38,714 nucleotides of DNA. It comes from Candidatus Wolfebacteria bacterium. Lineage in GTDB: Bacteria > Patescibacteriota > Minisyncoccia > Phycocordibacterales > GCA-2401445. This document shows, piece by piece, positions 1 to 38,714 of this stretch. Position numbers and translations under genes: made by a program. Where the stretch lies: assembly GCA_002401445.1 (NCBI GenBank), contig NVTD01000002.1, positions 1-38,714 of the forward strand, read 5' to 3'. Position 1 is the first letter of the stretch; each line of letters opens with the position of its first letter. The notes beneath the pieces are model-generated. The model was not told where the DNA came from, searched no databases, and worked only from the letters and a program-made list of their open reading frames with translations.

Positions 1-70
1 TAAATATTGTATGGATCACCTCATTAATTAAAATAATGGTGAACTAGGTAGTATAGGCAATTTATTAATT

Positions 71-76
71 TATTAT
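71..76 (+). promoter_or_regulatory. -10 hexamer of a probable leaderless promoter
   Basis: TATTAT ends 7 bases before the ATG at 84, which would put the transcription start at or next to the start codon. No Shine-Dalgarno lies between them and no good -35 is visible. Confidence 0.4.
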
Positions 77-83
77 AAAAACA

Positions 84-1220
84 ATGAAAAATTTATTTAA
101 AAGTATAGTCGTATTTGGTTTGGCATTCGCATTTGCTGCGACCACAAATGCAGCTATTCTTGGTTCTGGGGCTGACTATACAATGAATAGCAGGGAGTCG
201 GTGCAAGAGAATCTGTATGTAGGTGCGGGAGCGATTACGATTGCTGGTCCTGTATTTGGTGACGCACATCTCGGTGGAGGGATGGTTTTGATTACTGGTG
301 TGATTAGTAAAGACGCTACAATTGTTGGTGGTCAGATAAATATTCATGAACGAGTAGGGGAGGATCTACGGGCCGTTGGAGGTTCTGTTATGGTTGGAGG
401 GGACGTTGGTCAAGATGCAGTTATTATAGGAGGGACTATAACAATCCTCCCTGATGTCTCAATCCTTGGTGATGCAATTCTTACTGGTGGACTGATTGTT
501 GTTCATGGAAATATTCAAAAAGATCTTATAGTTTCTGGTGGGGAAGTAGTCATTAACGGAATCATCAATGGTGATGTTAAAGTGAACGCTGGAGAAAAAT
601 TTACTTTAGGGGAGGACGCTTCAATCCGAGGTAATCTAGAATACACCGCAGGAGAAGAAGTAGAAATTCCTGCTGGAGTTGTTAGTGGCGAGGTTACTTA
701 CACTTCTTCTGCCAAAACCTTTAAAGGAGAAGATGGTGCTTGGGCAGCCGTTACAGCTTTCATCGGCATTATATTCTTGATTATTCTCGCGAGTGCATTC
801 TTGGCATATTGGATTGCACCAAATATGTCACAAGCAATCGCGGATGCTGCGACACGTAATTTCTGGAAGAATCTTGGATGGGGATTAGTTTCAGTAATCC
901 TTGTCCCTCTATTAATCATATTTAGTTTGGTTACTATTATTGGTATTCCATTTGGAATGTTTTGGTTATTTGCATACCTTATGGTGTCATCACTCACAAA
1001 GGTATTCTCTGGAATAGTATTTGGAGTACTTCTTGTGAAGCTATTTAAAAAGATGGATTATGTTGTCCTGTCTTGGAAGACTGTATTACTTGGTGCTCTT
1101 TCATTCCATATCTTGGTATTTGTACCGGTTGTTGGATGGATACTAGGACTAGTTATGTTTATTGTTGTTCACGGTACTATCGCACAGCTATTGCGCGATA
1201 AGATTTGGACACGGAGGTAG
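84..1220 (+). CDS. Bactofilin-like beta-helix protein with C-terminal membrane domain
   Basis: 378 residues. A signal peptide or first membrane segment (about residues 4-23, ending near TNAA) is followed by about 170 residues of short Gly/Val/Ile-rich repeats of the form V.GG.I.I.G.V..D, the periodicity of polymer-forming bactofilin-type right-handed beta-helices. From about residue 220 there are four or so hydrophobic segments rich in Ile, Leu and Phe. The likely topology is an exported beta-helix anchored by a membrane domain, and a structural or envelope role is plausible but inferred. The ATG at 84 follows an AT-rich stretch with a -10 hexamer and no ribosome-binding site. The next gene starts 21 bases downstream and may be cotranscribed. 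The family assignment is by repeat pattern only. Confidence 0.6.
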   Translation: MKNLFKSIVVFGLAFAFAATTNAAILGSGADYTMNSRESVQENLYVGAGAITIAGPVFGDAHLGGGMVLITGVISKDATIVGGQINIHERVGEDLRAVGGSVMVGGDVGQDAVIIGGTITILPDVSILGDAILTGGLIVVHGNIQKDLIVSGGEVVINGIINGDVKVNAGEKFTLGEDASIRGNLEYTAGEEVEIPAGVVSGEVTYTSSAKTFKGEDGAWAAVTAFIGIIFLIILASAFLAYWIAPNMSQAIADAATRNFWKNLGWGLVSVILVPLLIIFSLVTIIGIPFGMFWLFAYLMVSSLTKVFSGIVFGVLLVKLFKKMDYVVLSWKTVLLGALSFHILVFVPVVGWILGLVMFIVVHGTIAQLLRDKIWTRR

Positions 1221-1241
1221 AGGTGTAGAACTACATTAGTA

Positions 1242-1856
1242 ATGAAAATTAAAGATATACAATCTATTGTAAATCGAATCATTGAGGAACTGGTTCCCAA
1301 TTTTACTCAGAAAGGTCTGCTGATTGTTTCTCCCATCAGTGATGGTATTCTTCGTGGATTTTCTTTCGAAGGTTCAAGCTTTAATAAAGAATCATTCTAT
1401 GTAGATGTGTTTGTTCAACCTCTGTATGTTCCAGGTGAAGTTATTGATTTCAATTTAGGGAGACGTATCCTAGGAGAAAACTCTAGTGATAGGTGGGAAT
1501 TGAATGAAAAAAATGTATTTGAAAAACTTTTCTTTGCGATTAAATCTCAAGGTCTGCCAGTCGTGAATGTAGAAACCCCAGAGGCTCTTTGTTCATGGAT
1601 TGATTCTCTTCCTCCTGTTGGAGATGTTTATTCGAAGCAGGCAAAGGCATACTCCCTTGCATATACCGGTAGATTTGATGAGGCGATAGCTGAACTCGCT
1701 AGTTTAAAATTAGCACTTGATTTAAAAGTACCGTGGATGGTGGTAATTGATCAACGGGCGGATCAGTTACTAGAATTATTAAGAAAAAATCCATCTTCTG
1801 TGAATGAGAAGATGAAAGTATGGAGTAAGGAAACTCTGGGTAGGTTAAAACTATAA
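1242..1856 (+). CDS. Hypothetical protein
   Basis: 204 residues, not recognised. It is predicted soluble, with no signal peptide or membrane segment. The N-terminal 100 residues look like a mixed alpha/beta domain (LLIVSPISDGILRGFSFEG, then a VDVFVQPLY strand). The C-terminal half is helical and has a TPR-like stretch (YSLAYTGRFDEAIAELASL, near residues 140-160). It lies 21 bases after the beta-helix membrane protein, in the same direction, and is followed by a strong hairpin terminator, so the two probably form one transcription unit. Codon use and length support a real gene. No function is assigned. Confidence 0.6.
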   Translation: MKIKDIQSIVNRIIEELVPNFTQKGLLIVSPISDGILRGFSFEGSSFNKESFYVDVFVQPLYVPGEVIDFNLGRRILGENSSDRWELNEKNVFEKLFFAIKSQGLPVVNVETPEALCSWIDSLPPVGDVYSKQAKAYSLAYTGRFDEAIAELASLKLALDLKVPWMVVIDQRADQLLELLRKNPSSVNEKMKVWSKETLGRLKL

Positions 1857-1882
1857 ATTCAAGAGAAAGTTGAGGTAATGTC

Positions 1883-1922
1883 AGAAAGCCTAGCCTGTTT
1901 AAACAGGCGGGGCTTTCTTATT
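1883..1922 (+). terminator. Intrinsic terminator
   Basis: Arms AGAAAGCC and GGCTTTCT enclose a second inner stem (GCCTGTTTAAACAGGC) and are followed by TATTGT. It closes the first two-gene unit, and the -35 region of the next gene would overlap its end. Confidence 0.7.
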
Positions 1923-1936
1923 GTATACGCATACTT

Positions 1937-1942
1937 TACAAT
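1937..1942 (+). promoter_or_regulatory. -10 hexamer, probable leaderless promoter
   Basis: TACAAT ends 6 bases before the ATG at 1949. The predicted start site coincides with the start codon, and no Shine-Dalgarno is present. Confidence 0.45.
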
Positions 1943-1948
1943 AGATAA

Positions 1949-2938
1949 ATGCAAACAACATTCCAAATAATTATTGTGCTCGCGGCGATAGCAGGTTTTT
2001 CTCTTTCGTATTACATGTATCGCAAGAAGCGACGCAAAGAACATATGGTGTGTCCTCTTGATTCTGATTGTGAAGCTGTGACAAGCAGTCCATATTCACG
2101 TTTCTTTGGGATACCTTTGGAATTATTGGGAATGGTCTATTACGGGATTATTATATTGTCGTACGGTAGTCTGCTTGCTGTGCCTGGATATGGGTCAATA
2201 GCATTTTCTTTTGGACTGCTTTCAGTTTCTACACTCGCGGCGCTGTTCTCTGGGTATCTCACATCAATTCAGGCTTTTACTTTGAAGGAATGGTGTACAT
2301 GGTGTCTCTCTTCCGCTGCACTGTCGACTGTAATATTTATATCGACACTTTTTGCTTCATCGTATGGATTGATGGAATTACTCGACGAGTATCTACTATT
2401 ATTTGGACTACTCAATGCGTTCTCTCTAGCGCTTGGCGTTGGTGGTGTGACAATAAGCACAGTAATCTTTTTCAGGTTCCTTCGTGACTTTCGTATTTCA
2501 GAATTTGAGGCCTCAACACTACGTGTTATTTCACAGTATGTTTGGTTTACACTCGCAGCTCTTGTTCTAACTGGAATCGGTATATATCTACCACAGTTGG
2601 GAACACTCGCTGACAATGCTGTGTTTGCTACACAAGTACTTGCCCTTGTAGTTATATTGGTAACGATTGGATGTGTTGATTTTCTTATTGCACCAAAGTT
2701 ATTTAAAATATCACTCGGAGAGGAGCATGGACATATGATGGGAGAGCTGAAGACTCTTCGTAAAGGAGCGTATGTCTGCCTATTACTCGGAGCATTGTCA
2801 TGGTATACACTCTATTTTCTCAATGTAGTCGGAGAAGTTTTTGGACATTTTGATTTACTGATCAGTGCATATGGCCTTGTATTGCTTGTTGGGTTGGTTG
2901 TGGCATTTGTATTAGAGAAATTGCTGAATCTCGCATAG
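1949..2938 (+). CDS. Vitamin K epoxide reductase (VKOR) family membrane protein
   Basis: 329 residues, with about eight hydrophobic segments. The VKOR signature is complete: a loop cysteine pair (C35 and C41 in CPLDSDCEAVTSS), the following S/T-S-x-Y and FGIPLELLG segment, and the redox CxxC (C116-T-W-C119) in a later helix. VKOR homologues in bacteria reoxidise a periplasmic thiol oxidase such as DsbA and pass electrons to quinone. After the usual four-helix VKOR core there is a second membrane region (about residues 140-329) with no recognised motif, so the protein is about twice the core length. No thioredoxin-like domain is fused. It supports disulfide formation outside the cytoplasm in this cell. 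The ATG at 1949 directly follows a TACAAT hexamer. Confidence 0.85.
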   Translation: MQTTFQIIIVLAAIAGFSLSYYMYRKKRRKEHMVCPLDSDCEAVTSSPYSRFFGIPLELLGMVYYGIIILSYGSLLAVPGYGSIAFSFGLLSVSTLAALFSGYLTSIQAFTLKEWCTWCLSSAALSTVIFISTLFASSYGLMELLDEYLLLFGLLNAFSLALGVGGVTISTVIFFRFLRDFRISEFEASTLRVISQYVWFTLAALVLTGIGIYLPQLGTLADNAVFATQVLALVVILVTIGCVDFLIAPKLFKISLGEEHGHMMGELKTLRKGAYVCLLLGALSWYTLYFLNVVGEVFGHFDLLISAYGLVLLVGLVVAFVLEKLLNLA

Positions 2939-3004
2939 TTAGTTTTCGCGGTAGTAGAAACGTGTTATATTGGAAACCTTAACAACTATAAAGCTTTTTA
3001 AATT

Positions 3005-3817
3005 ATGAATTTTTTAGCAGGAGAGGAAAACGCTCGAGCGAGAGCAAAGATGATAAAGTCTGTACTGATATTGATGTTCTCAGCAACATTATTATTTATT
3101 ATTTTGGCACTTAATGGGTTGAAGACATACGGAACGATTGGTGCTGATATACAACCGGTTTCAACTATTACAGTTAGTGGAGAAGGCGAGGTTGTTGCAA
3201 CAGCAACACTTGCAACATTTAGTTACACTGTAAAAAATGAAGCAGACAAAGTTGCAGATGCTCAAGCAGAAGTAACAAAAACTATTGATGCAACGCTTGT
3301 AGCTTTAGGAGAGCAGGGTATTGAGGAGAAAGATATAAAAACCACAAATTACTCTATAGCACCTAGATATTCATACCCACAAATTCAGTGTTTCCGTGCA
3401 CCATGTGTTCAACCGGATCGAGTACTGGAAGGATACACCGTATCGCAAAGTATTTCGGTGAAAGTACGAGATGTAGACAATGCAGGAGTAGTTCTTGGAA
3501 GTCTGGGAGAAATCGGAGTTGATAATGTTGGCGGATTGAACTTTACCATTGATGAAGACGATGCACTAAAAAATGAAGCACGTGAGATTGCAATAAAAGA
3601 TGCAAGAAAGGAAGCAAAACAATTAGCGCAAGATCTAGGAGTACGTCTTGGGCGAGTAGTTAATTTTTCTGAGGGAGGAAGAGGATTTTATGCCAAATAT
3701 GCTGTAGCAGAAATGGCAATGGATGGAGCAATAGGAGGAGCTCTGTCTTCACCAAAAGTGCCAGTGGGAGAAAATACTATTACTGCAAACGTAAGTATTA
3801 CGTACGAGATAAAGTAG
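3005..3817 (+). CDS. SIMPL domain (DUF541) protein, membrane-anchored
   Basis: 270 residues. One hydrophobic anchor (about residues 17-37) precedes a SIMPL/DUF541 domain: the opening ITVSGEGEVVATATLATFSY, the TxNYSIxPRY segment near residue 118, and the closing VGENTITANVSITYEIK are typical. Members are exported, oligomerising proteins of poorly defined role (E. coli YggE relates to oxidative stress). A Cys-containing loop (IQCFRAPCVQPDR, near residues 128-140) is common in envelope-located versions and could form a disulfide, which fits the VKOR gene 66 bases upstream. A TTATATT box lies about 35 bases before the ATG, so this gene may have its own promoter. It is followed by a terminator. 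Confidence 0.85.
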   Translation: MNFLAGEENARARAKMIKSVLILMFSATLLFIILALNGLKTYGTIGADIQPVSTITVSGEGEVVATATLATFSYTVKNEADKVADAQAEVTKTIDATLVALGEQGIEEKDIKTTNYSIAPRYSYPQIQCFRAPCVQPDRVLEGYTVSQSISVKVRDVDNAGVVLGSLGEIGVDNVGGLNFTIDEDDALKNEAREIAIKDARKEAKQLAQDLGVRLGRVVNFSEGGRGFYAKYAVAEMAMDGAIGGALSSPKVPVGENTITANVSITYEIK

Positions 3818-3825
3818 ATGTAATT

Positions 3826-3855
3826 AAAAAACCATCTGAAAACAGGTGGTTTTTT
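3826..3855 (+). terminator. Intrinsic terminator
   Basis: AAAAAACCATCTG and the G·U-containing CAGGTGGTTTTTT form the stem, with a run of T at the end. Confidence 0.8.
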
Positions 3856-3861
3856 GTTGCA

Positions 3862-3870
3862 TGTTACAAT
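3862..3870 (+). promoter_or_regulatory. Extended -10 promoter, probably leaderless
   Basis: TGtTACAAT ends 6 bases before the ATG at 3877. The TGn extension could compensate for the missing -35. Confidence 0.5.
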
Positions 3871-3876
3871 TATCAT

Positions 3877-4308
3877 ATGCAAGTATTGTTTGAGGCACAA
3901 AGTGAAGAATTTATAGGTGCTTTGGGAGAGTACAAAGAAATTTGGACTTTGGAGGGAGAAAAAATTATTTCTGCTCTAGAAAAAAACTCTGGGAAAAAAT
4001 TTAATACTGAGGATATTCAGGTCATAATTTATGAAGGCATTAGTCGTTCCGGTAGAGAGGGAAGACCTATGATGTTGCGTGCTAGCTATACTCGAGATGT
4101 TAAATTGGGTACGCTTGTACATGAACTTGGTCATCGATTGCAGACTAATACAAAAGATATGACTTCTCTTGAGGTACACATGGAATTAAATGTATATTTA
4201 TATCCAACGTGGGTTGAGTTGTATGGAGAAGAATTTGCAGATATAATGGTTGAAATTGAGTCATCACGCACAGATATGTATAAGGAGGCGTGGAATACGT
4301 ATAAATAG
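3877..4308 (+). CDS. Small HELGH-motif metallopeptidase-like protein
   Basis: 143 residues with no signal peptide. A zincin motif HELGH (H82-E83-L84-G85-H86) sits in LGTLVHELGHRLQ, a helix context typical of minimal metallopeptidases. Several downstream acidic residues (for example in SLEVHMELNVYLYPTW, about 97-112) could give the third ligand. There is no other recognisable domain. The gene stands alone between a terminator and the secE promoter and has an extended -10 right before its ATG. The fold is inferred from one motif, so peptidase activity is likely but unproven, and the substrate is unknown. Confidence 0.6.
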   Translation: MQVLFEAQSEEFIGALGEYKEIWTLEGEKIISALEKNSGKKFNTEDIQVIIYEGISRSGREGRPMMLRASYTRDVKLGTLVHELGHRLQTNTKDMTSLEVHMELNVYLYPTWVELYGEEFADIMVEIESSRTDMYKEAWNTYK

Positions 4309-4311
4309 TGC

Positions 4312-4340
4312 TTGACTTTTTCGGCTCCAAGGCGTATAGT
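4312..4340 (+). promoter_or_regulatory. Promoter of secE-nusG-rplK
   Basis: TTGACT (4312-4317), a 17-base spacer and TATAGT (4335-4340), close to the sigma-70 consensus. The -35 directly follows the upstream stop codon. Confidence 0.75.
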
Positions 4341-4352
4341 ATGGAAGTTAAT

Positions 4353-4370
4353 AAAGCCCGAGAGGGCTTT
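4353..4370 (+). promoter_or_regulatory. Leader hairpin upstream of secE
   Basis: AAAGCCC, a GAGA tetraloop and GGGCTTT form a perfect 7-bp stem followed by TAAATTTGATTAATT and the secE ATG. It lies inside the predicted 5' leader, so it may attenuate or stabilise the transcript. A terminator role is weakened by the short T tract. Confidence 0.45.
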
Positions 4371-4385
4371 TAAATTTGATTAATT

Positions 4386-4574
4386 ATGGCTTTATTTCAA
4401 TATTTTAAAGATGTACGAGGCGAGCTAAAGCACGTCTCATGGCCAACACGTCACCAAGTGAGCGTGTTTACTGTTGCTGTTATTATTATTTCTTTAATTA
4501 CAGCTGCATACCTAGGACTGTTTGATTATCTTTTCTCACAAGTACTACAAGCGTTTACTAGTTTCTTCCTTTAA
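4386..4574 (+). CDS. secE: Preprotein translocase subunit SecE
   Basis: 62 residues, the short single-helix form common in bacteria. The amphipathic segment FKDVRGELKHVSWPTRHQV (about 7-25) is the hallmark of SecE (the E-L-x-K/H-V-x-W-P motif). It is followed by one transmembrane helix (about 27-50). SecE clamps SecY in the protein-export channel. It is the first gene of secE-nusG-rplK, with nusG starting 5 bases after the stop, and the order is the conserved bacterial one. Confidence 0.95.
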   Translation: MALFQYFKDVRGELKHVSWPTRHQVSVFTVAVIIISLITAAYLGLFDYLFSQVLQAFTSFFL

Positions 4575-4579
4575 TTACT

Positions 4580-5125
4580 ATGTCAAAACAACAAACATCT
4601 GGGGAGCGACACTGGTACGCTATCCATACATATGCAGGTTATGAGAACGCAGTCGTGCGTAATCTTTCACAGCGTATAGAGTCTCTTGGAATGGAGGACA
4701 AGATTTTTAATGTTCTTGTTCCAACTGAGAAAAAGATTAAGGTAAAGGGAAACAAACGAATAGAGGAAGATGAAAAGATCTATCCTGGATACGTTTTGGT
4801 GGATATGATAGTAACAGATGACTCATGGTTCATCGTTCGTAACACACCACGTGTTACAGGATTCGTTGGTTCAGGTGTTCATCCCGTACCACTTAATCAA
4901 AAGGAAATTGATGAACTGCTCGGACGAATGCAGGATGATACTGTAAAACATACAATTGATTTTGAAATTGATGACGTTATTCAGATTTCAGACGGTCCAT
5001 TTAAGGATCTAGAAGGAAAGGTGAGTGAGATAGATGAGGATCGAGGTAAGGTAAAAGTGCTTGTTTCAATGTTTGGTCGCGAAACACCGGTTGAGCTTGA
5101 TTTCTTGCAAATCAACAAGATATAA
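4580..5125 (+). CDS. nusG: Transcription termination/antitermination factor NusG
   Basis: 181 residues, the normal length. The N-terminal NGN domain starts HWYAIHTYAGYENAVVRNL and includes the YPGYVLVDM stretch. The VRNTPRVTGFVGSG motif ends the domain, and a C-terminal KOW domain (ISDGPFKDLEGKVSEID.., VKVLVSMFGRETPVELDF) follows. NusG binds RNA polymerase and links it to Rho or the ribosome. It sits between secE and rplK as in most bacteria. Confidence 0.97.
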   Translation: MSKQQTSGERHWYAIHTYAGYENAVVRNLSQRIESLGMEDKIFNVLVPTEKKIKVKGNKRIEEDEKIYPGYVLVDMIVTDDSWFIVRNTPRVTGFVGSGVHPVPLNQKEIDELLGRMQDDTVKHTIDFEIDDVIQISDGPFKDLEGKVSEIDEDRGKVKVLVSMFGRETPVELDFLQINKI

Positions 5126-5144
5126 GATAATCTAAATTTCTAAC

Positions 5145-5567
5145 ATGGCAAAAACAATACAAAAGAAAATAAAAGTACAAGTACCTGCAGGGAAGGCAAC
5201 ACCAGCGCCACCTCTTGGGCCTGTTTTGGGACAAGCAGGTATTAACATCGGAGAGTTTGTTAATCAATTTAATGATTTAACTCGAGATCGAATGGGAGAT
5301 ATCGTACCTGTAGTTATCACAGTTTATGATGACCGAAGTTTTGACTTCATCACGAAGACTTCTCCAGCAGCTCGATTGATTCTAAAAGCATTGAATATAA
5401 AGAAGGGAGCACACAAGAATCTCGTAGAGAATGTGGGGACTCTGACAAAAGACCAAGTAAAAGGAATTGCAGAGGAAAAGATGGTAGATCTGAATGCAAA
5501 TGACATAGAGGCTGCAATGAAGATCATTGAAGGAACAGCGAAATCAATGGGTGTAAACGTCAAATAG
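5145..5567 (+). CDS. rplK: 50S ribosomal protein L11
   Basis: 140 residues, full length. The N-terminal domain carries [19 protein letters not shown] and [12 protein letters not shown], and the C-terminal domain, which binds the 23S GTPase-centre RNA, carries [17 protein letters not shown]. It forms part of the stalk base where elongation factors act. In most bacteria rplA (L1) follows directly. Here the stop is followed only by a palindromic repeat and a terminator, and folA comes next on the opposite strand. This fits the reported loss of L1 in a large group of Parcubacteria. Confidence 0.97.
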
Positions 5568-5568
5568 T

Positions 5569-5622
5569 ATGGCTAAACCCTGCTCCGCAGGGTCGCCCGA
5601 ACAATCCGAAGGATTGTTTTAG
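5569..5622 (+). repeat. Double-palindrome intergenic repeat with an 18-codon open frame
   Basis: Two perfect hairpins stand in series: ACCCTGC-TCC-GCAGGGT (5577-5593) and AACAATCC-GAA-GGATTGTT (5600-5618). A frame starting ATGGCTAAA one base after the rplK stop would encode 17 residues (MAKPCSAG...). It begins like a ribosomal gene but runs straight into the hairpins, so it is probably not a real gene. Confidence 0.5.
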
Positions 5623-5650
5623 GGGAGTCGCAGTTAAATAATTTAAATAG

Positions 5651-5687
5651 AAAAACCAGTCGGCGCAATATGCGTCGACTGGTTTTT
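5651..5687. terminator. Bidirectional terminator between rplK and folA
   Basis: AAAAACCAGTCG and CGACTGGTTTTT form a 12-bp stem with A and T tracts on both sides, serving both converging units. Confidence 0.8.
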
Positions 5688-5696
5688 GTTTGTCTG

Positions 5697-6203
5697 CTAT
5701 TTCTCCAACACAACCCAACTAAAGCGAAGGCCTTTATCTGTGGTAATTTCTTCGCGAGATACTTCTGTTTTAAATTCTGGATAGTCTGGGAAGAAAGTAT
5801 CGGAATCTGGTACAGTGTCATCGATTAAGGTAAGATACATGCGATCTGTGAAGGGAAGAGATGTAGAATATATTTGTCCACCTCCTGCGACGAATACTTC
5901 CTCGGTGTCTTTACTGCGCGCGTATTTGAGCGCATCCTCAATCGAGTTAAAAATCTGAACTCCTTCTTCCTCAGGCTTCCATTCTGGATTGCGTGTAATA
6001 ACGATATTTTCTCGACCCTTCAAAGGGCGATATTTCGCTGGAATGGATTCATAGGTCTTACGACCCATAATAACTGGGTGACCCATGGTTGTGTCCATGA
6101 AGTGCTGCATGTCCTCTTTAGAACGCCAAATAAGGTCGTTCCCACGCCCTAATTCACGGTTACGTCCTATTGATGCTATGATACTAATCTTTGGATTGTT
6201 CAT
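5697..6203 (-). CDS. folA: Dihydrofolate reductase
   Basis: 168 residues from the preferred start. It reduces dihydrofolate to tetrahydrofolate with NADPH, regenerating the cofactor consumed by the thymidylate synthase nearby. Motifs: ISIIASIGRNRELGRGNDLIW (N-terminal strand and Met20-type loop), HPVIMGRKTYESIP, IVITRN, VFVAGGGQIY (the cofactor GG) and the YLTLID strand. An in-frame ATG 15 bases upstream (6218) exists. I prefer 6203 because MNNPKISIIAS matches the family start and because a minus-strand TACAAT hexamer ends 6 bases before it, which would make the upstream ATG untranscribed. It converges on rplK and diverges from the dCMP deaminase gene. Confidence 0.95.
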   Translation of the reverse strand: MNNPKISIIASIGRNRELGRGNDLIWRSKEDMQHFMDTTMGHPVIMGRKTYESIPAKYRPLKGRENIVITRNPEWKPEEEGVQIFNSIEDALKYARSKDTEEVFVAGGGQIYSTSLPFTDRMYLTLIDDTVPDSDTFFPDYPEFKTEVSREEITTDKGLRFSWVVLEK

Positions 6204-6205
6204 GG

Positions 6206-6219
6206 TATCATTGTACATA
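6206..6219. promoter_or_regulatory. Overlapping divergent promoters of folA and dCMP deaminase
   Basis: On the minus strand TACAAT (6215-6210) ends 6 bases before the folA ATG at 6203. On the plus strand TATCAT (6206-6211) or TACATA (6214-6219) precedes the ATG at 6224. The two starts are only 20 bases apart, so the promoters must overlap. Confidence 0.4.
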
Positions 6220-6223
6220 TCTT

Positions 6224-6715
6224 ATGGAAGAAGCAAAATACAACCGACCATCTTGGGATGATTATTTTTTTGAAATAACGGAAAGTGTGAGCCGACGCGG
6301 TACGTGTGATCGCGGTCGTGCTGGTGCTGTGATTGCTCGTGACAAACGCATACTTTCAACTGGATATGTTGGGTCACCAATAGGTAGTCCACACTGTGAC
6401 GACATTGGACACGAAATGCATATCGTAAAAGATGGAAACGGCAAAGAGACACAACATTGTATTCGCACATCACATGCTGAGCAGAATGTAATTGTGCAAG
6501 CTGCACGTAATGGCATCGCACTTGAGGGAGCAACGTTATATTGTAAAATGACACCCTGCTACACGTGTGCCAAAATGATTATAAATGCAGGAATTGTTCG
6601 TGTTGTTGCACTAAAGGACTACCACACCGCCGACCGCACAAAAGGTGTTTTTAAAGAGGCAGGAGTCCAGTTCGATTTACGTAGCAGTGAAATAGTAAAA
6701 TATAATAATCAATAA
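6224..6715 (+). CDS. Deoxycytidylate (dCMP) deaminase, ComEB-like
   Basis: 163 residues. It deaminates dCMP to dUMP, feeding thymidylate synthase. Zinc-site motifs are HAE (about 84-86, in RTSHAEQNVIVQAA) and PCYTC (about 111-115, in KMTPCYTCAKMIINAGI). The insert GSPHCDDIGHEMH is typical of the dCMP rather than the cytidine deaminase branch. A longer frame starts at TTG 6191, but its extra residues have no family match and would overlap the folA promoter, so the ATG at 6224 is chosen. The MazG-like gene follows after 1 base. Confidence 0.92.
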   Translation: MEEAKYNRPSWDDYFFEITESVSRRGTCDRGRAGAVIARDKRILSTGYVGSPIGSPHCDDIGHEMHIVKDGNGKETQHCIRTSHAEQNVIVQAARNGIALEGATLYCKMTPCYTCAKMIINAGIVRVVALKDYHTADRTKGVFKEAGVQFDLRSSEIVKYNNQ

Positions 6716-6716
6716 A

Positions 6717-7034
6717 ATGAGTGCAGATTTGAGACAATTACAGAAAGAGGTGTATCAAAATAAAATTGATAAAGGCTTTAATACTACTGATGTAGCAATG
6801 GAATTTTGTCGTGCACACGAAGAGCTTTCTGAAGCGTTTAAAAAATATAATGCAAAAGAAGATGGTGTACCCGAAGAGATGGCGGATGTTGCGATATTTT
6901 TACTCGGTATGGCAGAGATGCTTAATTTTGATCTCGAGAAAGAGATTGTACGTAAGGTCGCGATTAATAAAAAGCGTAAATATGAAAAAATAAATGGCGC
7001 GTGGATTCGTGTAGCAACAACAGAGGATCCTTAG
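6717..7034 (+). CDS. MazG-like nucleotide pyrophosphohydrolase
   Basis: 105 residues. The all-alpha NTP pyrophosphohydrolase motif is visible: EFCRAHEELSEAFKKY (the E-x3-E helix) followed by GVPEEMADVAIFLLGMAEML (the E-x2-D helix) and a basic VAINKKRKYEK end. Such enzymes split NTPs or dNTPs to the monophosphate and pyrophosphate, cleaning up non-canonical nucleotides. Its place directly after dCMP deaminase suggests a role in dCTP/dUTP turnover, but the substrate cannot be read from the sequence. Confidence 0.85.
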   Translation: MSADLRQLQKEVYQNKIDKGFNTTDVAMEFCRAHEELSEAFKKYNAKEDGVPEEMADVAIFLLGMAEMLNFDLEKEIVRKVAINKKRKYEKINGAWIRVATTEDP

Positions 7035-7055
7035 AGAGTTATAAAGAATATAAAC

Positions 7056-7086
7056 AAAAACAGCCCGTGAAGGCTGTTGTTTTTAT
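7056..7086. terminator. Terminator between the MazG-like gene and thyA
   Basis: AAAACAGCC and GGCTGTTGTTTTT form the stem, with A-rich and T-rich flanks that could serve both converging genes. Confidence 0.75.
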
Positions 7087-7089
7087 TAT

Positions 7090-7920
7090 CTAGACAATCA
7101 TCTCTGCTTTGATTGATGGATGATGCTCGTAATTTTCAAGTTTGATGTCGTCCATCGTGAAGTCATTAATATCCTTTATTTCAGGATTGAGCCAAAGCTT
7201 AGGTAGAGGAAATGGATCACGACTCAATTGCTCTTCGACAGCATCAAGATGTCCTTCGTAGATATGTGCATCATTCAATGTGATCACACATTCATGAGGA
7301 GTTCGTCCGGTTACTTGCGCAACCATAGCTAGCAACAATGCATATGATGCAATGTTGAACGGCACTCCAAGAAACATATCACAGCTTCGCTGCACCATGT
7401 GCACTGACAGCTTTCCGTCCGAACTACAGAAGAATTGGAACAACATGTGACAAGGGGGAAGTGCCATTTGGTCTATTTCCCCTGGGTTCCATGCGCTCAC
7501 AATTAATCGTCGGTCATACGGGTCTGTCTTTATTTTCTCAATTACTTTCGCAAGTTGATCAATAACAGTTCCATCAGGTCCACGCCAACCACGCCACTGC
7601 ACTCCGTAGATACGACCAAGGTCTCCGTCGAACTCTGCTTTTGGTTTCCAATAGTCAGCCTCTGCATTTGCTGTCCAAATGGTTTTATCTTTCCCAACGA
7701 GTTCTTTGAGACGATTGTCGTCATTGCTTCCTTCAATAAACCACAGCAATTCACTTTTGACTGCTTTAAATGCCAATTTCTTGGTGGTCATCGCAGGAAA
7801 TCCATCCTCGAGGTTAAATCGCATTTGATGTGCGAATACCGCTCTCGTTATTGCATTACGGGTTTGGCGTTTATCACCGTTGTCTCTAATATGGCGTACT
7901 ATGTCATTATATTGTTTCAT
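7090..7920 (-). CDS. thyA: Thymidylate synthase
   Basis: 276 residues. It methylates dUMP to dTMP using methylene-tetrahydrofolate. The catalytic cysteine is C157 in ALPPCHMLFQFF. Other motifs are RRLIVSAWNP, MVQRSCDMFLGVPFNIASYALL (phosphate and dUMP binding) and LNDAHIYEGHLDAV. The frame stays open upstream, but the ATG at 7920 (MKQYNDIVRHI) matches the family and is preceded by a good ribosome-binding site (GAAAGGA, about 8 bases away). It is divergent from tmk with a shared promoter region. With folA, dCMP deaminase, tmk and dut it forms a full dTMP supply set. Confidence 0.97.
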   Translation of the reverse strand: MKQYNDIVRHIRDNGDKRQTRNAITRAVFAHQMRFNLEDGFPAMTTKKLAFKAVKSELLWFIEGSNDDNRLKELVGKDKTIWTANAEADYWKPKAEFDGDLGRIYGVQWRGWRGPDGTVIDQLAKVIEKIKTDPYDRRLIVSAWNPGEIDQMALPPCHMLFQFFCSSDGKLSVHMVQRSCDMFLGVPFNIASYALLLAMVAQVTGRTPHECVITLNDAHIYEGHLDAVEEQLSRDPFPLPKLWLNPEIKDINDFTMDDIKLENYEHHPSIKAEMIV

Positions 7921-7952
7921 AATGTTCCTTTCAGGTTGTTTAATTACAGTTC

Positions 7953-7959
7953 TATTATA
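7953..7959. promoter_or_regulatory. Shared, overlapping -10 element of thyA and tmk
   Basis: TATTATA reads as TATAAT on the minus strand (7959-7954, toward thyA) and TATTAT on the plus strand (7953-7958, 11 bases before the tmk ATG). The two divergent genes would compete for the same bases. No strong -35 is seen on either side. Confidence 0.5.
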
Positions 7960-7969
7960 CACTTTATGC

Positions 7970-8599
7970 ATGTCTACGAAAAAAGCAAGCTTTATAGTCC
8001 TCGATGGAGGAGAAGGTGCGGGCAAAAGCACGCAGATTCAGGAAATCAAAAAGCATTTCGGCGACAGAATAGTCATTACTCGTGAGCCGGGAGGGTCTTT
8101 ATATGCAGAGGAGATACGCGGACTTATATTGGGTTCGGAGCATGCAGGACAAGCAAATGCAAAAACGCATTTTGCATTATTCTGGGCAGCACGAGCAGAT
8201 CATTTAAAAAACACAATTATTCCTGCGCTAGAATCAGGAAAGCATGTTGTATGTGATCGATTTGATTCATCAACATTTGCGTATCAAATATTTGGACAAG
8301 AAGCTCACGAACTTAAAGATTTTTTCTTTAGTATGCGTGACTTCTATTTAGGTGATTATAAGCCTGACCTGTATGTATTGCTTGATGTTGATCCTGAAAC
8401 TGGATTGGGACGTAAACAAAATCAAACAGGAGAGGTGTTGAATCATTTCGATGAACGACAAATATCTTTTCACACACGTATGCGCGAAGGATTAATAGAG
8501 TTTTTTGAACACGTACCGCATAAAATAGTTGATGCAAGACCAGAGTTTGATGTTGTAACAAAAGATCTTATTAGTGTGCTCGAAGCAGAGCTCAACTAG
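7970..8599 (+). CDS. tmk: Thymidylate kinase
   Basis: 209 residues. It phosphorylates dTMP to dTDP. The P-loop is GGEGAGKST (13-21). The DRx motif is VVCDRFDSSTFAYQ, and the TREPGGSLYAEEIR segment binds dTMP. Longer in-frame starts exist from 7880, but they would cover the thyA promoter and ribosome-binding site. The ATG at 7970 gives the family N terminus (MSTKKASFIVLDGGEG). The stop is separated from the dut ATG by one base. Confidence 0.95.
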   Translation: MSTKKASFIVLDGGEGAGKSTQIQEIKKHFGDRIVITREPGGSLYAEEIRGLILGSEHAGQANAKTHFALFWAARADHLKNTIIPALESGKHVVCDRFDSSTFAYQIFGQEAHELKDFFFSMRDFYLGDYKPDLYVLLDVDPETGLGRKQNQTGEVLNHFDERQISFHTRMREGLIEFFEHVPHKIVDARPEFDVVTKDLISVLEAELN

Positions 8600-8600
8600 T

Positions 8601-9029
8601 ATGATTCTCAAGGTCAAAAAGTTATCAGGAAGCGAGGATTTGCCGACAGTGGCATATGCACATGATGGTGACGCGGCTTTTGATCTATACGCAAGCAAGC
8701 GAATTTCTATTGAGCCACACGAGCGAGTACAAGTACCCACCGGTATTGCACTCGCTCTTTCTTTTGGGTACGCGGGACTTATTTGGGACAAGAGTGGTTT
8801 GTCACACAAACATGGACTACGCACTTTGGGAGGAGTAGTCGATGCAAGTTACCGTGGGGAAGTGATGGTCGGGATGATTAATCTTTCAGACGAAACATAT
8901 GTTTTTGAGAGAGGGAATAAGGTAGCACAAATGGTTATTCAAAAAGTAGAGCATTGTGAGATTGAGGTCGTGGATAATTTGGATGATACCTCTCGCGGAG
9001 AGAGTGGATTTGGAAGCACGGGCAAGTAG
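8601..9029 (+). CDS. dut: dUTP diphosphatase (dUTPase)
   Basis: 142 residues, trimeric type. It hydrolyses dUTP to dUMP and pyrophosphate, keeping uracil out of DNA and feeding thyA. All five motifs are present in order: GDAAFDLYA, WDKSGLSHKHGL (normally PRSGLA), GGVVDASYRGEV, FERGNKVAQMVI and RGESGFGSTG. The D-x-SG form of motif 2 is a modest departure. The ATG at 8601 is chosen over an upstream start inside tmk. A strong promoter for another transcript overlaps the dut stop codon. Confidence 0.94.
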   Translation: MILKVKKLSGSEDLPTVAYAHDGDAAFDLYASKRISIEPHERVQVPTGIALALSFGYAGLIWDKSGLSHKHGLRTLGGVVDASYRGEVMVGMINLSDETYVFERGNKVAQMVIQKVEHCEIEVVDNLDDTSRGESGFGSTGK

Positions 9030-9057
9030 TTGACAGTAAAAATGATCGGTATATACT
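9030..9057 (+). promoter_or_regulatory. Strong promoter of a short transcript
   Basis: TTGACA (9030-9035, starting at the last base of the dut stop codon), a 16-base spacer and TATACT (9052-9057). Confidence 0.7.
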
Positions 9058-9181
9058 CGTTAGTAATTGTTCTTTCTGATTTACGGTAAAGCGTTCGCGT
9101 CACAAATACCGCAGAGCCGATAACAGCAATTGGTTAACAGCCATTGATATCACGGCATATAAACCTATGAGGTGACCAAAA

Positions 9182-9226
9182 ATGAACGCAGAACTACCGG
9201 AGGGCGCTATGGTTGCCCTCCGGTAG
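9182..9226 (+). CDS. Possible 14-residue leader peptide
   Basis: ATG 9182 to TAG 9226 encodes MNAELPEGAMVALR. A strong Shine-Dalgarno GAGGTGA (9169-9175) lies 6 bases before the ATG, which is unusual in this window where many genes have none. The last 11 codons and the stop coincide with a perfect 12-bp hairpin ending at the final base of the stop codon, so a translating ribosome would open the stem. Whether it is translated is not known. Confidence 0.35.
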   Translation: MNAELPEGAMVALR

Positions 9227-9232
9227 GACCAG

Positions 9233-9262
9233 CCACTTATTAAACTTATTAAGTGGTTTTTT
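9233..9262 (+). terminator. Intrinsic terminator of the short transcript
   Basis: CCACTTA (9233-9239) and TAAGTGG (9250-9256) are followed by six T. Confidence 0.75.
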
Positions 9263-9289
9263 GTTGCTCTTTTTTTATACTCCCTGAAA

Positions 9290-9298
9290 TGCTAAAGT
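9290..9298 (+). promoter_or_regulatory. Extended -10 promoter of argS, probably leaderless
   Basis: TGcTAAAGT ends 6 bases before the argS ATG at 9305. Confidence 0.4.
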
Positions 9299-9304
9299 GG
9301 GGCT

Positions 9305-10963
9305 ATGATTGCAGATAAGATAAAACAAGCTATTTCAGAGGTGCTTGGAGGCACGTTCTCTATTACTGACGTAGAACTTACTCGTCCTACTGAACTCACT
9401 CACGGTGACTATATGACAAACGTTGCTTTTGCGACTGCAAAAAAAGAAGGAAAGAGTCCAAAAGAAAAAGCAGATGAGATTGTGAGCGCTCTCGAAGGAA
9501 AACTTCCCGAAGGTGTTGCTCGTGTAGAGGTTGCTGGTCCAGGGTTCATTAATTTCTATCTTACTCCTCTATATTTCTCACAAAATCTTTCTGGAATTGA
9601 TGGTGAGTATGGAAAGAATGATACACAAGGAGGCAAGGAAATAATGTACGAATATACTGACCCAAATCCTTTCAAAAAATTTCACATAGGTCACTTGATG
9701 AGTAATACGATCGGGGAATCACTTGCACGACTCACAGAGTTTTCTGGCGCCAAAGTAATTCGTGCAAATTACCAAGGAGATGTCGGTCCACATGTTGCTA
9801 AAGCGATTTGGGGGAAGATACAAAATACAGATATGTCGTGGGGTGAAGCGTATGTATTTGGAAGTGATAAGTATGACGAAAATAAAGAAGCGATAGATAC
9901 GATTAATAAGCAGGTGTATGACAAATCAAATAAAGAAGTGAATGCACTGTACGATTCGGGTAGAACAGAATCATTGGAGCACTTTGAAGAAATATACAAA
10001 AAACTCGGTACAAAATTTGATCACTACTTTTTTGAGAGTGAGGTTGCTGCCAGGGGTATAGCTGTAGTAGAAAAAGGACTTGCGGCGGGAATATTTGAAA
10101 AGAGTGAAGGAGCTGTAGTCTATCGCGGAGAAAAGGAAGGGCTACACACGAGAGTGTTTATGACGTCGCAGGGTTTGCCTACATATGAAACAAAGGAGCT
10201 TGGTTTAGATAAAACAAAGTTTGAAAAAGAGCAACTGGACCACTCAGTAATTGTCACTGCGAGTGAGCAAGACGGATTTTTTAAAGTTGTGTTGAGTGCA
10301 ATGTCCAAAGTATTGCCAGAAGTGGCAAAAAAAACCCAACACATTTCTCATGGAATGATGCGTTTTGCTGATGGCAAGATGTCTTCTCGTACTGGTAATG
10401 TTATTACAGGAGAATCGTTACTCGCTGAGGTTGAGGTATTGATTACGGAGAAAATTTCTGACCGCGAACTTTCAGATGAAGAAAAAGGAATTATGAAGAG
10501 TCAAATTGCTGTTGCTGCAGTAAAATACTCGATTCTTCGAGGACACATTGGAGGTGACATTGTTTACGATAGAGAACAATCAGTTTCGTTCGAGGGTGAT
10601 TCAGGAGTATATCTACAATATGCAAATACGCGTGCGCAGTCTATTTTGAAGAAGGCCGAAGTAGAAGGAGTTACTGCAAGTGTAATATTACCAAGCGATT
10701 GGGAGACAACTAATCTGGAAAGATATCTAGAGCGATTTCCTGAAGTGGTGGCACTAGCGCAAAACGAAAATGCACCACATCGAGTTGTGACATACCTAAC
10801 CGAACTCGCGTCAGCGTTTAATAGTTTCTATGCACAGGGAAAGATAATTGATTCAGCAAACGGGGAAGTGTCTGGATACAAACTTGCTCTTACAAAGGCA
10901 TTTTCAACTGTTATGAAGAATGGTCTGTGGCTATTGGGAATAGAAGCACCAGAGCGGATGTAA
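9305..10963 (+). CDS. argS: Arginyl-tRNA synthetase
   Basis: 552 residues, near the usual 550-600, class I. The N-terminal Add-1 domain (about 1-110) contains the GDYMTNVAF and GPGFINFYL motifs. The ATP site HIGH is intact (127-130, in DPNPFKKFHIGHLMSN). The second signature is KMSSR (about 358-362, in DGKMSSRTGNV), the form usual in ArgS. The anticodon-binding DALR-type domain is at the C terminus (from about 430: YLQYANTRAQSIL, ..LASAFNSFYA). It follows a short structured transcript with its own terminator, and its extended -10 abuts the ATG. Confidence 0.96.
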   Translation: MIADKIKQAISEVLGGTFSITDVELTRPTELTHGDYMTNVAFATAKKEGKSPKEKADEIVSALEGKLPEGVARVEVAGPGFINFYLTPLYFSQNLSGIDGEYGKNDTQGGKEIMYEYTDPNPFKKFHIGHLMSNTIGESLARLTEFSGAKVIRANYQGDVGPHVAKAIWGKIQNTDMSWGEAYVFGSDKYDENKEAIDTINKQVYDKSNKEVNALYDSGRTESLEHFEEIYKKLGTKFDHYFFESEVAARGIAVVEKGLAAGIFEKSEGAVVYRGEKEGLHTRVFMTSQGLPTYETKELGLDKTKFEKEQLDHSVIVTASEQDGFFKVVLSAMSKVLPEVAKKTQHISHGMMRFADGKMSSRTGNVITGESLLAEVEVLITEKISDRELSDEEKGIMKSQIAVAAVKYSILRGHIGGDIVYDREQSVSFEGDSGVYLQYANTRAQSILKKAEVEGVTASVILPSDWETTNLERYLERFPEVVALAQNENAPHRVVTYLTELASAFNSFYAQGKIIDSANGEVSGYKLALTKAFSTVMKNGLWLLGIEAPERM

Positions 10964-10990
10964 GAAAGGGGTTAGGGGAAAAGGGTACAC

Positions 10991-11051
10991 AAAAACCTTG
11001 CGCTACCTGCCCGTTCCGTAGCTTTGCGGAGGCGGGTACCGCAAGGTTTTT
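10991..11051 (+). terminator. Terminator of argS containing an inserted palindromic repeat
   Basis: The outer arms AAAAACCTTGCG and CGCAAGGTTTTT form a 12-bp stem. The loop is itself a GC-rich inverted repeat (TACCTGCCCG with CGGGTA, plus TCCGTAGC and GCGGA elements) resembling the short repeat near 32041. Confidence 0.75.
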
Positions 11052-11084
11052 GGGTTGCTTGTGTGTATAAAAAATAACTTTCTA

Positions 11085-11110
11085 TTTTCCTACGATATAT
11101 CGTAGGAAAA
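11085..11110. repeat. Perfect 26-bp palindrome
   Basis: TTTTCCTACGATA is immediately followed by its exact reverse complement with no loop. It lies 15 bases upstream of the antitoxin promoter, so it may be an operator or the end of a lost element. Confidence 0.7.
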
Positions 11111-11120
11111 GGTGTACAGG

Positions 11121-11156
11121 AAAGGTTGACTTAAAGGTTATCTTTAGGTAATCTTT
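11121..11156 (+). promoter_or_regulatory. Toxin-antitoxin promoter with three phased direct repeats
   Basis: TTGACT (11126-11131), a 17-base spacer and TAATCT (11149-11154), which ends 6 bases before the antitoxin ATG. Three direct repeats AGGTTGACTT, AGGTTATCTTT and AGGTAATCTTT begin at 11123, 11135 and 11146, about one helical turn apart, covering the promoter. This is what a cooperatively bound autoregulatory operator would look like. Confidence 0.55.
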
Positions 11157-11160
11157 AAAT

Positions 11161-11433
11161 ATGAATACTAAAACAAATATCATTGGCCTTAAAGAGCTTA
11201 GAGAAAATACTGAAAAATATATCGCCCAAGTGAGTAAGGGAAAGTCTTTTACTGTGGTGAAGCGTTCTCGTCCTGTATTTAAAATGATACCTGTGGATGA
11301 GTGGGGAGATGAGGGGCATTGGGAAACGTTGCTTGATTTGACAAAAGGAAAAGATAAAGGGATTACCGCTGAAAAACTTCTTGGGTATATTAAAGAATAT
11401 AATGACAAGCAAGATCGAAAAGTTTCTTCGTAA
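11161..11433 (+). CDS. Phd/YefM-type antitoxin
   Basis: 90 residues. The N-terminal segment TNIIGLKELRENTEKYIAQVSKGKSFTVVKRSRPVFKMIPVDEW follows the Phd/YefM fold pattern (a beta strand, the L-R-x-N helix, then the F-x-V-x-x-R-S-R-P-V-F strand). This half dimerises and binds the operator, while the C-terminal helix would wrap the toxin. The ATG at 11161 coincides with the predicted transcription start. The toxin gene overlaps its last 32 bases in another frame, typical translational coupling. The direct repeats over the promoter are likely its binding sites. Confidence 0.85.
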   Translation: MNTKTNIIGLKELRENTEKYIAQVSKGKSFTVVKRSRPVFKMIPVDEWGDEGHWETLLDLTKGKDKGITAEKLLGYIKEYNDKQDRKVSS

Positions 11434-11641
11434 GTTAAATTCGCGAAGGAGAAAAATTTTAGGTGGAACACTACTGCGGATGACTAGGGGAAATTTTGAG
11501 GGTTTGCATGTCAAAAAACTTGAGGGGTTTGCTAATCGTTATCGTGTGAGAAAAGGGGATATTCGTATAAAATATTCTCTTGATAAAAATAATAAAGCAG
11601 CAGAAATTGAAATAGAGTGGCGTGGTGACACCACGTATTAA
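11402..11641 (+). CDS. RelE/ParE-superfamily toxin
   Basis: 79 residues from the ATG at 11402. It is a small, very basic protein with pattern MTSKIEKFLRKLNSRRRKIL (two helices), then HVKKLEGFANRYRVRKGDIRIKY and KAAEIEIEW strands, matching the RelE/ParE fold (K-L-x-G..YR-x-R-x-G-D-I-R). RelE members cut mRNA on the ribosome and ParE members poison gyrase, and the sequence alone does not decide. Overlap with the upstream antitoxin supports a toxin-antitoxin pair. The earlier in-frame start at 11381 is a TTG and less likely. Confidence 0.82.
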   Translation: MTSKIEKFLRKLNSRRRKILGGTLLRMTRGNFEGLHVKKLEGFANRYRVRKGDIRIKYSLDKNNKAAEIEIEWRGDTTY

Positions 11642-11651
11642 ACTGGGGTGC

Positions 11652-11676
11652 AGTAGTGTTGGTTTGCAACACTACT
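11652..11676. promoter_or_regulatory. Inverted repeat touching the -35 of the next gene
   Basis: AGTAGTGTTG, loop GTTTG, CAACACTACT: a perfect 10-bp inverted repeat starting 11 bases after the toxin stop and ending on the first base of the -35. It is not followed by a T run, so an operator is more likely than a terminator, though either is possible. Confidence 0.5.
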
Positions 11677-11703
11677 TGTAGTATTTCATAATTGTGGTAT
11701 AGT
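11676..11703 (+). promoter_or_regulatory. Promoter of the variable-tail gene at 11783
   Basis: TTGTAG (11676-11681), a 16-base spacer and TATAGT (11698-11703). It implies a leader of about 75 bases ending in the ribosome-binding site GAAAGGA before the ATG. Confidence 0.5.
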
Positions 11704-11782
11704 AATTTTTGAATAGAGGATAGAACATAGCGTTTTATTCGAGACTGTTCTTACTATAAACAAAAAAAGAAAGGATCTGACC

Positions 11783-12538
11783 ATGGATATAATGCTCAGA
11801 AGTGCTCTCCGTGAACATCACGGACTGCGTAATCAATTGGATAAAAATCTTATCGGCAATCATGGAGACGAGTGGGAGAAGGAATTCAAAAAGTTTCTTC
11901 GCAAGGAACCGTGTTGGAATGATGTGCAAGCAGGTGGTAGCCAAGCTAAGCTTGCCCACGAGTTTAGACGGGAGTTCCTTAAGAATGGAGGTGAAATTGT
12001 TAAGATGTGTCTATCGTGGGAACTTTTTTACTGCGAGGAATTTGGTGAAAACCAGGATTTCTCACAACTGAAAATCCCAGAAAAACAAAAAGGTTTCAAC
12101 CGACTCATTGTTGTTGCCAAAGGTATGACAATGAATCTCACTTACTATGCATGTACAAGGAAATTCTTATGCGAGCGATATGAGAAAGATTTGGATGCTA
12201 TTGTCATAGAGAACGACAGTGTATCCAAAGAATCCTACGCTATTTGGGTACGTGACTGCGTAGAAGCAGATGAAGGGTTAAAAAACCTTTCAGCGGGCGA
12301 TCTATTAAAGAGAGGGATTAAAGGCATCACTCTTCTCGAGAGAATGCTTCTTGAACTCAAATATTTCCGAGAAACAGGCAAACATTTAGACATTGAGAAT
12401 ATCACTCTTTGTTCAGGTTCGCGTTTTCCTGACGATCGCGTGCCGGGCGCGAGCTGGCGCGACGGCGGGTTTGGGGTTTGTTGGTTCTGTTCAGCCGATC
12501 GCTTCTCGCGCTTGCGTTCTCGTGCAGTAGTTTCTTAA
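11783..12538 (+). CDS. Hypothetical protein with a variable-region-like C terminus
   Basis: 251 residues. Residues 1-205 are a soluble, helical body with no recognised domain, ordinary for this genome in base composition. The last 45 residues, from about LCSGSRFPDD to RLRSRAVVS, are encoded by abruptly GC-rich DNA almost without adenine (6 A in the 100 bases 12421-12520). They contain the aromatic/Gly pattern (ASWRDGGFGVCWFCSADRFS) of C-type-lectin-like variable regions made by diversity-generating retroelements. The ATG is set by AAAGAAAGGAT 6 bases upstream, nearly identical to that of the gene at 31310, which also ends in such a tail. No reverse transcriptase or template repeat is in the window, so it would be a remote target. 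Its role as a ligand-binding protein is inferred. Confidence 0.65.
   Translation: MDIMLRSALREHHGLRNQLDKNLIGNHGDEWEKEFKKFLRKEPCWNDVQAGGSQAKLAHEFRREFLKNGGEIVKMCLSWELFYCEEFGENQDFSQLKIPEKQKGFNRLIVVAKGMTMNLTYYACTRKFLCERYEKDLDAIVIENDSVSKESYAIWVRDCVEADEGLKNLSAGDLLKRGIKGITLLERMLLELKYFRETGKHLDIENITLCSGSRFPDDRVPGASWRDGGFGVCWFCSADRFSRLRSRAVVS
12406..12538 (+). other. Adenine-depleted 3' segment (candidate DGR variable region)
   Basis: Many codons here end in C or T with free first two positions (GAC GAT CGC GGC AGC CGC GAC GGC TTT TGT), as expected if the source template had AAC/AAT codons mutated at adenines. The segment ends at the stop codon, where variable regions usually sit. Confidence 0.5.
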
Positions 12539-12572
12539 TTTACCTTGAATCTTTTTTCTTTTTCTCTTACAT

Positions 12573-12610
12573 CCCCACGATTGAGCAAGCAATCGTGGGG
12601 TATTTTTTTT
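12573..12610 (+). terminator. Intrinsic terminator
   Basis: CCCCACGATTG and CAATCGTGGGG form a perfect 11-bp stem followed by TATTTTTTTT. Confidence 0.85.
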
Positions 12611-12616
12611 AACCTG

Positions 12617-12650
12617 AAAAAGTGCTAATATCAAACGTATTAGCGCTTTT
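12617..12650 (+). promoter_or_regulatory. Inverted repeat containing the probable ileS promoter
   Basis: AAAAGTGCTAATA (12618-12630) and TATTAGCGCTTTT (12638-12650) pair over 13 positions with one G·U, around the loop TCAAACG. The left arm contains an extended -10 (TGcTAATAT, 12623-12631), which would start transcription in the right arm, about 15 bases before the ileS ATG. It may thus be an operator rather than an RNA hairpin. Confidence 0.4.
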
Positions 12651-12653
12651 ATT

Positions 12654-15539
12654 ATGGCCAAAGAAAATACAGAAGATAATAAAGAAAAAAGCACATTAGT
12701 TCTAAAAGAGGAGAAAATCCTTGATTTTTGGCGTGAAAAAGATATTTTCAAAAAAACTCTAGAAAAAGAGTCGCCCGAGGGAGAGTTCGTATTCCATGAT
12801 GGACCTCCGTTTGCAACCGGAGCCCCTCACTATGGGCATCTTGTTGCGAGCGCTATTAAGGACGCGATACCTCGATATAAAACGATGCGTGGATTTCATG
12901 TTGACCGAAAATGGGGATGGGATTGTCACGGGCTTCCAATTGAAAACATTGTAGAGAAAGAGCTTGGAACAAAAAGCAAAAAGGATATTGAGAAAATTGG
13001 CGTAAAGAAGTTCAATGAATTATGCCGTGAGAAAATCTTTACGTATATAGATGTGTGGAATGAATTCATTCCACGGTTTGGACGATGGGCTGATATGGAG
13101 AATCCATACAAAACCATGGATACGAGTTTTATGGAGAGTGAGTGGTGGGCTTTTAAAGAACTCTATGACAAAGGACTTGTGTATGAGGACTTTAGATCAA
13201 TGCATATTTGCCCTAGATGCGAGACAACACTTGCGCAATCAGAAGTAGCGGAAGGATACAAAGATATTAAAGATCTCGCAGTAACTGTTAAGTTTCAATT
13301 AAAGGATGAACCAAAGACATTTTTACTTGCATGGACGACAACACCGTGGACTCTTCCTGGGAATGTCGCACTTGCTGTGGGTAGTGATGTTAAATATGTA
13401 AAATGGCATGTTGGTGATACTGCTTTTATATTAGCGGAGGCACAAGCACAAAAGTATTTTCCAGATTTTACTCGAGAGGACTCGAGAGCAGAAGATATTT
13501 CTGTAGAGAGTCTGATTGGAAAAGAGTATATTCCGCCGTTTGATTCATATGTTAATGATGAATCATTAAAGAATCGAGAAAATGGTTGGAAAATATATGC
13601 AGTTGATTTTGTGACAGATGATTCTGGAACGGGAATAGCACATGAAGCACCAGCGTTTGGAGCAGAAGATTTAGAATTGGCCCAAAAAGAAAATATTCCA
13701 GTTATTAAACATGTAGGTATGGATGGAATTATTGCCTCAGAGGTGAAAGAACTCGCTGGTCTATCAGTAAAACCAATCGACGATCATCAAGCAACGGATG
13801 TTGCTGTTATCAAATACCTTGCCGGTAAAGATCTATTATTCTCAAAAGAAAAGTATGAACACTCGTATCCACATTGTTGGCGTTGTGATACACCGCTTAT
13901 TAACTATGCTACTAGTTCATGGTTTGTTGCTGTCCAGAAAATAAAGGACGGATTGGTACAAAATAGTAGTGAAATAAAGTGGTCACCAGAACATATAAAG
14001 AATGGTAGGTGGGGAGGATGGATTGACGGTGCACGAGATTGGTCTATTTCACGTCAACGATTCTGGGCGAATACTATTCCAGTGTGGCGATGTGGTTCAT
14101 GTAAAAAGGAAAGAGTCTTTGGAAGTGTTGCTGATTTGCAGACCGCTAGTGGAAAAGAAGTAACAGATTTACATAAAGATATAGTTGATGATGTGATTGT
14201 AAAATGCGAGTGTGGTTCTGATATGCACCGTGTTCCTGACGTATTAGACACATGGTTTGATTCTGGTTCTGTTCCATATGCGGCACATCACTACCCATTT
14301 GAGAATAAGGAAAAAGTAGAAACTAATACTCCTGCTGACTTTATTGCAGAAGGACAAGACCAAGTAAGTAAATGGTTTTACTACCAGCATGTATTGGGAG
14401 AAGCACTGTTTAATAAGCCCGCGTTTAAAAACGTAATAGTAAACGGGATTGTTGTGTCTGAAGTGGATGGCAAAAAATTAAGTAAACGTCTCCAAAATTA
14501 TCCAGATCCACAATTACTTATTGATAAGTACGGAGCGGATGCTGTGCGGCTATATCTACTGTCGTCACCAGTTGTGCGGGCAGAAAATCTTACTTTCAAA
14601 GAGGGTGGAGTAGATGAAGTTATGAAAAAAGTTATGGCTCGGTTGCATAATGTACTTTCATTTTACGAATTATATAAAGACAGCGTTAAACACGGGGCAA
14701 CGAGTAGTTCAACAAATATTCTTGATCAATGGATTGTTGCACGACTTAATCAGACAGTAGAACAAGTAACAAGTGGTATGGAAGAGTATGAACTGGATCG
14801 TGCTACGAGACCGCTTACAGAGTTTGTCGATGATCTTTCTACTTGGTACATCAGACGAAGTCGTGATCGATTCAAAGGAGATGATGAGGAGGATAAGAAA
14901 TTGGCGCTAGGGACAACGCGGTTTGTAATGCGTGAGTTTGCAAAAGTACTTGCACCGTTTACTCCGTTCATAGCAGATCACTTATACCTTGCTCTTGGGG
15001 GAGAAAAGGAGAGTGTACACCTTGATGTCTGGCCGGAAATAAAAGCTGCGGATAAAGTAGTTCTTGAAACCATGTCTGAGGCACGACGTATTGTTTCGCT
15101 AGCACTTGAATTGCGTGCAAAGGAGAATATGAAAGTACGACAACCTCTTGCAAGGCTTACTGTAAAATCAACTCCTTTTTTTGATGAAATGGTTTCAGTT
15201 ATCAAAGATGAAGTTAATGTAAAAGAAGTTGTATTTGACGAGTCTCTTTCGGAAGATGTGGCTCTTGATACGGTACTGACCCCAGAATTGAAAGCAGAGG
15301 GACATGCGCGAGATTTAATTCGTACTATTCAAAGTTTGCGCAAACAAGAGAAATTGTCGCCTTCAGATATTGTTCAACTGGCAATACAAACCGACGAAAA
15401 AGGCAAAGCTTTGGTGGAGAAATTCAAAGAAGAAATTGAAAGAGTTGCTTCAGTAAACATATCTTTTGAGAATGTGTCATCAGAACCTTTACTCATAGAA
15501 GAAATGTCATTTGCTCTAGCAATAACAATAACCACCTAG
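12654..15539 (+). CDS. ileS: Isoleucyl-tRNA synthetase, eukaryote-like type
   Basis: 961 residues, class I. The first signature is HYGH (59-62) in DGPPFATGAPHYGHLVAS, and the second is KLSKR (608-612) in GKKLSKRLQNY. The motif WGWDCHGLPIENIVEKELG and the GPPFATGxPHYGH form mark the type found in eukaryotes and in a minority of bacteria, not the HIGH form PYANGxxHIGH of the common bacterial enzyme. The editing CP1 domain (about 200-400) has the TTPWTLPGN and DSGTGIAHEAPAFGAED motifs. A cysteine-based zinc site is visible in CP1 (CPRCETT, CWRCDTP) and CGSCKKE. No C-terminal zinc finger of the bacterial type is seen. This enzyme type is associated with mupirocin insensitivity, which would be an inference here. 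Confidence 0.95.
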   Translation: MAKENTEDNKEKSTLVLKEEKILDFWREKDIFKKTLEKESPEGEFVFHDGPPFATGAPHYGHLVASAIKDAIPRYKTMRGFHVDRKWGWDCHGLPIENIVEKELGTKSKKDIEKIGVKKFNELCREKIFTYIDVWNEFIPRFGRWADMENPYKTMDTSFMESEWWAFKELYDKGLVYEDFRSMHICPRCETTLAQSEVAEGYKDIKDLAVTVKFQLKDEPKTFLLAWTTTPWTLPGNVALAVGSDVKYVKWHVGDTAFILAEAQAQKYFPDFTREDSRAEDISVESLIGKEYIPPFDSYVNDESLKNRENGWKIYAVDFVTDDSGTGIAHEAPAFGAEDLELAQKENIPVIKHVGMDGIIASEVKELAGLSVKPIDDHQATDVAVIKYLAGKDLLFSKEKYEHSYPHCWRCDTPLINYATSSWFVAVQKIKDGLVQNSSEIKWSPEHIKNGRWGGWIDGARDWSISRQRFWANTIPVWRCGSCKKERVFGSVADLQTASGKEVTDLHKDIVDDVIVKCECGSDMHRVPDVLDTWFDSGSVPYAAHHYPFENKEKVETNTPADFIAEGQDQVSKWFYYQHVLGEALFNKPAFKNVIVNGIVVSEVDGKKLSKRLQNYPDPQLLIDKYGADAVRLYLLSSPVVRAENLTFKEGGVDEVMKKVMARLHNVLSFYELYKDSVKHGATSSSTNILDQWIVARLNQTVEQVTSGMEEYELDRATRPLTEFVDDLSTWYIRRSRDRFKGDDEEDKKLALGTTRFVMREFAKVLAPFTPFIADHLYLALGGEKESVHLDVWPEIKAADKVVLETMSEARRIVSLALELRAKENMKVRQPLARLTVKSTPFFDEMVSVIKDEVNVKEVVFDESLSEDVALDTVLTPELKAEGHARDLIRTIQSLRKQEKLSPSDIVQLAIQTDEKGKALVEKFKEEIERVASVNISFENVSSEPLLIEEMSFALAITITT

Positions 15540-15556
15540 CTAGTAGGTGGTTATTG
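15527..15556 (+). terminator. Terminator hairpin overlapping the ileS stop codon
   Basis: AATAACCACCTA (15527-15538) and TAGGTGGTTATT (15544-15555) form a perfect 12-bp stem. The ileS TAG lies at the top of the left arm. The T tract is short. Confidence 0.6.
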
Positions 15557-15581
15557 CACAATACAGACTCTCGTGTATTAT
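15554..15581 (+). promoter_or_regulatory. Promoter of the PEP-CTERM gene
   Basis: TTGCAC (15554-15559), a 16-base spacer and TATTAT (15576-15581), with a leader of about 55 bases ending in AGGAAGGA before the ATG. Confidence 0.5.
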
Positions 15582-15643
15582 GAGGTGAGTTTGAACCCCA
15601 CATATTAACCTCAGTACGCCGAAAAGGCAGGAAGGATTACATC

Positions 15644-16288
15644 ATGCAAAAACTAGTGTTTTTGTTAGTAAGTTTAATTAGTGCGCCATTAGTTAATGGG
15701 CAAGTCATATCTGAATTTAGTTTCGATATCTCAATCGGTATTGAAGCAACGATCGCACCGGATAGTCAGCCAGATAATGCAGTGGTAAGCGACTTCAGTC
15801 GCGGGAGTGGAATTAATAGCGTGTTTGGATCAGGTACGTTTCCGGGGAACAGTTGGACTCTTGCAAGTACACTAGACCCGAATGACTATTTTTCAGTAAC
15901 GCTCTCACCAAATTCAGGATTCAGTTTAGATCTGACAAGTATTGTGTTTGACGAAAGAAGATCCGGAACAGGTATTCGAGAGTGGTCATTGTTTTCTAGT
16001 GCTGATAATTTTGCTACAGGAATCACGTCGGTTTCTGTTCCAGATAATACGGATACGCGCACTCAGAATACAGTAAATCTTGGATCAAGTTTCACTGGTC
16101 TGACAGATACTACTGAATTTCGTTGGTATGGATTCTCAGCTGAGTCAGGAGTGGGTACATGGAGATTGGATAATGTTGTACTCAACGGGAGTATCACAGC
16201 AGTTCCTGAACCTTCTACGTATGCGCTTGCAACAGCTGTTGTCCTTATAGGATTTGGTATTGTACGTCGTAAATGCCGACATAGGTAA
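15644..16288 (+). CDS. PEP-CTERM sorting-signal exported protein
   Basis: 214 residues. It has a signal peptide (about 1-19, MQKLVFLLVSLISAPLVNG), then a beta-rich, Ser/Thr/Asp-rich body with few lysines (about 20-185). The C terminus is AVPEPSTYALATAVVLIGFGIVRRKCRHR: a VPEPST motif, one hydrophobic helix and a basic tail, which is the complete PEP-CTERM tripartite signal. Such signals are cut and processed by exosortases in biofilm- or EPS-producing bacteria such as Verrucomicrobia and Proteobacteria. The body resembles the extracellular jelly-roll-like proteins of those groups. No exosortase is in this window, and the system is not typical of Patescibacteria, so recent acquisition is likely. 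The ATG follows AGGAAGGA with good spacing. Confidence 0.85.
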   Translation: MQKLVFLLVSLISAPLVNGQVISEFSFDISIGIEATIAPDSQPDNAVVSDFSRGSGINSVFGSGTFPGNSWTLASTLDPNDYFSVTLSPNSGFSLDLTSIVFDERRSGTGIREWSLFSSADNFATGITSVSVPDNTDTRTQNTVNLGSSFTGLTDTTEFRWYGFSAESGVGTWRLDNVVLNGSITAVPEPSTYALATAVVLIGFGIVRRKCRHR

Positions 16289-16307
16289 CTGTCTAGTAAG
16301 AAAGATC

Positions 16308-16338
16308 GCCATCGTTCACTTTGAACGGTGGTTTTTTC
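16308..16338 (+). terminator. Intrinsic terminator after the PEP-CTERM gene
   Basis: CCATCGTTCA and TGAACGGTGG (one G·U pair) are followed by TTTTTT. The right arm overlaps the recO -35. Confidence 0.75.
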
Positions 16339-16350
16339 TTGAGGTATAAT
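16321..16350 (+). promoter_or_regulatory. Promoter of recO, leaderless
   Basis: TTGAAC (16321-16326), an 18-base spacer and TATAAT (16345-16350). The -10 ends 6 bases before the ATG at 16357, so transcription should begin at the start codon. Confidence 0.6.
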
Positions 16351-16356
16351 GTCTCT

Positions 16357-16932
16357 ATGTATGACGTACACACTACAGAAGGAATAGTTCTAGCCAGTAC
16401 CGGTATAGGAGAGGCGAATAAACTTGTAACATTGTTTACGTCAGATTTTGGTTTGGTATATGCAACAGCGCAAGGTGTGCGACTACAAAAATCAAAATTA
16501 CGATTTCGTCTTGTTGATTATTCTGTAATATCCTTATCTCTTGTTCGTGGAAGAGGGAGGTGGAGATTAACAAATGTACTCGAGGACGATAGCTCTATCA
16601 AAAAAAATCAAGATATACTTCTGTTTCGTGCGAGGATTGGTTCTTTATTAAAAAGACTAATTCATGGAGAAGAATCAGATCCAACATTGTTCAGTATTCT
16701 CAATGAGTCATTTAAATCTGCTAGTAGTGCAAACGCTGATGATATAGAGTATATTGAGACACTTACTGTTTTACGTATGCTTAATCGCTTGGGGTATATT
16801 GGAGACAAGAAATTGGTAGCATCATACTGTGAATCTGAAGACATAACGAATGATATGGTTCAAGATATAAAGTCTGGCAAAAAAGATATTGTGAGAATTA
16901 TAAATATGGCTCTCAGAGAAAGTCAGCTTTAA
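16357..16932 (+). CDS. recO: DNA repair protein RecO (short form)
   Basis: 191 residues against about 240 in E. coli. The N-terminal OB fold is clear: YDVHTTEGIVLASTGIGEANKLVTLFTSDFG, then ATAQGVRLQKSKLRFRLVDYS. The C-terminal helical part is shortened, and the usual zinc-binding cysteines are not evident. RecO loads RecA on SSB-coated gaps, and ssb and recA are both present further along this window. The track's longer start at 16321 would lie within the promoter, so the ATG at 16357 is used. Confidence 0.82.
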   Translation: MYDVHTTEGIVLASTGIGEANKLVTLFTSDFGLVYATAQGVRLQKSKLRFRLVDYSVISLSLVRGRGRWRLTNVLEDDSSIKKNQDILLFRARIGSLLKRLIHGEESDPTLFSILNESFKSASSANADDIEYIETLTVLRMLNRLGYIGDKKLVASYCESEDITNDMVQDIKSGKKDIVRIINMALRESQL

Positions 16933-17066
16933 AACCTCCCTACAATCTCACTGCAATGATTAAAAATGAAGCTTGTCGACTGAAATAACGAAATTTCAGC
17001 ACGACATGAGATGGTAGACAGGTTCTAAGAATCAGCCTATATCTATTGTGATATACTTGAACGATT
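16933..17066 (+). promoter_or_regulatory. Intergenic region with a hairpin and a -10 hexamer
   Basis: CTGAAAT and ATTTCAG pair around AACGAA (near 16979-17000), flanked by GTCG and CGAC. TATACT (17052-17057) ends 9 bases before the ATG at 17067 and is preceded by TGTGA. No clear -35 is present. Confidence 0.4.
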
Positions 17067-19031
17067 ATGGATACAGGGGATATAAACAATAAAAGGGATC
17101 CTTATCAAAGCCCGAGTGATAATAGCAGTCTCGAAAAACTAAAGAAAAACTTAAATGGGGTAAATAGCAATATAGACCAGCATGACAGGTCTGGTGGTTT
17201 ATCTGATATTGAGCATAATGTTGGCGATGAATGGGAACGTAAAAAGAAACTTGTTAGAACTGTGCCTCAAAAAAAACAAAGTAAATATTCTCTTATAGCA
17301 AAACTGTTTGGTGCATCTGTTGTGTTTTTTGTGGTGGCTCTTGGAATAGCCGTTTATCTTATTTTGGGAGGAGTGAACGTAGTATCTTCAGATAATGTAG
17401 ACATTGAGATCTCTGGCCCAATTGCAATTGAGGCGGGAGAAGAACTTTCCCTTGAGGTTGCAATACAAAACAACAATACGGTAGCTCTTGAATCAGTGGA
17501 GATGCTCATTGAATATCCAGAAGGAACGCGTAAAGCAGACGATTTAACTGACGAATTGTTAAGGCAGCGAGAAAAACTAGAGAATATATCTGTCGGGCGC
17601 AACGAACAACGAACTCTTAAGTCAGTATTATTTGGATCAGAATCTGAAGTCAAAGAAATAGATGTTTCTATCGAGTATCGTGTTGAAGGATCGAACGCCA
17701 TTTTCTTTAAAAAGAAAACGTATGAAATCATCATTAGTTCTTCGCCGATTCTTTTGACAGTGGACACTCTTAGTGAAGTTGCTTCTGATCAAGAGTTTGA
17801 GACTATTGTTAATTTTGTATCAAATTCAACAAATATAGTAACAAGTGCGATGGTTGTTGCAGAATATCCGTTCGGGTTTACATTTGTAGAGTCAACACCG
17901 TCCCCATCATTTGGTGATAATGTATGGGTCTTGGGAGACGTGCCACCAGCTGCCAAGCGCAAGATTTCAGTGAAGGGTATTATGTCTGGTCAAGATGGAG
18001 AAGAAAGAACGATTCGGTTTACCAGTGGTGTTCAAAGCGACAGTAACGAAAAAATTATAGGTACTCCATTATTATCAAGTCAGAGCACTATCGCTATCCG
18101 TAAACCGTTTATTACTACTACAGTTGCATTGAATGGAGATACATCCGAGACCATCATTGCGCAAAGCGGTAAGGTTATACGAGCGGATGTATCGTGGGTA
18201 AACAATTTACCATCTCAAATATTAGATGCAGTTATAGAGGTTCGTTTGAACGGAGAGGTTTTGGATGAACAAACGGTATCAAGTAGTAATGGGTTTTATC
18301 AATCAGCAAACAATACGATAAAATGGAACAAGGCATATGACAATCGTCTCGCAGTTATTGGTCCAGGAGAGTCAGGGTCAGTTACATTTTCATTTTCACC
18401 AAAGAAAATATCAGCATCACAAGCTTTGGCCTTCAGAGATTCCGAAATAGTTCTGGATGTTGTTGTCCGAGGAAGACGTATAGGGGAGTCTGGAGTTTCA
18501 GAGGAGGTTATATCAAACACAGATCGGATTGTTAAGGTAGCGACGAATCTAGGACTTTCATCAAGAATAGTCTATTCTACAGGACCATTTTCTAATACAG
18601 GAGGGATTCCTCCAGCTGTTGAAAATGAGACAACGTACACCGTAATTTGGAGTATTACCAATAGCACCAATGACATACAAAGAGCTCGAATAACAGCTTC
18701 GCTGCCTAGTTATGTGCGGTGGGTGGGGGCTGTGAGTCCTGCAAGCGAAGATATAACATTTAACACTCTGGGAGGGCAGATTGTATGGGATGTAGGAACT
18801 GTGAGTGCTGGACGAGGACTAACCTCGTCTCCGAGAGAGGTAGCATTTAAGGTTGCCTTTTTGCCAAGCGTGAGTCAATTAGGAACACGACCGATCATTC
18901 TACAACCAACCACGATTAGTGGTTATGATGTGTTTACTCAGACTACTTTATCTGATACAACAAATGAATTAACAACACGACTTGGGACAGATCCAATATT
19001 TAGATCAGGAGATGATACAGTAACTAGATAA
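17067..19031 (+). CDS. Large single-pass membrane protein with repeated beta-sandwich ectodomain
   Basis: 654 residues. A polar N-terminal tail (about 1-72) is followed by one transmembrane helix (about 73-101, LIAKLFGASVVFFVVALGIAVYLIL). An ectodomain of about 550 residues made of repeating Ig-like/DUF11-like beta modules follows: (I/V)S(G/S)P(I/L)...AGEELSLEVAIQNNNTVALESVEML and later copies near residues 230, 350 and 500 (NENTYTVIWSITNSTNDIQRARI). The pattern resembles the conserved-repeat surface proteins of COG1361 type. It probably projects from the membrane to the cell surface. The N-terminal tail is inside by the positive-inside rule (KKQSK before the helix). glyS starts 2 bases after its stop, so the two are cotranscribed. 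Confidence 0.65.
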   Translation: MDTGDINNKRDPYQSPSDNSSLEKLKKNLNGVNSNIDQHDRSGGLSDIEHNVGDEWERKKKLVRTVPQKKQSKYSLIAKLFGASVVFFVVALGIAVYLILGGVNVVSSDNVDIEISGPIAIEAGEELSLEVAIQNNNTVALESVEMLIEYPEGTRKADDLTDELLRQREKLENISVGRNEQRTLKSVLFGSESEVKEIDVSIEYRVEGSNAIFFKKKTYEIIISSSPILLTVDTLSEVASDQEFETIVNFVSNSTNIVTSAMVVAEYPFGFTFVESTPSPSFGDNVWVLGDVPPAAKRKISVKGIMSGQDGEERTIRFTSGVQSDSNEKIIGTPLLSSQSTIAIRKPFITTTVALNGDTSETIIAQSGKVIRADVSWVNNLPSQILDAVIEVRLNGEVLDEQTVSSSNGFYQSANNTIKWNKAYDNRLAVIGPGESGSVTFSFSPKKISASQALAFRDSEIVLDVVVRGRRIGESGVSEEVISNTDRIVKVATNLGLSSRIVYSTGPFSNTGGIPPAVENETTYTVIWSITNSTNDIQRARITASLPSYVRWVGAVSPASEDITFNTLGGQIVWDVGTVSAGRGLTSSPREVAFKVAFLPSVSQLGTRPIILQPTTISGYDVFTQTTLSDTTNELTTRLGTDPIFRSGDDTVTR

Positions 19032-19033
19032 AT

Positions 19034-20326
19034 ATGGCAGCAGAAAAAGATATAATGGAAAAAATAATATCACTTGCAAAAAGACGCGGATTTGTATATC
19101 AAGGGTCTGAGATTTATGGAGGTCTCGCGGGGACATGGGACTATGGACCTCTCGGTGTCTCTTTAAAGAATAATGTAAAGAATATTTGGTGGAAGCAGTT
19201 TGTCGAGTCTCGAACCGATATGTTTGGACTGGATGCAGCTATACTCATGAATCCAAAGGTTTGGGAGGCGAGCGGACATGTTGGCGGATTCTCTGATCCG
19301 TTAGTTGAATGTGCAAAATGCCATAAACGTTTTCGAAGTGACCATGTTGAAGGGAATAACTGCCCAGAATGTAGCGGTGTTTTGGGTGAAGCAAGGCAGT
19401 TTGATATGATGTTCAAAACAAATATTGGTGCGACAGAGGATCCAGATTCTATATCGTATTTACGACCAGAAACTGCGCAAGGTATTTTCGTGAATTTTAA
19501 AAATGTTGTTGATTCTTTTTCACCAAAATTACCATTTGGTATTGGGCAAATAGGAAAAGCATTTCGTAATGAAATAGCTCCACGTGATTTTATTTTCCGT
19601 GTGCGTGAGCTAGAGCAAATGGAGGTAGAATATTTTGTAAGAGAGAGCGATTGGGAAACATATTTTGAAGCATGGCGGAGAGAAATTGTTCATTTCACTG
19701 AAGTAATTGGATTACCAAAAAACATGGTACATGAAGTCGAGGTAGAAGGGGATGATCGTGCACATTATTCAAAAAGGACTATTGATTTTGAATTTGATTT
19801 TCCATTTGGGCAAAAAGAATTGTACGGATTGGCATATCGTGGAGATTACGATTTAACAAACCATAAGCTTAACTATTTTGATCAAGAAGCAAACGAGCGG
19901 TTTGTCCCGCATGTCATAGAACCTTCGTTAGGTGTGGACCGAACCATACTCGCACTATTGACGAGTGCATATACTGAAGAAAAACTAGGAGATGATGTGC
20001 GTGTGTATTTGAAATTAAAACCAAGCGTTGCCCCTATTATTGTTGCGGTGTCACCTTTACTAAAGAATAAGCCTGAATTGGTAGAAAAAGCACAAAGTGT
20101 GTTTGCTGATCTTAAAAGGGAATTTGGACGTGTGATGTTTGACGATAATGGTAATATCGGAAAGCGTTACCGCAGACAGGATGAAATCGGAACACCTTTC
20201 TGTGTGACAATAGATTTCGATTCACTTGATGACGATACTGTGACGGTACGTAGTAGGGACACGGCAGAGCAGGAAAGAATGAGTATCGATAAATTAGGAG
20301 AATATATTGCAGAGAAGATTAAATAA
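19034..20326 (+). CDS. glyS: Glycyl-tRNA synthetase (alpha-2 dimeric type)
   Basis: 430 residues, class II. Motifs: GFVYQGSEIYGGLAGTWDYGPLG at the N terminus, motif 2 (FGIGQIGKAFRNEIAPRDFIFRVRELEQMEVEYF), motif 3 (PHVIEPSLGVDRTILALL), and a C-terminal anticodon-binding domain (PIIVAVSPLLKNK.., RYRRQDEIGTPFCVTIDFDS). A CxxC...CxxC zinc module (CAKC and CPEC, about 95-117) is present. It is the single-chain form that also occurs in archaea and eukaryotes, unlike the alpha2-beta2 E. coli enzyme. The gene symbol follows common bacterial use. Confidence 0.96.
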   Translation: MAAEKDIMEKIISLAKRRGFVYQGSEIYGGLAGTWDYGPLGVSLKNNVKNIWWKQFVESRTDMFGLDAAILMNPKVWEASGHVGGFSDPLVECAKCHKRFRSDHVEGNNCPECSGVLGEARQFDMMFKTNIGATEDPDSISYLRPETAQGIFVNFKNVVDSFSPKLPFGIGQIGKAFRNEIAPRDFIFRVRELEQMEVEYFVRESDWETYFEAWRREIVHFTEVIGLPKNMVHEVEVEGDDRAHYSKRTIDFEFDFPFGQKELYGLAYRGDYDLTNHKLNYFDQEANERFVPHVIEPSLGVDRTILALLTSAYTEEKLGDDVRVYLKLKPSVAPIIVAVSPLLKNKPELVEKAQSVFADLKREFGRVMFDDNGNIGKRYRRQDEIGTPFCVTIDFDSLDDDTVTVRSRDTAEQERMSIDKLGEYIAEKIK

Positions 20327-20332
20327 AATAAG

Positions 20333-20366
20333 AAAAGGCCGGTGTCCTCAGACACCGGCCTTTTCT
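20333..20366 (+). terminator. Intrinsic terminator of glyS
   Basis: AAAAGGCCGGTGTC, loop CTCA, GACACCGGCCTTTT: a 14-bp perfect stem with flanking A and T tracts. Confidence 0.85.
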
Positions 20367-20424
20367 TATGCCAATTTTTGTGGTACTGTTTGTTTAGACA
20401 ATAACCCCTAACAACAGGCTAGTA

Positions 20425-20889
20425 ATGAAATTTGATAAACTATTCAACATTAAGTTTGAAGTTACTTTAAGTGAGTGGAGTCGCAATGATTTGGAAGAGA
20501 TGTTGAGGGCCTCTCGTGCATATGAGTTCCTAACATCCCCAGGACATTTTGTAGGAGACTGGTATATGACTAAGGACGGTAGTTTGTATCACGGGAGAGA
20601 GAAAGATCCTCAAGAGAAAATTATCAGTATTGATGTTGCTGATGGGTATAATATTTCAAATATTATCCGACTCATGAGAGGAAAAAGATTTCGGTTTACT
20701 GATACAAAAACAGCATGCCCGAGAATTATTTCAAGTCATGTGTGGGCAGCAGACGTTGCTGGTCGGATTGAGTTCGATCATAATGGGCCGTATGTGTCTG
20801 AAGTGAGACAACAGTGGAATAGTGCGGGGTTTGATCCAAAAAAAATAGAAGAGAAAAGGAAGAAGATAGAGGAGCTACAATCCGCATGA
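20425..20889 (+). CDS. Hypothetical protein
   Basis: 154 residues, not recognised. Soluble, with no signal peptide. The N-terminal two thirds looks like a compact alpha/beta domain (FEVTLSEWSRNDLEEML, GDWYMTKDGSLYHG, ISIDVADGYN). It ends in a short charged coiled-coil-like segment (FDPKKIEEKRKKIEELQ). It stands alone between two terminators, and no promoter with both boxes is clear. No function is proposed. Confidence 0.55.
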   Translation: MKFDKLFNIKFEVTLSEWSRNDLEEMLRASRAYEFLTSPGHFVGDWYMTKDGSLYHGREKDPQEKIISIDVADGYNISNIIRLMRGKRFRFTDTKTACPRIISSHVWAADVAGRIEFDHNGPYVSEVRQQWNSAGFDPKKIEEKRKKIEELQSA

Positions 20890-20906
20890 TATCTTTGTTT
20901 TCAAAG

Positions 20907-20933
20907 CCGCCCGACACCTCGGGCGGTTTTTTG
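20907..20933 (+). terminator. Intrinsic terminator
   Basis: CCGCCCGA, loop CACC, TCGGGCGG, then six T. A TTGACA (20934-20939) directly follows, but no good -10 is at the right distance. Confidence 0.85.
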
Positions 20934-20997
20934 TTGACAATACTCTGCAATATGAGATGCTAGAGCCAGACAATAATATTTAACAAAGGTAATACAT

Positions 20998-21555
20998 ATG
21001 ACAATATGTGTGGCATCAAAAAATCCCGTGAAAATCAAAGCGGTAGAAATTACTTTTAGTAAAGGAGTATTAGAAGGAAATGGTAATTCCAAGGTTATAT
21101 CAAGAGTCGTAAGTGGTTTACATTTACCAACACAACCGTATGGTATTGAAGAAACATACAGATGTGCAAAGCAACGTGCGCAGATTGCTTTTGAAAGCAC
21201 AAATGCATTTTTGGGCATTGGTATCGAGAGTGGTCTTGTAAATGTTGGCGGACATTGCGGTGTTATTGATTGGATTGTAATAGTATCCAATGACAGTATT
21301 GGTTTCTCATCTACTCCCTTTTTCCTAATTCCTCCGAAAGTGGTTGATCTTGTGGGTATTGGGAGAGAGTTGGGAGCTGCCGTGGATGAAGTTTTTGATT
21401 GTGAAAATTCAAAGCAGCACGAAAGTATTCTTGGTATTCTTACTAAAAATGAGTTTTCTCGCCAGAGAGTGTATGAGGATGCTGTTCGTTTAGCATTGAT
21501 ACCGTATATCGAAGCAAGGCATTTTGCTCATACCAAAGAAAAAGTGCTGGTGTAG
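20998..21555 (+). CDS. DUF84 NTPase (YjjX-like inosine/xanthosine triphosphatase)
   Basis: 185 residues, near the 170-190 of the family. The start ICVASKNPVKIKAVEITFSK and the PYGIEETYRCAKQRAQIAFE and FLGIGIESGLVN segments match the DUF84/YjjX pattern. So do LGAAVDEVFDCENSKQHESILGILT and VRLALIPYIEA. These enzymes hydrolyse oxidised or deaminated NTPs such as ITP and XTP to protect nucleic acids, complementing dut and the MazG-like protein of the same window. An AAAGGT box 9 bases before the ATG may act as ribosome-binding site. The exact substrate is inferred from the family. Confidence 0.85.
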   Translation: MTICVASKNPVKIKAVEITFSKGVLEGNGNSKVISRVVSGLHLPTQPYGIEETYRCAKQRAQIAFESTNAFLGIGIESGLVNVGGHCGVIDWIVIVSNDSIGFSSTPFFLIPPKVVDLVGIGRELGAAVDEVFDCENSKQHESILGILTKNEFSRQRVYEDAVRLALIPYIEARHFAHTKEKVLV

Positions 21556-21564
21556 CCCTAGGTC

Positions 21565-21596
21565 AAAGGTCGTCTATTTGTAGACGGCCTTTTCTT
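21565..21596 (+). terminator. Intrinsic terminator
   Basis: AAGGTCGTCTA, loop TTTG, TAGACGGCCTT (G·U pair), then TTTCTTTT. Confidence 0.8.
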
Positions 21597-21612
21597 TTGC
21601 TACACTGGCGCA

Positions 21613-21740
21613 ATGAATCCCGTTAGAAATATATGCCGTATATTTACTCGGGGAGAAAGAATAGTGGAAAGTCGAAAATAATACATAGAAATTATCAATA
21701 ATAATCTACGGAAACAACTTTGTTGTTTCCTGTTTCTAAC
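21613..21740. repeat. MITE-like repeat unit 1
   Basis: It begins ATGAATCCCGTTAGAAA and ends with a 38-base module (21703-21740) that is identical in unit 2. The module contains GGAAACAA, loop CTTTG, TTGTTTCC, and ends GTTTCTAAC, which inverts the start. The first 69 bases form a 22-codon open frame (21613-21681), probably accidental. No transposase is encoded. Confidence 0.6.
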
Positions 21741-21752
21741 AAAAGGGTTGGT

Positions 21753-21884
21753 ATGAATCCCGTTAGAAACACCAGTCTTTAGTGTTATCAAATATGTTAA
21801 AAATTGAGAAAAAGAGTAGTATGTCGTATATATTATCAGTAATCTACGGAAACAACTTTGTTGTTTCCTGTTTCTAACGGGATG
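21753..21884. repeat. MITE-like repeat unit 2, supplying the M16 start codon
   Basis: It begins ATGAATCCCGTTAGAAAC and ends GTTTCTAACGGGATG, a 14-bp terminal inverted repeat (21757-21770 with 21870-21883). It carries the same 38-base module as unit 1 (21841-21878). The ATG at 21882 of the M16 gene is part of the terminal repeat. Confidence 0.6.
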
Positions 21885-23153
21885 AAATACAAGAAAAAAG
21901 TACTCAAAAATGGATTACGCATTATCGTAGTGCCAATGAAGGATAATCCAACAGTCACTGTAATGACTCTTGTTGAAGCCGGATCAAAATATGAAGATAA
22001 GAGTATAAACGGTCTCTCACACTTCCTAGAGCACATGTGTTTTAAAGGGACCAAACGACGACCAAATGCGATCGCTGTTTCGCAAGAACTTGATTCGATC
22101 GGTGCAAACTCTAATGCATATACGTCACATGAATATACTGGCTATTATGCAAAGGCTGGTGCAAAACAATTTGGGAAGATTCTCGATATTGTTGCTGATA
22201 TGTATATCAATCCGCTTTTCAAACAATCAGAAATTGATAAAGAACGGGGTGTGATTATAGAAGAAATAAACTTGTATCAGGACTTACCGATGCGTATAGT
22301 ATGGGATGTATACACAGAATTACTGTATGGAGATCAACCGGTAGGGAGAACTATTATTGGCCCAAAAGAAAACATAAACAAATTTACTTCAAAAGATTTT
22401 CGTACATATAGAGATAAGCATTATGTTGCCTCTGCAACGACAGTAATAGTCGCTGGGAATGTTGATACAACAAAAGTCTTTAAGGAGGTTGAGAAAGCAT
22501 TTGCTGGTATAAGTACTGGGAAAAAGGCAGGAAAGAAAAAAGTAGATGACTCACAGAAAAAAGCTAGTATTAAAACTAAATTTAAGAAAACCGACCAAGC
22601 ACATCTTATTTTGGGAGTACGTGGTGTGTCACTAAATAGCAAAGACAAAACAATTGCCGGTGTGTTGGCAGGAGTACTTGGGAAGGGAATGAGCTCACGA
22701 TTGTTTAGTAAGCTCCGAGATGAAATGGGAGTGTGCTATTACGTGCGCGCTGGGCATGATGCAGAAACTGATCATGGAGATTTCTCAATTTCAACAGGCG
22801 TTAGTGTTAATCGTGTCGAAGAAGTTATAGGTGTGTTGATTGATGAATTAAAGCGTTTGACTGTTGAAGAGGTTCCAGAAGAGGAACTTAAAAAGACAAA
22901 AGAAATTTTGAATGCGGGATTGATGTTAAATCTTGAGGCGTCTGATGATATTGCTGATTTCTTTGGTTTTCAAGAGCTTTATCATATGGATATTAATACT
23001 CCTGCGGAGGTGGCAAAGAAAATTCGTGCAGTAACGAGCAAAGATTTACTGCGAGTTGCAAAGAAATTGATCAAAACAGACAAGCTAAATCTTGCAATAG
23101 TTGGTCCATATAAAGATTCCAAGAAGTTCACTAAGCTATTAAAGATCAAATAG
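21882..23153 (+). CDS. M16 family zinc peptidase (insulinase-like)
   Basis: 423 residues, a single M16 half-pair unit. The inverted zinc motif HFLEH (47-51, in GLSHFLEHMCFKGTKRR) is intact, and EEINLYQDLP (near residue 125) gives the third ligand. The C-terminal half has the usual non-catalytic M16C domain (DQAHLILGVRGVSL, GMSSRLFSKLRDEMGVCY). Family members degrade peptides or process exported proteins. The ATG at 21882 lies inside the end of a repeat element. An upstream in-frame start at 21858 would use repeat sequence and is less likely. It has no signal peptide. Confidence 0.92.
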   Translation: MKYKKKVLKNGLRIIVVPMKDNPTVTVMTLVEAGSKYEDKSINGLSHFLEHMCFKGTKRRPNAIAVSQELDSIGANSNAYTSHEYTGYYAKAGAKQFGKILDIVADMYINPLFKQSEIDKERGVIIEEINLYQDLPMRIVWDVYTELLYGDQPVGRTIIGPKENINKFTSKDFRTYRDKHYVASATTVIVAGNVDTTKVFKEVEKAFAGISTGKKAGKKKVDDSQKKASIKTKFKKTDQAHLILGVRGVSLNSKDKTIAGVLAGVLGKGMSSRLFSKLRDEMGVCYYVRAGHDAETDHGDFSISTGVSVNRVEEVIGVLIDELKRLTVEEVPEEELKKTKEILNAGLMLNLEASDDIADFFGFQELYHMDINTPAEVAKKIRAVTSKDLLRVAKKLIKTDKLNLAIVGPYKDSKKFTKLLKIK

Positions 23154-23212
23154 GGCATAATAAGCAACAATGTACACAGGTCTTCCACATTCCGTTTTTT
23201 AGTGACGGGTGG

Positions 23213-23218
23213 TATCAT
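23213..23218 (+). promoter_or_regulatory. -10 hexamer, probable leaderless promoter
   Basis: TATCAT ends 6 bases before the ATG at 23225. The -35 is poor. Confidence 0.35.
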
Positions 23219-23224
23219 TGAAGA

Positions 23225-24316
23225 ATGATAAAGAATTCTCCATCACGTGACTTAGTTGTCACAGTTACATCAGGATCGTTTATAAAAGCAGCATTAGTTG
23301 TTTTGTTAGTGTACTTACTATTTGTACTTCGAGATATTGTTCTAATCGTACTTACTTCTGTTGTAATCGCATCAGCTATAGAACCTATCACTAGATGGTT
23401 TGGGAATCATCGTATAGGACGTCTTCCCGCTGTTATAATAACGTATCTCATTGTAAGCTCTATACTTGTTAGTATTTTTTACTTCTTTGTGCCGCCACTT
23501 TTGGATGAATCAATGGGACTGCTTTCAACCCTTCCACAATACCTTGATAAAGTAACTATATGGAATCCTGCATCTCAGTCAGGAGTGAACGAAGGATTGA
23601 TACCTCTTGCACAAAACCTAAGTCAGACACTTTCTATTGGAGATGTGATATCCGAGTTTCGAGTATTTCTTGCAGGATTTTCACCAAGTGTAGTTCAAGC
23701 TGTTAGTGCGATATTTGGAGGCGCTTTTGGATTTATGTTGATTGTCGTACTTTCATTTTATCTTGCCGTGTTAGAAGACGGCGTCAGTGCATTTCTCCGA
23801 GTTGTAACTCCAGTTCGTCAGGAGAAATACGTCCTAGATTTGTGGAAGAGATCCCAGCGTAAAATTGGGCAATGGATGCAAGGGCAGTTTTTGTTGGGTC
23901 TAATAATCGGAGTACTGACTTATTTAGGGTTGGTTATATTGCAGGTACCGTATGCATTTATACTTGCATTGTTCGCAGCAATGATGGAATTGATTCCTAT
24001 ATTTGGTCCTATTATTGCAGCTGTTCCTGCAATCGCCTTAGGATTTTCAGGTGGAGGAGTAACTCTTGCTTTGATTGTGGTTGGATTTTACGTAATTATT
24101 CAACAGTTTGAGAACCATCTCATTTATCCTCTTGTAGTTAGGAAGGTTGTCGGAGTACCCCCGTTGCTGGTAATCCTCTCGTTACTTATTGGATTCCAGC
24201 TCGCGGGATTCTTGGGTGTAATACTTTCAGTTCCTATTGCAGCTGCTGTAAAGGAATATATCGATGATATTCAAAAAGACAAAAGAGACGAAGGAGAGAA
24301 GTTGCTGAAAGATTAA
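23225..24316 (+). CDS. AI-2E/PerM-family transporter
   Basis: 363 residues with about eight hydrophobic segments. The order fits the AI-2E transporter (DUF20, PerM) family: two helices after a short N terminus, a soluble stretch (about 95-150), then the paired C-terminal helices. Motifs include FVPPLLDESMGLLSTLPQY, IGQWMQGQFLLGLIIGVLTYLGL, IPIFGPIIAAVPAIALG and QQFENHLIYPLVVRKVVGVPPLLVI, the last being the conserved P-x-V-V/M-G family block. The transported substrate is not known, and the name does not imply AI-2 signalling here. It ends in a charged cytoplasmic tail. Confidence 0.9.
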   Translation: MIKNSPSRDLVVTVTSGSFIKAALVVLLVYLLFVLRDIVLIVLTSVVIASAIEPITRWFGNHRIGRLPAVIITYLIVSSILVSIFYFFVPPLLDESMGLLSTLPQYLDKVTIWNPASQSGVNEGLIPLAQNLSQTLSIGDVISEFRVFLAGFSPSVVQAVSAIFGGAFGFMLIVVLSFYLAVLEDGVSAFLRVVTPVRQEKYVLDLWKRSQRKIGQWMQGQFLLGLIIGVLTYLGLVILQVPYAFILALFAAMMELIPIFGPIIAAVPAIALGFSGGGVTLALIVVGFYVIIQQFENHLIYPLVVRKVVGVPPLLVILSLLIGFQLAGFLGVILSVPIAAAVKEYIDDIQKDKRDEGEKLLKD

Positions 24317-24330
24317 TAATAGGCTAGTCT

Positions 24331-24357
24331 AAAGGGATTCAATTAATGAGTCCCTTT
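24331..24357 (+). terminator. Hairpin and T tract abutting the metG start codon
   Basis: AAAGGGATTCA, loop ATTAA, TGAGTCCCTTT (one G·U) is followed by TAA and then the ATG at 24362. It can terminate the upstream transcript or act as a leader structure of metG. Confidence 0.6.
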
Positions 24358-24361
24358 TAAT

Positions 24362-25795
24362 ATGGCAAAAGAAAAGAATACATTTTATATAACGACTCCT
24401 ATTTTCTATCCAAATGCGGAGCTACATATGGGGGGTGCTTATACGACCACCCTCTGCGATATTTTGGCACGTTATAATCGAGCTCAAGGTAAGGAAGTAT
24501 ATTTCCTAACTGGTGCTGATGAAAATACTGAGAAGGTTGTTCGCGCTGCAGAAAGTGCGGGTGAAGAGACCGGAGCGTATCTTAATAGTATTGTTGCAAA
24601 GTTCAAAGATCTTTTTGGGTTGCTAAATATTGAGTACGATCAATTTATACGTACATCAGACAAGGAAAATCATTGGCCTGGTGCGAAGCTTGTATGGAGG
24701 CAATTAGAGGAAGCAGGAGATATATACAAGTCTTCATATAATGGATTGTATTGTGTTGGTCATGAAGCCTTCATGACAGAAAAGGATTTAGTGGATGGGA
24801 AGTGTCCTGATCACAACGAAGAACCCCAAGTAATTGAAGAGGAGAATTATTTCTTCCGTCTTTCGAAATACACGGAGGTGCTGAAAGAAAAAATTGAGAG
24901 TGATGAGTTAGTGATACTTCCGAGTGAACGCAAGAACGAAATATTGTCACTGCTAAATGACGGGTTAGAGGATATTAGTTTTTCACGACCAAAAGACAAA
25001 GTAACTCTGGGTATTCCTGTTCCTAATGATCCAGAACAGGTAATGTACGTGTGGTGCGATGCCCTCACTAACTATATTAGTGCATTAGGGTATGGTCGAG
25101 AGAGTCAGTTGTTTGATAAATTCTGGCCAGCTAATGTCCATGTGATTGGGAAAGATATATTACGTTTTCATGCAGCGATATGGCCGGCGATGTTGTTGTC
25201 TGCAGGGTTACCATTACCAAAAACTATTTTGGTGCATGGAATGATTACATCCGGAGGAAAGAAAATGTCAAAGACATTAGGAAATGTAATTGACCCTACA
25301 AATTTAATCGATACACATGGAGGTGAGGCTGTGAGGTATTTTCTTGCGCGTCACATCTCTACATTCAACGATGGAGATATAACCACAGAGCGTTTTCATG
25401 ACGCATATACTGCGGATTTGGTAAATGGTATTGGGAATCTTACAAATCGAATTCTTAAAATGTCAGAAACACATCTTACTTCTGGTGTGGTTCTTGACGA
25501 TGTAGTCTATCCCGAAGAGTATGACAGTGCATTTAGAGAGAACAATGTTCAAAAGGCTACAGAATATGTGTGGAAGCAAATAGGGGATTTAGACCAAAAG
25601 ATTCAAGATACAGAACCGTTCAAATTGGTTAAAGAAGATGTCGAGAAAGCAAAGACACTAATTGAAGAACTCGTTCAAGAACTAAACGTTATTGCGATAT
25701 TGCTTGTACCAATACTTCCCGAAACTTCAGAAAAGATTATCGCGGCTATTAAGGAAAACAAAAAACCTGAGGAGCCACTGTTTCCGAGGAAATAA
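24362..25795 (+). CDS. metG: Methionyl-tRNA synthetase, with an altered HIGH motif
   Basis: 477 residues, class I, lacking the C-terminal EMAP-like tRNA-binding extension. Family pattern: TTPIFYPNAELHMGGAYTTTLCDILARYNR, then KMSKT (301-305, in GGKKMSKTLGNVIDP). The signature HIGH is HMGG (22-25): the second histidine is glycine. Other family residues are normal, including FLTGADENTEKV and WCDALTNYISALGYG. The zinc knuckle is reduced (single YCVGHEAFMTEKDLVDGKCPDH). It is probably active, since both first His and KMSK are kept, but the substitution is worth noting. Its start is abutted by a hairpin. Confidence 0.95.
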   Translation: MAKEKNTFYITTPIFYPNAELHMGGAYTTTLCDILARYNRAQGKEVYFLTGADENTEKVVRAAESAGEETGAYLNSIVAKFKDLFGLLNIEYDQFIRTSDKENHWPGAKLVWRQLEEAGDIYKSSYNGLYCVGHEAFMTEKDLVDGKCPDHNEEPQVIEEENYFFRLSKYTEVLKEKIESDELVILPSERKNEILSLLNDGLEDISFSRPKDKVTLGIPVPNDPEQVMYVWCDALTNYISALGYGRESQLFDKFWPANVHVIGKDILRFHAAIWPAMLLSAGLPLPKTILVHGMITSGGKKMSKTLGNVIDPTNLIDTHGGEAVRYFLARHISTFNDGDITTERFHDAYTADLVNGIGNLTNRILKMSETHLTSGVVLDDVVYPEEYDSAFRENNVQKATEYVWKQIGDLDQKIQDTEPFKLVKEDVEKAKTLIEELVQELNVIAILLVPILPETSEKIIAAIKENKKPEEPLFPRK

Positions 25796-25885
25796 TCCTT
25801 CGGCAGGCTCAGGACGAGTTCCTTCGGTGGATTCGACAAGCTCACCACAGGCAAGTCCTTCGGTAAACTCAGGACCAAAGGCTTA
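25796..25885. repeat. Cluster of CCTTCGG...CTCAGGA short repeats
   Basis: Three imperfect copies are present: TCCTTCGGCAGGCTCAGGA, TCCTTCGGTGGATTCGACAA and TCCTTCGGTAAACTCAGGA. They follow the metG stop directly. Repeats of this kind are widespread in intergenic DNA of assembled candidate-phylum genomes, and nothing shows a function. Confidence 0.6.
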
Positions 25886-25895
25886 GGACATATAG

Positions 25896-25922
25896 AAAAA
25901 ACGAGCATGGCTCGGTTTTTCT
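25896..25922 (+). terminator. Intrinsic terminator
   Basis: AAAAAACGAGC, loop ATG, GCTCGGTTTTT. Confidence 0.8.
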
Positions 25923-25927
25923 TTGTG

Positions 25928-25936
25928 TGATATAAC
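25928..25936 (+). promoter_or_regulatory. Extended -10 promoter, probably leaderless
   Basis: TGaTATAAC ends 6 bases before the ATG at 25943. Confidence 0.45.
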
Positions 25937-25942
25937 TCCATT

Positions 25943-26698
25943 ATGCAGATCATACCAATACACACACGTGTGCTGACTCCACCAAAAGATGATTTACTTG
26001 AGGTGATTAAGGAATCAATCTCTGAAATAAATGAGAAGAGTATTTTGGTTGTATCGTCTAAGGTCGTGGCGATACATGAAGGAAGATGTATCTCATCTGA
26101 AAAAATAGATAAAGTAGATTTAATTAAACAAGAAGCAGATAAATATTTACCAAATGATGTAACTCCTGACAGAAAGTATCCTGTTACTATTACAAATCAC
26201 GTCATACTTGGAAGTGCTGGCGTAGATGAAAGTAATGGAAACGGATATTATATTTTACTTCCCAAAGATTCTATGAAATCTGCTGAGGAGATAAGAGATT
26301 TTATAAAAAGTGAATATCATGTAAAAGATGTTGGTGTAATAATTACTGATTCATATTCAACACCAATGCGACGCGGGGCAATAAATATTTCATTGGGATA
26401 TGCTGGATTCAACCCACTCGTTGATTATCGTGGAGAGAAAGATATTTTTGATCGTTCTTTCCAAGTATCTGTCGCGAATGTTGTAGATGGATTAGCAGCT
26501 GCGTCTGGGGTTTCGATGGGAGAGGGTAGTACACAGACTCCGCTATCAATGATAACCAGCCTCCCTAAAAGTATAGAGTTCACGGAAGTGAATACAATGG
26601 CAAAAGATTTAGATTTCTTTGTTGATATGGAGAGTGATCGTTTTAAATTCTTATTGGATAAACTCCCGTGGCAAAAAGGAGGAAGTGATGTAAAGTAA
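25943..26698 (+). CDS. F420-0:gamma-glutamyl ligase-like protein
   Basis: 251 residues, near the usual length of the family. Motifs: the N-terminal IIPIHTRVLTPPKDDLLEVI, ILVVSSKVVAIHEGRC, and the metal/nucleotide-binding DVGVIITDSYSTPMRRGAINISLGYAGFNPL and DGLAAASGVSMGEGSTQTPLSMI. This matches the F420-0:gamma-glutamyl ligase (CofE-like) fold, which adds glutamates by an amide bond using GTP. No other F420 genes are visible. Members in bacteria without F420 have been proposed to act on folates, which fits folA and thyA in this window, but the substrate is inferred only. The tatD gene follows after 4 bases. Confidence 0.85.
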   Translation: MQIIPIHTRVLTPPKDDLLEVIKESISEINEKSILVVSSKVVAIHEGRCISSEKIDKVDLIKQEADKYLPNDVTPDRKYPVTITNHVILGSAGVDESNGNGYYILLPKDSMKSAEEIRDFIKSEYHVKDVGVIITDSYSTPMRRGAINISLGYAGFNPLVDYRGEKDIFDRSFQVSVANVVDGLAAASGVSMGEGSTQTPLSMITSLPKSIEFTEVNTMAKDLDFFVDMESDRFKFLLDKLPWQKGGSDVK

Positions 26699-26702
26699 TG
26701 AT

Positions 26703-27617
26703 ATGAAATATATAGATTGCCATGCACATGTGAATTTTGATGCCTATGCGGAAGACCGCGATGAGGTTATTAAACGTGCTCTAGATGATAATACGTGGAT
26801 CATTAATGTTGGTACACAATTAGATACTGCTAAATTTGCTGTGGAACTTGCTGAAAAATATAATGAAGGCGTATATGCAATTGTTGGACTACATCCAGTA
26901 CATACTAGTGCGTCATATCATGACGAGTCTGAGATAGGAGAAGGAGGTAAAGAGTTTACCCCTCACCTTTTTTCCACAAAAGAAAAGGGTTTACCCCTCA
27001 CCACTTTTTCTAAAAAAAGTGGTGAGGGGTTTACATCGCGAGGTGAGGAATTTGAAATGGAATCATATAGAGAGCTAGCGAAGCATCCGAAGGTTGTTGC
27101 GATTGGTGAATGCGGATTGGATTATTTTCATATGGAGGGTGATACGAAAGCGATTCAAGAGAAAGCGTTTCGAGGGCAAATAGAACTTGCAAAGAGTGTC
27201 GGTAAGCCTCTTATGTTGCATATACGAAATGGCAACGGAGAAATAGGAAATGCATATTCTGACGCTCTTGCGATATTGGATGATTACCCAGAGGTTATTG
27301 GTAACGTACATTTTTTTGCAGGAACAGTCGAGGATGCGGAAGCATTTTTGTCACGAGGATTTTATATTTCATTTACAGGAGTCATAACATTTGCAGAGGA
27401 CTATGAAAAACTTGTTCGTGCTGTGCCACTGAATCGAATACTCAGTGAGACAGATTGTCCCTTTGTTACCCCAAAACCGTACCGTGGGAAGAGAAACGAG
27501 CCATTGTATGTGCAAGAGGTGGTGAAGAAGATTGCAGAGATTAAAGAGGAAAGCCTCGAGATAGTGGCGGAGAAATTGTTTGAAAATGCTGAGAGGTTTT
27601 TTGGATTTAAGAAATAA
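26703..27617 (+). CDS. TatD-family metal-dependent hydrolase with in-frame repeat insertion
   Basis: 304 residues, longer than the usual 255-265. Metal ligands are in place: HAH (H7, H9 in IDCHAHVNF), GECGLDYF, HIRNG, HFFAGT and SETDCPFVTP. TatD proteins are 3'-5' DNA exonucleases or hydrolases linked to DNA breakdown and repair. Residues about 80-118 (from ESEIGEGGK to SRGEEFEMES) are not family sequence: they are encoded by 26958-27030, which contains a palindromic repeat also found at 28286. The gene stays in frame, and the insertion falls between two core strands, in the region corresponding to a surface loop, so the enzyme may remain active. It follows the ligase gene after 4 bases. Confidence 0.9.
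   Translation: MKYIDCHAHVNFDAYAEDRDEVIKRALDDNTWIINVGTQLDTAKFAVELAEKYNEGVYAIVGLHPVHTSASYHDESEIGEGGKEFTPHLFSTKEKGLPLTTFSKKSGEGFTSRGEEFEMESYRELAKHPKVVAIGECGLDYFHMEGDTKAIQEKAFRGQIELAKSVGKPLMLHIRNGNGEIGNAYSDALAILDDYPEVIGNVHFFAGTVEDAEAFLSRGFYISFTGVITFAEDYEKLVRAVPLNRILSETDCPFVTPKPYRGKRNEPLYVQEVVKKIAEIKEESLEIVAEKLFENAERFFGFKK
26958..27030. repeat. Palindromic repeat inside tatD
   Basis: ACCCCTCACCACTTTTT (26993-27009) and its exact complement (27014-27030) form a 17-bp inverted repeat. One more left half (ACCCCTCACCTTTTTT) precedes it at 26958-26973. The same 15-bp core with a complete inverted repeat recurs at 28286-28322. Confidence 0.75.
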
Positions 27618-27625
27618 AGAATAAA

Positions 27626-27660
27626 AAACCACCCGTAGACGTATGTCTGCGGGGGGGTAA
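27626..27660 (+). terminator. Degenerate terminator of tatD
   Basis: CCACCCGTAGAC and GTCTGCGGGGGGG form most of a stem after AAAAAA, but the T tract expected after it is replaced by TAAAGAG. Confidence 0.4.
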
Positions 27661-27684
27661 AGAGATATTCTTGGCGCGTATAGC

Positions 27685-28140
27685 TTAGGAAGAACCAAAC
27701 AAACCGCTTATGAGTGTCGGGAGATCGGAGGATTTTTTGTAAACAACAATTTCCCAGTTTTTTCTTACCGCTGCTTGTACCCGGAAATCGATGGCGTCAG
27801 GGAATTGCTCGAAAACCGCTACCCAAAATATTGAACGAAGAGCTGATTCTCGTTTTCTGGCAAGGGTCCAACGATTCATTGCTTGGAAGTATTTTGGAGT
27901 ATCTTTTGCAGTGGAGAAAGTTCTGATAATAAATATTGTTATATCCAGCACTTCTTTTTTTAGGCCTTCCGCCAAACCATAACATCTCTTTGCTTCCTCA
28001 TTTGTAAGTGTTCCCAGGGGCATTTCTCCAAGTTCGATTTCACGTGTCGGTTTAATAAGAGATTTTTGATTACCTGGAGAAAGAAGAGTGTGAATGATTT
28101 GTATGAATGGTTTGGGGGATTCTGTTTTTGTTTCTACCAT
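27685..28140 (-). CDS. Hypothetical protein
   Basis: 151 residues, not recognised. Soluble, with no signal peptide. The ATG at 28140 is preceded by a strong ribosome-binding site (AAGGAG, 7 bases away), rare in this window. A helical stretch (LTNEEAKRCYGLAEGLKKEVLD.., RWTLARKRESALRSIFWVAVFEQ) and a C-terminal AAVRKNWEIVVYKK strand are visible. Several TATAAT-like boxes lie 40-60 bases upstream, without a clear choice. It converges on tatD, with a weak terminator between. Confidence 0.6.
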   Translation of the reverse strand: MVETKTESPKPFIQIIHTLLSPGNQKSLIKPTREIELGEMPLGTLTNEEAKRCYGLAEGLKKEVLDITIFIIRTFSTAKDTPKYFQAMNRWTLARKRESALRSIFWVAVFEQFPDAIDFRVQAAVRKNWEIVVYKKSSDLPTLISGLFGSS

Positions 28141-28285
28141 TGTTAGGCTCCTTAGGTTTTTGGTTAATGTGGTTTAACAATCTAATATAATTGTACATTA
28201 TATTTTATCTCTGTTAAATATTTTTCGAAGTAAAGACCTTGAACACCTTGCATATTTATGGTAATGTAATGAAATCTCGGGGGAA

Positions 28286-28322
28286 ACCCCTCACCTTTTT
28301 GTTTTCCAAAAAGGTGAGGGGT
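28286..28322. repeat. Intergenic copy of the tatD palindrome
   Basis: ACCCCTCACCTTTTT (28286-28300), spacer GTTTTCC, then the 15-base complement (28308-28322). The tatD copies use the same core. Confidence 0.75.
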
Positions 28323-28353
28323 AAATTCCTAATCGATTTAAGACAGGTGTGCT

Positions 28354-28359
28354 TATAAT
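28354..28359 (+). promoter_or_regulatory. -10 hexamer upstream of rpsF
   Basis: TATAAT lies 39 bases before the rpsF ATG; the -35 is not clear. Confidence 0.4.
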
Positions 28360-28398
28360 TGTACGTATCTAGCGGGATAAATAATTAATTTATAAACA

Positions 28399-28959
28399 AT
28401 GACAGAAAATATAACTACCGATACTCCTGATGTTGGGCCGAGCGCAAGCGAAGTCTTAGATGAGGGGAAGAAGATCTACGAAGTCAGCTATTGGTTGGTA
28501 CCATTGATTGCAGAGGAAGGCGTACCAGCAAAAGTAACTGAGATCAAAGATGCACTTACCAAGTTCGGTGCTACCCTGGTATCTGAAGAGATGCCAAAAA
28601 TGCAACCTATTGCATATAATATGAAGAAAGTGATCAAGAATGATCGTCATACTTTCTCTAACGGGTACTTCGGATGGATTAAGTTTGAGGGAGAGATTGA
28701 AAATACAGAAGCCATTGGTAAATGGTTCAAGGATAGTGATGACATTATTCGTCACCTCGTAATCTCTACAGTGCGAGGGGATACTCGAGCACCAAAGAAG
28801 TTACAGACATCTCGAACCGAAGGAGAGCCAGCTACAATATCAAAACCTGGTGTTGGTGCGGCAGGAGCGAAAAAGGATGTTAAGGAAAGTGAAAAGCCAG
28901 CAGCACCAATTTCTGAGGCTGAGCTTGATAAGACCATTGAGGAATTAGTGGTTGAATAA
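28399..28959 (+). CDS. rpsF: 30S ribosomal protein S6 with long C-terminal tail
   Basis: 186 residues against about 100-135 typically. The S6 core runs from about 27 to 128 (KIYEVSYWLVPLIAEEGVPAKVTEIKDALTKFGATLVSEEMPKMQPIAYNMKK..FGWIKFE..DIIRHLVIS). A 25-residue N-terminal and a 55-residue Ala/Pro/Lys/Glu-rich C-terminal extension (from about 132, GEPATISKPGVG...LDKTIEELVVE) surround it. S6 pairs with S18 on the platform of the small subunit, and rpsR lies two genes downstream as in the usual rpsF-ssb-rpsR operon. A 400-base region of structured repeats separates it from ssb. Confidence 0.95.
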   Translation: MTENITTDTPDVGPSASEVLDEGKKIYEVSYWLVPLIAEEGVPAKVTEIKDALTKFGATLVSEEMPKMQPIAYNMKKVIKNDRHTFSNGYFGWIKFEGEIENTEAIGKWFKDSDDIIRHLVISTVRGDTRAPKKLQTSRTEGEPATISKPGVGAAGAKKDVKESEKPAAPISEAELDKTIEELVVE

Positions 28960-29098
28960 TTATTAACGACGTAGAGCGAGAGAAGTACAAAAGTGAATCT
29001 TTTGTACTTCCGAGCCGAGGAGTTAATATAGGGTCAATACCCCGATGCTCTGAGTAGAGGATCCTTTATTAGTATAGTAACGAGTTTGGTGAGTGCAC
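28960..29098 (+). other. Downstream spacer of rpsF with one strong hairpin
   Basis: AAGTACAAAAG (28983-28993), loop TGAAT, CTTTTGTACTT (28999-29009) is a perfect 11-bp stem with no T tract, so it may stabilise the rpsF mRNA end. Nothing else recognisable lies here. Confidence 0.6.
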
Positions 29099-29246
29099 AA
29101 AATACTTCGTCGTCGATTCACCTCTGATAAAAATCAGAGGACGCCATCCAGGACGGATGGCTACGACGACATAAGTATATTCTAAAGTTCATTATAGATT
29201 ATCAATAACGAACGTAGTGGTTGCATAAAATACTTTACACTTGTGT
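29099..29246 (+). repeat. Three-way-junction repeat, copy 1
   Basis: AAAATACTTCGTCGTCG opens the unit and CGACGACATAAGTATATT closes the outer stem (29164-29181). Inner hairpin 1: CCTCTGAT, AAAA, ATCAGAGG (29121-29140). Inner hairpin 2: GCCATCC, AGGAC, GGATGGC (29143-29161). The tail contains a second AAAATACTT (29227-29235) and AACGTAGTG (29211-29219), which is inverted in copy 2. Confidence 0.85.
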
Positions 29247-29361
29247 AAAATACTTCGTCGTCGATTTTCTTCCGATAGAAATCGGAAGACGCTACCTTGG
29301 AGAGGTAGCTACGACGACATAAGTATATTCTAAGCTCACTACGTTCACTAAGAAAATACTT
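29247..29361 (+). repeat. Three-way-junction repeat, copy 2, ending at the ssb ATG
   Basis: It opens AAAATACTTCGTCGTCG and closes ACGACGACATAAGTATATT. Hairpin 1: CTTCCGAT, AGAA, ATCGGAAG (29269-29288). Hairpin 2: GCTACCT, TGGAG, AGGTAGC (29291-29309). Both arms change together relative to copy 1, so pairing is kept. The tail CACTACGTTCACTAAG then AAAATACTT (29353-29361) touches the ATG at 29362. Confidence 0.85.
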
Positions 29362-29838
29362 ATGTACATCAATAAAGCATTTGTATATGGCAACCTAACA
29401 CGTGATCCAGAATTGCGTAGTTTGCCATCAGGTATTCAAGTAGCGACATTTTCAGTTGCAACAAATCGTGTCTATAAAGACAAAGAGGGTAACAGAAAAG
29501 AATCAGCTGATTATCACAACATTGTTGTGTTTGGACGACAAGCAGAAACAACTAATCAGTACATGAGAAAGGGAAGTGCAGTTTTTGTTGAAGGTCGTAT
29601 GCAAACACGAAGTTGGGAATCTGATGGACAAAAGAAATATCGAACAGAAATAGTTGCTGATAGAATACAGTTTGGTCCAAAGGCTGGTGGAGCACCAGTT
29701 GGTGGTCAAACGAATTCTGCACCTGCAGCGGCTGTAGCATCTGGAGCTTCGGCAGCTCCAGCCCCATCCTCACAAGGAGGAGGAGATGCAATTGAGTATC
29801 CTGAAGAAGAAATTAATCCGGAAGACATACCCTTTTAG
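29362..29838 (+). CDS. ssb: Single-stranded DNA-binding protein
   Basis: 158 residues. The OB fold (about 1-107) shows INKAFVYGNLTRDPELRSLPSGIQVATFSVATNR and VVFGRQAETTNQYMRKGSAVFVEGRMQTRSW. An Ala/Gly/Gln-rich linker (about 110-140) is followed by the acidic tip PEDIPF, which recruits RecO and other repair proteins. The start codon directly follows a repeat ending in AAAATACTT, with no Shine-Dalgarno. The gene lies between rpsF and rpsR as usual. Confidence 0.97.
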   Translation: MYINKAFVYGNLTRDPELRSLPSGIQVATFSVATNRVYKDKEGNRKESADYHNIVVFGRQAETTNQYMRKGSAVFVEGRMQTRSWESDGQKKYRTEIVADRIQFGPKAGGAPVGGQTNSAPAAAVASGASAAPAPSSQGGGDAIEYPEEEINPEDIPF

Positions 29839-30006
29839 TAACAAAGTTACTAAAAGAAATTACAAATTATAAATCACAAATTACAAACAAACCTGTCTGC
29901 CGACAGGCAGGTTCCAATTTCAAATACTAAATTACCAAAATAGGATTTTGATTATTTGGTCATTGGGTATTGTTTGTGATTTGGTACTTAATTATTGATT
30001 ATTTAA
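29834..30006. repeat. Intergenic repeat tract between ssb and rpsR
   Basis: TTTTAGTAAC, AAA, GTTACTAAAA forms a 10-bp hairpin over the ssb stop (29834-29856). Next is an imperfect long inverted repeat of A/T-rich words (ATAAATCACAAATTACAAAC with GTTTGTGATTTGGTACTTAAT, about 29866-29995), with an internal palindrome of AACCTGTCTGCC and GGCAGGTT type. Such repeats are common in candidate-phylum assemblies, and no gene is contained. Confidence 0.55.
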
Positions 30007-30012
30007 ATTTTT

Positions 30013-30213
30013 ATGACACAGTGTTTTTTCTCACAGAACAATATGAAATACGTCGATCACAAGGACGTAGAGATTCTTAAAAAGTTTCTTAATCCACACG
30101 CACGACTTTTGTCTAGAGTAAAGACAGGAGTATGTGCAAAGAATCAACGCAAGCTAGCACAAGCTGTGAAGCGAGCACGATTCATGGGACTACTGCCTTA
30201 TATAACTCGATAA
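30013..30213 (+). CDS. rpsR: 30S ribosomal protein S18
   Basis: 66 residues, the short form. The core YVDHKDVEILKKFLNPHARLLSRVKTGVCAKNQRKLAQAVKRARFMGLLPY is intact, containing the TG-x-CAK-x-QR-x-LA-x-A-x-KRAR-x-M motif. S18 binds S6 in the platform. It is the third gene of the rpsF-ssb-rpsR set and ends in a strong terminator shared with convergent efp. Confidence 0.95.
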   Translation: MTQCFFSQNNMKYVDHKDVEILKKFLNPHARLLSRVKTGVCAKNQRKLAQAVKRARFMGLLPYITR

Positions 30214-30252
30214 CAAAAAAGCACCAGCCTCTTACAGGCTGGTGCTTTTTTG
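30214..30252. terminator. Bidirectional terminator between rpsR and efp
   Basis: AAAAAAGCACCAGCCT, loop CTTAC, AGGCTGGTGCTTTTTT. Confidence 0.85.
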
Positions 30253-30260
30253 TTGGGCTA

Positions 30261-30839
30261 TTATGCCCGCTCTATGTACTCTCTTTTGACGGTGTTAATT
30301 TTTAGAACATCTCCTTCGTTGATAAAAAGGGGAGTATTAAGTATTAGTCCTGTTTCCATGGTGACTCGCTTATTTGCACCGGTCGCAGTGTTTCCCTTTA
30401 CTGCTGGTTCTGCTTCTGTGACTTTGAGAGTGACAGTTAGCGGTGTACGAAGTCCAATTACTTCTTCGTTAAAAACAAGGGCTTCAACGAGGTCGTTTTG
30501 CTTTGTAAAAGTAATCGTTTCTTCAACCATGGTTTCTGGAAGTGTAAAACGGTCACTCGGATCATTTTCAGCCGAGAACCAATATTCTCCTGCATGTCCT
30601 CCACCGCGAATCTTGCTATAAAGATATTTGATCTTCTTTATCGTTACATCTGCCTCTTCTGCTTTTTCAGAGGACCCAAAAGATCTCTCTGTGACACGAC
30701 CACTTACCATGTGTTTTATCTTCACATTGTTTATTGGCTTTCTTTGTTGTTTGCGAAAAACATGCGAAGAAATAACCTCGTACGGGTCTCCGTCTAGTAC
30801 AATGTATTTTCGTTCTCGGATTTGATTATATTCAAGCAT
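30261..30839 (-). CDS. efp: Elongation factor P with non-canonical tip loop
   Basis: 192 residues, normal length, three beta-barrel domains. The KOW-like N-terminal domain has IRERKYIVLDGDPYEVISSHVF. The loop that normally reads PGKGxA (with modified lysine 34) is here KQQRKP (30-35), and an ungapped alignment puts Gln32 at the lysine position. Domains II and III are ordinary (VSGRVTERSFGSSEK, LPETMVEETITFTKQ, ..GLRTPLTVTLKVTEAEPAVKGNTATGANKRVTMETG..PLFINEGDVLKINTVKREYIERA). EF-P relieves stalling at polyproline. The start codon is directly preceded by the tail of repeat copy 3 (AAAATACT, inverse strand). Confidence 0.95.
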   Translation of the reverse strand: MLEYNQIRERKYIVLDGDPYEVISSHVFRKQQRKPINNVKIKHMVSGRVTERSFGSSEKAEEADVTIKKIKYLYSKIRGGGHAGEYWFSAENDPSDRFTLPETMVEETITFTKQNDLVEALVFNEEVIGLRTPLTVTLKVTEAEPAVKGNTATGANKRVTMETGLILNTPLFINEGDVLKINTVKREYIERA

Positions 30840-30840
30840 G

Positions 30841-30953
30841 AGTATTTTCTTAGTGAACGCAGTGAACTTTAGAATATACTTATGCCGTCGTAGCCATCTT
30901 CCAAGATGGCGTCTTCTGATTTTTATCAGAAGTAATGCGACGGCCAGGTATAT
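30841..30953 (-). repeat. Three-way-junction repeat, copy 3, next to the efp start
   Basis: On the minus strand: outer stem arms around GGCCGTCG and CGACGGCATAAGTATATT, hairpin 1 CTTCTGAT, AAAA, ATCAGAAG (30932-30913), and hairpin 2 GCCATCTT, GG, AAGATGGC (30910-30893). The tail TTCACTGCGTTCACTAAG then AAAATACT (30848-30841) ends 1 base before the efp ATG, the same arrangement as copy 2 and ssb. The outer stem has drifted most. Confidence 0.8.
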
Positions 30954-31023
30954 CTTTGTAAATAGGGATTAACAGAAAGATTGTAGCAGAAAGAAGGGGA
31001 TTAGGCGATCGATGGAGTAATAC

Positions 31024-31074
31024 TTAGTCAGACTAGGAAAGTCATTCTGTAACCGGTTAGTCTGACTAACCGGT
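31024..31074. promoter_or_regulatory. Two operator-like palindromes with the core TTAGTC-N-GACTAR
   Basis: TTAGTC A GACTAG (31024-31036) and, further on, a perfect 11-bp inverted repeat: ACCGGTTAGTC (31052-31062), T, GACTAACCGGT (31064-31074). The second ends 4 bases before the -35 of the next promoter. Confidence 0.6.
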
Positions 31075-31078
31075 CTCC

Positions 31079-31108
31079 TTGACAGATAGCTAGAAAATGA
31101 TGTATAAG
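31079..31108 (+). promoter_or_regulatory. Promoter of the variable-tail gene at 31310
   Basis: TTGACA (31079-31084), an 18-base spacer and TATAAG (31103-31108), with TG immediately before it. It implies a leader of about 195 bases before the ATG. Confidence 0.55.
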
Positions 31109-31146
31109 ATGTAGAGTATTTAGGTACTTTGATATTACTTGCGAAA

Positions 31147-31199
31147 TTCACAACAGCTCCGTGGTGCTCTAGAAGAGGGCGCTTAAGAGCTGTGGTGAA
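31147..31199 (+). promoter_or_regulatory. Stem-loop in the long leader
   Basis: TTCAC A ACAGCTC (31147-31159) pairs with GAGCTGT G GTGAA (31187-31199), 12 bp with one A·G mismatch, around a 27-base loop with a smaller CTCT-AGAAG-type hairpin. It sits inside the transcribed leader. Confidence 0.5.
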
Positions 31200-31309
31200 A
31201 TGGAGCCCGCCTGTATCGAGTGGTACATTCGGACAAGTAACCATGCATAAACATAAATAAGCTTGCTGTGTGTTACATGTCGAGCGAAACAAAAGAAAGG
31301 ATTGTTACC

Positions 31310-31918
31310 ATGACGACAAAAGACAAAGTTGTTACCGACGATCTCACGGGTAGAAAGCCCACAGATGGAGAAATTGTTACGTTTACTAAACGTACAAATG
31401 AACTAACTAATCGGTTCTTAAAAGGAGCGCTGTGTAATCAGAGAGTTCTTGATTCACTTCAGAAGGAAATTGAGTTTGGTTGGAACATAATTGACTGTGA
31501 TGTTCCCGTATTTATTCCGGAAGGGTGGAATGTACTCCTTGATGAAGTACAGCTTCCGAATCGTGTTCTCGGTAAGATAAAGCTTAACAAGCAATTAACC
31601 GACATCATTGAACTGTTTATTTCAGAACAACAAAAGGGTGATAAGGTAATCAATGGAAACAAACTCCGAGAGATTCTCAAGGATAAACGAGTATACACCG
31701 CTCATGTCCTTGATTATTTACTAGAAAATACTCGTCTCATTCCAGAGGAATGGAAAGAAAAAACAATATTTTTCTGGGGGACGATTTATCTCCGCGCTGG
31801 TGATGGTCGCCTCTATGTTCGTTGTCTCGGCTGGCGTGACGACAGGTGGAGCTGGAGCTGCTACCGTCTTGTGAGCGGCTGGAATGCCGGTCATGTGTCT
31901 GCGGTGTCTGCAAGTTAA
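31310..31918 (+). CDS. Hypothetical protein with variable-region-like C terminus
   Basis: 202 residues from the ATG at 31310, chosen because AGAAAGGA sits about 8 bases upstream, matching the gene at 11783. An ATG at 31277 is possible. Residues 1-145 are a helical soluble body (ELTNRFLKGALCNQRVLDSLQKEIEFGWNIID) with no recognised domain. From about 157 the segment FFWGTIYLRAGDGRLYVRCLGWRDDRWSWSCYRLVSGWNAGHVSAVSAS is encoded by adenine-poor DNA (12 A in 31801-31910) and has the W-x-x-x-x-W-x-W aromatic spacing of lectin-like variable regions of diversity-generating retroelements. It lies alone between the efp side and recA, behind palindromic operators and a structured leader. No retroelement genes lie nearby. 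Confidence 0.65.
   Translation: MTTKDKVVTDDLTGRKPTDGEIVTFTKRTNELTNRFLKGALCNQRVLDSLQKEIEFGWNIIDCDVPVFIPEGWNVLLDEVQLPNRVLGKIKLNKQLTDIIELFISEQQKGDKVINGNKLREILKDKRVYTAHVLDYLLENTRLIPEEWKEKTIFFWGTIYLRAGDGRLYVRCLGWRDDRWSWSCYRLVSGWNAGHVSAVSAS
31791..31915 (+). other. Adenine-depleted 3' segment (candidate DGR variable region)
   Basis: Fifteen of the codons in the stretch are NNC or NNT (GGC CGT GAC GAC AGC AGC TGC TAC CGT AGC GGC AAT GCC GGT CAT) interspersed with fixed TGG codons, as expected for AAC/AAT template positions randomised at adenine. The segment ends at the stop. Confidence 0.5.
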
Positions 31919-31950
31919 AGATTCTAAATAAGAAAGAACAAATTTAAGTC

Positions 31951-31986
31951 AAAAACCCGTTTCGATTCTATCGAAATGGGTTTTTC
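31951..31986 (+). terminator. Intrinsic terminator
   Basis: AAAAACCCGTTTCGA, loop TTCTA, TCGAAATGGGTTTTT. Confidence 0.85.
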
Positions 31987-31994
31987 TTTTGGCA

Positions 31995-32030
31995 AAAACA
32001 GCACGCTGCCTGCAGGCAGCGTGCTGTTTT
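31995..32030. terminator. Perfect 36-bp palindrome, probable terminator of the recA unit
   Basis: AAAACAGCACGCTGCCTG is followed directly by its exact reverse complement with no spacer. The recA stop lies 72 bases to the right on the other strand. Confidence 0.7.
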
Positions 32031-32040
32031 AAATTCTAAA

Positions 32041-32083
32041 AACCCGTCCGAACGTACCCGTTCCATTCGGTACGGGCGGGCTA
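32041..32083. repeat. GC-rich short inverted repeat
   Basis: ACCCGTCCGAACGTACCCG and CGGTACGGGCGGG pair partly in a nested way. Words CCCGTTCC and CGGGTA are shared with the loop of the argS terminator. Confidence 0.45.
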
Positions 32084-32101
32084 AAAACTTAAAACTGTTT
32101 A

Positions 32102-33121
32102 CTACTTCACGTCTTCCTTCCACTGTTTACGAATTTGCTTCAGAATCTCATCGGCAATCTTTTTGTTTTCCTTCAAAAATGTTCTTGCCGCATCGTATCC
32201 ACGAGCAAGCTTTACCTCACCAAAACTATATGACGCTCCTGCTTTTTGTACAATATCAAACTTCTCACCGAGTGCGAGTAGTTCTCCTTCACGGCTAATA
32301 CCTTCGTTGTACATAAGATCAAATTCGGTAACACGAAAAGGTGCTGCGACTTTATTTTTAACTACCTTGGCACGTACACGTCCTCCCATTACCTCGTCAC
32401 CTTTTTTAATCTGTGCGATACGACGAATATCTATACGTACTGAACAATAAAATTTTAAGGCTTTTCCTCCAGGTGTTGTTTCTGGGTTACCAAACATTAC
32501 ACCAATTTGCATCCGGATCTGGTTGATGAATATTACAATCGTATTACTCGTCGCAACGATTGCGGTCAATTTGCGAAGCGCTTGAGACATCAAACGTGCC
32601 TGTTTACCCACGTGGTGCGCTCCCATTTCTCCCTCAATTTCATCCCTTGGGGTAAGTGCTGCAACAGAGTCTATAACAACAACGGCGAGCTTTCCAGAGC
32701 GTACCAGGCTCTCTGTAATCTCTAGTGCTTGCTCACCGTTTCCTGGCTGAGAGATCAAAAGCTCATCAGTTTTTACGCCAAGTTTTTTTGCATACTCTGG
32801 ATCCATAGCATGTTCTGCATCTACGAATGCACAGATACCACCTTTCTTTTGTGCCTCGGCAATTACGTGCAAGGCAAGAGTCGTTTTTCCTGATGACTCT
32901 GGGCCGTATATTTCAATCACACGTCCACGGGGAAGCCCTCCAACTCCGAGTGCATCGTCTAAACCAATCGAACCCGTTGAGATTGCATCAATACCTACAC
33001 GAGGTTTTTCGCTCAATGTCATAATGGCATCATCACCAAATTTTGTTTTGATTTCTGCAATGGTATCTTCAATTGCTGCTCCAACACTTTTTTTCTCTTT
33101 CGCTTCTTTTTTCTTTGGCAT
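32102..33121 (-). CDS. recA: Recombinase RecA
   Basis: 339 residues. Walker A is GPESSGKTT (73-81). Walker B lies in [26 protein letters not shown], loop L2 is [28 protein letters not shown], and the C-terminal domain is short. RecA pairs homologous strands and mediates the SOS response. It is the last gene of the minus-strand unit ftsK-Ig-like-recA, 7 bases after the Ig-like gene. No LexA-type operator is evident near it. recO and ssb are in the same window. Confidence 0.98.
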
Positions 33122-33128
33122 GTTTTTA

Positions 33129-33608
33129 TTAAATATCTTCTAAATCAATTGGGTCTGTTGTGCTTGCTTGATCGTCTTGCGCGTCTTCGAGTATAGGTTC
33201 TTCAAAAGAGTCTGTTGATGGGCTTGTCGTTTGTGGCAAAAGTAAGTCACTTTCCAGATTATTATTTAGATATACAACCTCACGTGTTTCTGTGGTGATG
33301 CGTCCAAAGCGGTCTGTTGCCTCTATTTCAATTATAGTATAGCCAGGAGACAGGAGCAATTTCTCTTGAAAGTTGCCGTTTTCACTAATGGATACTTCAC
33401 GATCATTTACTTTAATGACACTCGTATTTAGTGCTATTCCAGAAATAGTAATAAGTGATTGTTTGGTGTTCGAACCATTGACGGGGGATGTGATGGTTAA
33501 CTGTGGACCGTTTATTATGTTGCGCGATTGGTAGTATACGTAACCAATTACTAGTAAAACAAGTAATAAGATCGAGATTACTTTGATATGTGCTAGGATT
33601 TTCTGCAT
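33129..33608 (-). CDS. Membrane-anchored Ig-like domain protein
   Basis: 159 residues. One transmembrane segment (about 10-27, [17 protein letters not shown]) is followed by a bacterial Ig-like domain (about 35-110, [71 protein letters not shown], similar to the glucodextranase-B type). An acidic Ser/Asp-rich tail ends the protein. The ATG at 33608 lies 1 base after the ftsK stop, so it is translationally coupled. Longer in-frame starts fall inside ftsK. The place between ftsK and recA suggests an envelope role around division, but this is inferred. Confidence 0.75.
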
Positions 33609-33609
33609 A

Positions 33610-35814
33610 TTATTGCTCTGTCTCTTCCTCCTCATCTTCTGAATCGTTTTCCTCGTACTCGTCTTCTTGTCCCTCGGTGTATACTTCCCGTGCTTTTGAT
33701 CCGTTTGCAGGTCCAATGACGCCACGCTCCTCAAGCATGTCTATTAAACGTGCAGCGCGAGCATATCCGACACGCAGTTTCCGTTGTAGGTATGATGTAG
33801 ATGCTTTGCCACTTTGCACGATTGTTTCGCGTGCCTCCTCATACAAATCATCGTCAGCGTCGTTGTCGTCTTCTACAGAGCCAGCAAATATTGAATTTGA
33901 ATCCTTCTGCATGCTTTCCAAATTGATTTCGTCAGGTATTTCGTCTTGGTAGGATTTAACTAGGAATTTTACAACTTTCTTTACCTCATCCTCGTTGATA
34001 TATCCAGATTGTATACGTTGAGGTTTTGACATCTCGCCTGATAGGAAAAGCATGTCTCCAGCCCCGAGGAGTTTTTCGGCTCCACCTGCATCAAGAATAG
34101 TTCGTGAATCAATCTGCGAAGCAACTTGCAAGGCGATACGTGATGGAACATTTGCCTTAATCAATCCGGTAATAACATTTACAGAAGGACGTTGTGTTGA
34201 AAGAATTAGGTGAATACCTACAGCTCTACTCATTTGTGCAAGCCGTACGATACCTGCTTCTAGTTCGCGAGGGTAGGCTTGCATGATGTCTGCGAGCTCA
34301 TCAATTATGATGACTATGTATGGCATTGCCTCTGGCAGACCTTCCTTCGCGTCTTCATCATCTGTGTCTTCAACAGCTTCTACAGCTGGTTTCAGTATGT
34401 TCTTGTGATATGAATCAATGTCACGAACTGATTCTGTTTCCAGAATATCGTAACGTCGTTCCATTTCCTTTATTGCCCATTTGAGAGCAAGAATTGCTTT
34501 CTTTGGATCTGTAATAACAGGTGTAAGTAGATGAGGTATTTTGTTGTATAGAGTCAACTCAACTCGTTTTGGATCTACCATTATAAAGCGCAACTTGTCC
34601 GGCGGGCTTTTGTAGAGTAGGGAAGTGACGATCATGTGTATCAGAGCTGATTTACCTGAACCTGTAGTCCCGGCAATTAGTAGGTGAGGCATTTTTGCAA
34701 TATTTGTGAATTGAGCTTTTCCAGAAATACCTTTTCCAAGAGATGCAAAAACTACTTTGTCTGAATTTTGAAATTCAGCAGCCGCAAGTAGGGTTCCAAG
34801 CCCCACCGTAGTTTTTGTACTGTTTGGTATCTCGATACCCACTAGTGCTTTGCCAGGAATAGGTGCCTCTATACGAAGGGGGTGAGCAGCAAGAGCAAGA
34901 GAAAGATCATTTTGCAAACCAACAATTCGTGCAAGTTTTACACCCTCGGCAGGTTTTAATGCGTAACGTGTTATGGAGGGTCCTACAGATATCTCATCCA
35001 TCTCAACTCGTATGCCAAAGTTTGCAAGCGTACGTTTTATTATATTCGCATTTGCTTTTATGTCTCCGACACCAGGTTTACCTTTATCTACAGATAGAAG
35101 GGATAGGGGAGGGAGAATGTGTTCGCTTAGTGAAGGCTGCATTATTAGACCTTCTTCGGTGTGTCCTTTTGTAAGAAACCCAAATGATTTGCGCTCCTCC
35201 TCCTCGGAATTTTCCTCCTCATCTTCCTCCTCCTCATCCTCATCTTCCTCCTCCTCATCCTCATCACTTTCCTCCTCCTCTGCTTCTCCCATATCAATAT
35301 TGAAATCTTCCTCCTCTTCCTCTTCTTTAGAACTCTTCCAGAATTTTAATTTCTCGATGTCTATGCCTATGTCGAAAGTAACCAAGAAAGTAATAGCGAG
35401 TATCGCTGCAAGAATTATAAAACTTGCATAGGTATCAAACATTTTCACAAGAGGAACAGCAAGTGCTTTCCCTGCTAATCCTCCAAAAGATTCATGAATT
35501 ATTTCCAATAGACTTAATCCTGCAATTGTAAAAATAGTCGGAGAGATAATTTTGCGTAGAGGAATTGGTTCAGAGAGAGAACGGAAAAAAGACACAGAAA
35601 ACAAAACAGACAGCATAAGTATTAGATAGTAGCCGAACCCAAGAAGTATAAATAACCATTCATAGACTTTTTCACCAACTATTCCTGCTTCACCCATTGC
35701 AGATAGAGAGAGAAGTAAGGAAACAACCAAAAAGAACACAGCATAGATTCCATGCCAGGTGCGCTCTTCAAGTTCGGGGAATATACCAGGTTTCTTTTTG
35801 GGTCGTCGTCCCAT
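33610..35814 (-). CDS. ftsK: DNA translocase FtsK
   Basis: 734 residues. The N-terminal part has four transmembrane helices (about 18-42, 50-72, 87-105, 128-150). A linker with a very acidic stretch (about 163-208, mostly Glu/Asp) follows. The motor has Walker A GTTGSGKS (382-389) and Walker B IIIDELAD (502-509). The gamma domain (about 655-712, VQSGKASTSYLQRKLRVGYARAARLIDMLEERGVIGPANGSKAREVY) binds DNA polar sequences, and a second acidic tail ends the protein. FtsK pumps chromosome ends across the septum. It heads the ftsK-Ig-like-recA unit and diverges from an HTH regulator. Confidence 0.97.
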   Translation of the reverse strand: MGRRPKKKPGIFPELEERTWHGIYAVFFLVVSLLLSLSAMGEAGIVGEKVYEWLFILLGFGYYLILMLSVLFSVSFFRSLSEPIPLRKIISPTIFTIAGLSLLEIIHESFGGLAGKALAVPLVKMFDTYASFIILAAILAITFLVTFDIGIDIEKLKFWKSSKEEEEEEDFNIDMGEAEEEESDEDEEEEDEDEEEEDEEENSEEEERKSFGFLTKGHTEEGLIMQPSLSEHILPPLSLLSVDKGKPGVGDIKANANIIKRTLANFGIRVEMDEISVGPSITRYALKPAEGVKLARIVGLQNDLSLALAAHPLRIEAPIPGKALVGIEIPNSTKTTVGLGTLLAAAEFQNSDKVVFASLGKGISGKAQFTNIAKMPHLLIAGTTGSGKSALIHMIVTSLLYKSPPDKLRFIMVDPKRVELTLYNKIPHLLTPVITDPKKAILALKWAIKEMERRYDILETESVRDIDSYHKNILKPAVEAVEDTDDEDAKEGLPEAMPYIVIIIDELADIMQAYPRELEAGIVRLAQMSRAVGIHLILSTQRPSVNVITGLIKANVPSRIALQVASQIDSRTILDAGGAEKLLGAGDMLFLSGEMSKPQRIQSGYINEDEVKKVVKFLVKSYQDEIPDEINLESMQKDSNSIFAGSVEDDNDADDDLYEEARETIVQSGKASTSYLQRKLRVGYARAARLIDMLEERGVIGPANGSKAREVYTEGQEDEYEENDSEDEEEETEQ

Positions 35815-35863
35815 AATCCATATATAGTAACATAATACGAAAACTGCGAGAGTGTGGTGCAGG

Positions 35864-35892
35864 TTGACTTTTAGAGTAGTCTTTTATATTAT
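35864..35892 (+). promoter_or_regulatory. Promoter of the HTH regulator
   Basis: TTGACT (35864-35869), a 17-base spacer and TATTAT (35887-35892). The leader is about 95 bases. Confidence 0.65.
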
Positions 35893-35909
35893 GAGGTTGC
35901 GAATTTGAC

Positions 35910-35952
35910 TGTCCTTAACAGGAATAAGAGACAGCTAATCCTAAAAGGACAT
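35910..35952. promoter_or_regulatory. Operator-like motifs in the HTH leader
   Basis: TGTCCTTAACAGGA (35910-35923) and CTAAAAGGACAT (35941-35952) share the AAGGACA word, in both directions, with repeats inside the gene downstream. Confidence 0.4.
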
Positions 35953-35994
35953 AAGGTAAGTAAGAAGTATAAGACAGTGAGATTCTAGAAAATT

Positions 35995-36696
35995 ATGCAG
36001 GAAAACAAACAACAACCATCAAATGTGTTTCTAAAGGGCAAGACTGAAAAAGTTGTCAGTGCTCTTTATATGATAACGGACTTTCTACAGGATTCTAATT
36101 CCATGAGGGTTCAACTGCGTGACCTTGGAGATTGTCTTATAAAACAAATATCAGAGGCATGTCTGGGAAATGTCACGACGATAAGCAGTGCAAAGATAAC
36201 AGTATCTGAAATAAGCAGTTTTCTTGTGGTATCTGTAAATTCACGAATAGTCTCTCCGATGAATGGAAATATAGTAAAAAGTGAATGTATTAAGCTTGCT
36301 CAAATGTTAAACAAGTTTCAAGATGGGGGAATTGATTCTCTGGATCTCAATCAAATATTTTTAAATACCGAAGATATAGAACAGGCAGGGGTATCTCCTA
36401 AAGGACATCTTAGTAGGGATAGAATGTCCTTTATAAAGGACAAGGTTGTTGAGCAGGCCCCCAGTACTGCAACTGTTACTAAAGGACATTCTAAGGCTTC
36501 CGTAGTTTCTGGGGATAGGAAAGATAGGATTGTATCAATTGTGAGGGAGAAGAATGAGGTATCTATTAAGGATATTTCCAGAACTATCCATGGGGTGAGT
36601 GAGAAAACGATACAACGTGACCTTGTTGGATTGGTTGAGAAAGGAGTCCTTTTGAGGAAGGGTGAAAGACGTTGGAGTACCTATTTATTGGCCTAG
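35995..36696 (+). CDS. HTH transcriptional regulator, DeoR-like C-terminal domain
   Basis: 233 residues. Residues 1-130 are a helical bundle (KTEKVVSALYMITDFLQDSNSMRVQLRDLGDCL...), probably a dimer or sensor domain. A linker (about 130-175) carries repeated K-G-H and I-K-D-K words. The C-terminal 58 residues (RKDRIVSIVREKNEVSIKDISRTIHGVSEKTIQRDLVGLVEKGVLLRKGERRWSTYLLA) are a winged-helix of DeoR type with the recognition helix VSEKTIQRDL. Proteins with this build are common in Parcubacteria, and their targets are unknown. No Shine-Dalgarno precedes the ATG at 35995. It diverges from ftsK. Confidence 0.8.
   Translation: MQENKQQPSNVFLKGKTEKVVSALYMITDFLQDSNSMRVQLRDLGDCLIKQISEACLGNVTTISSAKITVSEISSFLVVSVNSRIVSPMNGNIVKSECIKLAQMLNKFQDGGIDSLDLNQIFLNTEDIEQAGVSPKGHLSRDRMSFIKDKVVEQAPSTATVTKGHSKASVVSGDRKDRIVSIVREKNEVSIKDISRTIHGVSEKTIQRDLVGLVEKGVLLRKGERRWSTYLLA
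36398..36489. repeat. AAAGGACA repeats inside the HTH gene
   Basis: CTAAAGGACAT occurs at 36398-36408 and 36479-36489. The perfect palindrome TGTCCTTTATAAAGGACA (36425-36442) sits between. They encode K-G-H, F-I-K-D and K-G-H but also resemble the leader motif at 35941. Confidence 0.55.
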
Positions 36697-36723
36697 TTGT
36701 TGTTGAGTAAATAATGACCTATA
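36697..36723 (+). other. Short spacer
   Basis: No feature is visible between the HTH stop and the terminator. Confidence 0.4.
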
Positions 36724-36726
36724 TAG

Positions 36727-36750
36727 CCCTAGTTAACTAGGGTTTTTTGT
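36727..36750 (+). terminator. Intrinsic terminator of the HTH gene
   Basis: CCCTAGTTAACTAGGG (a perfect 16-bp palindrome) followed by TTTTTT. A TTGACA at 36766-36771 follows but no matching -10 is seen. Confidence 0.8.
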
Positions 36751-36795
36751 TGAGGAGAATGGTCATTGACAATACTCTAAAATATGTTGTAACCA

Positions 36796-36824
36796 TTGAC
36801 TTTTAGGGGTCAATATAGTAATAT
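36796..36824 (+). promoter_or_regulatory. Promoter upstream of the S-layer-like gene
   Basis: TTGACT (36796-36801), a 17-base spacer and TAATAT (36819-36824). It lies over 500 bases before the next ORF. Confidence 0.5.
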
Positions 36825-37332
36825 CCTCGAGTGGTTCACTAAAGTAGTTTTCGGGCAAAAACCCTTTATTTTAGTTATCCACATACATTTTTTGCTGGTT
36901 TTACCGGCAAATAATATAATTTATCCAAGAAACAAGTATGTGCACTTTTTGCGTGTGCTGTTTCTAGTTTCTGTACAGGAACTATTTGGTTGAACGAATA
37001 AGATCGTTGACAAACCAATATAGAAAAGAGGCATGTCTTATACTGCGTTCAGCAGGTACCGGCATGGCTCGTTCATGATGTAGTTCATCATGAAATGATT
37101 GTATTCTTTATCCCTTTGATGGTCAGTAAAATGTTGAACTCGGTCTAACTTATGTCAGCTAGTCTGTGTTCTTGAGTCGGTGATTCGAGGTCATAGAATA
37201 GTAGTGAAAATAATTACACAGACGTTGTGTGATTGTTTAAAAATATTGTATGTGTTTGTAGCTTTTGTCGAAAAGCGAACACATGTACAACGACGGATAA
37301 AAACCGTTATAAAAAAAATTAGTAATTACTTT
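36825..37332 (+). other. Long non-coding leader or regulatory region
   Basis: No gene is supported here. Visible structure: TTGCTGG with CCGGCAA (near 36893-36911), a perfect 9-bp stem TTCATGATG, TAGTT, CATCATGAA (37072-37094), ACACA with TTGTGT (near 37217-37232), and GCTTTT with AAAAGC (near 37261-37276). A second TTGACA (37007-37012) has no good -10 at standard distance, though TATACT is at 37039-37044. Confidence 0.5.
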
Positions 37333-38714
37333 ATGAATTTATTTAAGAAAACTAAAGCTACACGCGTAGTCGCAGGAGTTCTTGGTGTTACCATGGCTCT
37401 TACTATGTTTGTAGGTGTAGGTGTAAATTCTGCTTCTGCTGCTTTGACAAGCGCACAGATAAGTTCAATCTTATCTTTGCTCTCATCATTTGGTGCAGAT
37501 CAGGCAACAATTAACAATGTTGAGGCTTCTTTGAACGGGCAACCGACTTCAGGGACTGGTTCAACTCCTACAATGGGGGGAGGTTCATGTGACTTCTCAC
37601 GAAGTCTCTTTACCGGAATGAGTAATCCAAATGGAGATGACATTGTATGTCTTCAGGATTACCTAACTGGAACAGGACACTTTACTTACTCAGGAGGTTC
37701 AACTGGATTCTTTGGTGGAATATCAGGTTCTGCAGTTGCCGCATGGCAGCTAGCGAACGGTGTATCACCAGCAGTTGGATACTTTGGTCCTGTATCACAG
37801 GCTAAGTACGATATGGTAGCAGGAGGTTCAACTCCAGCACCAGATCCAACACCGGCTCCAGATCCAGGTACTGACCCAGCACCGACTCCAGCTCCAACAG
37901 GAACAGGAATTACGGTATCAAGTACAGTACAACCTGCATCATCTTTGGCACCTGAAAGTGCTTCAAGATTAGGATTCACTCGATTCATGCTTACAGCTGG
38001 ATCAGATGGAGACGTACAGGTTGACAGTATTCTAGTAGAGCGATCAGGTCTTGCAGCCGATGCGAGCTTCTCAGGTCTTCTTCTTATTGATGAAGAAACA
38101 GGATCACAAATTGGTATCTCAAGATCTCTTAACTCACTTCACCAAGTGAAACTAGGAACTTCATTCACTGTGCCAGCTGGAACAAGCAAGTCATTCTTGA
38201 TTGCAGCAAACATGAAAGCTGACAATAATGCACGAGCAGGAGAAGTTGCTTCGTTCAAGCTTATTGCAGTTAACTCTTCAGCAACAGTTTCTGGAGCGCT
38301 TCCTGTAATGGGAGCATCACACACAATCAACGCAACATTAGCTATTGGAGCATTCAACAGTCCATCAAATGGAACTCTTGTTTCTTCAGCAGACGCTTCT
38401 CTTGAGGTTGGTACTCTTAACAAGGTGTTCTCATCTGTTAAGTGGTCAGCAGCAAATGAGGATATGTACTTCAAGGCAATTCGATGGGAACAAACTGGTT
38501 CTGCATCAAATGTTGAAGACCTAGCGAACGTAGTAACATTGGTTGACGGTGTTGCTTACCCAACTATGGTTGCAGGAGATTACTTCACAACTGTATTTCC
38601 AGGAGAAGGAATTCTTATCCTAAAGGGTAATACCAAGGAAGTATCAGTACGTGGAGATGTTGTTAATGGTTCAACACGAACCATTCGATTTGACATTCAG
38701 AAGCAGTCTGATGT
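37333..38714 (+). CDS. S-layer-like secreted protein with peptidoglycan-binding domain (incomplete at 3' end)
   Basis: At least 460 residues, running past the end of the window. A signal peptide (about 1-36, MNLFKKTKATRVVAGVLGVT..NSASA) is followed by a short helical segment (ALTSAQISSILSLLSSFGAD). A PG_binding_1-type domain covers about 86-162 (FTGMSNPNGDDIVCLQDYLTGTGHFTYSGGSTGFFGGISGSAVAAWQLANG..GYFGPVSQAKYD). A Pro/Ala-rich linker (PAPDPTPAPDPGTDPAPTPAPTG) leads into a beta-rich region with several repeats of about 100-150 residues (STVQPASSLAPESASRLGFTRFMLTAGSDGDVQVDSILVERSG..). This fits a surface-layer-like wall-anchored protein. The long leader fits high expression of surface proteins. 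The start has no strong ribosome-binding site. Confidence 0.75.
   Translation, partial: MNLFKKTKATRVVAGVLGVTMALTMFVGVGVNSASAALTSAQISSILSLLSSFGADQATINNVEASLNGQPTSGTGSTPTMGGGSCDFSRSLFTGMSNPNGDDIVCLQDYLTGTGHFTYSGGSTGFFGGISGSAVAAWQLANGVSPAVGYFGPVSQAKYDMVAGGSTPAPDPTPAPDPGTDPAPTPAPTGTGITVSSTVQPASSLAPESASRLGFTRFMLTAGSDGDVQVDSILVERSGLAADASFSGLLLIDEETGSQIGISRSLNSLHQVKLGTSFTVPAGTSKSFLIAANMKADNNARAGEVASFKLIAVNSSATVSGALPVMGASHTINATLAIGAFNSPSNGTLVSSADASLEVGTLNKVFSSVKWSAANEDMYFKAIRWEQTGSASNVEDLANVVTLVDGVAYPTMVAGDYFTTVFPGEGILILKGNTKEVSVRGDVVNGSTRTIRFDIQKQSD

Follow-up and report, generated by a model that had tools for sequence, protein, structure and literature searches.

A PEP-CTERM gene between ileS and recO

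The window, by which we mean the whole 38,714-nucleotide stretch of DNA analysed here, begins with the first base of a contig 65,429 bases long. The genome that holds it amounts to 1,122,306 bases in 62 contigs and is reported to be 100% complete with 1.64% contamination. Within the window, a single open reading frame for a PEP-CTERM protein stands between ileS and recO (Table 1), and it is the sole match in its own genome, whether searched with the protein or with the PEP-CTERM model.

Table 1. Features of the locus that carries the PEP-CTERM gene (window coordinates).
Feature	Position	Strand	Basis
ileS, native left flank	12654..15539	+	family scan; adjacency in relatives
Perfect 13-bp inverted repeat (hairpin) across the ileS stop codon, at the left edge of the insert	15526..15556	.	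repeat search
Shine-Dalgarno-like site AGGAAGGA, rare in the window	15629..15636	+	start-site comparison
Open reading frame of the PEP-CTERM protein, 214 aa	15644..16288	+	read directly; Pfam PF07589; NCBIfam TIGR02595
Signal-peptide-like start, residues 1-19, cleavage site guessed	15644..15700	+	inspection and hydropathy
Ectodomain, predicted beta sandwich, residues 21-185	15704..16198	+	weak structure model, fold comparisons, alignment to the Opitutaceae protein
PEP-CTERM domain (VPEPST motif and hydrophobic helix), residues 186-209	16199..16270	+	profile matches
Basic tail RRKCRHR	16265..16285	+	read from sequence
Terminator-like hairpin with T run, 3' of the PEP-CTERM gene	16308..16338	+	1 found against 0.7 expected by chance
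recO, native right flank	16357..16932	+	family scan; adjacency in relatives

An earlier note on this DNA had described a complete VPEPST motif, a hydrophobic helix, a basic tail and a signal-like start, and this description held up. The Pfam family PF07589 matched the PEP-CTERM domain over all 24 model positions with a score barely above the cut-off (21.5 bits against 20.7; E 2.4e-4), and the NCBIfam model TIGR02595 gave 19 bits against a cut-off of 16; the signal-like N-terminus was judged from hydropathy and by eye. A chance match is unlikely because the motif lies at the exact C-terminus, a signal-like start is present and a full-length homologue from Opitutaceae has the same architecture. 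The same family search found matches in none of 14 control genomes.

The middle of the protein is polar and probably beta-rich. A weak structure model (pLDDT 51.5, pTM 0.53) places a beta sandwich before a terminal helix; a model built on the Opitutaceae homologue did not improve on it (pLDDT 52.6), and a sequence search of solved structures with the window protein reached a best E of 0.18. Fold comparisons with the weak model returned the BcsB subunit of cellulose synthase (Z 10.1, rmsd 2.8 over 116 aligned residues), regions of reelin and of meprin MAM (Z 9.4 for both, rmsd 3.2 over 121 residues and 3.1 over 123) and CBM32 (Z 9.1, rmsd 3.3 over 130), so that MAM and reelin domains, which do not bind glycans, score as high as carbohydrate-binding modules. 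Going by these matches, the ectodomain perhaps binds glycans and the window copy may be an adhesin.

Comparison of recO loci across relatives revealed the setting of the gene. We used the best 30 of the 55 matching genomes (58 searched), of which one is the window's own locus and 29 are others. Among these 29 loci, 25 have ileS at most 1.5 kb upstream of recO: the two genes abut (-31 to +69 bp) in 19 and are 284-1289 bp apart in six. In the remaining four, no ileS was seen over that distance. In the window, 817 bp lie between the two genes, and this interval contains the PEP-CTERM gene. These results indicate that the gene is a single-gene insert in native ileS-recO DNA, in keeping with the view of the earlier note that the flanking genes are native and joined. 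The same note had raised the worry of contamination or a chimera; a contaminant contig is now ruled out, since the flanks are the two halves of the conserved ileS-recO junction. That an assembly chimera or contamination nevertheless put the gene at this site is hardly credible: although the insert has a perfect hairpin at its left edge, both flanks belong to one conserved junction, the GC3 of the window copy is like that of its host, and equivalent genes stand on contigs of at least 100 kb in 10 genomes, one of them a single contig of 981,549 bases.

Several other candidates were rejected. A phage or plasmid origin was not supported, as we found no phage match and one match to a cyanobacterial plasmid at 29%, and 21 pattern matches to relatives in viral contigs yielded no confirmed case. 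As for the leader, a search for riboswitches and other known RNAs gave none in the window at the gathering level, and near the gene only chance-level matches.

Relatives and composition of the window copy

A search for the closest relative, as the earlier note had proposed, led to a PEP-CTERM protein (221 aa) from a metagenome-assembled genome of Opitutaceae (Verrucomicrobiota), which is 36% identical over residues 2-213; no other relative of nearly full length turned up in the GTDB-based collection. It matches the window protein in length and architecture and ends in a VPEPST tail. The two genomes differ in that seven places match the window protein in the Opitutaceae genome and one in ours, and the two genes in that GC3 is 0.70 in the Opitutaceae homologue and 0.29 in the window gene. 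The family of the window protein was matched in 18 of 80 sampled genomes of the Opitutaceae genome's family, in the first of them at seven places, and nine short homologues from these genomes have a GC3 of 0.58-0.79. In addition, a Flavobacteriales protein has the ectodomain in common with the window protein at 31% identity, within a larger protein. By eye this protein appears to end in a T9SS-type tail, so that one ectodomain would occur with two sorting tags.

The insertion in native DNA and the Opitutaceae homologue both support the suggestion of the earlier note that a foreign-type surface protein arrived here by lateral transfer. The same note had considered that the transfer may be recent, and this part was not borne out: the GC3 of the window gene, 0.29, is the same as that of its neighbours, even though a foreign-looking Shine-Dalgarno site is kept (such sites precede 2 of the 21 other starts in the window). 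Its codon-usage likelihood lies about 1.5 sd below the neighbours' mean but within their range, with one of 22 genes lower. The window gene is either an old, adapted transfer or one from an AT-rich donor, and the retained Shine-Dalgarno-like site does not decide between the two.

PEP-CTERM and T9SS tags in the order

It has been reported (Haft 2006, PMC1569441) that PEP-CTERM is strictly paired with exosortase. The earlier note had regarded this system as not typical of the radiation, and the search for an exosortase that it had proposed left the window's own genome with no recognisable one: neither PF09721 nor TIGR04178 gave a match over cut-off there, although the positive controls matched. 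Beyond this genome, PF09721 exceeded its cut-off in none of 60 relatives and in none of 397 genomes of the order (with four sub-threshold matches), and TIGR04178 in none of 48 small genomes (with three sub-threshold matches), namely 44 PEP-positive genomes and the four with weak PF09721 matches. In donor-type controls, by contrast with the window genome, TIGR04178 found five places over cut-off in the Opitutaceae genome and three in a Flavobacteriales genome. The window protein thus shares a VPEP motif, a hydrophobic helix and a basic tail with the proteins of the PEP-CTERM/exosortase (EpsH) system, and its start is signal-like, whereas the enzyme is not recognisable in its own genome or in the 397 genomes of the order; and where that system has several tagged proteins per genome, there is one here and one or two in the other PEP-positive genomes of the order. 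What would have made the gene ordinary, an exosortase together with many PEP-CTERM genes in close relatives, is therefore not what these genomes contain. Searches of the open-licence literature on PEP-CTERM or exosortase in Patescibacteria, the Candidate Phyla Radiation and Parcubacteria turned up nothing on orphan PEP-CTERM genes; in PMC11393006, PEP-CTERM is mentioned only within a reference title.

A sample of 286 genomes from the phylum contained an exosortase in four, PEP-CTERM in eight (the window's own included) and both in none. The four genomes with exosortase-family proteins (G605, G525, G746 and G680; loci L131-L134) belong to other classes of the phylum and have PF09721 matches over cut-off and no PF07589 match. 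These counts bear on the possibility that the cell itself cuts the tail with a transpeptidase or protease that goes unrecognised, which would amount to a working sorting system in another guise. The PEP motif and helix have been kept in the window copy despite its host-like composition, and exosortase-family proteins do occur in those four genomes. However, none of the four is among the eight PEP-positive genomes of the sample, within the order neither exosortase model exceeded its cut-off (in 397 genomes for PF09721 and 48 for TIGR04178), and one or two tagged proteins per genome are few for a dedicated system. We consider such an enzyme improbable.

The window copy is not an isolated oddity. 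At least 42 of the 397 genomes of the order, in 34 of 179 genera, hold PEP-CTERM genes, one or two per genome (53 matches); 42 is a lower bound because the order-wide search missed a match in genome G016 that another search found. Three further places from that other search (a second in G002 and one each in G016 and G035) brought the genes analysed to 56. The genomes of the order are listed at 0.4-1.2 Mb, which fits the inference of the earlier note that this DNA is Patescibacteria-like. Most of the 56 genes are alike in the tail only, and homologous full-length pairs are about 28-53% identical. GC3 is higher than in flanking open reading frames for 49 of the 56 (mean difference +0.19, Wilcoxon p 1.3e-9, with genes in one genome not independent), and 38 of 56 exceed their flanks by over 0.15, as against 20 of 287 flanking frames. 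Of the genes on contigs of at least 100 kb (14 of the 56), 13 exceed the GC3 of their flanks by over 0.1. Furthermore, Shine-Dalgarno-like sites precede 32 of 50 intact PEP-CTERM genes and 31 of 240 flanking frames (Fisher p 4e-13), where taking the longest ATG frame as the flank start lowers the flanking count. PEP-CTERM genes thus recur in exosortase-less members of the order and most copies bear foreign signatures, which points to separate, repeated acquisitions.

Some insertion sites coincide. Genomes G009 and G092 carry homologous PEP-CTERM genes between the same neighbours (secG/groES, read from sequence), and G035 and G098 carry non-homologous ones between the same neighbours (yebC/ruvB, likewise read from sequence). 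We make no claim that slots are reused because, by a rough reckoning, 56 inserts over about 700 intergenic sites give about two chance coincidences. Open reading frames that we take to be prepilin-like, from a motif written as a regular expression, make up 7 of 107 adjacent frames and 2 of the 193 more distant ones (Fisher p 0.011), a suggestive enrichment of putative prepilins beside PEP-CTERM genes. At one locus of genome G320 (L095, G320:C15:53000-62000), two PEP-CTERM genes and a third gene with VPEMST lie on the opposite strand between look-alikes of rpsS and rplB, and two of these three tagged secreted proteins have a near-identical signal sequence and different ectodomains.

As a control for the specificity of PEP-CTERM, we looked for the T9SS C-terminal domain in 297 genomes of the order, and it exceeded its cut-off in 26. 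None of these 26 genomes gave a match to the T9SS translocon SprA, which was found in the Flavobacteriales control. These proteins thus resemble the PEP-CTERM proteins in carrying a sorting tag without its machinery; they differ in the tag, in the likely donors and in showing no GC3 contrast with their flanks (among the matches listed, 26 genes were fetched, 25 of them comparable with flanks, and GC3 was above the flanks in 9 of the 25, p 0.12). The occurrence of orphan T9SS tags favours a general capture of secreted proteins over a mechanism specific to PEP-CTERM, and the orphan-tag pattern may reflect general gene capture. One small genome, G034 (L145-L150), has ten T9SS C-terminal-domain proteins of flank-like composition and no SprA. 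The window's own genome bin includes a T9SS-tagged gene on a 10.8-kb contig, where the gene and its flanks have 27-28% GC as against about 40% in the window; this contig is probably contamination.

The two kinds of tag belong to unrelated machineries and both are machinery-less in the same order, as might be expected if the tag were read by a partner, the protein being delivered to an exosortase-bearing host and mounted on the host's surface. The signal peptide would, however, have the protein exported from the small cell by Sec, the delivery route is hypothetical, and simple capture accounts for the same facts; we regard this reading as very improbable. Likewise very improbable is its general form, a cross-species sorting in which symbiont-like bacteria repeatedly adopt the surface proteins of their partners and keep the PEP-CTERM or T9SS tag for mounting by the partner.

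More weight is due to the explanation that the gene is a functionless passenger, taken up at random from PEP-CTERM-rich neighbours, with short self-contained genes entering by donor abundance and later being lost. Most copies are compositionally foreign and mutually unrelated, five or six of the 56 look truncated or lack a signal, the flanking frames have their own GC3 outliers, and the T9SS-tagged orphans are present too. Against it, 50 of the 56 genes are intact with a signal-like start. Moreover, the window copy is host-like in GC3 and yet has an open frame and an intact tag, while in a neutral simulation none of 200 frames remained open at any of the four starting GC3 values, a result that is informative only if the donor was not AT-rich. 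We consider the passenger explanation unlikely.

Proposed fate of the protein and further features of the window

The account that we favour, with moderate confidence, is that of a laterally acquired, Sec-exported protein whose uncut PEP-CTERM tail serves as a membrane anchor and whose displayed ectodomain is perhaps glycan-binding. A gene from the PEP-CTERM family found in Opitutaceae would have entered between ileS and recO; its product would leave the cytoplasm by Sec, with removal of the signal peptide, and the hydrophobic helix and basic tail would act as a stop-transfer anchor. As the genome has no recognisable exosortase, the tail is most likely never cut and the membrane tether should be permanent. 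The beta-sandwich domain would then be exposed outside the cytoplasmic membrane, where it may attach to glycans on a partner cell or in the partner's matrix. Export, anchoring, glycan binding and a benefit to the cell are the parts of this account that we infer.

An order of small-genomed bacteria that repeatedly holds PEP-CTERM proteins without a recognisable exosortase stands in contrast to the strict pairing by which PEP-CTERM is defined, and an annotation that takes the tag by itself as a sign of an exosortase system would be wrong here. Orphan tags raise the question of whether a sorting tag may act simply as an anchor or even be recognised by another species. In addition, orphan PEP-CTERM genes are possible tracers of the DNA exchange partners, and hence the hosts, of cells that can hardly be cultivated.

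Other features of the window deserve mention. At starts other than that of the PEP-CTERM gene, Shine-Dalgarno sites are rare and a TANNNT box often lies 10-13 bases before the start codon (for example at 84, 1949, 5145, 9305, 16357, 23225, 26703 and 28399), as if many genes of the window were transcribed leaderless. Upstream of recO we noted TTGAAC-18-TATAAT, ending 6 bases 5' of the ATG. By eye, a small overlapping pair at 11161-11641 looks like a toxin-antitoxin system of the Phd/RelE type, and the region 5697-9029 resembles a cluster for dihydrofolate reductase, dCMP deaminase, thymidylate synthase, thymidylate kinase and dUTPase. Finally, a frame on the minus strand at 25675-25965 contains repeated LVLSLPKD and perhaps represents a short palindromic repeat family.

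Follow-up and report, generated by a model that had tools for sequence, protein, structure and literature searches.

Does the adenine-poor end of a gene in Candidatus Wolfebacteria bacterium record the action of a diversity-generating retroelement (DGR), a known natural hypermutation machine, and does that DGR also serve other genes? We analyzed a window of 38,714 nucleotides that carries this gene (hereafter the 31310 gene, Table 1). Between 31801 and 31910, its tail has 12 adenines in 110 bases, a frequency of 0.109, compared with 0.306 in the window and 0.299 in the gene. On the plus strand of the whole window, 12 or fewer adenines per 110 bases are found only at 12393-12579, 31769-31911, 33587-33732, and 35179-35298. 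Two of these four stretches are the tails of the 31310 and 11783 genes, and a gene on the minus strand faces the remaining two. The scan of the minus strand gave no such stretch. The in-frame codons between the TGG codons of the 31310 tail are mostly NNC or NNT, and the tryptophan codons are fixed. The W-x-W pattern described in the original prediction is thus confirmed, as is its placement at the end of both genes, where the tails close ORFs at 31918 and 12538. The bodies of the two proteins are indeed unlike: a search of the own genome with the 31310 protein matched C59:5104-5418 only, and left the 11783 gene unmatched.

Table 1. Features read from the sequence at the two target genes and in their surroundings.
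Feature	Position	Strand	Basis or remark
DGR target gene, family 1, 202 aa	31310..31918	+	ORF; relatives
Variable repeat (VR), family 1; start approximate, by analogy with relatives' template repeats (TRs)	31799..31915	+	Adenine-specific changes relative to relatives' TRs
Conserved 3' boundary of the VR, …GCGGTGTCTGCAAGT before the stop	31899..31915	+	TR/VR identity ends there in relatives
Ribosome-binding site AAAGAAAGGAT	31292..31302	+	Exact string search
Promoter-like TTGACA-N18-TATAAG with AGGTACTTTGATATT leader	31079..31136	+	Common to the C59 paralogue
REP-like dispersed palindrome ACCGGTTAGTCTGACTAACCGGT, not part of a DGR	31052..31074	.	Copies in genome
Hairpin followed by a T run, probably the gene terminator	31952..31985	+	Occupies the place of the relatives' CTTNG-rich post-VR element
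Second DGR target gene, family 2, 251 aa; body unrelated to family 1	11783..12538	+	Relatives in 15/98 genomes searched
VR, family 2	12416..12535	+	Comparison with the TR of G081

The 31310 tail and the templates of its relatives

The Pfam scan of the 202-aa protein gave nothing above the cut-off. Of 60 genomes searched, namely the window's own and others of the same order, 15 have relatives of it (family 1). A species-representative collection contains 80 such loci, and where their group is named it is nearly always Patescibacteria/Parcubacteria. The collection was scanned with four close rows, since the full 16-row alignment of the family was too diverse, and the closest relatives there are from Candidatus Taylorbacteria (54-55%). 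In the own genome, a family profile revealed no third member besides the 31310 gene and its C59 homologue. A search of phage genome records gave no match, and four putatively viral contigs of a viral collection (L207-L210) encode relatives with 42-45% identity. No neighbourhood shared with the relatives is evident; RecA or EF-P lie near a target in a few loci only. The usual fold of DGR variable proteins is the C-type lectin. The predicted model of the 202-aa protein (pLDDT 89.5) has no PDB match at E<=0.001, but several C-type lectins are among its weak top matches, and the fold leans towards this type, of which matches this weak are no proof; the viral library was uninformative.

In relatives, an A-rich copy of the tail with a different 3' flank lies a few hundred bases downstream, and in most cases the next gene encodes an RT that bears the DGR motif GNxxSQ. 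This TR adjoins the target in 22 of the 80 family-1 loci. Adenines, just 27% of the template, account for 374 of the 398 mismatches in these 22 TR/VR pairs. The VRs of the relatives end with GCAAGT-stop and their TRs with GCAACTCTCTTCATTTCTC; the 31310 gene also ends with GCAAGT-stop.

Since the own genome lacks a TR/VR pair, the adenine bias of the 31310 tail rests on the templates of relatives. Compared with their TR consensus at codon positions 1-2, the tail is changed in 13 of 21 template-A columns (those with A in at least 70% of the relatives' TRs) and in 5 of 34 conserved non-A columns (Fisher p=4e-4). When 20 TRs of relatives were used singly, p ranged from 0.0002 to 0.05, and against most of them 15-17 of 24-26 template adenines were changed. 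The same comparison in the body of the protein showed no adenine bias (9/44 vs 20/93 changed). What would have spoken against the original prediction is a conserved tail free of adenine-specific variation; the bias seen in the tail, and absent from the body, is the reverse of this.

Judged by these comparisons, the 31310 tail is a DGR variable repeat. We give hardly any credence to the alternative that it is an ordinary A-poor, Trp-rich C-terminal domain produced by composition or chance. The C59 homologue does show that the signature is not found in every member of the family, since its tail shows no adenine bias (6/21 template-A vs 9/34 non-A columns changed). However, composition or chance fits poorly with a bias restricted to the tail of the 31310 gene, and with TRs that adjoin the targets in 22 relatives. 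The C59 homologue itself was discarded as a further current target, as its tail lacks the bias and its 3' boundary is degraded (CTCAAGT). A TR-like pair in genome G018 was found to be false, the sequence not being of VR type. One other locus, L113, has two near-identical A-rich template-like copies about 6 kb apart (8732-8856 and 14654-14778).

A second target family with another template

The tail of the 11783 gene has the same signature. Compared with the TR of a relative, G081, whose family-2 protein has 60% identity in the part that matches, it is changed at 25 of 29 template-A positions and at 11 of the remaining 51 (p=1.6e-8). Hence, the variable tails of DGR type proposed for both genes are borne out by adenine-specific changes relative to the TRs of relatives. 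The TR/VR pairs of family-2 relatives lie beside DGR RTs, and their mismatches at adenines and at other positions are 22/0, 12/0, 16/0, 23/1, and 22/1. Directly upstream of the 11783 gene, two small adjacent ORFs (11161-11641, 90 and 86 aa) are antitoxin-toxin-like by reading.

The original prediction suggested that one DGR serves several scattered genes, including these two. The two tails are both VRs with fixed Trp codons, and their genes have an identical ribosome-binding string, which speaks for a DGR with a single template. However, the TRs of the relatives differ, being of NWNYNWLDNDWN type (also given as RNSDGNLYVRYLYWNDGKWNWNYNWLDNDWN type) in family 1 and of GSRNSDGNVPNANWN type in family 2, and each adjoins its own DGR RT in a separate cassette, so that the two genes of the window belong to two DGR target families. 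Moreover, no TR able to serve both was found in the own genome. A single template for the two genes is thus contradicted, and we regard this proposal as very improbable; that one RT uses two TRs is possible. Scattered targets are nevertheless real in this group. In isolate nzgw370, VRs located on three contigs (L116, L124, and L148; A/other mismatches 11/1, 19/2, and 20/6) all match a single TR. This part of the proposal therefore holds in one relative, while in the own genome, where neither TR nor DGR RT was found, it is unsupported.

Sequences upstream and downstream of the gene

The ribosome-binding site was said to be common to both genes, and the window indeed contains this string at exactly two places, 11766 and 31292, each in front of the ATG of a target gene. 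The promoter-like sequence with its leader is absent from all fetched loci except the 31310 and C59 genes, whose upstream regions look like paralogous sequences. A palindrome was also reported ahead of the -35 in both genes. Both do have one upstream, but the two sequences are unrelated. At the 31310 gene, the palindrome is perfect and ends 4 bases ahead of the TTGACA at 31079. The own genome has about ten copies of it (six perfect over 15 bp and several variants), most of which adjoin unrelated genes. The idea that further targets could be listed from a shared promoter architecture therefore fails: the palindrome near 31063 is a REP-like repeat, and it was dropped as a guide to targets because the genes beside its other copies are unlike VR proteins.

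REP palindromes surround their Y1 transposase genes. Here, three copies (C47:11332, 11555, and 12149) surround C47:11376-12101, which matches PF01797 Y1_Tnp (24.8 bits, cut-off 23). The dispersed palindrome thus resembles the REP palindromes of Y1 (IS200-like) transposases, and it is no component of a DGR. From its sequence and its position amid TAGTCTGACTA palindromes, this gene (L063:2877-3602, the same as G000 C47:11376-12101) probably encodes a REP-associated transposase in a Patescibacterium.

Downstream, many family-1 relatives have an element of about 55 nt with repeated CTTNG motifs just after the stop (L091, L094, L096, L118, L145, L164, L166, and others), which forms an imperfect hairpin in some loci. 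At least three CTTNG motifs are present in 18 of 24 loci with a local TR or RT, in 23 of 42 loci without, and in 0.6% of the background. The folding z-scores of the element have a mean of only -1.1, and RNAalifold gave no consensus structure from what is a poor alignment. The 31310 gene lacks the element, which counts against the explanation of its tail as the VR of an orphaned target, but so do some relatives whose TR is local.

Probably orphaned, possibly remotely diversified targets

The own assembly has 62 contigs and a marker completeness of 100%, and we found no RT of DGR type in it. A search with PF00078 identified one RT, on contig C23 (L002:898-1848). Its motif is QGATSSS and the profiles that match it best are those of retron RTs, which rules it out as a DGR RT; the DGR RTs of the relatives score best with group II intron RTs. 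Rfam gave no known ncRNA at this RT. As a positive control, 16 of 26 other target-bearing genomes yielded RTs in this search. For the 31310 tail, an A-tolerant pattern allowing 3 mismatches, BLAST, and a TR peptide all failed to reveal a TR in the own assembly, and a search for a TR of the 11783 tail gave none either. The pattern, which accepts A at any VR position, matched the VRs themselves only, and the TR peptide, modelled on G045, matched only the 31310 gene and the C59 homologue in this genome. Targets that lack an RT are seen again among relatives. There is no RT match in 10 of 27 target-bearing genomes, a rough fraction as some are listed on weak hits, and these include two assemblies of 100% completeness, G015 with 4 contigs and G010 with 10. 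In G026 (L044), a TR/VR pair has 11 adenine-specific mismatches and no others, yet the 100% complete assembly has no RT.

We think it likely that the 31310 tail is the VR of an orphaned target, whose DGR is gone or unassembled, and that the 11783 gene, with its different template, is another orphaned target, independent of the first. A DGR RT would have copied the A-rich template RNA with misincorporation at its adenines, and the cDNA would have replaced the 3' end of the 31310 gene. Such mutagenic copying would remove adenines while Trp and other A-free codons stay fixed. We infer that mutagenic retrohoming, as established for DGRs generally (PMC3240598), made both tails in this lineage and, with less certainty, that the DGRs were lost rather than left unassembled. 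With the DGR gone or unassembled, the 31310 tail is now probably a frozen variant of a putative binding surface. Family membership, the adenine-specific signature, and the cassettes of TR and RT in relatives come directly from the comparison of sequences. Whether both target families of this genome are truly orphaned depends on how complete the assembly is.

Since this assembly is in 62 contigs, the RT and the TRs could lie in gaps, from where they would diversify both genes as live remote targets. The clean signature retained by the VR and the scattered targets of a single TR on three contigs of nzgw370 are consistent with this. However, it requires that three separate pieces, the RT and two TRs, are all missing despite the full set of markers, and targets without an RT occur in several other near-complete genomes as well. 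We consider remote diversification unlikely, though by no means negligible, and retain orphaned targets as the preferred explanation. It is quite doubtful that Patescibacteria retain more than one family of DGR targets after loss of the retroelement, with one variant fixed in each, or that an RT from outside the chromosome rewrites these targets.

Surveys that detect DGRs by an RT and neighbouring repeats cannot see targets such as the 31310 and 11783 genes. Testing a tail against the templates of relatives identifies VRs even where their own TR and RT are lacking, and so makes orphan or remote targets countable. A target frozen after DGR loss would reveal which variants merit keeping.

Among known systems, the clade 2 DGRs of Patescibacteria/CPR (PMC8144416) similarly have cellular targets without recognisable domains, adenine-specific mismatches, and a VR at the 3' end of the gene. 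In the DGRs of that survey, RT and VR are close together, whereas neither RT nor TR was found in our genome; its authors state that surveys miss remote targets. RT-less DGR fragments were described in the DUSEL4 Nanoarchaeota and read as fossils or as remotely diversified (PMC4372165). They too are sites with a DGR history and no RT gene, but they are archaeal and their target proteins are unrelated, and in our genome the TR is also unfound. In the DGR of Bordetella phage BPP-1 (PMC3240598), too, the VR closes the 3' end of the target gene, its 3' homing boundary is defined, and an element lies downstream of it. In BPP-1 this element is a short GC-rich hairpin that is needed after the VR, whereas the 31310 gene has only the terminator-like hairpin and the relatives have the CTTNG-rich element, which by analogy is possibly the counterpart of the BPP-1 hairpin.
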